Source: Aphrophora alni
Taxonomy: Eukaryota > Arthropoda > Insecta > Hemiptera > Aphrophoridae
Direction: 5' to 3'
Length of the DNA stretch: 64,000 bases
Assembly (NCBI GenBank): GCA_963513935.1
Contig: OY740776.1
Location: 11,500,724 to 11,564,723, forward strand
Part shown: one piece after another, positions 1-64,000 of the stretch
Position numbering within the stretch: the first letter of the stretch is position 1
How the letters are laid out: the number at the start of each line of letters is the position of its first letter
The notes under the pieces: model-generated
The model's input: the letters and a program-made list of their open reading frames with translations, nothing else
Told to the model about the DNA's origin: nothing
The model's database searches: none
Made by a program: the position numbers and the translations under genes

Positions 1-84
1 CAATAAAAGTAAATTAATTTAAAAAGTAGAGCGCAATCATACAATCACATACACTTAAATACAAATAGCTTCGTAGAAATAACT

Positions 85-445
85 AGGATGTAGTTTTAAA
101 TAATAATAATAACATTGAAAACAATATTAATAATAAAATAACATTGTAAACCAAACATTAGGATCGTTAGGAAATTTTGTTATTTTTGTTGAAAGTCGAA
201 AAACATTTTCATCATCATCGCCTTAAGTTAGTTTAAATTATGCACAAGCTGCAGCAGGTGAATACTGCAAACAAAGACCTGCATTGGTACATAAATAAGG
301 AAGTTATGAATGGTACAACACTGTACAAACTTTTATAGAAATACTGTTTTAAATAATAATAACATTGAAAACAATAACAATGTAAGCCAAACACTAAGAT
401 CTTTAGTAAATTTTGTTATTTTTGTTGAAAGACTTCTTCGTGATC
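85..445 (+). repeat. Short direct duplication at the window start
   Basis: Positions 85-200 and 342-445 are two diverged copies of the same sequence. Both run from an AAT-rich stretch (TTTTAAATAATAATAACATTG) through a shared AAATTTTGTTATTTTTGTTG end. The second copy leads directly into the SINE copy at 395-655, so part of this duplication is probably the SINE body. No coding potential was seen. Confidence 0.6.
223..347 (+). repeat. Left copy of a near-identical 125-bp direct repeat
   Basis: This stretch recurs at 2329-2461 in the same orientation and is nearly identical. The only sizeable difference is an extra ACAACTTAG-type insertion in the right copy, after CAAACAAAG. Both copies end at TAGAAATAC, after which the flanks differ. 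The pair encloses about 2 kb containing a SINE and the mariner relic. The high identity next to old elements suggests a recent duplication or the ends of one mobile unit. Confidence 0.75.
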
Positions 446-655
446 ATCGCCTAGTAAAGAAAGGAGAAAAGAATAAAGACTCTCTAGCCTTTGAATACTC
501 AAATAGTATCCAGGTTGGAAGAGAACAAGAATTGGTCAAACGAGACTGATTGCAACGATTAAAGAGTGAGATCTAATACATAATTACATGAAAGGTGTAG
601 ATCCCGAAGGTTCCCTAGGGAACGCCAAGTACATACTCACTATACATGAGACCCT
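395..655 (+). mobile_element. tRNA-derived SINE family member (plus copy)
   Basis: This is a dispersed element sharing landmarks with copies at 6450, 19290, 42395 (minus), 54765 (minus) and 62500. In order they are AATTTTGTTATTTTTGTTGA, TCATCGCC, GAATACTC-AATAG, GGTTGGAAGAGAACAAG, GATCTAA, GGTGTAGATCC and a final block near CTCGGGATTG. The family's tRNA-like head is seen only in the copy at 42395-42665; this copy lacks it, consistent with 5' truncation. The naming as a SINE rests on that head and on the absence of coding sequence. Confidence 0.6.
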
Positions 656-756
656 GACAGTAACCTTTCTATAGAGTTGCATAAGAAAGATCGCCTTAGC
701 TAGACTCTTATAAACGAGGTGTGGCAATTAGATAACCGGACTGGTGCTACAAAACA

Positions 757-1460
757 TTTTATTGATCATTGATTAAAATACAAAGATTAACCCTTTCAAT
801 GTGCTCTCCATACCGATCCTTACAACAATCTATACGAATTTTGAGAACCTCAATAGCTTTGTTTACCCCTTCTACACTGTGAAATCTTGTCCTCTTAAGC
901 TTGGATTCGACCTTAGGATATAAAAAAGTCACAGTGAGCCAGGACGAGTACTGTGGGTGGTCCAACACGCTGTTGCCATTTCGCAAAGAACGCCTTTACA
1001 GACAAGGCGGAATGGCCGTCGGGATTATCTGGGTGAAGCATCCAGGAATTGTTTTTCCGCAAGTCGGGTCTTTGCCTTCTCACTCGTTCACGAAGAAACT
1101 CGACGTAGAGATGTTGATCGACCTTCAGACCTTCAACCCAGTGAATGTAGACAATTCCACGCTTGTTAAAAAATCGATCATCTTGGCTTTGAATTTTGGT
1201 TTGCTGTTTTTAGCTTTTTTTTACCTTGGTGAATTGGGCTCTTCCAATGCATCGATGACGTTGATTCTTGATAATAGATAAAACCCACGATTCATCACAA
1301 GCAATCACTCTGTCTAACAATTCTGGATCATTGTCAATGTTGTTCAAAAGGCCAGCACAAATTTTCATTCTCGATTCGTTTTGGCTAACTCTCGTACTTA
1401 CTAAAATTCTGTATTTTAACCAAATCTGTTTTAAGGAAGACTTTAGTTATTGTATAGCTT
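757..1460 (-). pseudogene. Decayed mariner-type transposase (minus)
   Basis: Reading the minus strand gives a broken DDE/D transposase. CDESWV (first catalytic Asp, codon near 1295) is followed by NKRGIVYIHWVEG, then HPDNPDGHSALSV (second Asp, near 1028), then a frameshift into HCDFF (third Asp, near 929). The C-terminus ends with CCKDRYGEHIERV, like the RDRxGEYxEG end of insect mariners. The last two Asp codons lie about 33 codons apart, close to the D34D spacing of mariner once the frameshift is allowed for. Upstream pieces (RMKICAGLLNN) reach about 1400. The N-terminal helix-turn-helix region is not recognisable. At least one frameshift and an in-frame stop make it inactive. No TIRs were identified. 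Confidence 0.8.
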
Positions 1461-1985
1461 CTTTTTTTCCAGAGCGCTACAGGCCTTTGGTTTCCTCACC
1501 TATTCGCCTTTAGTCTCTTCTCTCGCCAGCAACTCTCTGTCAGTGCCCTACAACCAAAATACTCTGGCCTCTCTTCCAATCCTGCATTCATCTCCCTCTC
1601 TTCCTTAAGCCACCCATTCTTCCTAACTAAGTCTATATCAGCAACCTCTTTGGTCGCACCCACCCACCAATATCAAAGGAAACTTAACATCGTTGTCTTC
1701 GCAAATTCCACGTTACTCTCACTGTCAGCATGCTATCTATTTATTCGCCAACTCTCCGCACTTGTACATCGGCCTATTGATTAAAAAATATATATTTCTT
1801 TCTCATTATTGGGTGTAAGTATCCGCTCTATACATCATTACCGACCTAATGGAAGTCTTATACATTTTCATTTTAGTTGTCCGGATGAGAAGCATTGACT
1901 TCATCGGTATTAAATTAGCATAGTGCGGTCTGTTTCCAGCAACAATCCTCTTTAGAATTAAAAATAAAAATAATATAGATTCACA
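1461..1985. other. Unassigned stretch, locally C/T-rich
   Basis: From 1500 to 1740 the plus strand is rich in CT-type words and unusually poor in G for this region. No long ORF, repeat partner or RNA gene was recognised. It may be the end of an old element. Confidence 0.3.
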
Positions 1986-1989
1986 CTAT

Positions 1990-2200
1990 ACTACGATGAC
2001 CCTTAGGGGTTGGCAATCCTGAGGAGATCTAACTTGATTTACACTTTTTTCATGTAGTCTTGGGTTAGATTCTTCTCTTTCCCATCAGCTCCTTTTTAAC
2101 AACTCTTTTCCAACCATGACGCTATTGGAGTATTCTAGGGCTAGGAATGTAATCTGTTTTACTCCTTTTTTTATAACACGATAATTGATCGACAGGAAAA
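1990..2200 (-). mobile_element. SINE family copy (minus)
   Basis: Landmarks of the dispersed SINE appear in reverse: GGTTGGCAATCCTGAGGAG, GATTTACAC-TTTTTTCATGTAGTCTTGG, GTTAGATTCTTCTC, ATGACGCTATTGGAGTATTC. The order matches the minus copies at 47085, 50365 and 54765. No head was seen. Confidence 0.6.
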
Positions 2201-2328
2201 ACCAGAACAAACTTTAAGGACGATTAAAGGACCTTGTATAGGTTAGGTTTGGTAATATATGATTCAAGACTCAAGAACTATGGCGACGACATGCTCTGGT
2301 GTGTTAGCGCTGACACAGTTTTTCTCCG

Positions 2329-2461
2329 CTTAAAGTTAGTTTAAATTATGCATAAGCTGCAGCAGGTGAATACTGCAAACAAAGACAACTTAGACCTGCA
2401 TTGGTACATAAATAAGGAAGTTATGAATGGTACAACACTGTACAAACTTTTGTAGAAATAC
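2329..2461 (+). repeat. Right copy of the 125-bp direct repeat
   Basis: This is the partner of 223-347, the same sequence with few differences. After it (AAAAAGTATGCAG) the flank is unrelated to that of the left copy. Confidence 0.75.
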
Positions 2462-3415
2462 AAAAAGTATGCAGAAATGAAGTTAACTTTTTAGTTTTTA
2501 GTGGCGTGGTATTTCCTTTTAGATTCATTTTTTATAAAGTGTGTGCTTTATAAACTTTCTTTTATAAGTTTAGAAACTATCTCATTATATATCATAGTTA
2601 GTTAGAAGTTGGAATAAATGCTTTGTTTAAGGTATTTAATGTTTCATATACAGAGTGTGTCAAAACTATGGTAACAAATGCAGAATATTACAAATTTCCG
2701 CCTTCTATTATTTATTAATATATGTGTATACTAATACATATATATTTAATCAATTTGTTTTTTAGGGGTATTTTAGCCAAATGTTGGAACGTTTCAAACG
2801 ATTTTGATAAAATTTTATTGAATTGTAGCCTCTAAGGACATCTTAAAAATGCCAATTTCGTGATTCTCGTTAAAATACCAAAACATATTGGAAATGATAT
2901 AAAATACGTATTTGTTCAAAATATACTTGATTTTCATTAAATATTAATAAAACAGTTCAAATTAATGACCCAAACTCTTGTGTTTATGGCGTAAATAATA
3001 TTCAGGAATATTGGGGCAGGGGGGGGGAGGAATTTAGTCTGATAAAATTTAAAACTTCTATTTTAATCAAATTTCGATTTAAGGATAAAATAAGCACTAA
3101 GCTACAGTTTCAAATGTATTTATTAACTTATTTAGCTACAATCGTTTCGCCTTGCGGCATCTACGGGTTACTGGTAATAGTAAGCCTAAACAAAGTTAAC
3201 AGTACAGAGAGACAGGTCCGGAAGTAACACAATGGAAGGGATAGCTGGAAAACCCAAGCAGGTAGGAAGGGGAATGGTTAACATGTTACACTATTGGTTT
3301 AAGAAGTGGTGAAGCGTAAATACGATTTACGCTGTGGACGAAAGTTTAGGCCCTATTCAATTCTATGTTTTGGTTTACAAACGTAACCAACGATTCTTCA
3401 AAACCAAGTCTATAT
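2462..3415. other. AT-rich stretch without a recognised gene
   Basis: A TACAGAGTGTGTCAAAA terminus at 2648 resembles the ends of the short TIR elements at 5013 and 18663, but no partner end was found. A nine-G run sits near 3018. Words such as CGATTTTGATAAAATTTTAT near 2800 suggest a worn member of the dispersed repeat described at 35325-36130. No coding sequence is evident. Confidence 0.3.
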
Positions 3416-3424
3416 ACAGGGTGT

Positions 3425-3545
3425 TTCAAAGGTGGTATCCACCCCATTTGAGGGACCAGAACCATTCTGTGGACTTGGAGAAAACTACTTCACGATGAGA
3501 GTCAAAAGAGTTGAAGAAGCCAGTAGGTCGAAACTCTGGGGAATA
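3425..3545 (+). pseudogene. Non-LTR retrotransposon RNase H end, interrupted by a satellite
   Basis: The frame containing GAGGGACCAGAACCATTC reads STPFEGPEPFCGLGENYF followed by RVEEASRSKLWG and a stop. GPEPFCG-type residues follow the RNase H domain of some LINE ORF2 proteins; a similar GPEPVFGI occurs in the LINE fragment at 23647-24390. The coding sense is lost where the 104-bp repeats begin and resumes at 4685. The catalytic RNase H residues are not present in this fragment. Confidence 0.55.
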
Positions 3546-4684
3546 AAATAAATATTTGAAGGGAGGTAATAGAACTTCTCAGGAATTACGACATCAAGAT
3601 TAGAGTCAAAAGAAGTGAAGAAGCCATTAGGTCGAAACTATGGGAAAGAAAATAAATATTTGAAGGGAGGTAATAGAGCTGCTCAGGAATTACGACATCA
3701 AGATTAGAATCAAAAGAGTTGAAGAAGCCAGTAGGTCGAAACTATGGGGAATAAAATAAATATTTGAAGGGAGGTAATAGAACTTCTCAGGAATTACGAC
3801 ATCAAGATTAGAATCAAAAGAAGTGAAGAAGCCATTAGGTCGAAACTATGGGAAAGAAAATAAATATTTGAAGGGAGGTAATAGAGCTGCTCAGGAATTA
3901 CGACATCAAGATTAGAATCAAAAGAGTTGAAGAAGCCAGTAGGTCGAAACTCTGGGGAATAAAATAAATATTTGAAGGGAGGTAATAGAACTTCTCAGGA
4001 ATTACGACATCAAGATTAGAATCAAAAGAAGTGAAGAAGCCATTAGGTCGAAACTATGGGAAAGAAAATAAATATTTGAAGGGAGGTAATAGAGCTGCTC
4101 AGGAATTATGACATCAAGATTAGAATCAAAAGAAGTGAAGAAGCCAGTAGATCGAAACTATGGGAAAGAAAATAAATATTTGAAGGGAGGTAATAGAGCT
4201 GCTCAGGAGTTATGACATCAAGATTAGAATCAAAAGAGTTGAAGAAGCCAGTAGATCGAAACTATGGGAAAGAAAATAAATATTTGAAGGGAGGTAATAG
4301 AGCTGCTCAGGAATTACGACATCAAGATTAGAATCAAAAGAGTTGAAGAAGCCAGTAGATCGAAACTATGGGAAATAAAATAAATATTTGAAGGGAGGTA
4401 ATAGAGCTGCTCAGGAATTATGACATCAAGATTAGAATCAAAAGAAGTGAAGAAGCCAGTAGATCGAAACTATGGGAAAGAAAATAAATATTTGAAGGGA
4501 GGTAATAGAGCTGCTCAGGAATTATGACATCAAGATTAGAATCAAAAGAGTTGAAGAAGCCAGTAGATCGAAACTATGGGAAAGAAAATAAATATTTGAA
4601 GGGAGGTAATAGAGCTGCTCAGGAATTATGACATCAAGATTAGAATCAAAAGAAGTGAAGAAGCCAGTAGGTCGAAACTAAGAT
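3475..4684 (+). repeat. 104-bp tandem satellite, about 11.5 copies
   Basis: The word AGGAATTACGACATCAAGAT recurs at 3581, 3685 and 3789 and onward, giving a period of 104 bp. Early copies alternate between two subtypes. One has AGAACTTCTC, GTTGAAGAAGCCAGTAG and GGGGAATAAAATAA; the other has AGAGCTGCTC, AGTGAAGAAGCCATTAG and GGGAAAGAAAATAA. Together they make a 208-bp higher-order unit, and later copies are mostly the second type. The first and last partial units join LINE coding sequence on both sides (3425-3545 and 4685-4983), so the array seems to be an amplified internal segment of that LINE. Because 104 is not a multiple of three, the amplification destroys the frame. Confidence 0.9.
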
Positions 4685-4983
4685 AGTACGACTACTAACG
4701 GGCATGCTTGACACACTCAGAGGACAACTCGGGAAACTTTGTGTAACGGATGAAACGACGGTAATGCAAGGAGGATGAGGAAACTCCCCATCACCTACTA
4801 ATAGACTGCGAAGCCGTAGGTATTAAAACAGTAAGAACTTTGGGAAGATACCAATTAGAAGTGGAAGATCTACCCTCACTAAATCCCCTTCAAATCATAC
4901 AATTTATGGTGACTTTGGGATTGGAAAGGATGTTGCAACTGAGCATATCAGGAATAATGAAAGGGGGTACAATAAATCTATGA
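4685..4983 (+). pseudogene. C-terminus of a non-LTR retrotransposon ORF2
   Basis: The frame ending in TGA at 4981-4983 reads a cysteine-histidine motif (CKEDEETPHHLLIDC, codons around 4770-4815). It continues through EAVGIKTVRTLGRYQ, EDLPSLNPLQIIQFM and GLERML. Just upstream, another frame gives IVRLLTG and LRGQLGKLCVTDETT, so one frameshift separates the parts. The order LLTGH-like motif, CxxC/HHxxxxC knuckle, then TLGRY and a short hydrophobic tail is characteristic of R1/I/Jockey-type ORF2 C-termini after the RNase H domain. The 3' UTR is very short or lost, since a TIR element begins at 5013. The clade was not assigned. Confidence 0.75.
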
Positions 4984-5012
4984 AGGTCGCAATTAGTGGT
5001 CACCCCTAATAT

Positions 5013-5364
5013 ACAGAGTGGTTCAAAATATATGTCCTAACTTAGAAAAGTGATTCATGGTATCAAATTAAATAACATGTGTTCATAAACGCTTTGTTAT
5101 CACTCAGCCATTTTGTGTTGTTTTTTTTTTCTTTCGAAAAATAATGATAGCTTTAAAAATTATTGAGATTTGAAGTCGCAATTTGGTATTCACATTTTTA
5201 TGATACCTTTACGAGTAGTAAATATTATTATTATTATTTTAAACTAATATAGCCCGACAGGTGGATAACGTAGAGTTTTCGGACTAATTTTTAAAGAACT
5301 TTAAAAAATTTATGCCGTAAATCACTTCCTGAGGGTAGGGCACATATTTTTGAAACATCCTGTA
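5013..5364. mobile_element. Short TIR element (MITE-like), ACAGRGTG ends
   Basis: The left end TACAGAGTGGTTCAAAATAT and the right end (reverse complement TACAGGATGTTTCAAAAATA) form terminal inverted repeats of roughly 25-30 bp. TA lies at both edges, as expected for a Tc1/mariner-type TSD. The 350-bp interior is AT-rich and non-coding. Related ends occur at 11134, 11862, 18663 and 34584. Confidence 0.65.
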
Positions 5365-6449
5365 TACTGAGTCAAAACTGGAACTATATCATTCTTGTAG
5401 GTCCGTTTAGTAGACATTGCAATGTCTCAAGAGTGACAGCTCCGCGAAAGATAGAGAGAACACAGTTAACATTTCCATTATACAAATTCAATATGAAGTC
5501 AAAGATGAATATAACAACAACTTATGATCTTCGAACCGAAACTAAGCAAGACAAAAACACCGGAAATGTATTTAAAGACACATTGTCCCTTTGCTCTTGC
5601 TGACAGATATTACCCCTATAAATTTAGATGACTTTTCTCTTCGCCCCATTCTTCACCCCTACAGCTTTTCCAACCCTTAGCTGGGTATTGTACCGTGCCT
5701 TATTTACCCTTCGTTTATTTCTTAATGTTACCAAACAAGGTTTTAATGAAGAATAATGATTGGGTTTGGAAACATTTAGACTGGTTTTATTTGGTTAGTT
5801 TAAAGTTTATCAATGTTGTTTTTTTTATGAAATAATTGTGAACAATTTGTAATCAATAATGATTGAAAATCTTAATATCACAAACAAATAGTTTTTTTTC
5901 AACTACTAAAGCGACATCATTTGAAATCACCAAAACTCCTTTTACTTATCCAATATACGAAGTATAGGGTGTAAGGTGTAGCCTGGACTTTCATAAATCG
6001 CGTCAGGTGAAGCTGCAGACGGGAGGTGAAGTGATGCCGTAACTACTACTGCTGATAAAAACATTGACTCAGCTCTAGTGCGCTGTCAACGTTTGTCATG
6101 TTGTTGTCTTATCGTGTTTTTTTGGTTTCAAAATTGGTACTTATTTTTAAAATATGAACTGCGACCACTTTAAATAGTTCCCCCCCCCCATATTTCTTGT
6201 GTATTTCGACTTATAACATATTTTAATATATACTAATTTCCAGATTTAAATCCTACGTATAATGGTACCGTATAATTAGACTTTCGATTCCGATGGTGGG
6301 GGTACCGTTTCCTTATCTAAAAGCGGTGGAGCGCCGTAAGCTCCAAAGTAGGCAACTTATCGTACTTCCATGTGATGCGGACATCACAACTTCCTTTTTT
6401 GGGCCCAGTTCATCGCGACGAGTGTACCAGTTTAAAGGAAACCTTTGGA
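5365..6449. other. Unassigned AT-rich stretch
   Basis: No coding sequence, RNA gene or clear repeat partner was recognised. A nine-C run lies at 6181-6189. Confidence 0.3.
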
Positions 6450-6645
6450 TGATTATCACTTCTTAACTAAAGGATAAAAAGAGAGCATACAATGAATGTA
6501 GCCCTCGAATATTTGAGTCAGGGTTGGAAGTGAACAAGTGTCGGTAAAACGAGAACTGACGGGCAAAATGAAAGAGAGGAATCTAAGGCTTCATGCAAAT
6601 AGTGTAGATCCAGTTAGATTTCCTCGGGATTGCCCCTGTAGGTTC
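6450..6645 (+). mobile_element. SINE family copy (plus)
   Basis: Contains GAATATTTGAGTCAGGGTTGG, a diverged ACAAG block, AGAGAGGAATCTAA, TAGTGTAGATCCAGTTAG and CCTCGGGATTGCC in the family order. It is diverged and lacks the tRNA-like head. Confidence 0.6.
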
Positions 6646-8300
6646 TCCTGTATAGTTTGTGTGAGCTCCCAACTGTATGTGTTGTTCAATAGACTTTATA
6701 TTTAGGTATTTAACAAAATGTATGATCCCCCGCATTAAATCAGTTTTTACATGTTTCAGGTGAGAGCGGACACTTTTCAAGGTCATTACTATGGAATGTG
6801 AGTAATGTAATATCAATAGACTTAATAATTTATATTTTAATTAAGTATTTTACTGTATAACTGTTGTATGATTGTAGTTTTACTTCTTCTAGTTTCGAAA
6901 CCCAATGTTAACAATCGCATTTTTATGGGGGGGGGGGTCAGGTGACTAAAATTTGAAAAAAAAGGATTAAAAAATTTTTTTTTTATTATTATTCTATGAA
7001 ACTTTAGGTTTATTATTAAAGTTTTATTTAATTCTGAGCAATATTTTTCTAGTTACGAATTTTAGAAGATACGCATGTGCGACATTTTTCAGCGCTGTCA
7101 GTCATAGACTAATTCATTTATTTCATGACGAAATCATTCATTTACGATAGTGTTTATGTATTACAAATTACATTACTTTTGTCAAATTTAGTTTATGTAT
7201 TACAAGTTAAACTTTAGTCATAAAATATGAACAGGATGAGACCCAGACAACCCTTCCTATGGAGCTGTAATGCACTTAGGTAGAAATATTTACTTATTTT
7301 TATAGTAGCCTAACTTTAGCTTGCGATTCCCGTAAATTACCATTCAATGTACCTTTTCTTGAAAACCGCTAAAGATAAAAGGATGAATTTGGTTTTGTTT
7401 TGTTCAGTTTACTTAGCTGCGTATTTTAAGTAGACAGTTTTTTTTATAACTCCTAGTTTTAAGTAAATAATGGTTTAGTTTAAAAAAAAAATTTTTAATC
7501 ATTTTTTTTTTTTTTAATTGCTAAAAATTTATTTTTACGTTAATAGGCATTTCTTCTGTTTAAAATATAGTCAAAGGTGCTACCTTTAAATTTAAAAAAA
7601 AAGTAAGATATCACCTTTGTTTTTTGAGAAAAGGTACATTAAAGGTACACAAATTAACATGGCGGAGATAGGAACACCTGACTGCCCTTAAACATCAAAT
7701 TACTGACGTTACACCTGACAATATTTAAATTAACATATTTCTTTTTTGTAATTTTGTAAAAACCTAATAATCGTTTATTTCTAACATTTGTTTATTTTTA
7801 TTATTATTTACATCAAGTAATATTTTATTCTTTTGCATACTTTTCGTAAAATTAATTTTGATGTTTACATTTGCCAGGCGTTCCGCTACAGCTGACTTTT
7901 TTTTAATTTATATTTTTTACCCAGTTTACGAAATATAGGGTAATCGTTTTTGTTTTTAACTGATCTTTGGTACAAAGTGTGCTAATATAGAAAATTCGTA
8001 TTAAATCAAGATGAGCACCATTATATAAAGGTCAGATTAACGGGAAGCCTCTCTTATCCACATCTTTTTCAATTCAACCCGTGGATCTCTCAACACTTTC
8101 ATATTACAGCCTTTCACCTTTTCCCCGTCCAACCAACAAGGAAACCAGGAAACCAGTTTTGATGATTAATTTATAAGTTTATCAATAGGTGGACTTGTAT
8201 ATTAACTTAACAAACTCACTGCAAATATCTGAACACATTTCTAACGTTATTTTAGGCAGTAACGCCGTAGAACCTCGTAGAACAACTAGAACTGGAGTTA
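6646..8300. other. AT-rich stretch, nothing recognised
   Basis: Contains homopolymer tracts, including a ten-G run at about 6927-6936 and several poly-T runs, with no convincing ORF on either strand. If 8301-8486 is a real terminal exon on the minus strand, the part just below 8300 would be its 3' UTR. No obvious AATAAA was seen close to the stop. Confidence 0.3.
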
Positions 8301-8486
8301 TTATTTATAGTCGTCTAAACGGGAATATCCCAGACGACCATTAACCTTGGTCCGTCTTCTTCCGTATACTGGACTAAACTTCTCGAACTCCTCGATGTCA
8401 GCGTCTGCTTTACTTGCCGAACATCTAGGCTCTTCGTGCGTGTCTCTAACTATCGAAAACGGTTGGAACCGCGGTGAGCTCTGGTG
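8301..8486 (-). CDS. Candidate terminal coding exon (minus), unknown protein
   Basis: The minus strand reads an open frame ending at TAA (8301-8303). It has protein-like composition: SSPRFQPFSIVRDTHEEPR, then CSASKADADIEEFEKFSPVY, then GRRRTKVNGRLGYSRLDDYK. This part is much richer in G+C than its surroundings and is charged and basic near the C-terminus. The frame stays open up to about 8572, but the upstream part is low-complexity AT-rich sequence. A splice acceptor could be the CAG in CAACCACCAG near 8482, though no pyrimidine tract precedes it. No neighbouring exon was identified. I do not recognise the family. It could be the 3' exon of a host gene or a fragment of an unknown element. 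Confidence 0.4.
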   Translation of the reverse strand, partial: HQSSPRFQPFSIVRDTHEEPRCSASKADADIEEFEKFSPVYGRRRTKVNGRLGYSRLDDYK

Positions 8487-9550
8487 GTTGTTTATTTGTT
8501 TGTTTAGTTTATATCGGCTTATACTCTTGGAAATGCCATGTTGAAACTTCCAGAGTAATGTGGGGTTTTCTTTGAACTATATCATATATATTCTATACAA
8601 GCAAATGTTTTTTTTATACTTTTAATTTACATAATCAAATGTTATAAGTTATAAGCTATGTATATTAGTTTTATGTATAGGTGTGTAAGTATGATTGGGC
8701 GTAAGTGTATATATTTAAGAATATGGTACAGGTCAATGTAAACTTTATGTCTATTGTAGTTTTTTTTAACTCGCTGATTACTATTGTATAAAATATTTGC
8801 ATTAGATTTGTTAATATTTTGTATCACAGCAATTCAGTGAGGCCACTTAAATAAATTGTAAAGGAGTGAAGAGCCGGGATTGAAAGAAAGCCTCCGCCGC
8901 CATTCGGGTTAACGACGTTGCCAGTAAAGCGGCGGATTGATAATGAAATCGGTTTTACGCCAACGCCACTAAGTATGGACATCAATGTTGATCTATGATC
9001 AATAAAATTAAAATAACTCATTTCCGTGAGTTCTTTCTCGACACTAATAACACTAAACGATCTGTGGAATGTCTGTCCTTATTCACGAAAGAGACAAACT
9101 CAGTTTTTCCAATTAGTTATTAAATACGAAATTGCGATGTTTTAAATCGTAACGTACTTTCGAAAGATCCTGTACTTCAAAGTCTGGACACACACATATA
9201 GAGAGCGGAAAGTAATTACAAAACAAACAACTTTGGAACTCTGTTCAGTTTGGAAACAAAATTACAATATAGTCTGCTTTCAATCTGCGGAGTGTAAAAA
9301 CTGTGTTTCAAACGAGAGAGGTTTTTGTAACAACAGTGAATTATTCATTGAGACATTTGCATATTGTGTCTTTGAAGTCAGTTTTAAATTAGTCTCTTCT
9401 GTCTCAGTCATACAATTTTGTTATAAAACAGCTGATTTGACCATGGTAATTGTCAGAATACCCACACACCAACAGGTTACTTGCCCAGCTCCATCTAATA
9501 CAAGCAGAGTTTCTAAGTCTAATGCCCTAAAGTTAGTCTTTCGGACCATA
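8487..9550. other. Unassigned stretch with a small GC-richer island
   Basis: Around 8865-9000 there is a GC-richer island open on both strands: plus RKPPPPFGLTTLPVKRR, minus GVGVKPISLSIRRF. Neither frame could be matched to a family, and no splice sites were convincing. The rest is AT-rich. A 106-codon ORF at 9233-9553 has no recognisable features and its end overlaps a dispersed repeat, so it is not called. Confidence 0.3.
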
Positions 9551-9552
9551 TA

Positions 9553-10160
9553 GGAAATGTTAATTGTTTTGGTAGATTAGAGCTTTTATCCAGCACGGGG
9601 TATATTTGTTTGAAATAGTTGTTACACAGGTTTCACTATTTTCTCAACAGTGACTAGGCTATAACGAAGCACGAAGCTATACAGAGTGAATCAGACCATG
9701 TGGGCGCAATGTATAGCGACTGAACCAAATAAGCTACAGCCTTCGTTTTAACTTAAACCCCCCTATACAGTAAAACTATTTTCAAATCTTAAAAATGCCC
9801 CAAAATTGAATTCTTTGGGGGGTGGGGGTCGTTTTTGGAACATTAAAAAATGTAAAGGTAGGTCGAGTGATAGCTCATTTTAAAAGTCTCTGTTCACTGA
9901 TCATTTTAGAAAAAAATTAACTTATCTTACTGCGTATGTACAGGATATTCCAAAACGACTAAAAAGTAGAGTTTTACAGTTAGTTTTATTGTTACCACAT
10001 AACATAGCCTACATAAAACAAATTTTTATCCTAGATTAAATGTATAGCGACTGAACCAAAAGAGCTACAGCCTTCGTTTAAACTTAAAACTCACCCCTAT
10101 TGCAGTAAAAATGACCAAGAGGTTTTATCCAGTAGCGTAAGTTTGTTTGAAACAGTTTTT
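9553..10160 (-). repeat. Dispersed repeat copies (GTAACAACTGTTTTAAACAAAC family) and a local duplication
   Basis: Positions 9553-9640 are a reverse copy of the roughly 150-bp repeat seen at 17458, 51966 and 52285 (TTTGTTTGAAATAGTTGTTAC, AGGAAATGTTAATTG). A second partial reverse copy ends near 10160 (TTTTATCCAGTAGCGTAAG). Between them, ATGTATAGCGACTGAACCAA followed by AGCTACAGCCTTCG occurs twice (9709 and 10038) as a direct repeat of about 70 bp. Confidence 0.55.
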
Positions 10161-10918
10161 CACGTTTTATAAAACTCCGTAATGTTGCTTATCACTCTTG
10201 GCGACGTTTAGGTCCTAAAGGCCTCGTATACGTGTTGATATTAAAAGATCTTTCATTCGCTTCGCTCGTGTCGGTGAATGCGTCTTGCCGGATCTCGTAC
10301 CTTTATGAATACTGTATCACAATATCTTGGAAGATCGTCTTTTGAAATTATATTTTTGACAATGACTTCGCTATTTGTCACCGTAGAGAGATGGGGTTGG
10401 TACCACTATATTCAGAATAGAAATCTGCAAATTCGTATCTATTATAGTTTATTATAAGTACAAATTATAAAATGGCCACCATTTTTACATTTTCAATTCG
10501 ATTTTTCGAACACACTTTACTATATTCATTCTGTGTACATAGTCTACAAACGGATACCCTATACGTTTTATACTGAGGAAGTGAAATGAAATAAAAGAAA
10601 AATGATTTGATGTAAATTTCTACGGTGAAATCAACCGGGTTGTAGGAGCAATGTAAATAATAAAAATAAAATAAGGTATGATGGACTGGGGGGGGGGGGT
10701 TCCTAGTAACGAAGGCAAGACAACGGAGGTAGAATACGTAAGTAGGGGATGTCTGTGTGAGGATGGTAACGAGGTGGGGGGGTAGATTTACACGAGCCCA
10801 ATTATACATTGGAAAAAGTTTTAGTTTCAAGTTAAATGAGTGAATTTCACGTTTTGTGGTGTTTGGAAATAAAAAAGTAATTTTTGAATTGACGCCTGCT
10901 CGTTGGTCGTCGTTGTTG
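10161..10918. other. Unassigned stretch with G runs
   Basis: A run of about eleven G at 10687-10697 and another short one near 10775. A minus ORF of 121 codons (10465-10830) runs through both homopolymers, has no recognisable domain and is not called. Confidence 0.3.
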
Positions 10919-11001
10919 ATGTCTATACGATAATTGGTGGTCTATACGATAATTGGTAGTCTATACGATAATTGGTAGCCTAGTCTATACGATAATTGGT
11001 A
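10919..11001 (+). repeat. Four-copy minisatellite, about 22-bp unit
   Basis: The unit TCTATACGATAATTGGT occurs four times with spacers GG, AG and AGCCTAG. No function is apparent. Confidence 0.85.
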
Positions 11002-11084
11002 CAAAAATTAAGATAAGAACATGAAATTTGGAGACTATAATTTGCTCATACTGATCTCCATTGAAGTTTATAAAAATAGAATAT

Positions 11085-11720
11085 ATGCCGGTTGTCTTAA
11101 AATATTGTTTTACATCTGAAAAAAACCATAAAATACAGGGTGTTCCATAGCAAATTTCAAAGTTTAAAATTGGAAAATGCTGGCAACTTTTAATATTTTT
11201 CCAAAATGGATTTTTAAACTTCATTGAAAAGAAAAGTAGATTCCCCATTCAAGAGGAGGCTCCACTAGCCGGCCGGTTCTAAGACTAATGCAATAGAATA
11301 ATACCCATAAATTCCTTGTTTTTAACGATATAAATATAAATGAGGATTCAATAGGTATTGTACAGCTGACTGTGTTTTGTTGAACCAAATTAAAAATATC
11401 TTTTTCTGTTTTACATGAAAAACAAAACAACATTTTTTTACTTTAGCAATTTTTTTAAGAAAGTACCTTTAAAGATACGAAGGTTTTTTCTCGCAGTTAA
11501 CATAAAGCAGTTTGTTCTCTTCAAAAAAAAAAATAAAAAATAAATAAATCAACGAAATCGGATGAAGAATGAAGGAAAAATATGGGTGTCAACGAGAGTA
11601 CTGTATTGCATTAGTCTTATGGGCGGCAGACGGCATTTTTGTTATATGGAACCTCCTCTTAGTACTCTATCATACTTATAATTTAAAAGTTAGCTATTGT
11701 AACATTTTAGGTGGGAATCA
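11085..11720. mobile_element. ACAGGGTGTTCC element copy 1, carrying a nested insertion
   Basis: Starts at TACAGGGTGTTCCATAGC (11134). Its left and right parts match the compact copy at 11862-12048. The shared upstream sequence (CTTAAAATATTGTTTTA) before both starts shows that the two are a tandem duplication, not independent insertions. The right end stops at GGTGGGAATC, without the terminal CACCCTGTA of copy 2. Confidence 0.7.
11251..11660. mobile_element. Nested 410-bp foldback element
   Basis: Begins AAGAGGAGGCTCCA and ends TGGAACCTCCTCTT, with further inverted matches inside (TAAGACTAATGCAATA near 11280 and its complement near 11610). The paralogous copy at 11862-12048 lacks this block: its CATTTAAAGTACTC joins the two flanks directly, so it serves as an empty site. 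No clear target duplication was seen. The interior is non-coding. Confidence 0.7.
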
Positions 11721-11804
11721 ATTATTTGTAGGCCTAACAAACGTTTAATTTTCTGAACTTTAACTAGCTGTAATTCCTAAGCGACTAAAGGTTTTAAAAA
11801 TACA

Positions 11805-12048
11805 TAAGAATAAAACATTCTTAAAATATTGTTTTATACCTGAAAAAAAACAACATAAAATACAGGGTGTTCCATAACAAATTTCAAAGCTGGACGCCAA
11901 ATTGAAAAATGGCGTTAGTTTTTAACATTTTACGAAATGGTATTTATAAACTTCATTGAAAAGAAAGCAAGGTTTTCCATTTAAAGTACTCTATCATATT
12001 TATAATTCAAAAGTTAGCTATTGCAACATTTAAGGTGGGACACCCTGT
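11805..12048. mobile_element. ACAGGGTGTTCC element copy 2, intact short form
   Basis: Ends are TACAGGGTGTTCCATAAC at 11861 and GGTGGGACACCCTGTA at about 12034-12049, which are imperfect inverted repeats. The element proper is about 187 bp and non-coding. It is a tandem paralogue of 11085-11720 without the nested insertion. Confidence 0.7.
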
Positions 12049-13500
12049 ATAATCCCCCTCAAGTAACGACAAGATTGGAACGTTTGATTAAATAGTGAAA
12101 CAAAATGAACAGTAATGAAACCTAAAGTGGGGGAAAGCATTGAAGCTTGAAAGCTGATAATACAATCATGAGGAAATGTTCCATGCAGATGGATTCAGTT
12201 TGTGTGTTACTGCATATTGTGTGAAACTGATTCAATGAAACAATTCCAAATATTAGATTAGCTGCGATAGAACTCATCTGATGTGTGCTGTTCGGCAATT
12301 TCTGTTGTTTATTTTATTTCCTCGCATATAGAGAAATTATATGAAGGGTGAAGAAATGTATGTAGATTTTATGTGGTCGTTTTGGAAATCTCGCGAGTAG
12401 AAATTGTTTTTGAAACTATTAAAGTCTGTGGTGCGTCTCCAACATTTAGAACGGGTTTTAAACAAATTTGTTGTATTGACGTTTATTTTTCTAAAAGGGA
12501 AAACTATAAAATCACTATTTTTCAAAATCGTCTCGAAAGATTTTGATCAATTTTTTTTTAAAGTGGTCCCTCTAAAAGCCAACTGTCATTCAGAGCAAAA
12601 TTCAAAATTGGCTGTACCGATTTTGATAAAATTTTGCTAAACTCATCACATAAATACAATTATACAAAAATACAATTATTTTGCTTCGTGTAGAGTACTT
12701 TTAAATAAGTTTTATAAAAATATCCTAACACCCATATACAAAACCGTACACTAATGAAATTAATTTAAAGGGAAAGTTGTCATAGTACCGAAAATAAAAA
12801 TTTCGATTATCTGATCGAATCTGTTCTATAACACTTTTGATCAAATATTGTTTTAGTATGGCCTCTAAGGATTTGAGTGATGCTGAAATGATAATTCATT
12901 TTAAAGAACTATTGAAACACGTACAAAGAAATGATTGCAAAAGAAACAAGTTGGAATTTTTCGTTTTCATTTTGATTTTTAGTCGCGTATTATATAAAAT
13001 ATGCATTTTGGTAGTCTACTTTTTCATAGGTTTCATTAAAATATTTTTTAAGGTATAAATTACGTAACATTGTTGTTTATGTCATTTCATCCTTATTTTT
13101 CTTATGGGGACTTAGTGGGCGTTATATTGAAATTAATTAATAGATTTTATTTTATATTAACCACGGTTATAAGTTAAGTTTTGTTGTAATCGGTTTAGTA
13201 GTTTCTGAAAAAAATAAGCTGCAAACATACAGTTACTACAAAGAGACAATGAAAATCGTTCTTTTTTTATTATTATGTATATAGCTTAAAATGTTGTTGA
13301 CAAATTTTAAATTTTGAGAATTTAAGATGTTAAAATTAAAATGTTTAAATTTTAATATAAATTCGTCTGTTAGGTTAGGTTACAAGAAACTGCTTTTATA
13401 CTACAATTTAATAAAATCTGTACACAAATTTGTAAAACTAACAATGACGGTAGAATTATACAAAATGTGTAGTTTATAAAGCCGATTTACTGCTTGAATG
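12049..13500. other. AT-rich, worn dispersed-repeat sequence
   Basis: Phrases typical of the dispersed repeat described at 35325-36130 appear near 12600-12650 (ACCGATTTTGATAAAATTTT) and 12780-13260 (TCGGTTTAGTAGTTTCTGAA), but boundaries are not visible. ORFs at 12337-13058 are low-complexity and not called. Confidence 0.3.
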
Positions 13501-13519
13501 GCTACAAAAACTTAGTTCC

Positions 13520-13745
13520 TACGGGAATTCGCTAAAAACTAAATCATGATAAAACAAACAAATAAAGTTGTATAAATATATGAGTATCAGTTATTCAAGA
13601 GAGTCGCAGATAATTGTAAAATATATCCCTGGGAGTGTTGTGAATTATCAGTTGCAGTGAGGGACAGTATATTGTCGTTAGTATTACCTGAGTCGGCGGG
13701 GGATGTTACGCCATTGTCAATATTTTATTGTTAGTAATTGCTTTC
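13520..13745 (+). repeat. Left copy of a ~220-bp direct repeat
   Basis: This sequence recurs at 14795-15010 in the same orientation at roughly 80 percent identity. Shared words include GGGAATTCGCTAAAA / GGAGAATTCGCTAAAA, TTCAAGAGAGTC, AAATATATCCCTG, GAATTATCAGTTGCAGT and GGGACAGTATATTG. The pair encloses an RNase H relic and a hammerhead-bearing foldback, so it could be the diverged terminal repeats of one element. Confidence 0.7.
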
Positions 13746-13939
13746 TGACGGTTGGAGAATTTCTAATGAGTATAATTCAATTACTGATATCACTATGCTT
13801 TCCAGTAGAGATTAAAAATCAGAAATTTATGCCAAATAAATGTTTTATAAATAAAAACAAATATATAATATATTGTAATGAATTCACTTACTATGAATAA
13901 TTTCGAGGACATATCTTTTATTATGTGTAAATACAGCTA

Positions 13940-14420
13940 CTGCCTTTATCCTCTAAAGAATTTGTAGACATCAAACTCAAAACCTTAGAACACGTATACA
14001 AAAGTTCCTCAACCGGATCTGAATTGAAAACAGCGGCCTTGGAAACAATACATACATGGTTTTCAGAGAAGAAGGGTGTCTACACTGATGCTTCTTATAG
14101 GGAAGAAGGACCCAATACAGGTGGAGGTGTAAAAACCCATTGAACAATAACAGTCTATCATTGAAGACCAAATTGAAGCAGTTTATCTGGCAGTGAATCA
14201 GCTCTCACTGCTGGTAGTTATTTTTTGTAACTCCAACTCCGCAATAGAGTTTCGTGTAATGTACAAAGAAATAGAATTTCAGACATACACAAGTAAGTTT
14301 TTACTCTTTGGAATATGGTATCATTACTTTACAGTGGATACAGTCACACTGTAAAATAAGTGGCAATGAAAATGCCAGATCAGCTGCAAAAAAGCCTCCA
14401 GAATTGTAGAATCAAACTAC
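13940..14420 (+). pseudogene. RNase H-like retroelement relic (plus)
   Basis: The plus strand gives, across frame changes, a peptide like an RNase H domain. KTAALETIHTWFSEKKGVYT is followed by DASYREEGPNTGGGV (candidate first catalytic Asp at 14087-14089). Then comes IEDQIEAVYLAVNQLSLLVV (a candidate catalytic Glu) and CNSNSAI, where the usual DSQSA Asp appears as Asn. Finally SGNENARSAAKKA (14357-14395) resembles the HSGIxGNExAD motif. At least two frameshifts and stops separate the pieces, so it is inactive. Which retroelement class it came from is not clear. Confidence 0.6.
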
Positions 14421-14485
14421 AATTTAGTAACTTTCGGAGTGTGATAAACCAGAGATTCAAGACAAACAACTGTGGTGAATATACA

Positions 14486-14670
14486 ATGAAAGAAAATTCC
14501 CCAAAATCACAATTAACCACTAAAAATACAAAGACTGAATGTACATTTCAATAACACTGATATCATCTTTAGAGGTACAATGCACATAAGGTAGAATAAA
14601 CGTAACTATACACCCTTTGTATTGTTAGTGTTTTATTGTGGATTTGGGGAATTTTCTTTCATTAAACATT
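14486..14670. mobile_element. Foldback with a hammerhead-like monomer, relative of the 43.6-kb array
   Basis: The left arm (AATGAAAGAAAATTCCCCAA at about 14486) and the right arm (GGGGAATTTTCTTTCATT at about 14652-14670) are inverted repeats of about 50 bp. On the minus strand, 14535-14580 reads CTAAAGA-TG-ATATCAGTGTTAT-T-GAA-ATGTACAT, a worn copy of the hammerhead in the 43640-46225 array with G5 changed to A. The plus part (ATAAGGTAGAATAAAC, then CTTTGTATTGTTAGTG) is also array sequence. The right arm equals the terminus of that array (46205-46255). This is a single-unit copy of the same element. Confidence 0.75.
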
Positions 14671-14794
14671 CAGTAACTATATTAATGTGATAACTGTAAA
14701 GCTCTAAATAGATCTTGGCTGCAATTATTGTAAAAACTTTAGTAGAGTTTTCGAAGTCGCTCTCTTCTCTCGAACTGATGTGTAAAAGCACATT

Positions 14795-15010
14795 TCCCTG
14801 GAGAATTCGCTAAAACTAAACCATGACAATACAAACGAAGTATTATAAATTATTAGTATCAATTATTATTCAAGAGAGTCACAAAGAAAAGTGGAAAATA
14901 TATCCCTGAGAGAGTTTTGAATTATCAGTTGCAGTCAGGGACAGTATATTGTAGTGAGTATTACCTGAATCAGCGAGGGTATATGACGTCATTGTTAATA
15001 TTTTACTGTT
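14795..15010 (+). repeat. Right copy of the ~220-bp direct repeat
   Basis: This is the partner of 13520-13745. It ends just before the LINE insertion TSD at 15019. Confidence 0.7.
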
Positions 15011-15018
15011 AAGAATTG

Positions 15019-15435
15019 ATCCAAATTATTATTATTATTATTATTTTTATTATATATATATATTTTTTTTTGGAAGGAATATGGAAAAATCTTTATGATT
15101 TTGTCCGGGGACTGAAGGTGGTGGGCGGCCTCCCTTCTTTCTCTTCTTCCTCCTTTGCGGGACCATCTTGCGACATTACTTCGCAGAGAAGAATTAACTA
15201 CCCCACAGGGTCATCCACCATCCCATCGACCGGTTGGTTGAACACCGAACCTGGAGCTCTATCTCAGCTCACCTTAGCTATTTTCCTCGTTTGCCCATAA
15301 TTCTATGAATGAAACTCTCTATTGCCTTCCATTTTTGCTCATCCTCTATCATAATTTCTATCATATTAGTCGGGGAAATAGGTGAACAAAGCTGTGTTGA
15401 TAGCTCTTCCCTCTCCTGACTAATCCAAATTATTA
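15019..15435 (-). mobile_element. 5'-truncated LINE insertion with (TAA)n tail and 13-bp TSD (minus)
   Basis: The 13-bp sequence ATCCAAATTATTA occurs at 15019-15031 and again at 15423-15435, bracketing the insert. Read on the minus strand, the insert starts with an open frame encoding the end of a retrotransposon ORF2: EREELSTQLCSPISPTNMIE, then DEQKWKAIESFIHRIMGKR and a stop (around 15420-15275). A GC-richer 3' UTR of about 200 bp follows. It ends in a (TAA)n tract, seen on the plus strand as (ATT)n at 15030-15050. Tails of TAA repeats are typical of I-like LINEs. Only the last ~48 codons remain. The 15016-15300 plus ORF is an antisense shadow. Confidence 0.8.
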
Positions 15436-17034
15436 GGGTTGATTATAAAAAAATCGAATTTATAATATCTACCCCCCGAATTTCGACTTAAGTTTATTTT
15501 ATTCGTCTTCTTGTTTTTTCCAAATATTCAAAACCATATTGTATTCATGGGTTTGATATCATAATTTTAAATAAATGATGTCGAAGACTTGTATTTGTAT
15601 TGTCAGCTTTTTTTATTTGAGGTCATAATAAAATAATTTTTGTTTCTTAAAATTTCAACACTTATCCACTTCTTAAACTAGGTACTGAGTTCGATTCTGA
15701 ATCTTGGTTGTATATTATTCACTTCCAATTTAGTTAATCAAATAATTATTTCTTGAGGCCGTATGTTTTACCAGTGTTTAAAAAATTTCACATCACAAAC
15801 AATTTCCCAGAAGAAACGACCGTACCAAGTTTCATTCAAATTGGTCCAGTGGTTATCGAGAGATAAACGTATGAACATTGAGATAGACGTAACACCGAAC
15901 CCGTTCTGAACCTATTGCGTTCATTTCAAGCCATTTGGTTCAAAGTGAGACGATGTTACCGGTTATGCGCTGGTGAAGGTATACAGTGGCACTGAAACAG
16001 CTGATTTAAATTCCATAGATCAGTTGTTACTCAACTGCGTTTCACATTGACTGTACGTGTTTTAAAAATATTATTATATCGGGCTAAATTAACGAGGTGC
16101 AAGGTGTTCTGGTTTCATTTCAATGTCGGGTTCTAACTATCATCTACTTCTACGATGTTACGGTACAAAGTATAGGTATACAAAAACCCTATAGGAATAA
16201 GTTAAGGTATGTGTAGTGAATTTGGTACATTAGTTTATAAGTCCCCTTGTTATCAAAGTTAATTATCAAAGCTGTTTCCCTGGCGTGCAGTTTGGTTGGA
16301 CACGGTGTAAGGTGAAAAGTTATTATATTCAACTGTTGAGAGATCCGCGGGAATAGTTTTTTTTTCTAACAGCAATGTGTAAGATAGGTTCTCCACCCCA
16401 ATTACCCTAGTTAACCACCAACTAATTGTTACCAAAGGACGCACTAAAAATGTTAGGAAATTAAAATTGTATATATTGACTTATTTGTAAATATATTTCG
16501 GGTGTCAACGAGACACAGAATTCAAAGCAAATGATGACCACTGTAAGATATTCGATGAATCGGATTTGAGTCAACCTTTGTGAAAATAAGACTTTAAAAA
16601 ACAGTACAGGCATTTTCTCCCCCCCCCCAACACCATATACAAACAGTTGTTTTAAGAATAACAAGTTCCAAACTGCGTTAAACTTGTTGAGTGCTTGCTA
16701 AAGATAACTGTGTCAAACACTCCAGATTTTCTTTTGATGTGCGTGGTCGACTTGGAGAATTCTTGATGTCCGGATTCCCAGTTTCTTCAAACTGATTATA
16801 CCAACAAAATTTATTATAAGCTTATCAGTAAGTGGATCTTGTAATCATAAAGACTGATAAAACCACTTATTATAAGCAGTTTGTCATTGATGTCATGAAG
16901 ACTGGTAGATTGCTCATGCCGTTTAGAGTTAAAATAACGTACACATTTTTTATGTTCCTGTATTGACAAAAGAGGGATTCCAGAGTGCATGCTTGAATTT
17001 AAACATAGTAGAACGCGTATATTCAGACAAGTTT
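15436..17034. other. AT-rich stretch, nothing assigned
   Basis: No coding gene, RNA gene or clear repeat boundaries were recognised. A nine-C run lies near 16621. CGATTTTTAAAAT-type words near 15780-15900 (AAATTGGTCCAGTGGTTATC) resemble worn dispersed repeats. Confidence 0.3.
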
Positions 17035-17285
17035 TCAATATGTATAGTGAAGGCACTCTGGAATGTATTTTAATATTTTCGTCTCCAAGTTTTATATTCA
17101 CGAGAGAGTTTCTCCTCTAATTGACTTCATAGCAGCATGAGGGTGTAGGGTACGGTATATTCGGAAATAACTTAAATATCAGAGGTGTGGGAGCTTGCGA
17201 AGTGGTTTCAAAAGCCGAGGGTTGGTTCTTTACGATTTATGTCCTTAATATTGCACGAAGACGGGAGGGTGAAGGGAAATTTGGT
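17035..17285 (-). repeat. Dispersed ~250-bp repeat, copy 1 (minus)
   Basis: Reverse-complement relative of 21060-21335 and 18420-18665. Shared words on the minus strand include CCAAATTTCCCTTCACCCTC, AAGGACATAAATCGTAAAGA, GAAGTTATTTCC and ACTTGGAGACGAAAATATT. It is non-coding; the ORFs here are incidental. Confidence 0.65.
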
Positions 17286-17457
17286 TTTACTCTCCTCGAG
17301 GGTGGCTAACGTGTAAGGATACCGGTTGTTAAGGAAAGCAGGTTTGACACAAGTGAGAAGGGAAACGTGACTTATATATACCCAACTACGAGGCACATCA
17401 GAGACTAGTCGACGTCAAGAAAGTGGTGATGTACATAATTACGAGGTTTAGAAGAAC

Positions 17458-17590
17458 TGTGTAACAACTATTTTAAACAAACCTACTCCTTGATCTACCA
17501 ATACAATTTTAAAATTCCTAGAAGGTCAAAGAAACGAACTTTTTGCCGTTACATTTAGAGGATATCCTTTCATTGTATGATGCGACTGGG
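17458..17590 (+). repeat. Copy of the GTAACAACTGTTTTAAACAAAC repeat (plus)
   Basis: Contains TGTAACAACTATTTTAAACA, CTCCTTGATCTACCAATACA, AATTCCTAGAAGGT and ATTTAGAGGATATCC in the same order as 51966-52105 and 52285-52440. Confidence 0.65.
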
Positions 17591-18419
17591 TAAGTACCAT
17601 GATGGCGCCATCAACGTGTTAAATTAATGTCACCTAAATTATCAGCTGTATTTATACTTTTGTAAGGTCTTTTATCATATTGGACAATGAAGTGACTGTA
17701 CTGAAATAACTTTAACTGACTGTACTTGTTTAGGAAGTCTAGTTCTGAAATTTGTCTTTATACTAGCACTAAAACAGTTGTAGTATTTCCTAGTTGTGCA
17801 GATCAGCTGTTCAAAGTACTTGATCTATTAACTTTAGTAAAACAGCTGTTCAAAGCGTTCTCTCAGCTGTAATTTACAACTTCTACAATATTATTCCCAG
17901 TTATCTCATTAGGAAACTAGGTTAGGACTAAGCTTTAACTTGACTTCTAACTGAATGTTTATAACAGCAGTAAGTGTTGTGTATCATAGATTTAGTTAAT
18001 TAAACAATATTTCTGCCTCCTCTTAAAATAAAAGAGACAAAATCTTCGACCCTGTTTTATGTTGTTTGTCAATATAATATGAAAATAATTCTACACACGA
18101 CACTCCTACGTATGCTTCTGAGTACTCTGGGGAGGTAACTTGAATACGACCGTAAGGAATGCGTGATCTGTTGGTGGTAGTTTAACCTAACCTTAATCTA
18201 GTCATCAATCCACTGTCTGCTGACCTAAATACAATCACGTTGATCTAAATGTGAAATATTTTATTATCAAACTGATTTGCAACTAGTCGTTCTTGTTTTC
18301 TTCAAAGTTATACTGCTCTAAACTAATTTTAAAAAATCATCGTGACGAATCTGCTTCTTGTTTTGCTTTAATCTATAATATCCAGTATACTAACTGTTCT
18401 TCGTGGAACAAAACTTTTA
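17591..18419. other. AT-rich stretch, nothing assigned
   Basis: A few CAGCTGT words near 17810-17870 form a small cluster, but no element or gene was recognised. Confidence 0.3.
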
Positions 18420-18665
18420 TGAAATTTTCCATCACCCCACCCAACTTTGAGCGAAATTAAGGGAGACGTAAATCGTAAAATGCAAACCGCCCCTTCTCAT
18501 AACACTTCCTGTATCACTTTCTGTTCTGCCTTTGAAGTTATTCGTAAATGCACTTCGAGCACGTAACCTCTCTCCCCATTATAAAGTCAATTAAAGAGAA
18601 AATGGAGACAAATATTTTACGAAAATTCTAGAGTGTTTGAAAATATAAAACTTCCATATGTATAC
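18420..18665 (+). repeat. Dispersed ~250-bp repeat, copy 2 (plus)
   Basis: Shares CACCCCACCCAACTTTGAG, GACGTAAATCGTAAAATGC, TTTGAAGTTATTCGTAAATG, CGAGCACGTAACC and AAAGTCAATTAAAGAG with 21060-21335. It ends where a TACAGAGTGTC terminus begins. Confidence 0.65.
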
Positions 18666-18965
18666 AGAGTGTCTAGAAAATGTTGTCCCGAATTTCAACA
18701 GGCTGAATTCTACAGGTGAAAATAAGGAAAAAAAGTTCCAATAAATATAATTCCGGAAGTGGTTAGTTTTGGAATTATCCACCATTTTTTAAATTTATTT
18801 ATTAAAAAAAAAATTTTTAACGCTTAATATCTTTGGAATTAAGAAAGATACTGAGCTCAAATTTGGTTTACATATTTGTTACGTGACCTTTTACCGCTGT
18901 ACAAAAAAAATATATAACTTTCTTTTGTATATTTTCAAAATGTTGACCATTTAAAAAAATTAATT
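18663..18965. mobile_element. Half of a foldback TIR element (ACAGAGTGTC end)
   Basis: Begins TACAGAGTGTCTAGAAAATG. Its interior matches the inner part of the 34584-35141 foldback: TATAATTCC, GAGCTCAAATTTGGTTTACAT, TACGTGACCTTTTACC, and ATATTTTCAAAATG with GACCATTTAAAA. Only one arm is present and no partner terminus was seen. Confidence 0.55.
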
Positions 18966-18974
18966 TCGAAATGG

Positions 18975-19215
18975 CTGTAGTCTCTTTCGGGACGAGAGCC
19001 CCTTTCGGGGCGGTGGTCCCTTTCGGGACGTAAGCCACTTTCGGGGCGGTTTATCTCTTCCTGGACGCATTTCGGGGCATTAGTCCCTTTCTGGATGAGC
19101 CGATTTAGGAGTACACGTTCCTTCCAAGACGTCAGTCCCTTTCGTGGTTGTGGTTCCTTCTAGAACTATACCCCCTTTTGGGTTGGCGGAACCTTCCAGG
19201 ACGGTGATCGTTTAT
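18975..19215 (+). repeat. Hairpin minisatellite, GTCCCTTTCGGGAC units
   Basis: A GC-rich island of about ten degenerate units around 20-25 bp. Examples are CCCCTTTCGGGGCGGTG, GTCCCTTTCGGGACGTAAG and CACTTTCGGGGCGG, then weaker versions such as CCTTCTAGAACTA. Each good unit is a perfect short inverted repeat (GTCCC-TTTC-GGGAC). No frame or RNA gene was recognised. Confidence 0.75.
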
Positions 19216-19289
19216 GGAATGTTAACTCCTTACACGGCAAAAACAGCAGACTTTTTAAAACTACCTCTCACTAGACCCACCCTTAAATT

Positions 19290-19545
19290 TTGTTATTCTT
19301 GTTAAAAGGTGAAAAACCTCTCGGTCATAATCGCACTCATTCATTTTAAAGTAATAAAATAAATACCCCCATCTATGAATACTCTAATAGCGTCAGGTTC
19401 GGAAAACAACAAGAGTTACATGGTAGGAAATATTAATGCAGAGGGATCTAATGCAAGACTACATGGTAAAAAGGTGTAGGTTCGGCTTGGTGTCCTCGGG
19501 ATTGTCAGTATTTCGATTTCCTGAGGGTAGAATGTATTAAAACAT
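19290..19545 (+). mobile_element. SINE family copy (plus)
   Basis: One of the better copies. In order: TTTTGTTATTCTTGTTAAAA, GGTGAAAAACCTCTCGGTCA, TCTATGAATACTCTAATAGC, GTCAGGTTCGG, ACAACAAGAGTTACATGG, GGGATCTAATGCAAGACTAC, AAAAAGGTGTAGG and GTCCTCGGGATTGTCAG. It is non-coding. Confidence 0.65.
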
Positions 19546-20152
19546 TTGAAGAATCAAGTCTGCTCTTCATAGAAGCACGTATTTATCTATCAAGTGCGCA
19601 GCCTTGAAGGAACACGTCCACCTAAATTGTGTCTGCGTGAAGAGTACGCACTGTAAGAGCGTGTCGTGAGGAGTAAGGGTGTGCTTTTAAGATTTATTTT
19701 CTTAAGATACGATGGAAATCCTAAAGACACACAAACTGGGGTTGAGAGAAGTGTCTATAGTGGTGGCTTATATAAGGAGTATTTACAGTGTAAATATAAT
19801 TCAACTTGTCTGTCTGTTCACAAAGTATCTCGACTATGACGGAAAAAATATTATTGACAGTTGTCTCGAAATGCGTTTAAAGCCCGACTGTATTAAAAAC
19901 ATTTGAGGGTTCAAATCAAATATCCAAGGTATAGATGTGTAAACTGCCCATCATCTGAAATAGTTAAAAAACTGATAAATAGAGCACATACTTTCTGACT
20001 TCATTTTCCTCCAAAATCAAATGAAAACAAACTAAAACTAATCGGATCCTAATAAATAGCCATAGTCAAAGAGGTCTTACAATCTGTCAAAGTTTCCTTT
20101 AATTTCTCGTAATAAAGAGAAAATTCAATGATAGGTAACAACATCGGTATCA
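19546..20152. other. Unassigned stretch
   Basis: A 64-codon ORF (19712-19906) has no recognisable features. No repeat partner was noticed. Confidence 0.25.
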
Positions 20153-20485
20153 GAGCTTTTAGCAAATATATCCCTTATGAAGTCTCCCCCCCCCCCATCC
20201 GAGTCCAAAAAGTTCTATTTGGACATTTGTCTGTCTATCTTCTAGCAAATTGGTCGGTTGTAGGAGCTTTTAGCAAATATATTCCTTTTGAAGTCCCCCC
20301 CCCCATCCGAGTCCAAAAAGTTATATTTCGAGTGACTTTGTCTTTCTATCTTCTAGCATATTGGTCGGTTGTAGGTGCTTTTAGGAAATATATTCCTTTT
20401 GAAGTCCTCCCCCCCCCCATCCGAGTCCAAAAAGTTCTATTTGGAGGTACATTTGTCTGTCTATCTTCTAGCATTTTGGTCGCCA
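20153..20485 (+). repeat. Three tandem copies of a 111-bp unit
   Basis: Units start at 20153, 20264 and 20375. Each contains GCTTTTAGCAAATATATTCC, a run of seven to ten C, ATCCGAGTCCAAAAAGTT and TCTATCTTCTAGCA. Since 111 is divisible by three, the plus frame stays open through all three units. It gives a 121-codon ORF of three 37-residue repeats (KYIPFEV-PPPIRVQKV). Nothing else indicates a gene. Confidence 0.85.
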
Positions 20486-21059
20486 TTTCTTAAAAAATAA
20501 TTCTTAAGTTAGAAGTATAACACTGAAAAATTCGACAATGAAATCTGTTGTAAAAGGCCTAATTTTGTTCAATGACTCAAACCCATGTCCAAAATTTCAA
20601 GTAAATAAATACTATATTTCAAATATCTGTGGGCACGTTTATGGACTGGCAAAGCAAGTTTAGATCCTATTTAATATATAAATATGTTTTCAAAATCGGT
20701 GACCATGGTTCATTTTCCTTTTTTTATTGACAACTATCGAACTTATATATTGATTACAAAGATATTAGCTTGGTTTTTATATAGTTTTGGGGATCGGTAA
20801 GTAAAAAAAGTTTGTACAATGTTTTCGGACCATTTGTTTTTGATCTGGTTAAGTGCGAAAGTTTGTTTAATATGTTAACGTAATTGTTTACAAAACTGTT
20901 TTGAAAGCGACCAAAATATCATATTTTCACTTTATATTTTGATTTTTTTTTTTTACAATATTTTCCCCTCCCCCTTGTTGACTACCTGCCTCTTCCTTTG
21001 ATTTACCGTATAGTACCCACTAGCCTACGTGTTAGCCAATCTTGATAAAGATAAAACAA
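20486..21059. other. AT-rich stretch, nothing assigned
   Basis: A TTTTTTTTTTAC tract lies near 20945. No gene or repeat boundary was recognised. Confidence 0.25.
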
Positions 21060-21335
21060 AATTTCCCTCCACCCTCCAGTTTTCATACAATATTAAGGAC
21101 ATAAATCGTAAAGAACCAACCCTCAGCTTTTCAAAACACCTCGCGAACTCCCACACCCCACTGTGACTTTGAAGTTATTTCCAAATGTACTCCTGAGCAC
21201 GTACCCTACTCCCTCACTCTAGTAAAGTCAATTAAGGGGGAAGCTCTCTCGAATACAAACTTGGAGACAAAAATATTACAACTTTATAAATTCTGGAGTG
21301 CTGCCACATATAAGATTTCCATATACTGTAGATGT
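21060..21335 (+). repeat. Dispersed ~250-bp repeat, copy 3 (plus)
   Basis: The most complete plus copy, matching 18420-18665 and the reverse of 17035-17285. Landmarks are AAGGACATAAATCGTAAAGA, ACCCTCAGCTTTTCAAAAC, GACTTTGAAGTTATTTCC and ACTTGGAGACAAAAATATT. Confidence 0.65.
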
Positions 21336-21539
21336 TTTTCAACAGAAGTTTGCTTCGGCCCCTGCAGTGTATTTACAAGTTACTAGGCGTTAGTATGTAG
21401 AATTTTTATTTCCTATGTTTTCCTATGAGTTCTTTGCTCAGATATGAACACTTAAGGGCGTGAAATAAAAGCAAAAACATTTTTTTGGTCTTGTTCCAAA
21501 GACCTTTCAATTATCACCCCCTTGTAAAAATAAACGAAT

Positions 21540-21660
21540 AGGAGATAAAATAGAGACCTGCGAATACTGTAATAGCATCAAAGTCAGAAGAGGAGTTAGA
21601 TCAGGTTAGGTTAGGTTAGGTTAGGTTAGTTTAGGTTAGATCTAACCCCCAGTCTACTTG
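21540..21660 (+). repeat. Truncated SINE copy interrupted by a TTAGG block
   Basis: TGCGAATACTGTAATAGCATC and GTCAGAAGAGGAGTTAGATC are SINE words. (GGTTA)n then runs from about 21605 to 21645 before ATCTAACC. The telomere-type repeat therefore sits inside a SINE remnant. Confidence 0.5.
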
Positions 21661-22165
21661 AAGAAAAGTTTATATGCAGCTAGTATATCTCGAGATTGCT
21701 ATACACTTACCCTCTGAAAAGTAATCACCAATAAAAATAATCGAAATCCGTCTATCTGTTCAATGATAAGGAGTGAACCGATGTTAGTGAAATTTTTAGA
21801 CGAATTTACAATTATTCCTCTTAATTTCTTTACTTTTCGCTCTTGAGTAATGCATACGGGCTTCAACGTGACACAAACAAAAATACAAAGTTATAACAAA
21901 GCTCGAACTTCCCTAAGTATTCAGGTAGTAGTAAATATTTGTTACTATAACGTGGTTTCGATTTAAGTCGTACAATTAATTAATTTAAACTTTTGCTGAC
22001 AAACCCATTCTGCTGAATATATTTATCCATGTGCGTTTGAACGTATAGCTCCGAAAAGATGTTTAAAAACAAGTTTAAATCACGCAACCCCAGACGACCT
22101 ATAAATACGGATCTCACTCGCTTCAAAATCATTCTGTTTTACAGAGTCACCTGCAACACTCCACA
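21661..22165. other. AT-rich stretch, nothing assigned
   Basis: No gene, RNA or repeat was recognised. Confidence 0.25.
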
Positions 22166-22170
22166 CACAC

Positions 22171-22275
<105 letters not shown>

Positions 22276-22350
22276 GTAAATTATCTTCGCTTCTCTTATT
22301 ACCTAAATTCTCTTCTTTTCTTTATTGTTCCTTAACTGTGTCTTTCCTTA

Positions 22351-22525
22351 CGTGGTCTGTCTGCTGATCCCGGCAGCACGGACACCCTGTTCGTTGCCTT
22401 AGGGCTGATCCCTCCAGGACGAACATTCCAACCTCCGAGTGGTCTGTCGGCTAATCTCGACGACACTCTACATCGTCATTCGTTTTCTGAGGTCTGATCC
22501 CATCTGGACGAACTCCTTCAACGTC
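22351..22525 (+). repeat. Two tandem copies of an ~87-bp unit, GC-richer
   Basis: TGGTCTGTCTGCTGATCCCG at 22353 recurs as TGGTCTGTCGGCTAATCTCG at 22440. Each is followed by a block containing CTGATCCC and GGACGAAC. No coding sense was established. Confidence 0.6.
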
Positions 22526-23632
22526 AGTTCCTACTGAATACGCATATCGTCTAAACCCTTCTGATACCTAAACGATAGTACTTCTACCCTCAGTCTAAAC
22601 CAAGAATCCAGCTCCGAAATAAACGGATGTTCGAAAGGTTTTACACAAGGTGACCACCCTCTCATAGCCAAAAATATATGCAAAACAAATAGTTTCAAAC
22701 ACCTGGTCTCAATCGCATCTCCAACATCAAGCTTTTAAACGAATAGCCACAAACAGAAGGTTTGCACAACTTCTTCAAACACATCTCCAAAAATATGGTT
22801 TTAAATAACGGGCCACAAAGGATTTAAAAACACTGCTCAACTCGTAGTCAAAAAAGCATAGTGATTTCTAAAACACTAAACTATTATTTTTAAATAGTTT
22901 CTGATGAATTTCCATTACAATTTTGCAATAAAGTTGAAAGAAAATCAATGTTGGGCATTCTGTATAAATAAGTTATGTTATGATTTCATTGGCTACCCTT
23001 AGTTAGGGCGTCGACCAATCAGATATCTGCAAGTTTAATTTAAAGTTAAAGTTAGAAGGACTGACAATTTGAATACAGGAATTAATCAAATAGAAATATC
23101 CTGTTGACGAAAGTTCGGAATGGGAAATGAATTCTAACTTCTGACGTTGAAGTGAATTCGAACTCTCGACTGTCATAATTAAGTCGCACAGATGAATAAG
23201 TGGGTTCAGAACGAATGCATCACTTTAAAGTGTATATTGGACATGTGTGATCATATGGCTGTGGACATTTGCGAAAACAATGTGTTTTTATCTTTATCAA
23301 CCAAGTTGGTTGGATACTGGATGTTATAGGTTCAGGTAAAAGAAGAAACAGGGTTGCCAGGTAACCTTGTACATTTAAAAGCTGGTTTTCAATTATGTAA
23401 TGAAGACGAGAAAGACTCTTACTAGCTACAAATCAATTTGATAATGAATGGATTCTAAACAATGCATGTTTAGTTTAAAATCAAGTTATGATTTTACTAG
23501 AACATAAATTGTGATAAAAAATTTCAATATTTTTTGAATCACCCTTTCCTTAAACCAAAGAAAAAGTTCTCATAAAAAAGTTGTTAGTCAAGAACTGAAA
23601 ACAAAGCAAGCACTCAGTCTTTGAAAATATGC
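22526..23632. other. Unassigned stretch
   Basis: Between 22640 and 22860 there are loosely repeated phrases (CACATCTCCAA, GGTTTTAAA-AAC, GCCACAAA), perhaps an old tandem array. Otherwise nothing was recognised. Confidence 0.25.
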
Positions 23633-24404
23633 TTTAAATAACGCTTTTCACGGACAGTCAAGCTGCAATTAAGGCACTAAACACGACTAGAGTAAAGTCG
23701 AAGTTGGTATGGGACTGCATCTCATCATTGATAAAGCTTAGTCAGGTGAACAAGGTCACTGTGGACTGGGGTTCCTGGCCATTCAGGTATCGATGGAAAT
23801 GAGAGAGCAGATGAATTAGCCAGAGAAGGTTCAGAATCCTCTTTCGTGGGCCCGGAGCCGGTATTCGGGATCTACTATGGACATGCCATAGCAGCGGTTG
23901 ATACATGGATACGGGAGGGGATGAATAAGGCCTGGACAAATTCAACTACAAGTAGACTTGCAAAGAGGCTACCTACTTAGACCAAGCAAGAAACATTCTG
24001 ATGAACTTATCTCTCTTAGATGGGATAACATGAGGTGGGTGGTTGGGCTTTTACGAGCCACTGTCACCTCAGAAAACACCTATACAGGATAGGGATTGCT
24101 GCAGAAAATATATGCGGGAAATGTGGTTAGGCTGAAGAGTCCGCAGAACACATTCTCTTAGAGTGTGAGGCGTTAGGACGAGCCAGGCTATACTCTCTAG
24201 GCCCTCCGGGGAAGGAGATGGAAACCATCCTAGAGAACCCGATAGGTAGTATCTGTTCCTTTATAAGGATGACAGGTATTACTGAGTGGGTGTAGGAAGG
24301 AACTTGGGGCGGCAAAAGACCTTCAGGTCGACGTCGGTGAGGCCTCTGACGGAGGTTAACACAGCCCAAAAGGGGGGAAGTTTTTTTTTTTTTAAATAAC
24401 GCTT
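23633..24404 (+). mobile_element. 5'-truncated LINE insertion with 14-bp TSD (plus)
   Basis: TTTAAATAACGCTT at 23633-23646 is repeated exactly at 24391-24404, so the insert is 23647-24390. It encodes the ORF2 C-terminus with frameshifts. SQAAIKALNTTRVKSKLVWD comes first, then the RNase H signature WVPGHSGIDGNERADELARE (about 23765-23830), then GPEPVFGIYYGHAIAAVD. Further on, KICGKCG and a SAEHILLECEALGRARL block (about 24105-24190) form the Cys-His knuckle. Stops and frame changes make it a pseudogene. The 3' end is a T-rich run after GGGGGGAAG. The sense strand shows poly-T, not poly-A, which is unusual for a plus-strand LINE. Confidence 0.85.
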
Positions 24405-24439
24405 AACGTTCACTTATGCCATAAACGTTTCCTCACCTT

Positions 24440-25130
24440 AAATCGTAACTGATTAAAATTGAACTTTAAAAGACTATGGTCAAGCTCATTTTTGTTTTCC
24501 CCCCTGTTAAACTTACACCGTAATCATTTTTGTACTTGAAATTTTGCAAGTGGATTTTGGTCGTTAATCTCCACATTTCAGTGGAATTTAATCGAAATTG
24601 GTATAGACAGTTTTGAAAAATTATATCTCTTATGACAGTCCCATGATAGATTTTTTGTTATTTGCCGATAACTCATGAACCGACATTTTTTGAAGAGATA
24701 TCGAAAAATATTTATTTTCTGTCGTTGAAGGCTGATTGAGCAAACTCACAATTTTTGTTTTTCCTAATGACCGCACCTAAAATTTTAGTTATCCAAAACA
24801 CACTAAAAACTCCCGTGATGTGACCAAAATATGCGCACATAAGCAATTTGATTAAAATCGGTCCACATGTTTGGGCTGTAAACCACTTCACAAACGATAG
24901 ACGACAGACGGACATCATTCCATAAATCACTTTTTTGGAATTAATGGAAGTCAAAGCGGATATATCCGGGAAAAGACATTGATTTTTGATCCATCATAAC
25001 TTTCTTTTTATTGCCATTATATGTACCTAACAAAGTGTCAAGTAACAAACTGTGAAATTTTGTTTTTGTTAAATAAGTCTAAGACATCCCAAAATGGCGC
25101 ACTTAAAACTTAGGAATAGTCTAATTTAAC
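24440..25130 (+). repeat. Copy of the long dispersed repeat (GATAACTC-CGAAC family, plus)
   Basis: Carries the family's ordered phrases: GCCGATAACTCATGAACCGA, ATATCGAAAAATATT, GATTAAAATCGGTCCACATG, GACGACAGACGGACATCATT and CATCATAACTTTCTTTTTA. See 35325-36130 for the clearest copy. Confidence 0.55.
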
Positions 25131-25439
25131 ATGAAATGAAGTTTTGAAACCAAAACAAATCTGTTTAACGTTTTGATAATTTACTTTCATTATAAATGTT
25201 TCTTTTGCTAAAATTTAATTAGAAGTATTACAAGTAATTAACTCAATTTGTTTTTCTCACAATACTTAAGAAGATAACGTGTTACCGACTTCAGGGAACC
25301 TAGTGGGTGTGATTCCCTGTCACTTCCAGTAACACTAAAACACCGAGACCTCCTTATTTTAGTCAGAATGCAGCACGGTATCGTTTTAGATTACCTCATG
25401 CTAGCACCATCTGTTTGCCTTTCTATTATGCTCATACAT

Positions 25440-25760
25440 TCTTCTCTTCATGGCCTCTCTTTTTGACACAGATCTTCTGTCGTTATCCAAGACGAATCTC
25501 TCTAGTACATTCTCCGTAGCTTTCTACTGTCATAGGATCATCTCCACATAGCATCGACTCTTTTTTGCAGCATCTTTATGGCATTGTAGTCTGGCGTGAT
25601 CTCTCCCACGACGTCTGCCTCTTCTAGCTCTCCACTTGACCATGAAAGAGTGTAGGCTAGCTGTTGTTGTAGTGTATGCAGCCTCAACTTCGATTTTGTG
25701 TAGATGTGTCCGAAATAGCCCATGTCTTGACTGTAGCTTTGTCAACAGTAATTTGACTTC
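25440..25760 (-). pseudogene. Coding-like fragment of an unknown element (minus)
   Basis: GC-richer than the flanks. The minus strand carries overlapping open frames over about 25538-25745. One reads MGYFGHIYTKSKLRLHTLQQ, then ELEEADVVGEITPDYNAIKM and LQKRVDAMWR. Further downstream, DSSWITTEDLC appears in another frame. Composition looks protein-like, but I recognise no family. It adjoins the repeat at 25850-26180, whose second copy (39025-39345) also abuts a minus coding-like stretch. It may therefore be part of a transposable element. Confidence 0.35.
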
Positions 25761-25849
25761 ACCGTGCCTTCTGTCGCGCTATTCAGACAGGATTCTAAGA
25801 GCCTAGCTGTTGTTAGAATTCTATCATAAACTGCCAGGGTTCTTTATGC

Positions 25850-26180
25850 TCAAAAATCAGTGGTTCAGTTTTTACAAGATTCCCTTTAAGTTTATTTTAT
25901 AATCATATATAAACTGGATTACAGCATTTTCATAATACTCAATACAATTTTATTTATCGCTATTTAATATTTATTATACATAGACAATTAATAAAAATTA
26001 TCGTCACAATTTTGATCCTATCTCTACTCTGATCTTTCAATAGATATAATCAACTATAACATGAAATATTAACCCAGAATGATTCCAACCGTTATGACTC
26101 TACTGTTTATTTTTCGTATTTATTAATTACATGTTTTCAAATACAAAATGATTTGCTCACCTTTCTTGCAAAGTTCTTTC
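25850..26180 (+). repeat. Dispersed repeat, copy 1 of 2
   Basis: About 330 bp shared in the same orientation with 39025-39345. Landmarks are CAGTGGTTCAGTTTTTACA, TATATAAACTGGA, ATTATACATAGACAATTA, CTCTACTCTGATCTTT, AATATTAACCCAGAATG with ATTCCAACCGTTATGA, and AATGATTTGCTCA-CTTTCTTGC. It is non-coding. Confidence 0.75.
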
Positions 26181-26198
26181 AACGTTGCTCTCCCTCCT

Positions 26199-26204
<6 letters not shown>

Positions 26205-26283
<79 letters not shown>
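26205..26283 (+). repeat. (CT)n microsatellite
   Basis: About 38 CT units after a C-rich lead-in. The ORF crossing it (26153-26434) is partly an artefact, although its last 40 codons (YYQDLYDQTPLALPPGDIPF, then IPDIVVRVPELQTLFV) look less random than most and could be an old coding remnant. Confidence 0.95.
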
Positions 26284-26287
<4 letters not shown>

Positions 26288-26502
26288 CTGGAGTCTTTCC
26301 TTGTCAGTTTATTAGCTCTTCGTTACTATCAAGACCTTTATGACCAGACACCCCTCGCACTTCCACCTGGTGACATACCTTTTATTCCAGACATAGTTGT
26401 TCGTGTTCCAGAGTTACAAACACTTTTTGTATAAATAGTGTTGCATTGATTTCTTAGTTGATTTATCGTCGACTCCAGGTACAAATCCATTAGAGGTTCG
26501 TG

Positions 26503-26539
26503 ACCTAACCTAACCTAACCTAACCTAACCTAACCTAAA
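26503..26539 (-). repeat. Interstitial TTAGG telomere-type block
   Basis: Seven perfect CCTAA units. TTAGG is the common arthropod telomere repeat. The setting is interstitial. Confidence 0.9.
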
Positions 26540-26814
26540 AGCTTTAAAGCTGGAAGTTATAATCTCTTCTACTATATATTTCCTATTCGGAATAATTACT
26601 TCGCAGGATGTCTCACACGAAGACCTACTAATGGTTGATTTGTTTCTAGTTGCATATAAAATAAATTTGATGACGAGAGAAAAACATCGAATCAAACTGC
26701 TTCGTAAGAAATGTGGCCCAGCCAAGGAGCCCACCAAATAAAAATATAATTAGTATAAATTAGGATGTAAAGGAATTCTAAATAATAAAATATGAATTGG
26801 CACTTGCGATTTTG

Positions 26815-27200
26815 TTGAGCAGTGCAAGATTACGTAGAGAGGGTGGAGTGACGAGGAGGAGTCTGTTCCGAGAGGCGCGAGAAGGAAGACCGCTACGGGA
26901 CGAGGTCAGTCCATTTTCTGCCACGTGCTAGCTAAATTAAACGGTATGCTTTTCGGAAGGCTTTTATCTTATTTTTTAACTTGCCGTTATGTCTTTTTTA
27001 TAAATTATAAATATATCTGTAATCTAATTCGGCGCTCAAATAAAATATAACATTTAATTTCACTTGCGTTGCGTGCGTTCATTAGCGTCCTAACCCGACT
27101 CCTTGGCCCATCCTGACAAGATACGGCTAAAGTGTACGCGGTCTCCAGCCAGCCGGAGCTTCCAGCTGGTCAAAAGAAGTGGAGACGGTCACAGAAAATA
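26815..27200. other. GC- and CpG-richer patches of unknown role
   Basis: Two patches (26825-26935 with GAGGCGCGAGAAGGAAGACC and 27060-27190 with CAGCCAGCCGGAGCTTCCAG) stand out from the AT-rich surroundings. A donor-like GAGGTCAGT lies near 26901. This could be a 5' exon or promoter or part of an unknown repeat. No TATA box or ORF decides it. Confidence 0.25.
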
Positions 27201-27833
27201 GTTTACACAAATTTTAATCGTAATAAATGTACCGTAAGCATTTTTATTTCCTTTAAAGTTATAAATTCAGCATCTGCTTGATTATCATTTGTTCAACTGA
27301 TATTGGAATAAACTGGAAACAGTTAATTCTTTAATATTGTTATTGTAGTCGCACTTGAATATTAAAATTTAATTTGCTTCGTAGTCATCACAAAGGCTGT
27401 GAAATAACATTATCAATTCCCTAATTGCAAAACATCAGTGTGGCGTTAACAAAAGGACGTTGTTATTTTCTCTTGTTAACAGTGTTTATATTAGTTTTTA
27501 ATTTATTTTATAACGAGATTTATTTCCTATTTCTAAATAGGTTTAATTAAATACACCCCTTGGGCTTGATCAATTAAACATCAAATGCTTGAAATGCAAC
27601 TACGCTGACACGGAAGGAATTTTGTGTTCTTGTTTGACAGCGTCGTTTGTGTACAGAGTGTCGATGTTGAGCATCTTCATCAAACGCAAAATGTTTCCTA
27701 CTAGAATAATGTTTGACAAAGTCTTTTAAAAATAACTCCGTTTTTTTTAAACCAATTTTTGGTTTCGGTGAATTTATGGTTTCCAAAAAAGGTATAGCTG
27801 TTAAAAAATACTTAAAGTTTATATATAAATATA
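27201..27833. other. AT-rich stretch, nothing assigned
   Basis: No gene or repeat partner was recognised. It ends at a TACGGGGTGTTTCTAAAA phrase (27833) resembling the ACAGGGTGTTCC element ends. Confidence 0.25.
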
Positions 27834-27859
27834 CGGGGTGTTTCTAAAATTCGCAAAGA

Positions 27860-28040
27860 TATAAGTACCCTGACGTAACCTAACCTAACATAAAGCGACG
27901 TAACGTAACCTGACCTAAAGTAGCCTGACGTAACCTAACCTAACGCCACGTACCTAACCTAAAGTACCCTGACGTAACCTAACCTAACCTAACCTACCCT
28001 GACGTAACCCAACCTAACGCGACGTAACCTAACCTATACT
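27860..28040 (-). repeat. Degenerate TTAGG-type array with CTGACGTAACC insertions
   Basis: CCTAA units are interrupted at intervals by ACGTAACC, GCGACGTAACC and AGTACCCTGACG. This gives a longer higher-order pattern of about 45-50 bp rather than a plain telomere tract. Confidence 0.75.
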
Positions 28041-28319
28041 ATAATTAGAAATTGTGTATTACTAATTAGTTAGCAATCTAAATACATAAGAGACAGCAAA
28101 TACCTAAGACAGTAAACGTTGATATTTCTAAAGGTCTCTGAGACAATTACTCCGGAAGAGTTGTTTTAAGAGGAAATGAATTTTAAAGAGCAAAACAAAT
28201 TGTTTAACGCTTCGATAATTTACTTCATTGTGAATTTGTCTTTTGTTGAACTTTAATTATAAATATACTACTAATAAATTCATTTCTACGGTTTTCTCAT
28301 TTAATTGTTTTTTTTTTTA

Positions 28320-28870
28320 CTTTCTCTGCATGTAGTAAAGAGAAAAGTTATGTGATAGGTAAAAAATAAAAAGGGTTGAGTTTGTTTGCTGATACATCCG
28401 TTTTGAGGTCCCCTAAGTCCGATGTCTGTCTGTCATCTGTGCATTGATCTACAGTACGACGATTTTAATCAAGTTCGGTATGTGGGTGTAGGATAGGTTA
28501 GGTTGGGGTTAGGTTAGGTTAGGTTAATTTGTTAATAACTCAACATTGAGTGGTAGTAGCTATACGAAAAAAAAGTGTTTTTTTCTCAAAATTAGATCAG
28601 ATTTTGAATATTTGTAACCTCTAAGGACATAAATAAAACCTATTTTTCGCCAGCTATTAATAAAAACGTGGTTTGTTAGTTATCTGTAAATAAACAAAAA
28701 TCTGCCATTGGGCTGTTTTAAAAGACCAAAGTCGGCTCTACCGATTTTAGTTCAAATTGTATTTAAATAAGATATTTGACCGAGAAAAAAACCATTACGT
28801 TCCAGGAATAATTACGAAACCGTAATCAAATTCATGCACCTTGACCGCCACTATTAAAAGCTATTAAATT
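28320..28870 (-). repeat. Long dispersed repeat copy (minus) with internal TTAGG block
   Basis: In reverse: TTTCTCTGCATGTAGTAAAG, AAAGTTATGTGATAGG, CGATGTCTGTCTGTCATCTG and TACCGATTTTAGTTCAAATT. A (GGTTA)n stretch sits inside it at about 28490-28530. Confidence 0.5.
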
Positions 28871-29151
28871 TTTTTATTGTCTCTAAGTATAAACTACTTG
28901 ATTAATGGATAAAATCTTGAGAATAAAAAGGAGTATTAAAAAAAACGGACTACGGCAATGTTTTTAGAATACAAAAACAATGTTAAATGATGTCTTGCAT
29001 GATATCTTTCTGAATTAAAATTTCACTCTGGTGGTTTCAAAATGGCATGCTGAAAATTAAAAGTACATTAAATGAAAGCTAAGGTACTCTATCCACCATA
29101 CACCAACTTTAAAGTTTAAGTTCCTTACCGTTCTCTAGATATTAGGAACAT

Positions 29152-30320
29152 TATCATGCAATCACCCTATATATTATCATGCAATAACCCTATATATTAT
29201 CATGCAATAAGCCTGTTTATTATCATGCAATAACCCTGTTTATTATCATACAATAACCCAGTCTGTTATTACGCAATAACCCTGTATATCATGCAATAAC
29301 CCTATATATTATCATGCAATAAGCCTGTTTATTATCATGCAATAACCCTGTTTATTATCATACAATAACCCAGTCTGTTATTACGCAATAACCCTGTATA
29401 TTATCATGCAATCACCCTATATATTATCATGCAATAAGCCTGTTTATTATCATGCAATAACCCTGTTTATTATCATACAATAACCCAGTCTGTTATTACG
29501 CAATAACCCTGTATATTATCATGCTATAACCCTGTATATTATCATGCAATAAGCCTGTGTATTATCATGCAATAACCCTGTTTATTATCATACAATAACC
29601 CAGTCTGTTATTACGCAATAACCCTGTATATTATCATGCAATAACCCTATATATTATCATGCAATAAGCCTGTTTATTATCATACAATAACCCAGTCTGT
29701 TATTACGCAATAACCCTGTATATTATCATGCAATCACCCTATATATTATCATGCAATAAGCCTGTTTATTATCATGCAATAACCCTGTTTATTATCATAC
29801 AATAACCCAGTCTGTTATTACGCAATAACCCTGTATATTATCATGCAATAACCCTATATATTATCATGCAATAAGCCTGTTTATTATCATGCAATAACCC
29901 TGTTTATTATCATACAATAACCCAGTCTGTTATTACGCAATAACCCTGTATATTATCATGCTATAACCCTGTATATTATCATGCAATAAGCCTGTGTATT
30001 ATCATGCTATATTCCTGTATATTAACTAGCAATAACTCTGTATGTTCTCATCCATAACCTTGTATATTATCGTAGAATAACCTTGCGTATTAACATGATA
30101 CAAGCTGAATTATATCATGCAATAACCCTGTGTTTTGTCATACAATAACCTGGTATATTACTATGCAATAACCCAGTAAATTGTTATGCAATAACCCTGT
30201 ATAATATCATACAATAACTCTGTAATATTATCAAGCAATAATCATCTATATTATCATCCACTTTCCCTGAATTGTTGTCATGGAATATCCTTGTATATTA
30301 CCATGCAATAAATCCATTCG
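29152..30320 (+). repeat. 23-bp minisatellite with 115-bp higher-order repeat
   Basis: The unit TATTATCATGCAATAACCCTG has a period of 23 bp. Variant units (ATAAGCC, CATACAATAACCCAGTC and TGTTATTACGC) recur in fixed order. GTCTGTTATT lies at 29261, 29373, 29488, 29603, 29695, 29810 and 29925, spacings mostly 115 bp with one of 92. The array is regular to about 30010 and degenerates to 30320. It is non-coding. Confidence 0.95.
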
Positions 30321-31439
30321 TTACCCCCCCCCCCTCTCTCTCCATCTCTGTTGTTATGGAAACAGATTATATAAGTTTTATCTTCAGACAACTTAATAAC
30401 TATAGGAAATCCTTTGTGAAGCTGAACAAAAAAAGAAGTTTTTATGCTGAATCAGGATTCCCTAATCCTAAAGTATTAAATCTAAAGAGATGGTATATTA
30501 ATGTACTTGCAACCGTAACAAAGTTATATTAAACTACTTGAAAACAGCTGATCAACTGTTATAGAAATAATAGTTATTATTGAGGTTATGTTTAGATCAT
30601 TTCACAAATATCGTAGGCGTGGAACTTTACCCAGTACTTGCTATTTACAAAAGTAATTTTAATATTCAAATTTAAGGTACGTTAGGCTATTATTTAGCCA
30701 GTATACGAAAGTTTATAGCCACTGGACACGCACAAAGTTGTTTTCGACATTCTGCCTGTCCATCGTTGTTATTTTTGTTGTATAAGATAGTGCCCACTAA
30801 AATATAAATGAGTACCATGAAATTTGATGAAGGGCAATATATTGTATTTATAAAGCAACGCAGAGTTAACTTGTAGTTTAAATTTTACCGTTTAATTCAT
30901 TCTTTTTTAAAGATATCCTGAATTTTAGTTATTTTTTAACTTTTATGTTAACAAACAAAATATTCATAAATGATCACATATTAAATTAAACATAGCTTTT
31001 CACCGTTTCACTCTTTTTGTTTTTTTCTGTATCTAATAAACATCATAGGTAACGTTAGACTACAAAGAATATATTATTAAAAGTGAAATAAGTAAATGAG
31101 TAGAAACGTAATCTAGGAAGCATCCTTAAGAAGACGTGGTCTACTATATTTGATAACGGCGACGAAATCAATCACGGCTAACCTGACCTGTACTGACTTG
31201 AATATTGCGCTGTTGGCTTAGTTCTATGTTCAGTATATAACAGTGTTTTTGTTGGTTATTTTTTTCAAAATGTTTTTAATTTGTGCCGTTTTTAGAAGTG
31301 TCTTGTTATTAATATACGAACTGGTTACAAATTGGCTTTGTTAGTATTAAGGTAAGACAACACATTAGCATCACTTTTGTAGGTTATTTATTCCTGCTAA
31401 TTTATTACTTTACAGCAAATTGTGATCTATTCAAAAAAA
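30321..31439. other. AT-rich stretch, nothing assigned
   Basis: A C-run followed by CTCTCTCTC lies at 30326-30345. The ORF at 30272-30532 has no recognisable features. ACGCACAAAGTTG, then GCCTGTCCATCGTTG near 30730-30770 may belong to a worn dispersed repeat. Confidence 0.25.
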
Positions 31440-31960
31440 TCTTTGTCTATCAATAAACGTAGGCAACCCAATGTGATGTAGGAAGTTGCCCTACTTAGAG
31501 GTTTTCACTGGAAGCCTATTTCCCTGTGATTTATAGTTTTAGCCTATTTATTGACAGTTTGGTCTGCCAAACGTATATATTGCCAAATATTTACTTGCTT
31601 AATTGTTAATTTATTGCGATCTACCCTAAATCTTATCTACAAAGTAGGGTTATACGTTTTAATTCTATAACTTAAAAGTTATGAGTTATTTACAGTTTTA
31701 CCCTATTTATATGATTGTTTGGTTTGCCAAACTTAAGTATTGCCAATTATTTACTTGAGTAATGGTTAATTTAATGTAGTCTACTCTAAATCTAATCTAG
31801 AAAGGAGGGTTATTCTACTTTTCTATTGTTTAATCTAATAACTAAGACTTTTTTAGTGTTTTAGCCTATTTATATGATTAGACGGTCTATCAAATTATAT
31901 ATTGCCAATTATTTATTTGCTTAATAACTAATTTAATGAGTTACAACCTAAATAATTGAT
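31440..31960 (+). repeat. ~160-bp tandem repeat, first block (three units)
   Basis: TTGCCAA-TATTTACTTG recurs near 31580, 31740 and 31902. Each is preceded by TTTAGCCTATTTAT and a GTCTGCCAAAC-type word. Units are diverged. The same unit reappears at 32650-33110. Confidence 0.75.
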
Positions 31961-32649
31961 TATAATTCTCAAAAATTGATTTAGTATGGACTAAAATTCG
32001 GGTATTTTGAATATGTGGTTAACGAGTAATGGTAAAACAAAAACATTACCTTAGCCGCTGTCATTAACATTATTACAAAAGTGTATTATATTTCTTAGAA
32101 TGTTATTTTTTTTGCGCTTTTGGTGTGGATAATTGTGAAAGTTCATGTATCATTGATAGGTTTGAAAAGGTCATAACTTCAAAAAAATTATGATTTTTTG
32201 AAGCAAGGCTCTTCCTACTCAATAGAGGAATATATAATCAATAGATTTTTTTTTTTTATTTTATTTTTTTTTAAAGCTCAAGGAAATTCCTAAATACTTA
32301 TATTTACTACAACAGTGTTCAGTAGCGTTTTAAAATCCACCCCGATTTTTATTTTTATTTATTAGCCAAAATTTATACCCAAATTATTTTTTTGAATAAA
32401 TTTCTTGTAGGGTACAAATTTACAAAAGTGTTTTAATTAAATGTACTAGTTGTGATGCAATTAAAATGAGACATATCCATTCATTTTATTTTTACAATTC
32501 AAAAATTATTTGTAAATGAAGTTTAAATTATAAACTGTATCAACTTTATAAATTGTAACTATATTTCTTCAAATATTGTTAAGTAACAGTACTGTAAATA
32601 TTAAAAAAAAAAAAACAAAGAAATTAAAATTAAAAAAATAAATGTGATC
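31961..32649. other. AT-rich stretch separating the two 160-bp repeat blocks
   Basis: Poly-T and poly-A tracts, no coding sequence. It may be an insertion that split an originally continuous array. Confidence 0.3.
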
Positions 32650-33110
32650 CACAAAGTAGGCCTACTAGAAGTTTTCACCTTACTAGCTTAATATCTATGG
32701 AAAATTATAATTTTAGCCTATCTCCAAGATATTATGGTCTACCAATTTATATTTTGCTAATTTCTTACTGTCCTCACTGTTATTTTGATGAAGTCTATCC
32801 TAAATATGATCAGGAAAGGAAAGCTGTTTTAAGTTTTCATTCCTTAACCTAATAGATATTTATAGTTTTAGCTTATTTATAAGATTTTTGTTCTCTACCA
32901 AATTATATATTGCCAATTATTTATTTGCTTAATTACTAATTTAATGAAGTCTAACCTAAATGTGTACCATACAGTAGGCCTACTAGAAGTTTTCACATTA
33001 CTAGCCTATTAGCTATATAAATTTATGATTTTAGCCTATTCTCAAGATAATATGATCTACCAAACTTATATTTTGCTAATTATTTACTCGAGGATTATTA
33101 TTTTATATTA
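32650..33110 (+). repeat. ~160-bp tandem repeat, second block (three units)
   Basis: GTAGGCCTACTAGAAGTTTT, TTTTAGCCTA and TTGCTAATT or TTGCCAATT phrases repeat at about 157-161 bp (TTGCYAA near 32754, 32911 and 33072). Confidence 0.75.
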
Positions 33111-33449
33111 ATTTTTTAAATAAAGCAATGATGACCGATAGGTTTTGCGCCTTTAAACTAAAACACAAACATAATATAATTTTGCTTAAAATGTACTTTT
33201 AACGGCTAATAATCTGTGGGGGGGGGGGGTAATTAAACACATTTTAAACGAATATTTTAAGAAATTATTGTTCCCTTCCAACACTGACATTATTAAAGTA
33301 TTCGAAGGTTAGAGGTCTTCATTTTGTGTTATTTTCTTCCCCTTTTTGATAAGGCGATGATATTTTAAGGCATTTCGCCTTTTTAACTTGTAAAAGATGA
33401 GTATAAAATTTGTTAAATATACTTTTTATCTCTGGATAAATGGAGGGTT

Positions 33450-33770
33450 GCACAAACTCTCTCACATACTAAAATCAATCATTCTCAAAAGCAGCCGCTT
33501 TGAGATGATAAACTTTTCTCAAAATTTACTCCACCGATTTTGATCAAATGTAAGCTTTTAATACTTAAACAAAACGTATTGTTTCGCCATAACAATAAAG
33601 GTTTGGGAATTATAGGTAAAATCAATCACAAAAACCATGATCACCGTCTTAAACGTTCGAATATCTCAAATCTACTCAATCGATTTTAAGTTTTCCTCCC
33701 CCCCAGATTTACCATTCAAACCGATGTACAAAACAGCAAGTAAAAGAAAATTACGGTTATGGGACATTTG
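33450..33770 (+). repeat. Fragment of the long dispersed repeat (plus)
   Basis: GCACAAACTCTCTCACATAC opens the fragment, followed by CACCGATTTTGATCAAATG and ATCGATTTTAAGTTTTCC phrases. Strongly diverged. Confidence 0.45.
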
Positions 33771-34583
33771 CAAAAAATAAAATAACCTAATCTAATTTAA
33801 CTTAATTGTGCTTTTATTGTTTGAAAGCGTAAAACCAGACTGTCTTTAATATCAATCGTAGGTCCACATACGCTCATTGTCAAGACAGTGGTTGTGAAAC
33901 AATGTCTTTACTATGGATAGTACGCACTATGCGGGCGAAATGATAAGTAGCGTGCACCGCCAACTCGGTTGCCTCTTACTCTATCAGTGCATTGCCACGC
34001 TCTTACTCACACTATAAGTGAGCCCCTAAGGATGAATTAATTACCTTGCAAAGTACACACAATACCTAAATAAGGTTATCCACAGGTGACCCCAACTTTG
34101 CAATCCCTGGGAAGTTATTCTTTTGTTACAAACTTCCTCCCAGCGCAGTCTTACATAGTCCATTTGTTAAACACTCAGACACTCTCGGGAGTTCTTAATT
34201 TAAACCCCTCACCATCCACATCTAACATATTTCAAATTAAATAATAAACTTCTTTTTTTTTGGAATTAAAGAAATTATTTTGGCAAAACTGATTGTAAAT
34301 GCTTATAACTTATTTAACTAATATTAATTAGTTAATGAAAAAGCGGAATTACTAAATTGTGAAACTTTATTCGCTTGACTTATATGTGTGTACAATTATT
34401 TAATAATGTTAAAGGGTGGTCATTACACCCCAAAATATACAAATTTGGTTTTTAGTTTCATTTGGTTGTAAGATTAATGGGAATTTATTCAGGATTTTCA
34501 GATTGACTGTGGTTTAAATTTTGTCGTTATGTTTTCGGCATTGGCGATGTGGTATTTCGCCATGAAACTGCAATGTTTAATAT
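33771..34583. other. Unassigned stretch
   Basis: No gene, RNA gene or repeat partner was recognised. The 33880-34140 part is less AT-rich but closed in all frames. Confidence 0.25.
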
Positions 34584-35141
34584 ACAGGGTGTTCCAGAAA
34601 AGGTGAACTGGTTATTCATTTTCGAATTATATACATCGAAACGAACAAAACATGTTAAATGACATATAATCGACTTCAGCTTCTTTTCCGTCCATCCGCC
34701 ATTTTTTTTTTTTTTTTTTTTTTTTCAAAAAAATATAATTCCAGAAATAGATAAGATATCGAGTTCAGATTTGGTATAGCCATTTTGTATATTACGTTTT
34801 ACAATTGTACAAAACACAAAGACTTTATGTTTATAATTTTCAAAATGGCGCACGTTTAAAAGTCTCCAAAACTTAACTTGTAAAATAAATTTTAAACGGC
34901 CGCCATTTTGAAAATTATAAACATAAATTCTCCGTGTTTGGTATATTTGTAAAACATAACATACAAAATCTGAAATCAAAATCTTATCTATTTCCTGAAT
35001 TATAATGCTTTTCAGTAAAAGAACAAAATGGCGGATAGACGGATAATGAAGCGGAATTCTACTATATGTTATTTTTTGTTCATTTTCATGTATATATAAT
35101 TCGAAAATAAATAGTCAGTTCACCTTTTTCGGGACACCCTG
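34584..35141. mobile_element. 558-bp foldback TIR element, ACAGGGTG ends, TA flanks
   Basis: Starts ACAGGGTGTTCCAGAAAAGG and ends CCTTTTTCGGGACACCCTGT, with TA at both edges. The arms stay complementary for most of their length: CATTTTCGAATTATATA is met by its complement near 35090, TCCGTCCATCCGCCATTTT by AAAATGGCGGATAGACGGA, and TTTCAAAATGGC by GCCATTTTGAAAATT. The whole element can therefore fold into a long hairpin. No coding sequence. The minus ORF at 34725-34979 is incidental. Confidence 0.85.
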
Positions 35142-35324
35142 TATTTTATTTCATTTACAATTTTTTTAAATTCCATTGGTTTTAAGTTCAAACGAGCAGA
35201 GACATCAGTTTTTCACTATTTTTAGATGTGATGTAAATACATTGCAAAATGTGCATGTTATGGTGCCACTTTCTGAAATTAGTAAACGATAAGTAAATAT
35301 AAATAAAAAAAAATAATAAAAAAA

Positions 35325-36130
35325 TTACACAAACTTTCTCACTCACCCATCCAAAAAACCAAAAACCAAAAGTAACGAACAAAAATTAATCGTCACCAAA
35401 AATGCCAGTTTAGTAATTGTCAATCAATAAGTGTAACTGATCAATGGACGCCGTTTTAAAATTAATATTATTTTATTTAAATATGGGCATAAACTTGCCT
35501 CGCTTGTACCATGAACACATCATCAGTGTGAAACAAAAATCACGCTTTTAATGTCAGCTGTCAAGGTCAGTCTTGTTTTTTTGCGTTTAATTCTGGACCC
35601 TAATATTTGTTTACGTGCGATTTTGTACTCACTTTTGAGTAATAAGTCCTCAAGTTTCACGAAAATCGGTAGAGTCGTTTTTTATAAATGTCGTCTTTTT
35701 TATAAACAGTCCTTAGGTTGATAACTCACGAACTACAATCTTGGAGAGATGTCGACCACGTTTTCTTTAGGTCCTTAGAGGCTATACTTGAACAAAAATT
35801 TGATTAAAATCGATAAAGCGGATTTTGAGAAAATCGTAGTTTTGTGTTTCTTTTTTATGTTAGCTGCCCCCACGTTTCGAGTTATAAACTAAATGAAATA
35901 AACGTCCTAAGATATGGCAAAAAAGTGCCCATTTACAAAATTTTATAAAAATTGGTTTGTGCGTTTTAACTGTACAGTTTGGAAAGACGACAGACGGAAA
36001 TAATTCAAAAAACACGTTTTTGGACTCACAGGACCTCAAAATTGATATAACAGCAAAAAGAACGACATCAACTTTTTTTTTAACTCATCACATAACTTTA
36101 AACTACGTATATGTGAGAAAGTAAAAATGG
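35325..36130 (+). repeat. Long dispersed repeat, clearest copy (~0.8 kb, plus)
   Basis: Reference copy of a family also at 24440, 28320(-), 36715, 42890, 46540(-), 49430, 53860, 59945 and 60900. Ordered phrases: CACAAACTTTCTCACTCACC, AATTAATCGTCACCAAAAAT, GATAACTCACGAACTACAAT, ATTTGATTAAAATCGATAAA, GTTTTGTGTTTCTTTTTTAT, GACGACAGACGG, then CATCACATAACTT with CTACGTATATGTGAGAAAGT. No ORF of note, so it is probably non-autonomous. Its class was not determined. Confidence 0.65.
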
Positions 36131-36544
36131 ATATCTATATCCTCATAGAAATCACTCCCCCCCCTCCTCGGAATTCCAGTTGTTTTACACGTTAAGCCCC
36201 CAGGATCGTGTTTTTGTTAATGTTGCTGGTGTCTTAGGTTATTGATCAGAAGGTCTTTCAAATTCCGGAAACACTTTGAGTAATGGGTTTGGCTGGACAC
36301 CTTCGTGTTATTAATGGCATTTCCTTCGTACCTTTATGCATTGCTTCAAGTTTTAGCTAATTTCATTTTTTGTGAAGTAGTTTATTAGAGCTGTAGCGAG
36401 GGATATAAAATGTGCACAGGTCTTGATGATCAAAGTAATATTTAAGTTCCAGGATGAAGTTATCCATATAAACCGGAAAGTAATAATTATTCTGTCATTG
36501 GTTCACTGATAGTAAGTAGTATTAATCCCGACAGTTTCTAACTG

Positions 36545-36690
36545 CCTCTACACTTTTAAGGTTGTCTTGGTTTAGATCACTCTCTTTATTTTTCGTTATC
36601 AAGTCTCTTTTTACCAACCCCTGACGCTATTCGAAGATTAGGGGTTTCATTTTATATTTAATTTAATTTAATTTTTAGAAGGTGAAGAAA
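36545..36690 (-). mobile_element. SINE family copy (minus)
   Basis: CTTGGTTTAGATCACTCTC, ATCAAGTCTCTTTTTACCAA and CCCTGACGCTATTCGAAGAT appear in the reverse family order. Truncated. Confidence 0.55.
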
Positions 36691-36714
36691 ACCGAGAAGT
36701 TTTAATGAAATGTC

Positions 36715-37310
36715 TCAACATCATTGCACAAACTTTCTCATTCACTTGTCTTTAAAATTACCTATAACCCAACCCAAACGTTTCGACGACAAACATGTAA
36801 TTTTTATAGGTTTTGCGTCAACAAGTGAAAATGAACCAAAGACTCCTTCTGAAAAAAAATAAATAAATATAGTTTTAAACTGGTTCCCTTTTACCATAAA
36901 ATCGTCCCTACCATAAATCTAATTTGATTAAAATAGTTTCGATTTTCCACTCGGGTTTACGTAATTCTTCTTCCCATTTCACTAAAATTACCAAAAGTAT
37001 AGCCGATTTTGAGAAATGATGTTTTTCATAACAGGTCAATAGCAGATATATATTCCCGATAACTTAGAAGCCACATCGTTAGAGCCGATTTTTAGAAAAT
37101 CGTTATTTTGTGTGTGTTTTTTATGACGGATAACTTGTAATTTTAAGTCTAAAAAGAGAGAATAGTCCTGAGATATGGGTCAAAATATTTCCAAATTTCA
37201 ATTTTAATTAAAATCGGTCGACGTATTTGAGGTAAGAGTTCGTTCACACGATAGACTACAAACAGATATCATACCTTAAAACCACTCTTTGGACCTTGTG
37301 ATGACCGAAG
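36715..37310 (+). repeat. Long dispersed repeat copy (plus)
   Basis: GCACAAACTTTCTCATTCAC at 36725, GATAACTT near 37060, TTAGAAAATCGTTATTTTGT, ATTAAAATCGGTCGACGTAT and a diverged CACACGATAGACTACAAACA. Its ending (CATCATATAACTTTCTCTTT) may be displaced to 37925-37950. Confidence 0.55.
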
Positions 37311-38590
37311 CCCATCACCAGCGTCCTGCCCCTTAATTTACTCAAAGGTACGACTAGTTGCCTATCTTTGAGTGTAAGGCGCTCCGCCGACGAGTTTTCG
37401 ATAAACCAAGGTCTCCCCCACTATTTTTCTCCAGAAGCAAGACCAACGGCTGTGCAGAGTTGTGTGTATGGGAATTTGGCCTAACTTCACCCAAATTAGT
37501 GGCTATTGGTTTTTTGGTAAGGATCGGACGAGTCTTTGTGGGATTTTGTACCTCGCATTCCGTAATTATACAATTAATTTGTAGTACTGTAGTGATACCA
37601 AAATGACCGATTTGGTTGTAACCGCTTGTGCAATCCCAATTCGACTTTATCTATTTAGTGTAAAGTCTAAAATTATTAATATTAAATTTAGTTTTAAATT
37701 AACTTAATTCGTCAAAAATGGCTGGCCAGGTGAGACAAACCAGCGATATAGGAGCTGAGGGATGCAGCATGCCAAGCTGGGAGGTTGAATAATGGGAATA
37801 TTGTCGACCACGGAAACTCAAACAACATAAACTCAATTTATGTTAGTGCCTAAGCAGCTAATCCCAACAAAAACTATGTCCTTCGGTTGCAACGTCAAAA
37901 TGTACATATTAGATTTTTTTCTCATCATATAACTTTCTCTTTACTAAGTATACCTGAGAGAGTAAAGGGGGGAGATTCAGGCTTAATCATGACAAAAACT
38001 AAAGTATTTTGGTAACGGTAGAACATTTTTGAGCGTTATTTGGGTATCTTAGTTCGAGTGAAATGGTGGACCTAAATAAAGTGTCAATTAAAGTTACTTT
38101 TCCTCTTACCTAAAGTGTTAATTACAAAATTTTGAAGTGTCTGGCAGATTGGTGGTATTGGTATCTTAAAAAACCATCAGTTGCAAATCTGTGGGAAAAT
38201 CTGTCTCTTTTAATTAGACTAATAATGATAATAAAAGTGTGTTTAGTTTACTTTTACTTTTTTTAAATTTAAAAATCACAAGAAAGAATCATTTATCAAA
38301 ATTATTTTGTGTTATAAAATAGAATCAAAATTGTATACAAAACAACAGAACTAAATATGTTCTTTTACACCCACACCTAAGCGTGACTCACAGTCTGCAG
38401 TATGGCAACTTTTTACAAACAAAATACAAAATTAATATAAATAAATAAAAATTAAAATTAACAAACTGTACCTCATAGCAATTCTTTAAAAACTCAACCA
38501 GTTAATCCCCTTTAATATATCCATTATTTGGTTTTCATTTAGAATTTAACTCCCGGATATTTTTTTCCTTATTTATTCTAATATTAAACT
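37311..38590. other. Unassigned stretch with one unrecognised ORF
   Basis: A plus ORF of 82 codons (37358-37606) is GC-richer than its surroundings at the start (KALRRRVFDKPRSPPLFFSR) but matches no family I know. It lies between two parts of a dispersed repeat, so it is probably part of an insertion or chance. The rest is AT-rich. Confidence 0.25.
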
Positions 38591-38812
38591 AATAAACGGG
38601 TAATTAATTACCCTATTTATCACCGTCAAGCACTCTAAATATATCTTGTCGGATTATCAGTTTCGGCGTTTCATGCCACCATCATTAGATCAACCTCAAA
38701 AGATTGATTTCATTCCAATGTTGAGGAACACGTCGTTAAAACTACACATAAAACACTAAACATACACAATCACTCGAAACATGTATTCCTGTATGACAAT
38801 AATCAAAAACAA

Positions 38813-38951
38813 TTCAAAGATTATAATGAATCTGTTACTCGAAGACTCATTTAAAACATATGTTACTCTGTGTTTGTATAAATATAATCTCCACAAAGTA
38901 ATATGTGTTTTAAATGAGTGTTCGAGTAACATATTCATTATAATCTTTGAA
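38813..38951. repeat. Hairpin with ~60-bp arms
   Basis: ATTCAAAGATTATAATGAAT, then CTGTTACTCGAAGACTC on the left arm are matched by the complement on the right arm (CGAGTAACATATTCATTATA, ATCTTTGAAAT). The loop is about 20 nt. The ORFs on both strands here are shadows of this palindrome. Confidence 0.85.
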
Positions 38952-39024
38952 ATGTTTTTTTATGATCTGATGATGGTGGTGTTAGGAAGTTCCTTTTATT
39001 AGACCCGGGTTCTTTATTTTCAAT

Positions 39025-39345
39025 CTACTCAGTGGTTCAGTTTTACTAGATTCTCTTTAATTTTTATTTTATAATTATATATAAACTGGACTAAAATATT
39101 TCCTTAATGCTCAATACTATTTTGTTAGCATTACTCAGTATTCATTATACATAGACAATTATTATTTATTTATATTATCTCTACTCTGATCTTTAAATAG
39201 ATATAATGAACTATAACATAAAATATTAACCCAGAATGGTTCCAACCGTTATGATTCTACTGTTTACTTTTAGTAATAAACAATTAAGTTTTCCACTACA
39301 CAATGATTTGCTCAACTTTCTTGCGTAGTTCTTCCAACTATCGGG
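39025..39345 (+). repeat. Dispersed repeat, copy 2 of 2
   Basis: Partner of 25850-26180, same orientation. Shared words include CAGTGGTTCAGTTTTACTAG, TATATAAACTGGACT, TTATACATAGACAATTATT, CTCTACTCTGATCTTTAAAT and AATATTAACCCAGAATGGTT. Confidence 0.75.
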
Positions 39346-39553
39346 CACTCTCTACTCTTATTCGCCAAGTAAGGCTATCTTTCGAACATGCCTCGAGCAG
39401 CGATTCCTCCTGTGATCCGAAGATCCCGTCTCCTTTTGTCCAAGAGCTTACATAGCCCCCTCTTTTTTGTAACGTTGACTGCCTTTGCAAGGTAAGCATT
39501 TCATCATAATTATTATTGTTCCAATTTTTTCTTTCGCAACAGTTGATCTCCAT
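39338..39553 (-). pseudogene. Coding-like stretch, unknown element (minus)
   Basis: The minus frame reads NNNNYDEMLTLQRQSTLQKR, then GGYVSSWTKGDGIFGSQEES and LLEACSKDSLTWRIRVESAR, with protein-like composition. It is continuous with the end of the dispersed repeat 39025-39345, whose minus sense could extend it (ELRKKVEQII). Family unknown. The association with a repeat suggests a transposable-element ORF fragment. Confidence 0.35.
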
Positions 39554-40525
39554 TCTGATTTTAATATTGTTTTTATTTATCTATCTTCTAACTAAAATTT
39601 CTAGTTGTTAGGAGTGCTCTGCAACTGCTAACGTTCGTTAGCTGCTTGGAATTAGCTGCTTTGCACGATTCCGATAGGACCATTTGACCGATTCCATATC
39701 TGAAAACGGCAAAATTCATTTAAAATTATTATTTAAAAAATGACTACCTGCGATTAAAAATAATGATAATAATAATAATATTTTTGCTCAACAACTTTTT
39801 TATAAAAAAATCTAAAAAAGTTTCACCTTCGTAGCGTAAATATTTTATTGATATTATTTACAAAATAACTTACAAAACAAAAATCGGACAATAATTACGC
39901 AAATTATCAGTAATGCAATTTTGCCGCAGAGGTGCTGCTATCTACCGGGCCAGAAACACAACTTTTTCAGGGATGTTTAGCCTTAATTCCTAACATTGGT
40001 ATGAACCATCGATACCGGTAAACCGACAGGGTATATTATTTAGAGTGCTTGACGGCGAGAAATAAGGTAATTAATTACCCATTTATTATATTATTGCATT
40101 CTTGGAAGCTAATAACATTAAACGTTCACCTAAAAAAAATGTGTAATGGATTTCCCCGTACTAGCGTTGCACAATGAACAATTTCATTCACTTCCTAGGG
40201 GTAACATAGCACTCCTTGCCCTGAATAAAGCAGATTAAATTTCTATAATATTTATCATTTTAATAAGCGCAATCCCCCAAGAGAAATTTTTGTTTATTGT
40301 AAATGAGATTTGTTTAAGATATATCCATCCATTTTTAATTTCCTCTTCCAATTTTCATTCAATACATTAACAAAAACACTAATATTAATTACACTAAATG
40401 TATACTTATTTTTTTTAAGATTTAGTATCCAAGCGACAGAATTAATATAATATATTATGTTATAAGATTTTTTATTCGCCATTTCGAATATTGATATATT
40501 AAATAATAAATAAATATGAGACCCA

Positions 40526-40929
40526 CCGTCCACAATATTCTGTTTGGTCGTTTTTTTTATATACGACGGCCGTTTCGGCTATTCAGCCATTATCAAGTTT
40601 ATTATTGGAGAAGCTCCTCCGTTGTCATGGAACACTCAAAAAACAACATAGTTAACATTGACAAAAACACAAACATTGATTTAAAATGAATATTTATTAA
40701 ATTAAATTAAAACGTGACTCGTGAGTCGACACGGTTGTTAGATGTCCCGGTACGTACTGCGTGCGGGTGTGCAAATCAGTGTTTGTGTTTTTGTTAATGT
40801 GTAACTATGTTGTTTTTGAGTGTTCTATGACAACGGAGGAGCTTCTCCAATAATAAACTTGATAACGGCTGAATAGCCGAAACGGTCGTTGTATAAAAAA
40901 AAAACGACCAAACAGAATATTGTGGACGG
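40526..40929. mobile_element. 404-bp foldback with a hammerhead-like motif in each arm
   Basis: Arms 40526-40681 and 40775-40929 are about 155 bp each and close to identical as inverted repeats, with a spacer of about 93 bp. Each arm carries TTGATAA, one unpaired base, GGC-TGAATA-GCC, GAA, then ACGGYCGT and a pyrimidine. The motif is on plus near 40856-40896 and on minus near 40560-40605. This is the layout of a small type I hammerhead, except that C3 is T and G8 is A, so cleavage is doubtful. It directly precedes the PLE relic at 40988. Confidence 0.85.
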
Positions 40930-40987
40930 CGAATCTTACATTTATTTATTATTTACTTACTCCGTCTTGTGAATTACTTGTATATAT

Positions 40988-41021
40988 GTAACGCGTTTCG
41001 AAACTTATGTTCCATCTTCAA
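40988..41021 (-). ncRNA. Hammerhead-like motif (minus) at a PLE end
   Basis: The minus strand reads TTGAAGA, T, GGAAC-ATAA-GTTTC, GAA, ACGCGT, T. Helix II is five pairs, and ACGCGT is self-complementary as in minimal type I hammerheads. C3 is T. It is inverted relative to the plus motif at 41392-41422. Confidence 0.5.
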
Positions 41022-41058
41022 ATTTAGCTCATAAGAGGTCGTTCAAATATTTAAAATT

Positions 41059-41294
41059 ACGCACGTCACTTAATGGATCACCAATTCACAAACTTCAAAC
41101 CTTTGTACTTTCGCAATAAGGACAAATACATGGACGCCATCGAAGAATATGAAATATATAAAGCATCTGAAAAGAATGGTAAAGATGTGTTAAATGATAA
41201 ACTCAACTTCCAATCGACTTCTTTGTACGACGCTGAGATGAGAATACAAGATGACAAACTGAGATGCACAACTCTGACCTCAGTAGTTGCTTGA
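41059..41294 (+). pseudogene. C-terminal tail of a Penelope-like element protein (GIY-YIG end)
   Basis: The plus frame reads YARHLMDHQFTNFKPLYF, then KDKYMDAIEEYEIYKASEK and DVLNDKLNFQSTSLYD. The pattern (A)xHLxDxxHxF, then a loop, then a basic/aromatic stretch ending LNDxLxFxSxxLYD is what I know from the end of the GIY-YIG endonuclease region of arthropod Penelope-like elements. A stop closes it at 41292-41294. The frame is closed upstream of about 41057, so reverse transcriptase is absent. A hammerhead-like motif follows about 100 bp downstream on the same strand and another lies inverted upstream. This matches a 5'-truncated PLE with an inverted terminal segment. Confidence 0.6.
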
Positions 41295-41391
41295 ATCCAG
41301 TGGTGCCCACCCGTCACGGTGTCGTCGTTTTTATGTGAACATTTTGTGATGTTTTTTATTTTTTAATGTTTTAACCTCTTACGAGCGAGAT

Positions 41392-41422
41392 CTGAAGATG
41401 TAAATACGTTTAGAAACGCGTA
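41392..41422 (+). ncRNA. Hammerhead-like motif (plus) downstream of the PLE tail
   Basis: CTGAAGA with TG, TAAA-TACG-TTTA, GAA, ACGCGT, A. The core residues are intact and H17 is A. Helix I with the flanking AGAT/ACAT bases is weak. The surrounding CCTCTTACGAGCGAGATCTG is an inverted, diverged match to 41010-41045. Confidence 0.55.
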
Positions 41423-42150
41423 ACATATAGTTACAAACGATTACATTCAATAATGTCTAGATCTCCCCCCCCCCCATTCATATTAGGCACCATTATTGGT
41501 GGTTATTTTATGGCTCCGAGCTGCTATAATTTGGAAATCTGCTCAAAATAACAAAAGTTTTGGATCTAAATATGTTATAAGAGGGAAAGTGGATGATATA
41601 TTTGATTTGACATGTCATTGTGGTGTTTCCATTGACATCTTGGTGTCGCAGCTAATTAGGTTTTAGGTCTGGAGTAGAGTGTTACGTTTGTTAATTTGAT
41701 CAAGTCATGTCATCTATGATTGAATTAATATAATTACTGGACTGATATTTAGCAACAGTAAGATTAGTTGAGTTGTGACGTAACGAGATATCAAGTGGTA
41801 TACTTTATACTAGTGTAAGAAGTGCTCCACCATGTAACTTGTAAGAGTTATGGATGTGGGGGGGGGGTCCACCAGATTCGATTTCACGAATCACTACAGT
41901 TTGGCTGTGATAGGATTTATCTAACTCAGTGTTTTAAATAAGCACAGAGTCGAGTCGCTTCCCAGTCTACATTCCTCAGTTGACTTTCCTATCGCTGCAA
42001 TTTTCGAGTTATCAAATTAATTCCCTCGTTACAAACGACATTGAATTTATTTTGCAGCCCTTACGTATGTATTTATTGGATTTTCACGCTTATACGTTTT
42101 TTTATAACAGCTAGTGTTACTAATTAAATAATATTTCAAGTGAAAAATGT
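41423..42150. other. Unassigned stretch with C and G runs
   Basis: A ten-C run at about 41466-41475 and an eight-G run near 41861. The stretch 41950-42015 (GAGTCGCTTCCCAGTCTACA, CTGCAATTTTCGAGTTATC) is a direct repeat of 42222-42295. Confidence 0.4.
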
Positions 42151-42153
42151 ATG

Positions 42154-42225
42154 ACCTAGACTGAAAATTGAACCTAGGTACTTTGGCATTTCGCGCCAAT
42201 GTTCTACCAACTGAGCTATCCTAGT
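42154..42225 (-). tRNA. tRNA-like sequence, probably a pseudogene or SINE head (minus)
   Basis: The minus strand has a strong A box (TAGCTCAGTTGGTAGAAC), an anticodon-arm-like TTGGC-GCGAAAT-GCCAA, a B-box-like GGTTCAATTTT and partly paired ends (ACTAGGA with TCTAGGT). If read as a tRNA the anticodon would be GAA (Phe). But position 33 is C rather than U, the D stem has a mismatch and the T stem is poor. The adjacent direct repeat (41950-42015 and 42222-42295) suggests it is part of a mobile element. Confidence 0.5.
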
Positions 42226-42394
42226 CGCTTCCCAGCACAGGGCGTAGACTTCTCACTTGACTTTGGTTTTGTTGCAATTTTCGAGTTATCAAGTTACTGA
42301 TGAGGCAGGAATTTCTTCGTAAATATACAAACTTAAAACCACAAATTTTAAATTGTCAATATTACTTAATGATACTTATACAGTTTGATCTTTT

Positions 42395-42665
42395 TCAATT
42401 TTCACTATCGGGTCTCCAAAGCTTGTTCTTTTCCAATACTAACGCTATTAAAGTATTCGAGGGCGACGATGACTGAGAGGTTTTTAAACAACTAGAAAAA
42501 ACCGATCTATGGGGCAACATACTGGCTTGAAATTCCCGTCGCTGTAGTTCTATTGTTCTCAACCAGAGCTCGCTACTAATTGTAAGTTTCCTCACTACCC
42601 TGGGTCAACTCCGTGAAGTTAGAGTGCTAACCGCTAAACCAAGCGGAGATTCAATGCTTCTACTA
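42395..42665 (-). mobile_element. SINE family copy with its tRNA-like head (minus)
   Basis: Read on the minus strand from about 42660, CCGCTTGGTTTAGCGGTTAG, then CACTCTAACTTCACGGAG and TTGACCCAGGG form the A-box and B-box part of a tRNA-derived promoter. The body follows: AAAAACCTCTCAGTCATCGTC, GAATACTTTAATAGCGTTAG, GGAAAAGAACAAG. This is the copy that links the dispersed family to a tRNA origin. No reading frame; the 66-codon ORF here is incidental. Confidence 0.65.
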
Positions 42666-42889
42666 TCCGAAGTAGAAAATAAAACTCCGTATGGCTTATT
42701 CTTTACTGGATGTTGTGTCATAACGCTTAATAACATAGGATATTCTCTGCGAGGTGATATTAAACGACACGTCTACGACTATAATTCACAAGTTTAATAC
42801 GTGTTTTTATGTCAGGCCTAGTGATGACGTAAACTGTGACGATATGGCTTTTTAATACTCACATAAACATGTTTTGGAAACCAATATAG

Positions 42890-43610
42890 ACACTGCACAA
42901 ACTTTCTCACTCACCCATCTCCAAAACGGAATAAAAACTAAACAAAATTAATCGTCATCAAATATGTCAATTTGGTAGTTTTCAATCGAAGTGTGAATAT
43001 ATACAATGGAGTCTGTGTTTAAAAATATCTAAAATTAGAGTCTAAAGTTGATTCCCTTTTGTCAAAAACACGTTCCCAGTGTAAATTGTATTTTGTTCAA
43101 ATTTAGCTTTAAATGAAGGCAGTCAATTATTCTCGAACCGTAATATATATTAACTGCTATATTGAACACGCCTTTGGGTTGTTAATGGTCAAACGAACAT
43201 TTGAACAGTGTCCATAGAGCCTGAAATTTGTTTTCTATAACAGACTAATGGAGGAAATTTTTGGGGGTTTTTACCGATAACTCGCGAACGAAATTCTTTA
43301 AAAGGGATTACGACCAGTACGTTTTGTTTCCGTCTTTAAAGGCTTCACTTGAGTAAACTTTCATCAAAATAGTTTGTGACGATTTTGATAAAATTGTAAT
43401 TTTGTGTTTTTTCTTGCGTCAAATAACCCCAAATGTTGAGTTTTAAAACAAATGGAACAAATGTTCCTAGATATGATCATAATATCACCACAAACAAAGT
43501 TCTACTAAAATCTGTTTTACCCTTTTGTGGTTTAGAGCACTTTACATACGTTAGACAGACATAATGTCGCCTATACTACGTATATGTGACGGAAGAAAAT
43601 TCCTCAAAAC
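42890..43610 (+). repeat. Long dispersed repeat copy (plus)
   Basis: GCACAAACTTTCTCACTCACC, AATTAATCGTCATCAAATAT, GATAACTCGCGAACGAAATT, GATTTTGATAAAATTGTAAT, a TAGACAGACATAATG word and ACTACGTATATGTGA, as in 35325-36130. It ends just upstream of the hammerhead array. Confidence 0.6.
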
Positions 43611-43644
43611 CTAAATATAACGCTAACAACATAATGATTGTATA

Positions 43645-43692
43645 TTTCTGCTTATGTACATTTCAATAGCACTGCTATCGTCTTCAGTAGTA
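43645..43692 (-). ncRNA. Inverted hammerhead motif at the array start
   Basis: The minus strand reads CTGAAGA, CG, ATAGC-AGT-GCTAT, T, GAA, ATGTACAT, A. The core is intact and ATGTACAT is perfectly self-complementary. The first helix I pair is mismatched (A opposite A). Confidence 0.6.
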
Positions 43693-44373
43693 TTGTTATT
43701 CCTAGTAGTAATCGTGGTTATTAAGGTTAGTGTGTATTGTACCTCTGAATATGATAGCAGTGCTATTGAAATGTACATAAGGTTGAATAAACATAACTAT
43801 ACAGTCTTTGTGTTGTTAGTGTTTAACTAACAGTAGTAATTGTAGTTATTAAGGTTAGTGTGTATTGTACCACTGAAGATGATAGCAGTGCTATTGAAAT
43901 GTACATAAGATAGAATAAACATAACTATACACTCTTTGTGTTGTTAGTGTTTAACTAACAGTAGTAATTGTAGTTATTAGGGTTAGTGTGTATTGTACCA
44001 CTGAAGATGATAGTAGTGATATTGAAATGTACATAAGATAGAATAAACATAACAATACAGTCTTTGTGTTGTTAGTGTTTAACTAACAGTAGTAATTGTA
44101 GTTATTAGGGTTAGTTGTATTGTACCTCTGAAGATGATAGCAGTGCTATTGAAATGTACATAAGATAGAATAAACATAACTATACAGTCTTTGTGTTGTT
44201 AGTGTTTAACTAACAGTAGTAATTGTAGTTATTAGGGTTAGTTGTATTGTACCTCTGAAGATGATAGCAGTGCTATTGAAATGCGCATGAGGTAGAATAA
44301 ACATAACTATACAGTCTTTGTGTTGTTAGTGTTTAACTAACAGTAGTAATTGTAGTTATTAAGGTTAGCGTGT

Positions 44374-44418
44374 ATTGTACCTCTGAAGATGATAGCAGTG
44401 CTATAGAAATGTGCATAA
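44374..44418 (+). ncRNA. Hammerhead motif, array monomer 6 (intact)
   Basis: Same elements as the reference monomer at 44631-44675, with A instead of T just before GAA (GCTATAGAAATGTGCATA). Core, helix I and H17 = A are all kept. A near-identical monomer follows at 45007-45051, one 633-bp period later. Confidence 0.65.
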
Positions 44419-44630
44419 GGTAGAATAAACATAACTATACACTCTTTGTGTTAGTGTTTAACTAACAGTAGTAATTGTAGTTATTAAGGTTAGTGTGTAT
44501 TGTACCTCTGAATATGATAGCAGTGCTATTGAAATTTACATGAGATAGAATAAACATAACAATACAGTCTTTGTGTTGTTAGTGTTTAACTAACAGTAGT
44601 AATTGTAGTTATTAGGGTTAGTGTGTATTG

Positions 44631-44675
44631 TACCTCTGAAGATGATAGCAGTGCTATTGAAATGTGCATAAGGTA
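44631..44675 (+). ncRNA. Hammerhead ribozyme motif, reference monomer
   Basis: Helix I is TACCT (44631-44635) with AGGTA (44671-44675), five pairs. Core C3-A9 is CTGAAGA (44636-44642). A TG...T step follows, then helix II ATAGC (44645-44649) with GCTAT (44653-44657) around an AGT loop. GAA is at 44659-44661. Helix III is ATGTGCAT (44662-44669), nearly self-complementary and too short for a stable hairpin, and the cleavage site is UA with H17 = A at 44670. Cleavage would fall between 44670 and 44671. One or two extra bases between A9 and helix II depart from the textbook core. Helix III suggests action as a dimer of adjacent monomers. Activity is inferred, not shown. Confidence 0.75.
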
Positions 44676-45263
44676 GAATAAACATAACTATACACTCTTT
44701 GTGTTAGTGTTTAACTAACAGTAGTAATTGTAGTTATTAGGGTTAGTGTGTATTGTACCTCTGAAGATGATAGCAGTGCTATTGAAATGTGCATAAGATA
44801 GAATAAACATAACTATACAGTCTTTGTGTTGTTAGTGTTTAACTAACAGTAGTAATTGTAGTTATTAGGGTTAGTTGTATTGTACCTCTGAAGATGATAG
44901 CAGTGCTATTGAAATGCGCATGAGGTAGAATAAACATAACTATACAGTCTTTGTGTTGTTAGTGTTTAACTAACAGTAGTAATTGTAGTTATTAAGGTTA
45001 GCGTGTATTGTACCTCTGAAGATGATAGCAGTGCTATAGAAATGTGCATAAGGTAGAATAAACATAACTATACACTCTTTGTGTTAGTGTTTAACTAACA
45101 GTAGTAATTGTAGTTATTAAGGTTAGTGTGTATTGTACCTCTGAATATGATAGCAGTGCTATTGAAATTTACATGAGATAGAATAAACATAACAATACAG
45201 TCTTTGTGTTGTTAGTGTTTAACTAACAGTAGTAATTGTAGTTATTAGGGTTAGTGTGTATTG

Positions 45264-45308
45264 TACCTCTGAAGATGATAGCAGTGCTATTGAAATGTGC
45301 ATAAGGTA
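45264..45308 (+). ncRNA. Hammerhead motif, array monomer 13 (intact)
   Basis: Same sequence as the reference monomer: TACCT, CTGAAGA, ATAGC/GCTAT, GAA, ATGTGCAT, A, AGGTA. Equivalent complete monomers follow near 45389-45433 and 45766-45810. Confidence 0.7.
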
Positions 45309-46225
45309 GAATAAACATAACTATACACTCTTTGTGTTAGTGTTTAACTAACAGTAGTAATTGTAGTTATTAGGGTTAGTGTGTATTGTACCTCTGAAGA
45401 TGATAGCAGTGCTATTGAAATGTGCATAAGGTAGAATAAACATAACTATACACTCTTTGTGTTAGTGTTTAACTAACAGTAGTAATTGTAGTTATTAAGG
45501 TTAGTGTGTATTGTACCTCTGAATATGATAGCAGTGCTATTGAAATTTACATGAGATAGAATAAACATAACTACACAGTCTTTGTGTTGTTAGTGTTTAA
45601 CTAACAGTAGTATTGTAGTTATTAGGGTTAGTGTGTATTGTACCTCTGAAGATGTTAGCAGTGATATTGAAATTTACATGAGATAGAATAAACATAACTA
45701 TACACTCTTTGTGTTAGTGTTTAACTAACAGTAGTAATTGTAGTTATTAGGGTTAGTGTGTATTGTACCTCTGAAGATGATAGCAGTGCTATTGAAATGT
45801 GCATAAGGTAGAATAAACATAACTATACACTCTTTGTGTTAGTGTTTAACTAACAGTAGTAATTGTAGTTATTAAGGTTAGTGTGTATTGTACCTCTGAA
45901 TATGATAGCAGTGCTATTGAAATTTACATGAGATAGAATAAACATAACTACACAGTCTTTGTGTTGTTAGTGTTTAACTAACAGTAGTATTGTAGTTATT
46001 AGAGTTAGTGTGTATTGTACCTCTGAAGATGTTAGCAGTGATATTGAAATTTACATGAGATAGAATAAACATAACTATACAGTCTTTGTGTTGTTAGTGT
46101 TTAACTAACAGTAGTAATTGTAGTTATTAGGGTTAGTTGTATTGTACCTCTGAAGATGTTAGCAGTGATATTGAAATGTGCATGAGGTAGACTAAACATA
46201 ACTATACAGTCTTTGTTATTGTTTT

Positions 46226-46539
46226 ATTGTGATTTTGGGGAATTTTCTTTCATTGTATATATCACACAATGTGGTGTATATATCACCACAGTGCCTAGTG
46301 ATTTATACGTATAATATATGTGGATATTTCCGTTTTCTATAAACATACAACCTTTCGTTTTGTCTCGACATTTTATGCGAGAATTTCTTTCCTTGGGATG
46401 AGCACTGCAGTTTTTTGTAGCACGTTAAAAGGTATATATTTTGTTTACCTTTTGGAATAAAACTACAGTATATGGGTAAAATAACCCATCACTAATTATA
46501 TACAATTTGTCTGATAAACAGCAATAAAAGAAAATAGGT
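46226..46539. other. Array flank, nothing assigned
   Basis: Contains the shared terminal block GGGGAATTTTCTTTCATT (to about 46255) and AT-rich sequence. No gene. Confidence 0.4.
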
Positions 46540-47020
46540 TTCATTTACTTAACATAAAGAAAATTATGTTATGGGTCAAAAATCGTAGTTTTGTTTTTGC
46601 TGACGTAGCCGTTTTGAAGTTATTTTATTTCTAAAAGTTGTTTTCGAAAGTATATCTGTCCGTCGTCTGTTTCTGTCGGGCGTATCAATGTTGATTAAAT
46701 TTCGCTCAAGTCATATAATAAAACTTAATTTGCCACATTTCGCCAAAAATGTGGGTTCGTAAATTATCCACGAAGAAGCACAAAAATCGGCCAAATGAAC
46801 GCTTTAAAATACGTATTTTCTCAAAATCTGCTGTACCGATTACGTTGAAATTTTGCTGAATTATTAAACCCGCGTACAACTTTGCAAACATAAAACTATT
46901 ACTGTTCAGGAATAATTGACAAAAACCTAAATGAACCTTGTCGGGCGATATTAGAAACTTGATTTTAATCGAATACAATTTACGCGCGTTTATGACACAA
47001 TCGAAACATATTTAAGCCTT
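46540..47020 (-). repeat. Long dispersed repeat copy (minus)
   Basis: AAAATCGTAGTTTTGTTTTTG, TATATCTGTCCGTCGTCTGT, CAAAATCTGCTGTACCGATT and CAGGAATAATTGACAAAAAC are reverse or related phrases of the family. Confidence 0.45.
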
Positions 47021-47084
47021 TATTTAAATATATAAGGTTGCGACAACGCTTTATTTTTCCTCTTTTATGTAGAACTACCCTCAA

Positions 47085-47200
47085 GTGTACAGGGTTGGCA
47101 ATCCCGAAGGAGTTTAGCTGGATCTACACTCTCTTTCATATTTCCTATCAAGTCTTTCTTATGACAACATAGTATTCAAGAGCTGGAATTATTTACCTTC
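47085..47200 (-). mobile_element. SINE family copy (minus)
   Basis: GGGTTGGCAATCCCGAAGGAG, TAGCTGGATCTACACTCTC, CCTATCAAGTCTTTCTTATG and CATAGTATTCAAGAGCTGG in reverse family order. Confidence 0.65.
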
Positions 47201-47741
47201 GAAAGTTTTACACCTTTAAACAAGAAAGAAAAAGAACAAAAATGATTTCTAACTGTTGAAACGACTGTTTTGTTGAGGATAGTTTCGGTAGCTTTGGGAC
47301 TGGTAAGTGAGAAGGTTAATGCAGTGATTTAGCACAGTTTGTTTGTTTTTCTGTCAACGTCAGCAAGCTAAGTCAAAGTAAACATTGAACGATTAATTAA
47401 CTGCAAACTGCTGCTATCTAGTGACTGATCTTGCCAATTAATTAATTAGATTTCCAAGGTACTTTGGTCGGCTAATCAGCTGTTTAATCATGGCTTGGTC
47501 ACTGTGTCGGTGTCACTGGTCTCTTCCTCATTTTAGTAACTTGTTAGAAGGAATGTTTAATTGTGTCTGAAAATAATTAGGAATGATATGATATTTATTA
47601 ACTGGATATGTTGATCGGGTAATGTGTTTTAAAGGGAGCAGGGAGCTTGTCCATTTGAAGTGACAACCGGAAGAATGTGTTTTCTAAGTAATAGATTTTC
47701 TTCTTCTTCTTCTTCTTTGAAGGCGAAAAACCTCTAGGTCA

Positions 47742-48211
47742 GTCTAGGCAATGACTACATAAATACTATAAGACACGACATGGCCATGTTAAATATTCTA
47801 CGCTTATTCTTGAGTTGTCCAATACCCGCTAGGTCGCTCTGTTAGAGAATCTGAAGTTGATATGACTGGCGCTAGGTGGCTCTACGGTCAAACAATGTTT
47901 CAGGCGGGTAAGAGAAAACGCACTGATGCCACATATGGGACCAGAGATGCGAGGGAAGGTCGAGAATCGCTTATCTCAGCGCACGAACTGACAACACTGA
48001 CTATGCTGACGGAAGTAAGTGAGAAGGTTTGTGAGAGAGAGGTCAACAGTTGTACAGTCTCAACCAAGTGGGATGCGTACAGTCAAGCACCTGCTGCTAG
48101 CGCTTTCTGATAGCTGTGTGTCAAACTTGTGACGAACAGCACCCGTAAAGCGTAGACTATTTCCCTATCCTATGTCGTGTCTTATAGTATTTATGTAGTC
48201 ATTGGTCTAGG
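47742..48211. mobile_element. Non-autonomous TIR DNA element with 7-bp TSD
   Basis: The element is 47749-48204 (456 bp). Its TIRs start CAATGACTACATAAATACTA and stay identical for about 33 bp. GTCTAGG lies directly outside both ends (47742-47748 and 48205-48211). The interior is GC-richer than the window and holds an 82-codon plus ORF (47862-48110; KRKRTDATYGTRDAREGRES) of unknown meaning. The flanks (GGCGAAAAACCTCTAGGTCA and TCATCTTCGCC) are words of the SINE body, so it may have landed in a SINE. The 7-8-bp TSD and CA-starting TIR allow hAT or P-like classes; neither is proved. Confidence 0.75.
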
Positions 48212-48395
48212 TCATCTTCGCCATATAAAAAATAGGGGAAGGGAAAACATAAAATAAACCCTGGAATATATATCAAACTACGTCAAAAAAGGATCAAGAT
48301 CTACTATTATCAAACGGGGAATACGGCTGAACGAAGGGTCGCCTCACTCTAACGCACGCGCCATCACACACAGGCGCGCAGAGTATTAGGACTGG

Positions 48396-48790
48396 CCGGT
48401 ACCTGCCTTGGGCCACCCGCATGAGTTTTCCTACTGTGCTTCACTTGATCAAACTTTCATTTATTTAATTTGATATTTTAAAATTAAATCTTTAATATAT
48501 TTTTATTCTACACTACATTACAAGAAAAATGAGATCAAGCAATGTATAATTTACTTTAATAGAGTCCAAAACCGACAATGTTTGCTCCAAAATGAAAGAC
48601 AGTATGGTGACTAATAAGTGTGAATAAACAATACTATCGTATATCTTTATCGAAAAATATGTACTTTTCGATTTTAATGAAACAAAGGAGCACAATATAA
48701 TAATAATAGTATAAAACATAATTTGTACTTTATTATTTACATTGGATAAGCTGTGTATTAATAAATATGTATTAAAATGGTAATATTGGA
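48396..48790 (+). mobile_element. Single arm and internal part of the 57-kb TIR element family
   Basis: GGCCGGTACCTGCCTTGGGC and CACCCGCATGAGTTTTCCTA begin it. The following ~380 bp match 56902-57290 at high identity (TATTTTTATTCTACACTACA, AATATGTACTTTTCGATTTT, TACTTTATTATTTACATTG, ATAAGCTGTGTATTA). The opposite end is missing. Confidence 0.75.
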
Positions 48791-49429
48791 CGAATTGTTT
48801 TATGTATTAAAACGACAAAAAAAAAAACAAAAATGAACCTTTAACCGCCGTCATTAAAAACTCGATTTTTTTGAAATACGATTCATGTTGACGTGTCACA
48901 AGGGAAACAAGTTTTAGGCTTTTTTTTTAAATATATAAATATTTTTGAAAAAAAAGGCGCCCCTGTATAATTTTTATTTTTTATTTAGTTTTGGAAATGG
49001 GTGAGTCTGTAAGTTTGTGCAATGTTTGTACATTGTTTATATTTACTTTCTCACGTATAACAGAAAATATAATTTGTAAAAACACGCAAATAGACTTACC
49101 TACATCCGGTTTTTTGTACAAATTATTCACTTTATCTGTAATCTCATTTACATTTTATGTAGTACATACTATATGTATGAGTACATCACATTTATTTGAG
49201 AATATTGAGGATTTGATCTTTTAGTGCATTAAACTTGAAATAGGTTATGTAAGCCATAGTGATAGAATACATAATTAAAACAAAATATAAACAGCTTTCC
49301 TCTCCTCTTTATCTTTGCTTTGTGACTGTTTTATTACAAGGGACTTAAGGAATGATTTACTGTAAAAAGACAAAATGAGAAATAAAATGATCGAAGCGTA
49401 AAATAAGATACGTCGTTTTCATTTTAGAG
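48791..49429 (-). repeat. Worn long dispersed repeat and AT-rich sequence
   Basis: GAAATGGGTGAGTCTGTAAG, then TTTGTGCAATG at 48985-49025 is the reverse of the family's CACAAACTTTCTCACTCACC start. AAAACGACAAAAAAAAAAAC and TAACCGCCGTCATTAAAAAC near 48840 are other family words. The ORF at 48991-49224 is not called. Confidence 0.4.
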
Positions 49430-50210
49430 TTTTTTATAGGGTAATAACTCACCGTATCAGCTGTTTATTTATTTGAGCTCTTCAGAAATATATAAAATCA
49501 TTTTGGTTTCGTGTTTGGTTAAATTGACTCAAAATATTCTTAAATACAGCTGAAATTCTTTTAACTGCAAACACAATTTTGTCGAAATAGCTAAGGCGAT
49601 TAATTTTTTGATCGATAACTCGAAAATCGTAACTTTTTCTAATTGTCTTTGTAGTGTTGACGCAATCAGTAGGTTTTGTTTCCGTCTTTTAACCAATCAA
49701 AATCTCTAACAAATTGAAATTTACTGTTTTGTTACTATGTCAGGAGTTCAAAAACACTCTTTCACATAATATAATGAGTAATAAAAATATTTATATTACC
49801 TTTAAAGTTCCGTCATGTGACTTTGCGTTTGTCTTAATTACAAAGACGCGTTTCGGAGTCGTAGCTCCATCTTCAGTTATTTCACTCCGTAGAGGTCGTT
49901 AAAACATTAAACATAACAAAAACATTAACACTATACACAAAAATAAATAAATACACGTATACGTTGATTTTAATATTTTCTTACATGCGCACGGTTTCAT
50001 GGTTCGCGAACTACTGGCATCACGGTGAGGCCAAGGTTATCAGACTAATCTTTCACATACTAAATTCCATTAAAATTGGTTCATCCATTTGAGTTTGATA
50101 GGAATCACAGAAAGACATCATTCCAAAAAAGAAAACTCAAAACCTTAATTTTTCATGAAACGCTACTTTGCTCCGTCATAAAACTTCCTCTATAAGTGAG
50201 AAAATAACTA
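49430..50210 (+). repeat. Long dispersed repeat copy (plus), interrupted by a hammerhead-like end
   Basis: GATAACTCGAAAATCGTAAC, ATTAAAATTGGTTCATCCAT, CAGAAAGACATCATTCC and CATAAAACTTCCTCTATAAG belong to the family. The segment 49840-49950 inside it is a PLE-type terminal piece. Confidence 0.45.
49845..49876 (-). ncRNA. Hammerhead-like motif (minus), PLE-type terminal piece
   Basis: The minus strand reads CTGAAGA, T, GGAG-CTACGA-CTCC, GAA, ACGCGT, C. The core, a four-pair helix II, a self-complementary ACGCGT and a GUC cleavage triplet (C at 49845 complement) are all present. Helix I is weak. The neighbouring AGAGGTCGTTAAAACATTAA matches the sequence beside the PLE motif at 40988-41060. Confidence 0.6.
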
Positions 50211-50257
50211 CTTAATATTTGTAGAATTAACATGCATTACCCTAGATTTGATGTAGG

Positions 50258-50306
50258 GGTTAGGTTAGGTTAGGTTAGGTTAGGTTAGGTTAGGTTAGGT
50301 TAGGTT
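50258..50306 (+). repeat. Interstitial TTAGG telomere-type block
   Basis: About ten perfect TTAGG units, near the end of a long dispersed repeat copy. Confidence 0.95.
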
Positions 50307-50364
50307 ACGCCCTAAACCCCCTGACTCTACGATTTATTACCAATTCCCCTCAGAGGCTTACTTA

Positions 50365-50560
50365 TATTGAGTAGGGGGTGTGGCAATCCCAAGGTACGCT
50401 AACTGGATATACACTTTTTTTTCGTGTAGACTTATGTTATATCCCTCTATTGTATCTTTACAAACAAGTCTCTTTTGACAAACATTTGTTCTTTTCGACT
50501 CTGATGTTATTACAGTATTCGAGAGCTACGGTCTCTATTTTACGCTCTTTTCATTTTTAA
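50365..50560 (-). mobile_element. SINE family copy (minus)
   Basis: GTGTGGCAATCCCAAGG, AACTGGATATACACTTTTTT, TTCGTGTAGACTTATG, AACAAGTCTCTTTTGACAAA, TTCGACTCTGATGTTATTAC and AGTATTCGAGAGCTACGG in the reverse family order. Confidence 0.65.
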
Positions 50561-50639
50561 ATGAACCATCATGTTATTTACCCAGCCCCATCATACAATG
50601 TAATTCTCTAAATCAGGGGTGTCAAAAGTGAACTCTTGT

Positions 50640-51229
50640 ACACGGTATTTTTAGATCAAGGGGTATTATCTTGTCTTTATCGAAATTTGTATAAATTTTT
50701 ATCTGATGTGGTATGTTATACGTTTAATTACACACGAGATATGAACAAAAAACGGTTTAAATAGCCGCCATTTCTGATTTTTAATTGGATTTTTTCTCAA
50801 TTTCAAGATTACCCTATAGTCCCAAATAACGGATTTCATATTTCTATCTCAATTTATACGACCGTTATCATGTTTAAGTGCGGGCGACAACGACGATGGA
50901 CAGACGGCGTTCCTTTTTCGGTTTTCTGAAGCCATGAAAAGTAAACATCTGTTAATGGAGGTCGAATTTTTTGCGATTATCAAACTTACCCTTTACTCCA
51001 GCTGATTGACCTCTATTTTAAGAAATTTATCTTCCGTGAATTTTAATTGTATATTGACTATCTTTTAATTCGGCAGATCAGCAGTTGATAAAACTCCAAA
51101 TATAATAAACCTATTGCCAGTAAAAGCCGAACCGGTTGATACAATTTGTAACCAACAGTTGCCTTTGTCCCTCTTTAAATTAACTCAATATTATCTAATG
51201 ATAGTCTAGAGTAACCGGATATGCTTGAA
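50640..51229 (-). repeat. Worn long dispersed repeat (minus) and unassigned sequence
   Basis: GACGATGGACAGACGGCG near 50890 and AATAGCCGCCATTTCTGATT near 50760 are family-like. The remainder to 51229 is unassigned. Confidence 0.35.
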
Positions 51230-51303
51230 TAACTATTTATTATCTTTGACTTACCGCCAGCAATCCTTGATTAATTCTTTTTTCAGTTTATATTGTCATA
51301 TAT

Positions 51304-51345
51304 TCACTACACGTGTTTCGGACATTATCGTCCATCGTCGGGTGA
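51304..51345 (-). ncRNA. Hammerhead-like motif, left arm (minus)
   Basis: Mirror image of 51451-51492 with the same core and helices. Confidence 0.6.
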
Positions 51346-51450
51346 TAGCACTTAGTTAAAATATTCAACACAAAAAACAATAACATTCACGTACAAGAAA
51401 CACAATATTTTCTTTTTGTTTTTTGTGTTGAATATTTTAACTAAGTGTTA

Positions 51451-51492
51451 TCACCCGACGATGGACGATAATGTCCGAAACACGTGTAGTGA
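51451..51492 (+). ncRNA. Hammerhead-like motif, right arm (plus)
   Basis: Helix I is TCAC (51451-51454) with GTGA (51489-51492). The core is CCGACGA (51455-51461, U4 changed to C). One extra T follows, then helix II GGAC-GATAAT-GTCC (51463-51476). GAA is at 51477-51479. Helix III is ACACGTGT (51480-51487), perfectly self-complementary, and H17 = A at 51488. All helices are present. The U4 to C change in the catalytic core may lower or abolish activity. Confidence 0.65.
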
Positions 51493-51570
51493 ATATATTA
51501 AAATATAAACTGAAAAAAAAAAGAATTAATCAAGGATTGCTGGCGGTAAGTCAAAGAAAATAAATAAAAA

Positions 51571-51965
51571 TCAATATTATCTATGTTGTAATTTTAAATA
51601 ACTAACGTGAAATTATCTTTCAAGTATCTGTTTTGAGTTAAAGTAGTAATGCCAAACGTATTTCATTCTCAAGTGTTTGTCTCTGACATTATTCAGTTCC
51701 TAGGATTCCTCGAACTGAAGAGGGCTTTAAGTTCCTTCTAAAGCAATGATTCCAGGAACATTATTCTTGTTTTGTTTTGCAACTAAGGCGATAAGCTTTC
51801 TGAGAGTTTATAACGTCGAGGAAATTGTAGAGTTATCTCCTAGGCAACGGACTGTTAGGTTGTGCTTTATTGGTAGGATTTGTTGTGACCAATAAGGTGA
51901 GAAAGGAGACGTGAAATGTAAAGGTTCTATTGTGGAACGGAGGGTGTACAAAAAAAATTAGTATA
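51571..51965. other. Unassigned stretch
   Basis: No gene, RNA gene or repeat partner was recognised. Confidence 0.25.
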
Positions 51966-52440
51966 GCAAAGTAACAACTGTTTTAAACAAACTTACACTA
52001 CTGGATAAGACTCCTTGATCTACCAATACAATTTAACATTTCCTACAAGGTACATGAGACTAAATTATTCCATTACAATTAGAGGATCATACTTTGTATG
52101 ATGCAAAATGTAATTTTTAATCTTGACTTTTCGAGGAAATTTGATATTGGTATAGTTACAAGATCCGACGAGGCTTTGAGACTCTCCTTTGAGACTGAGA
52201 CTAACACTAAGCGAGTAGAGACGGATATAATACATATGTTCACATCTGGCCAAGAAAGTGATAGATACAAATGGAAGTTCAGAAAACCTGTGTAACAACT
52301 GTTTTAAACAAACTTACACTACTGGATAAAACTCCTTGATGTACCAATACAATTTAACATTTCCTACGAAACGTAACTTTTAGACATTACTTTTGGAGGA
52401 TCTTCCTGTACTGTATTTGTTAGATGACGCACCATGAAAG
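51966..52440 (+). repeat. Two tandem-spaced copies of the GTAACAACTGTTTTAAACAAAC repeat
   Basis: Copies at 51966-52105 and 52285-52440 share GTAACAACTGTTTTAAACAA, TTACACTACTGGATAA, ACTCCTTGATCTACCAATAC, ATTTAACATTTCCTAC and GAGGATC. The 180 bp between them has overlapping ORFs on both strands (for example 52098-52295) without recognisable content. Confidence 0.7.
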
Positions 52441-52959
52441 TGAACATAAACTTGATTTGTACTACGCCTTCTGGATAAACTTCTGTCGTCGATAACACAT
52501 CCAATCGATTTACACTACCAATTTACACCAAAACATAATTTCAACCCGTTTCCTTCCATTAGTCCCAGAGGAACAGTATTAAATTTACTTCCCTCACTAA
52601 ATTCTGTTTGCTCAACGCCGATAACTCTGTCGAAAGCACCGAGATATGTCTCCCCCAGGACAAGTTATTTACCAGGAAACCAATAGCACTTAATAAATAT
52701 TTAATCCGGTCTTTTGTTAACCTGTGCTCTAGAAATCCTGTTCGGGAGTAAAATCAACTTTAAGAACGCTGGCATTTCGTTTAGATTACTAGGTACTTCA
52801 CCTTATACTCCTCTATAAATGGCGGCTTCTGGATTTTATTTCTTTATTGTTTTAAGGCGATAACATCTTCGCATCATATCCCCTTAAGGCCAATAACGTG
52901 CTTGCGTACAGACGACAACAACGGACACCATTTCGAAACGTAAAACTACACGAAATGGT
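52441..52959. other. Unassigned stretch
   Basis: No gene or RNA gene was recognised; short ORFs only. Confidence 0.25.
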
Positions 52960-53025
52960 GTACATCCAGTTTGGACTCTCGGGATTGCAAAGTCCGTACT
53001 CACAATAGTGAGCCCCTGAAGGTGT
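52960..53025 (+). mobile_element. Small SINE fragment (plus)
   Basis: ACATCCAGTTTGGACTCTC, GGGATTGCAAAG and GTACTCACAATAGTGAGCC match the 3' part of the family as seen at 600-650 and in reverse at 54765-54830. Confidence 0.45.
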
Positions 53026-53072
53026 TCCGCGTAGTGTCGTGACTGAACATTTTATACGATTTTGTAGGCCTA

Positions 53073-53650
53073 TAAATTGGTTTTGTTTGTTTGTTTGAGT
53101 TGGTTTTGTGGGTTTGTTTGAATTGGTTTTGTGGGTTTGTTTGAATTGGTTTTGTAGGTTTGTTTGATTATGGTTTTATGGGTTTGTTTGAATTGATTTT
53201 GTTTGGTTGTTTGAATTGGTTTTGTAGGAGTTGTTCGAATTGGTTTTGTGGGTTTGTCTAATTGGTTTTGTTTGTCTTTAAATTGGTTTAGTGGGGATAT
53301 TTTGTTTGGTTTTGTGGGTTTGATTGAATTGATTTTGTGGTTCCCTAATTTGGATTAGTGTGATTTTTTGAATTGGTTTTGTTTGTTTGTTTGTTTGAAT
53401 TGATTTTGTTTGTTTGTATGAATTCAAACAATTGGTTTTGTGGGTTTGTTTAAATTGGTTTTGTAGTGTTGTTTGAATTGGTTTTGTTTGGTTGTTCGAA
53501 TTGGTTTTGTGGGTTAGTTTATTGGTTTTGTGGGTCTTTAAATTGGTTTATTGGGGGTGTTTTGTTTGGTTTTGTGGGTTTGATTGAATTGATTCTGTGG
53601 TTCCCTAATATGGAGTATTCTGATTTTTTTGAAATGGTTTTGTTTGAACT
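53073..53650 (+). repeat. TTGGTTTTGTGGGTTTGTTTGAA minisatellite, about 22-bp unit
   Basis: More than 20 degenerate units built from GAATTGGTTTTG and GGGTTTGTT words. A longer segment (GGTTTAGTGGGGATATTTTG onward) recurs near 53280 and 53540, giving a roughly 250-bp higher-order duplication. The plus ORF at 53466-53684 is translated repeat. Confidence 0.9.
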
Positions 53651-53859
53651 TTTCTACAGTGTGGCCGTTTTAGATGCAGTGTAACATTGTTGTTTATGTT
53701 CTTATTTTCTTCTCAATATTCTCGAAAAAAATATATAAATGTAGAGAAATTATTTTGTATCTATTTACATAAAACTTTGAAATATTTGGCACAGATTTTC
53801 TGTTATAAAACTGAAAAGTAACTTTGAAAAAACAAGCAGATTTCAAAATTGAATGAATA

Positions 53860-54230
53860 ATGTAAAAACATTGCACAAACTTTCTCACGCAGTCAACCCA
53901 AAAACTCATTTTAAACGAACCAAAACTAATCGCCATGAAAAATGTCTGTTTTGTTGTCAATAAAAATGTGAAAATGAACAGTGTCATTGAAGAAATAAAT
54001 ATAAATTTAAAGAAGGAGCTAAATTAACATTAAAATATTGATTTGAAATTGAACTCAAAAATCTTTTCTAAAGCGCTAATTTGGTGGTTTAGAGTCAATC
54101 GCTGAAATATTAAATCTATTTCCTTTTACCTTGACTTGCAAATGGAATTTTTGACTCAATTTGAAAGATAAAGAGTGAAAATGCATCGTTTTAAAATATA
54201 TTAAATTGAGAGGAACCCATCGTTTACCGA
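53860..54230 (+). repeat. Long dispersed repeat copy (plus)
   Basis: TGCACAAACTTTCTCACGCA, ACCAAAACTAATCGCCATGA, AAATGTGAAAATGAACAGTG as in the other copies. It lacks the distal half. Confidence 0.5.
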
Positions 54231-54484
54231 AATACCTTTTTAAGAAGAAGAAGAAGAAGAAGAAGCGCTATTAAATAAACGTTTAACTGTGAAACATTTC
54301 CTCCGAAGAATTTACGTTTAAGTACACTCGTTGCTAAAAAAAAATTACCTCAAATTATAAATTTAGGTTGGAATTTCATTTGCTCTCACTCGTCTAATTA
54401 TCTTTAAAATATTTTTTATCTCAGCTAGGAATGTTATAATTAAAATGAGTACATTGTTCCGTTTTTCCAAGCTTCGTCATTATA

Positions 54485-54520
54485 GTTGACGCGTTTCGGA
54501 TAGACACCATTCTCAAAACA
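54485..54520 (-). ncRNA. Degenerate hammerhead-like motif (minus)
   Basis: The minus strand reads TTGAGAA, T, GG-TGTCTAT-CC, GAA, ACGCGT, C. Only the 3' half (CCGAAACGCGTC) is well kept; the core start is mutated. Probably dead. Confidence 0.4.
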
Positions 54521-54764
54521 CTTAACAGTACTCATCAACCTACGCTTGGATTCGTTATATTAAACAACTCGCTCCTCCCACTTTTCCCTCTTTGTATTCA
54601 TATTAATATTAAGCTTTCTTAATGGCCACTATTTTGAAATGTTGTGACTATTTTAAGTAAGATTTATTAATGAATAAATTCAGCTTAAGTCGTAAATTAA
54701 CTAATTCCAACTAATATTTAGACTAGGGGTGTTATTTCAAATTATTAAGTTATTTTTTCCTAAA
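54521..54764. other. Flank of a PLE-type terminal piece
   Basis: AT-rich, no ORF. Sequence such as CTCGCTCCTCCCACTTTTCC may belong to the element that carried the motif at 54485. Confidence 0.25.
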
Positions 54765-55015
54765 GACTCTCGTATCGTCCTTTCGTGAGCTCACTCATAG
54801 TGAGTACAGTTGTGTCAGTCCCGAACTCTTCAGCTGGATCTACACCTTTCTTCGTGTAGTCTTTATTTTCATCTTTTCTATCAGGTCTCTTCTGAACAAC
54901 ACTTTCTCTCTTCCGATTGCGTCGCTAGAGTATTCGAAAACTAGAGGTATTTATTTTATTTTATTTTTTTGTATAAGGTATTGATGACCCAGAAGTATTT
55001 CCCCTTTAAGCAATA
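54765..55015 (-). mobile_element. SINE family copy (minus), one of the longest
   Basis: TCACTCATAGTGAGTACAGT, CAGCTGGATCTACACCTTTC, TTCGTGTAGTCTTTATTTTC, TATCAGGTCTCTTCTGAACA, GATTGCGTCGCTAGAGTATT, CGAAAACTAGAGG, then GATGACCCAGAAGTATTTCC. It is nearly the full body without the tRNA-like head. Confidence 0.65.
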
Positions 55016-55478
55016 AGAAAAGGTGTTACAATTGGAACGATTAAGTCAGTCAATCCTAAAATTTCCTCCTGAAGAGGAATTATTAGGCTCCGGTTTCTAG
55101 GCTTACACGGTGCAAATATTACATGTTTTATGCAAAGATATTTCACAACTAAATTGTGTAGCCTATTCCACACAATGAAATAATAATTAATCATGTAGTT
55201 GTACAGGCCAAATTCAAGATTACATGAGTATTGTAATATGTGGTTTTACAGTTCTGCATTTATAAATATTGCATACGACTAACTTATGTCTATTTGATAA
55301 TTTGACTGTAAATGTAAAGTTGTTGAAGTAAACATAAGTATTGTCCCATATTTTATATTGTTTTGTGTAAATAATAATGTATAGGCCTAATGTATGTCTG
55401 TTAAATATTTTAACTACACATTCATTATACAGTATAACAAACACACAGAACACAATTCTCATAAAAAAATACGCCTAA
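55016..55478. other. AT-rich stretch, nothing assigned
   Basis: Two minus ORFs (55006-55194, 55220-55462) are AT-rich and featureless and are not called. Confidence 0.25.
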
Positions 55479-55523
55479 GTATCAGACGCGTTTCAACGAC
55501 AAGGTCGTCCTCTTCAGTGATAC
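55479..55523 (-). ncRNA. Well-formed type I hammerhead motif (minus)
   Basis: On the minus strand, helix I is GTATCA (complement of 55518-55523) with TGATAC (complement of 55479-55484), six perfect pairs. The core is CTGAAGA, fully conserved. Helix II is ACGAC-CTT-GTCGT with a G-T pair below it and one extra G. Then come GAA, a self-complementary ACGCGT helix III and H17 = C (complement of 55485), giving the classical GUC site. This is the best single motif outside the array. Short helix III implies dimer action or a weak monomer. No PLE protein was seen beside it. Confidence 0.75.
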
Positions 55524-55689
55524 ACCAGCTACACCAATCAAACCACAACTACACAATCATTACGTTATGAAACTATTTTTGTTAGAGTAAAAATAACAAC
55601 TAACGGTCTAGGCCTAACTTTTATATTGTTTTGTGTAAATAGTATATATACAATTCAATAATTATAATTGTATAATTACAATTCAATAT

Positions 55690-56300
55690 CGTCTTCTTTA
55701 AAATAATTTCCTCGAAAAACCACCCACCACACAGCGCTGGAGACGGTACTTCCAATCCTTATAGAACTCGAATACTGGAATAGCTTCCAGCTGGTCGATT
55801 ACAGCTGTTTGAATGATTTCGAGTGTCCTAAAAATATGTCCCTTAAGGTAAATTTTCAATCTCCGGAAGAGGGAAAAGTCACAATGACTCAAGTCAGACG
55901 AATAAGGAGGCTGGGGAGCCAAAGGAATGTTTTCACTGGCGAAAAAGCGTTTACTGAAATTGCTGTGTAACAAGGCGCATTGTCCTTATGCAACACCCTG
56001 TTGTTCTTGATGTTTGGTCTTTAAATGATCGGTAGTGCGAGTCAAATTCAACTCTTCCCCGATCACAAGATCCTGGATTCTGTCGATGCATTAATGGTTC
56101 TTGAAGATGAAAGCCTTCCGATGCGTGGTTCATCTTCTATCGACTTTCTTCCATCTGAATATGACTTAAAACACTGAAAAACCTGGGCTCTTGACAAAAT
56201 ACTGTCTCCGTAGCACTGCTGAAGTTTGCAAAAGTTTCCGTTCCACTGTGCAAACCGTTGGTCGAAATGTCACTCATTTTTAGAACGCAGTAGAATAAAC
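55690..56300 (-). pseudogene. Internally deleted mariner-type transposase (minus)
   Basis: From about 56290 the minus strand reads QQCYGDSILSRAQVFQCFKS and SDGRKSIEDEPRIGRLSSSR, the N-terminal helix-turn-helix part typical of insect mariners (GDxxLSRxxVFEWxKRF, then SGRPSTS). After a frame change it jumps to KDNAPCYTAIS (second catalytic Asp near 55983) and PPYSSDLSHCDFSLFRRLK (third Asp near 55879; about 35 codons apart, D34D type). It ends DWKYRLQRCVVGG. The roughly 150 residues holding the first catalytic Asp are missing. It cannot be active. Confidence 0.85.
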
Positions 56301-56901
56301 TGTTTCACGAAAAAAATCCCTACGGACAACGAAATGGTCAGCAAGTTCAAACTTGTACTAAAGGCGTGTCTCATGTTCACCCGCCGTTCCTCAAATTTTC
56401 CAGTGTTGCCATATCGAACTTTACGTTGCCAGTCTCGTTACTCACCTCGTGTAATAGGCATATAACTTAATAACAATAAATTGAAGGTGTAAATAATTCC
56501 AAAGTGTTTCTAAATAAATTACATAAACAATTAATAAATTATAATTAGTATTTTTGTGCAACCAAATAAAAATTATAGGCCTCGAGGTAATTAAATTACT
56601 GTTTCCTATTTTCTTATAATTATCAACTTAACTTGTCATTTTTTTCCTGTCTTGTCTTCATTTTGAACTGTATTATCATAGAGAATTTCTAATTTATTCC
56701 AGTTCCTAAACCCCAGTCTTTTGTAAAGAATCGTACAACGGTGCCATTTCATCCCATGGTTCTCTTTTCGTTGTACTGTCGTGGCATCACTTTTATTATT
56801 TTTAATTATTTTTTTAAACTTAAAACAAATTTGTATTAGTTGCTACTTTTCAATATCATTGAAATGTTTTTATCTTTCTTTTATATCCATTTCAAAAATC
56901 T
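56301..56901. other. Unassigned stretch
   Basis: A 79-codon plus ORF (56226-56465) is mostly antisense to the mariner N-terminus. AT-rich afterwards; no TIR of the mariner was found. Confidence 0.3.
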
Positions 56902-58010
56902 ACGGTACCTGGCGTGGATCACCCGCATGAGTTACTTTCTGTGCTTCACTTTATCATAATGTCATTTATTTAATTTGATATTACAAAATAAAATCTGTAA
57001 TATATTTTTATTCTACACTTCATTACAAGAAAAATGCAACCAAACAATGTATAATTTACTTTAAAAGAGTCAAAAATCAACAATGTTTGCTACAAAATGA
57101 ATGATGACTAATAAGTGTGAAAAACAACATTATCTTATCAAAAATCTTTATCGAAAAATATGTACTTTTCGATTTTAATGAAACAAAGGTGCACAGTATA
57201 ATAATAATAGTATAAAACATAATCTGTACTTTATTATTTACATTGTGATAAGCTGTGTATTAAAACGGTATGCTAATATTGGCATTTACACAATTTATTT
57301 TTGTAAATTTAACATTTAATTTGCTCATCTAAGCAACAGTAATACAGAGGAATAATGTTGAAAACAGCAAAACATTCCCTATTAATACATATTTTTCGGT
57401 AAAAATATACGATAGTTATTGTTGTTTTTGGGTTGTAATTCAGTAAATTATACGTTGTTTTAGTCTCAGTTTTCTTGTAATTATGTCTAGAATACAAATA
57501 TATTGTGTAAAAATTGTATAAAGTGAAGCCCAGTAATAGGCATAGAAAAAGGAATTGGAATAAGAAAGTCACAATATAAAACATAATTTGTACTTTATTA
57601 TTTACATTGTAATAAGCTGTGTATAAATCAGTATGTATTAAAACGGTAGGCTAATATTAGCATTTACAAAATTAATTTTTTGTAAATTTAACATTTGCTC
57701 ATCAAAGCAACAGTAATACAGAGAATAATTTTAAAAAGAGCAAAATATTCCCTAATATTGTTGAAAATGAAACAAATATTTTTTTAAATGCAAAAATATG
57801 AATTTATCACATTTTGTAGCAAACATTGTTGATTTTTACTATAATTCAGTAAATTATACGTCGTTTGGTCTAATTTTTTTTTTGTATTATATGTACAATA
57901 AAAATATATTATAGATTTTATTTTTAAACATGAAATAAAATAAATTAAAATTTCATAAAGTGAAGTATAGTAGGTGACTCATACGGTTGGCTTGGGGGTA
58001 GGTCACCGGA
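56902..58010. mobile_element. 1.1-kb TIR element with long inverted arms
   Basis: Left arm: GGTACCTGGCGTGGATCACC, CGCATGAGTTAC, GCTTCACTTTATCATAATG, TATTTTTATTCTACACTTC. It is matched in reverse at the right end: GTGACTCATACGGTTGG, CATAAAGTGAAGTATAG, ACAATAAAAATATATTATAG. Inside, TACTTTATTATTTACATTG, then ATAAGCTGTGTAT occurs twice (57230 and 57590), an internal duplication. A partial second copy is at 48396-48790. No transposase; the 91-codon minus ORF (57309-57584) is AT-rich and unrecognised. TSD not resolved. Confidence 0.7.
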
Positions 58011-59474
58011 CACCCTGATCCTCTGCACTTGTGTGAGTGAAGCGATACTTCGTTCAGCTGCATTCCCAATTTGATAATAATTTGAGTAGGCTTAGAAAAA
58101 GTTTTAGCACAATATCGACAGTAACAATGTAACTGTAGAAACACAAACATACTCTAACATTTATTCGAAAATCATCATTTAATTCATCTTTAAAGTTAAT
58201 GAGAGATTATTGGGAGATTAAGAAATCTTTGATTTCACAATTTCATCTGGGATTTACTAATTGAGCATTAACTATGTCCTAGAATTCGTGGGTAAAATGT
58301 TTTAAAACAACTAAGGGGTTAAGTCTATGGTTTATAACACCACACGGTGAAACGTGGGAAAATACAAAAAATAGCCCAATACAGCCAACCCTAAATACTA
58401 ACATAATTTTATTATATATTTTTGAACGTAGATTAAATTTAACATAATTTGCCCGAAGCACTGTGGCTAAAGTAAACTATAAAATACAACAGAATGCTGT
58501 GTTAATACAAGGCATACAACCTATAATAACATTGTGGAGGGTAGAAACTACCCCTAGAGGTGGAGTCGTGCATAATCAATGAAGGGGGGGAGTTGTAATG
58601 TTTCTAGAGAATTGGCATTCAAGCTGTACAATCAAAAACAACTGTGCCTATAAAATGTCCGTCAATCATTTGGCACCACTTTTTGGTACTTTGTATTGGG
58701 GAATTTATCTTTGATAGGTAGTTTTGTATTTTGTAAACTCTACATCTAACGATCTTGGATGCCACTAAGTATCAAAACACAATGTATTGTGCTTTTAAAG
58801 GTATTTGGTAATGGAGGATTGTTCGTGTGGTTTCAGACATTTACCATCATTAGTGTACACAGTGTGTGTAAACAATATGTAAACGGATTAATATTTCAAG
58901 GACTACTTTAGATAGAAAAATATTCGACCTCGCATTGTAAAGCTATTAACTCGCGTTATCTACAGGATGGTACAAAAGTTTAGTAAGATATACTGAATGT
59001 TCCAAAATTTTATGATTTTTTTAACATTTTTTAAAAATATGACGCTATTATTATTATTTAAATATTCTAATAGGTTAATTCATGGTACTTTAAAGGAATT
59101 TTGAAATTATCTTTAATAACAACTGAGTTACGGCGTTTTAAAATTTGCGTTCTTGTGAACAGTACTAAACGTTTTCTGCAGTGATGAGTGAATAATGATT
59201 TATTATTTATTTCTCTATTGTGATATAAAGTAACCAAAGGTGTGTTGAAACTTACGGATCCAAATTTTTTCGCCGATTTAGTTTACGTGTCGCTAGCTTT
59301 AGTTTTGACAGCTGAGACCTAGATTTAGTTTTAGTTTTGACAGCTCAGGCCTAGCTTTAATTTCAGTTATCACCTATCAGGCTTAGTTATACTGTTTCCA
59401 ACAGGGCCTTAGGCTACTAGGTTATGTTGTTGTTTCTTTTTTTACTTTTTTTTTTTATTCTAGGGTTTTTTTAC
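58011..59474. other. AT-rich stretch, largely unassigned
   Basis: A short two-unit repeat (TTTAGTTTTGACAGCT, then GACCTAG / GCCTAG) lies near 59300-59370. No gene or RNA gene was recognised. Confidence 0.3.
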
Positions 59475-59511
59475 TTGAGAATTGGAGTTGATTTCTACTC
59501 TCGAAACGTCG
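59475..59511 (+). ncRNA. Degenerate hammerhead-like motif (plus)
   Basis: TTGAGAA, then GGAGT-TGATTTCT-ACTCT, C, GAA, ACGTC. The 3' half is kept but core residues 3 and 7-8 are changed. It shares CTCGAAACGTCGT and a downstream CAAATGATGGCAAATGTC with 61403-61480, so both come from one element family. Confidence 0.35.
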
Positions 59512-59944
59512 TGTATTACTTGATATATATACTCAAATGATGGCAAATGTCAGATTAAATTGTATTTATAACACAAATAGAAGTATAGCACGACAGAAAT
59601 TAAAACGCACGTCGAATTAGTGTTTGTTTCTTTGTCTTTACCGCGCATAATATTACAACAAAAAATACATAACCATAAAAAAAAACACAGCCCAATAAGC
59701 TGTCAATGCTTTGTAAGACCTTGGGGATGCTAAGAAATATAGCACAGACCTCTTTTGTGGATTAGAGAATATATTATAGGACTTTGGGGATTAGGGGTAG
59801 GTTTTGGGATAAAACATTTCGCATTTCTTGAGTAGGGAAGAGTCGTAGAAAAATTCCTTTAACGTAAGGACGTTTGCACATTAGAGTGGTTTTTGCAAGA
59901 TAAAAATGAATCTCTTGAAATAAATATTCACATATTTCTAAATA
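59512..59944. other. Unassigned stretch
   Basis: After the shared CAAATGATGGCAAATGTC (about 59534) no feature was recognised. Confidence 0.25.
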
Positions 59945-60530
59945 GAGGGTGCAAACAACATTTCACAAACTTTATCACTCACCCACCCACAAAATCATAT
60001 ATACCAGATAAAAATATATTCGTCACCAAAAATGTCAGTTTATGATTGGTCAGTCAAAGAGTGAAAATAAACTATATGTTCCGTTTTTGACAAAAATATT
60101 TTTATATTTAAAATAAGGCTTAAATTTGCTTGGATTGTGCCATAAGACACTTACGTTAATCGTATTTCACTACAATTTGAACGAAATCTGTTGAATCGAT
60201 TTTGAAAAATTTCGTTTTTCATAGCAGCAGCAAGACAGATTATTTTGTTTTTACCTATAACTCATGAACCTGCAATTTAGGAGATATATTAGTGACATAT
60301 TTTTTTTTGGTTTGACTTGAGCAAAATTTAATCATAAGGAGGTAATTTTAAGAATATCGATATTTTGTGTGTTTTTATTGCACATAAATATAAAAAATTA
60401 GTTATAAAAAAGTGAGGAAAATCGTCCCGACATATGGTCAAAATATGGCCTAATATATAATTTTATTCAGATCGATCCACGAGTTTTGGCTGTAGGGAAC
60501 TCCATAGATGGCAGACCCTGAACCAACTTA
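59945..60530 (+). repeat. Long dispersed repeat copy (plus)
   Basis: CACAAACTTTATCACTCACC, TTCGTCACCAAAAATGTCAG, GTCAGTCAAAGAGTGAAAAT, CTATAACTCATGAACCTGCA, AATATCGATATTTTGTGTG and CAGATCGATCCACGAGTTT. It leads straight into the TTAGG array at 60536. Confidence 0.6.
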
Positions 60531-60535
60531 CACAA

Positions 60536-60895
60536 ACCTAATCTATCCAACCTAACCTAACCTAACCTAACCTAACATAACCTAACCTAACCTAACCTAA
60601 CCTAACCTAAACCTGAACCAACTTACACAAACCTAATCTATCCAACCTAACCTAACCTAACCTAAGATAACCTAACGTACTCTAACCTAACCTAAACCAT
60701 CCATCCTAACGTAACGTTACCCCATCCTAACCTAATCCATCCTACCTAACCTAACCTAACATAACGTATACTACCTAACCTAACCTAACGTGCTCTAACC
60801 TAACCTAAACCATCCATCCTAACGTAACGTTATCTAAACTAACCTACCCCATCCTAACCTAACCTTTCACATTTAACCTAAACAAACCTAACCTT
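60536..60895 (-). repeat. Degenerate TTAGG-type array with higher-order structure
   Basis: CCTAA units, with a longer phrase (AACCAACTTACACAAACCTA, then ATCTATCCAACC) repeated at 60522 and 60613. Another phrase (AACCATCCATCCTAACGTAA) is repeated at 60700 and 60806. This is local expansion inside a dispersed repeat rather than a clean telomere tract. Confidence 0.85.
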
Positions 60896-60899
60896 AACG

Positions 60900-61140
60900 G
60901 GCATAGTTGTGAAACTTATTTTTTCTTGTGTCATAAACGCGACTAGCGAAGATTGTATTTAATTAAAATCGGGCTTTTAATCCTGGCTGTCAAGGTTGAT
61001 TTTTATTTTTGTTAATTATTCTTGAACCGTACTGTTTACTTGTGATTTGACACAGTAGTTTGGGTTTTTAGTCTTCATATTGCACTAAAATTTGAACAGT
61101 ATCGGTTGGACCGTTTCTTGATAAATTACATATTTTATAG
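60900..61140 (+). repeat. Long dispersed repeat, continuation after the array (plus)
   Basis: GTCATAAACGCGACTAGCG, TTTTAATCCTGGCTGTCAAG, CTTGAACCGTACTG, GTTTACTTGTGATTTGAC and ATCGGTTGGACCGTTTCTTG match 35500-35690. Confidence 0.5.
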
Positions 61141-61402
61141 CAGCTCCAATTCCAACTCGCATTTCCAAGTAATAAATCTTAGAAGATGAAAAATTTGGAA
61201 GTCCCCTGAGTCATGTTTGAAACTAAAACTAGACCTGAGCAGTCATAGGCTGCTCGCCAGTAGGCTTGATGGATATTTTTCATCTTCTGTAATATAGTTA
61301 TTTTGACTATTTTTAAATTTCTTTTTCTTGTTTTAGTTTTAATTCCTAAGGATATCTGGTTCATTACGTCCTTTCCATATTTCAAATGTTTTAGATTTAT
61401 CT
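61141..61402. other. Short inverted structure, otherwise unassigned
   Basis: AGAAGATGAAAAAT (61181) is complementary to ATTTTTCATCTTCT (61273), and GAGCAGTCATAGGCTGCTC (61236-61254) is a small perfect-stem hairpin. No gene was assigned. Confidence 0.35.
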
Positions 61403-61445
61403 CTTGACAACGTTAGTTGATCAATTTCTCGAAACGTCGTTAATA
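61403..61445 (+). ncRNA. Very degenerate hammerhead-like motif (plus)
   Basis: CTTGACAACGTTAGTTGATC, then CTCGAAACGTCGTTAAT. Only the GAAACGTC part is convincing. Homologous to 59475-59540 including the downstream CAAATGATGGCAAATGTC. Confidence 0.3.
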
Positions 61446-62499
61446 ACTATATACACAAATGATGGCAAATGTCCGAATAGATTCACTAAGCTTTAGTGAT
61501 TCTATTAAAATATATAGAGATGGAATAAGCATGAAATTACAACTATAATAACCTACTGTAGTTATGTTTTTGTATTTTAAAAGATTCTCATCGTTGACTA
61601 GCAAGACTCTTAGTTTTCATTTTGATTTTTTTGTGTTGCAGGTAAGGATGGATTAACTAGTAGCGCAGCCTGGTGGAACTTTTCGTAAGTAGTTCTCGAT
61701 ATTGCTAATCATTTTTCGATACATCGATTCATTTCACTGAATGCTGAGGGTGATTGAAAAGTTGTCGTTTTTATTCCATTGGGAGTATTTTAAAACGGAT
61801 TTTTTTTTACTATTGTGCATATTTTACTTTCTTAGTATACGAAGTATTTTCGTATTTTCGACATGGCGTCCGTTCGTCGTCGTCGTCTGTACGTAAGCAC
61901 GATATCAGGTACAAAAATAAACTCCAACAGCAGGGCCAAGTCACTGACACTAGCGTAGCGATTGGAAGGCTCCATCATATATATATATATATATATATAA
62001 TTATATATATATATATATCTATATACAGTTTCAAGGCCCAACAAAAAAAAACACAAAAGTACGATTTTCTCAAAATACGCTTCACCGATTTTAATAACAT
62101 TTTGCTTAAGTGTAATCTTTACAGACCCAAACAAAATATATATTGGTAAACTTCTCTCTCAAAATTCTGGTTCTTGAGATATGGGTAAATAAACAGTCAG
62201 GGTATAATAAGATGTTATTTCTGATAATCTGGACTATTGATTTTGGTAGTTGTGAAAAGGTACCCCCCCTTTTGGAGCATCGACCTGGAACCAATTAAAA
62301 TAATAGAATTGTACTGTTATTCTATATATAATAACCTAACCTAATCTATTTGTGATGATTCACAAAATGTAATTCTTGTGATTTTTCAGTAGTTACCTGC
62401 TTGAATAAGTTACTTTATTATCAGTTTCTTATCTTTTGAAAGCCGGAACCACAAAGTTATCATCAACTTGTATAAAATTGGAAGGAAGGAACATAAAAT
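61446..62499. other. AT-rich stretch with an (AT)n tract
   Basis: (AT)n at about 61977-62020 with a central AATT; the two ORFs that cross it on opposite strands are artefacts. A short CCTAA pair lies near 62332. Nothing else was recognised. Confidence 0.35.
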
Positions 62500-62665
62500 A
62501 AAGACTCATAGTTCTAGAATACTCTAATAACATCAGGGTCGGACAAAAATAAGAGTTGGTCAAGAGAGACCTATAGGAAAGATAAAAGAGATCTAACCCA
62601 AGACTACGTGAAAAAAAGGTGTAGATCCAGCTAGGTTCTTCGGGATTATACATGATCCTTTGGGG
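62500..62665 (+). mobile_element. SINE family copy (plus)
   Basis: CTAGAATACTCTAATAACAT, CAGGGTCGGACAAAAATAAG, AGTTGGTCAAGAGAGACC, AAAAGAGATCTAACCCAAGA, CTACGTGAAAAAAAGGTGTA, GATCCAGCTAGGTTCTTCGG. Probably the least diverged 3' half in the window. Confidence 0.7.
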
Positions 62666-63578
62666 GTTATGTTCTTTCAAAACAATTTTGTGTGTTTGTA
62701 ATTTAAATAATAAAACAATTTATTACAAATATTTTGTATATTTCCAATACACTAAATACAAACATAATACAATATTAAACATCACAGAATCAATATCACT
62801 GTTTCAAATTCATTTATGCAATTCTACCAACTTTAAAAAAATTAATTATCTTACTTTAAAACATTAAGACCGACTGCACCTTTGATATATTTTTTCTCGT
62901 CAGTTTATGAATTGTAATTATGAGCTCTTCCAGTGAAGTAGGAGAAAGGTAGAGAAAGATGTATAGAGTATAGTCTTATAATTTAATGAATGTGCCACAC
63001 AGTTCTGTTGTAGTTTGCAAGCAACTATCTGGACACGAAGAGAAATTTAGAGTTTTTCGATGTGTTCTGAAAGTTTCCATTTCTAATTGCAGCTCCTTTC
63101 CTTCTATCTATCCTTCAAAACGTGATTTTTTACTGGTTTCTTTTAATTCGACTGTAACGGTTTTCGATGCCAAACTTGTCACGTCGATTCTATTGTAGGC
63201 TGTGAGTTTGTAATTTCGTAAACAGGATATTTTCCAACGTTATTGGTGAAATTAAAAAAACGTAAATCGTCAGTTTTCTTTGCACCTCTGGATACTTTGA
63301 ATTATCGTACGAGCGTGTCGCTTAACACATAGATAGATGTCGTTAACATACTGGATGTACAACAATACGATTTAAACGCCCACTAGTGATACGTATGTTT
63401 TACGATAGTTATCGCGTATCGCTTACGATCTTAAGATACGAATCGTATCGCTCCTTCGTGCAGCCGGTCTAATCTAATGTAAACGTTAAGGTATCTTACT
63501 CTAAAATATTAATGCACTGGCTAAATTAATTTATATTATAAAATAGTAGCACCTAAATGTGAGTTCAGTATAGTATAA
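62666..63578. other. Unassigned stretch with a dyad cluster
   Basis: A 70-codon plus ORF (62986-63198) has no recognised content. At 63385-63460 there is a cluster of short dyads: CGATAGTTATCG, GCGTATCGC and GATACGAATCGTATC. Confidence 0.3.
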
Positions 63579-63785
63579 GTCTTCAGTAGGAGACTTGGTG
63601 AGGTCCTGATACAGGAAACAAAGATTCCCACAGGGTCATACGTTCAGGATAAGGCATCCCTGGTACTACGTCCAAAGTATGTGAGATGTTCAAGTAGTGG
63701 TGTTTTCCAGAGTTTAGAGACGGCCATTGGATGCTGGAGTCCGGAAGTGCTGGTACTCTGTAACATAGATTGCAATGTTAGTTAA
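63579..63785 (+). CDS. Candidate coding fragment, unknown protein (plus)
   Basis: The plus strand is open from 63579 to the TAA at 63783-63785 (68 codons, no suitable Met) and reads with protein-like composition: VFSRRLGEVLIQETKIPTGS, YVQDKASLVLRPKYVRCSSS, GVFQSLETAIGCWSPEVLVL. It is GC-richer than the surroundings. TCTTCAG just before it could be a splice acceptor (AG at 63583-63584) and GTAACA at 63760 a donor. Family unknown; it could be a host exon or a retroelement fragment. Confidence 0.3.
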   Translation, partial: VFSRRLGEVLIQETKIPTGSYVQDKASLVLRPKYVRCSSSGVFQSLETAIGCWSPEVLVLCNIDCNVS

Positions 63786-64000
63786 GGTGTTTATAAATAA
63801 TGGTTTGTTTACTTTAAAACAGATAAGAGGAGATGTATCTGTGATGGGGTTCGGAGACACGCTCACCTCGGTTGCGACCTGGGATTACCGTGGTTGCGAC
63901 TTGGGTTTTGAGAAGAACCTCGGTCCCAACTGGATTCGAAAGTTCCCTGACAAGCAAGAAAGTCCTAGAGGTTTGATAAGTAAAAGTGAAACGCATCAAT
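63786..64000. other. Window end, coding sense uncertain
   Basis: The last 190 bp are GC-richer and open on both strands (plus GFGDTLTSVATWDYRGCDLG; minus a 61-codon ORF). GGTTGCGACCTGGG and GGTTGCGACTTGGG form a short tandem repeat at 63869-63906. The window edge prevents a decision. Confidence 0.25.

Follow-up and report, generated by a model that had tools for sequence, protein, structure and literature searches.

The tandem array in the 64,000-nt stretch of Aphrophora alni DNA analysed here (the window) probably arose when part of one pseudo-LTR-like arm was amplified in place within a short non-autonomous Penelope-like element (PLE), and carries a hammerhead-type motif that is mostly decayed. 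The array occupies 43704–46216 on the forward strand with a period of 125 and 19.8 copies, corresponding to ~20 monomers of 125–128 bp with 20 hammerhead-like motifs. A sequence-only reading had placed a satellite at 43640–46225; its tandem organization, monomer length and copy number stand, and its extent is corrected to 43704–46216. Specifically, the region near 43640 does not begin the tandem array, since 43639–43692 (reverse strand) is an inverted and not a tandem copy of the motif region, 78–87% complementary to the array copies. The array is not free-standing but sits between inverted arms, and the natural unit of the locus is the element at 43589–46307 (forward strand; E1), composed of an inverted left arm that includes this copy, the array, a right outer arm, and a tail. 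The ends of E1 were read by eye against the ends of the family. Its outer inverted repeats (43581–43629 and 46213–46261) agree at 76%, the outer right arm (46217–46254, forward strand) terminates in GGGGAATTTTCTTTCATT, and the tail (46283–46307, forward strand; TCACCACAGTGCCTAGTGATTTATA) was matched by comparison with the family tail. Candidate target duplications at 43579–43588 (CGTATATGTG) and 46308–46322 (CGTATAATATATGTG, with a 5-nt insertion) are tentative, being a by-eye reading only; the automatic test misplaced the E1 tail. A decayed, array-free copy of the same element, E2, is present at about 14469–14663 (reverse strand), with inverted arms at 14476–14540 and 14608–14672 (83% complementary) and the core reading CTAAAGA.

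In the family, the motif runs UAUU G UACCU - CUGAAGA - U - GAUAGC AGU GCUAUU - GAA - AUGUACAU - A - AGGUA G AAUA. It contains the complete hammerhead core of nine letters, together with A17 and a self-complementary helix III. Helix I consists of 5 bp, a G.G mismatch and 4 more bp, and helix II of 6 bp with a triloop, its first pair being G.U and one extra U following A9. In the array, the consensus contains UACCU/AGGUA, CUGAAGA, AUAGC/GCUAU, GAA, AUGUACAU or AUGUGCAU, with UA preceding the predicted cleavage site. The sequence-only reading was right that each monomer carries a hammerhead-type motif (20 motif copies in ~20 monomers), and right for the consensus that every one of the listed elements is present; monomer by monomer, the latter statement fails. 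The nine core letters (CUGANGA and GAA) are intact in 15/20 monomers, G8 is missing from five, H17 occurs in 11 with G17 in the other nine, helix I is fully paired in nine and helix II in 16, and the A15.1–U16.1 pair is found in all 20. Core, H17, helix I and helix II are jointly intact in only 6/20 monomers (44373, 44626, 45006, 45259, 45384 and 45761, forward strand), which are partly copies of each other; the copy at 44626–44680 is one example. Nor is the layout that of a canonical small type I hammerhead: helix II does not abut the core (the extra U intervenes, followed by the G.U pair), and a strict descriptor with helix II abutting the core found no match on either strand of the window. 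In the literature, the cleavage site follows the NUH rule (PMC4191386), roles have been described for G8, G12 and the A9–G12 pair beside G10.1–C11.1 (PMC11300833), 1- or 2-nt insertions between CUGAnGA and the stems fall within known hammerhead alignments (PMC10085705), U.U at 10.1–11.1 is found in active natural hammerheads, and a core insertion at A6 is associated with low activity (PMC3088659). Self-cleavage and circular RNA are unlikely for most monomers; the six that are intact might show weak cleavage, in which case dimers joined through helix III would be the most plausible form.

The motif in the array exceeds chance expectation. A loose descriptor, composed after the motif had been seen, matched six array copies, and five places when one strand of 129 Mb of Markov sequence was scanned, and a descriptor with a self-complementary helix III matched four array copies and a site at 55517 (reverse strand) of the window, with none in 198 Mb. 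Covariance models were less responsive. The Rfam hammerhead models, a check that had been proposed with the motif, gave no match at E ≤ 10 in 43600–46300, and nothing in the window reached a gathering score. At control loci the same models covered the pattern site in 9/10 cases at E ≤ 1; we nevertheless weigh the silence of Rfam with caution, as these models also found no hammerhead at 55479, where a motif is present. Model R1, whose training set was eight type I hammerheads from viral contigs, matched the array motif weakly (44249–44295; 3.9 bits, E 9.3). One viral contig (L017, 2403–3880) holds four type I hammerhead matches of 25–30 bits within 1.5 kb. In folding, RNAalifold on the 20 copies did not predict the hammerhead, and the single monomer, whose folding had likewise been proposed, formed a long imperfect hairpin that is not unusual relative to shuffles (z –1.12). 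Rfam rows for miRNA families, all below gathering scores, mark long hairpins; a near-perfect hairpin of ~130 bp, with miRNA families below their gathering scores, lies at 51331–51465.

Beyond the window, the genome (1.70 Gb, 388 contigs) yielded at least 113 matches to the monomer (best 40 of 1567 candidates scored) and at least 50 to the outer arm with tail (best 39 of 1086 candidates scored). A recognisable tail was present in 48 of the 68 loci examined, and both ends in 32. These two-ended copies measure 211–524 bp; their left end is fixed, and only the right end bears a 33-nt tail. Target duplications of ~10 bp, counted when 8 or more of 10 letters agree, flank 18/32 of them versus 31/992 mispaired controls, with no good duplication at the remaining 14. 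Inverted arms occur in E1, E2 and loci such as L129, L143 and L146; the viral contigs, searched for the arm end, contained none. We read the family as a non-autonomous PLE, since inverted pseudo-LTRs, short duplications and a tail have all been published for PLEs: PLE inserts with inverted pLTRs, a 31-bp tail and a 9-bp duplication have been described (PMC3846280), as have an optional 30–40 bp tail and a hammerhead (PMC11167929).

The coding link of the arm family to PLEs rests on one locus, L241. There, a tail and arm (1650–1833, reverse strand) and a second arm (2548–2692, forward strand) enclose forward-strand similarity to proteins of GIY-YIG loci at 1858–2067 (L232, E 1.5e-7) and, at 1921–2061, to the protein of GIY-YIG locus L222 (E 2.6e-11), so that inverted family arms flank PLE-like coding sequence (L241 1650–2692, or G000 C13:27770649–27771691). 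L155 is a rearranged duplicate of L241 and was not counted separately. The genome holds at least 36 GIY-YIG matches (best 150 of 4337 candidates scored), and the PLE identity of the GIY-YIG loci is based on this domain plus reverse-transcriptase-like strings, recognised by eye in two frames (L229 and L231). Combined with the arms, tail and target duplications, L241 supports the earlier suggestion of a non-autonomous element, probably of PLE type. The array's arm had no match in any of 30 GIY-YIG loci, and none of the five arm-family interiors tested matched GIY-YIG loci.

The window provides further PLE-associated sequence, as had been claimed from its letters. A PLE relic at 40500–41255 combines 143-nt inverted arms (40500–40642 and 40813–40955, 93%) with similarity to GIY-YIG-bearing proteins at 41058–41255, and includes a hammerhead-like motif with a 1-nt linker and a changed core (40559–40602, reverse strand; R1 15.1 bits). 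The best R1 hammerhead match of the window, first surfaced through that model, lies at 55479–55523 (reverse strand; 21.3 bits, E 1.9e-4), with an intact CUGAAGA core, a 6-bp helix I and ACGCGU as helix III; on sequence it is a better candidate for cleavage than the array. The stretch around 55479 has relatives in 3/30 GIY-YIG loci and that around 40559 in 10/30. GIY-YIG locus L225 carries the full 55479 motif, and a 1-nt linker with a helix II that starts with G.U is common to the array motif, 55479–55523, and L225. At L208, a linker of 1 nt separates CTGATGA from a 6-bp helix II, and helix III is not self-complementary. Scanned with relaxed criteria, the 30 GIY-YIG loci gave two matches in 192 kb versus none in 1.15 Mb of Markov sequence. 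The array motif is real, and plausibly of the PLE hammerhead kind. We infer that the family was mobilised by a PLE, and that its motif descended from a working PLE hammerhead. Against a PLE origin stand (i) the lack of any match to the arm in 30 GIY-YIG loci, or to these loci in the five interiors tested, which leaves L241 as the one linking locus, (ii) the 14/32 two-ended copies that show no good target duplication, (iii) the R1 score of 3.9 bits and the absence of an Rfam hammerhead, and (iv) the absence of core constraint in an independent sample and of covariation.

Indeed, 0/17 pairs changed on both sides, and conservation within the monomer does not single out the motif, in which 12/55 columns vary versus 11/73 other columns (p 0.36). 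In a first dispersed sample of 46 arm pieces, which was assembled without the array loci L131 and L147–L151 and the near-duplicates L137 and L138, the 12 critical columns showed eight changes in 514 cells, with a composition-matched p of 0.006 and a rank of 2 among 69 slid patterns. We then turn to an independent sample of 68 arm pieces from 37 loci, picked by outer arm and tail, in which the core was no more conserved than its surroundings (51/651 in critical versus 40/703 in unselected columns outside the motif, p 0.75). Constraint on the core was accordingly rejected, and we take the signal of the first sample to be a selection effect. Units of the other arrays (61 copies, including L147) gave a similar result (31/720 critical versus 267/5390, p 0.52). 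Complete copies of the independent sample retain the core in 12/29, H17 in 28/29 and A15.1–U16.1 in 25/29; copies having gaps or missing columns were left out of the per-copy tables. One double change that preserves a pair was seen in the other-array units, and one that does not preserve its pair in the independent sample.

These null results count in favour of a second explanation, which we regard as unlikely overall: that the family is a foldback-type DNA transposon resembling Tetris, whose long terminal inverted repeats spawn satellites, and that the hammerhead likeness reflects an imperfect inverted repeat plus chance. The lack of covariation, of an Rfam hammerhead and of core constraint is what such an origin would lead one to expect, as are long inverted arms able to pair into a single hairpin and a monomer that folds, at z –1.12 relative to shuffles, as a long imperfect hairpin. 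Target duplications of 8–10 bp also fit foldback DNA transposons, so the ~10-bp duplications of the family count on this side as well; Tetris makes duplications of 8–10 bp and has tandem repeats in its inverted repeats (PMC4079207), and MITEs are known as seeds of satellites (PMC9659126). However, the ends of the family are asymmetric, with the 33-nt tail on one side only, where foldback elements have symmetric terminal repeats. PLE-like coding sequence lies between the arms of L241, the same motif layout recurs near a PLE endonuclease, and the descriptor that catches both the array and 55517 had no chance match in 198 Mb. A plain MITE with a chance motif was rejected in view of the tail, the PLE-side motifs, and L241.

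How the array grew was examined through its internal repeats. A 639-bp block (44159–44797, forward strand) recurs exactly at 44792–45430, and a 319-bp block (45307–45625, forward strand) at 45684–46002. No neighbouring complete monomers are identical; identical pairs occur four times at an offset of five monomers and once at an offset of three. This block pattern points to the residue of unequal exchange in DNA, rather than copying of one RNA monomer. Six other arrays exist in the genome, with unit boundaries that differ from those of the window: units measure ~130 bp at L131, ~144–149 bp at L148, L149 and L150, 146–167 bp at L151, and ~165 bp on C14, the last estimated from match positions. 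L204 was likewise used only through its match positions. In the L148–L151 arrays the arm end CTTTCATT is joined to the arm start, unlike the window array, whose unit lacks the outer arm; two window-type units are found at L147, 0.9 Mb from the window. Since the unit boundaries of the other arrays differ, no fixed unit running from cleavage site to cleavage site was copied.

The sequence-only reading had gone further, suggesting a possible non-autonomous retrozyme family that produces monomeric circular RNAs; in such a non-LTR retrozyme, active hammerheads would cut out monomers that circularise and retrotranspose. In favour of that idea, the units are in tandem and carry a motif of type I whose helix III is self-complementary. 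Axolotl HHR_Amex2 has U.U at the base of helix II, with its monomer cutting at 22% per hour and its dimers better (PMC7229834), and among mispairs at this position U10.1–U11.1 is the one most compatible with cleavage (PMC3088659). Nevertheless, G17 in 9/20 monomers, the absence of G8 from 5/20, growth through 639-bp and 319-bp block duplications, unit boundaries that vary among arrays, and a unit shorter than the 150–450 bp reported for metazoan repeats (PMC7229834) make it hardly tenable. An array lodged between inverted arms and built by multi-monomer DNA duplications, with no compensatory change and no core constraint, gives no support to a family yielding monomeric circular RNAs.

Under the preferred explanation, amplification of a PLE arm, a full copy of the element has two inverted arms of ~150–200 bp with a 33-nt tail at one end, and was inserted with a target duplication of ~10 bp, presumably by an enzyme, supplied by a complete PLE, that acted on the element RNA. 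Each arm carries a motif with the layout of a small hammerhead of PLE type, comprising CUGAAGA, an extra nucleotide, a 6-bp helix II with G.U first, a triloop and GAA, followed by the self-complementary helix III, A17, and helix I. At the window locus, ~20 head-to-tail monomers would have arisen from the inner arm, chiefly through the duplication of DNA blocks spanning several monomers, with the motif carried along during array growth. Within a two-armed element the hammerheads would lie on opposite strands and could not dimerise in one transcript. Tandem multiplication might then let neighbouring motifs dimerise via helix III and so switch on RNA processing, opening a route from PLE to retrozyme. 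On this view, miniature PLEs with a small hammerhead in each of their two inverted arms would have seeded satellites repeatedly; we give this proposal a slim chance.

Hammerhead satellites and retrozymes have already been tied to PLEs in print. The small PLE-associated hammerheads of Lunse 2017 and Cervera 2014 reportedly cleave as dimers; they share with the present motif a short self-complementary helix III and a PLE setting, and may differ in lacking the extra nucleotide that precedes helix II here. The PLE families of Adineta vaga (PMC3846280) and the PAc element of Anolis (PMC11167929), as described in those sources, share with our family inverted arms, an optional tail of ~31–40 bp at one end, short target duplications, a hammerhead motif in the terminal repeat, and copies that are palindromic and partly tandem. 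In contrast to them, the two-ended copies here span 211–524 bp and are mostly arms without an ORF, the arms recur as satellites, and only a single locus was seen to have PLE coding sequence between its arms. Metazoan non-LTR retrozymes (PMC7229834) similarly have a type I motif in low-GC tandem repeats, whereas the unit here is 125–128 bp instead of 150–450 bp, sits inside an inverted-arm element, and bears mostly decayed motifs. Satellite monomers with a hammerhead motif are likewise shared with pDo500 of Dolichopoda, which is described as keeping its core and showing compensatory changes (PMC2837043); the window array shows neither. Tetris of Drosophila virilis, a non-autonomous element with 8–10 bp duplications, likewise gave rise to a satellite through its inverted repeats (PMC4079207), and other element-born satellites have the same kind of origin (PMC9659126); unlike Tetris, our family has a tail at one end only, arms that enclose PLE sequence at one locus, and a hammerhead-type motif.

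The window also contains further repeats and element remnants. Additional tandem arrays occupy 3490–4680 (104 bp × 11.5) and 29150–30311 (23 bp × 50.7). Stretches of 5-mers of TTAGG/CCTAA type occur at 26503–26538, 50258–50307 and 60535–60865, and resemble arthropod telomere repeats. Weak similarity to SETMAR at 1213–1446 and 55701–55985 (both reverse strand; E 0.006 and 0.027) marks mariner-type transposase relics, and among ten short frames of the window compared with Pfam a single match, to RNase H, scored 25.1 bits, below the cut-off of 25.8.

To our knowledge, the transition from PLE arm to satellite is an open question. A single genome here offers dispersed elements, L241, and seven arrays with differing boundaries, so that the steps of this transition can be compared within one species. 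If the route from PLE to retrozyme were true, the birth of an array would release monomer or circular RNAs, and the route would be visible at seven loci of one genome. The locus also carries a caution: the hammerheads of a satellite can for the most part be dead passengers while the array grows at the DNA level.
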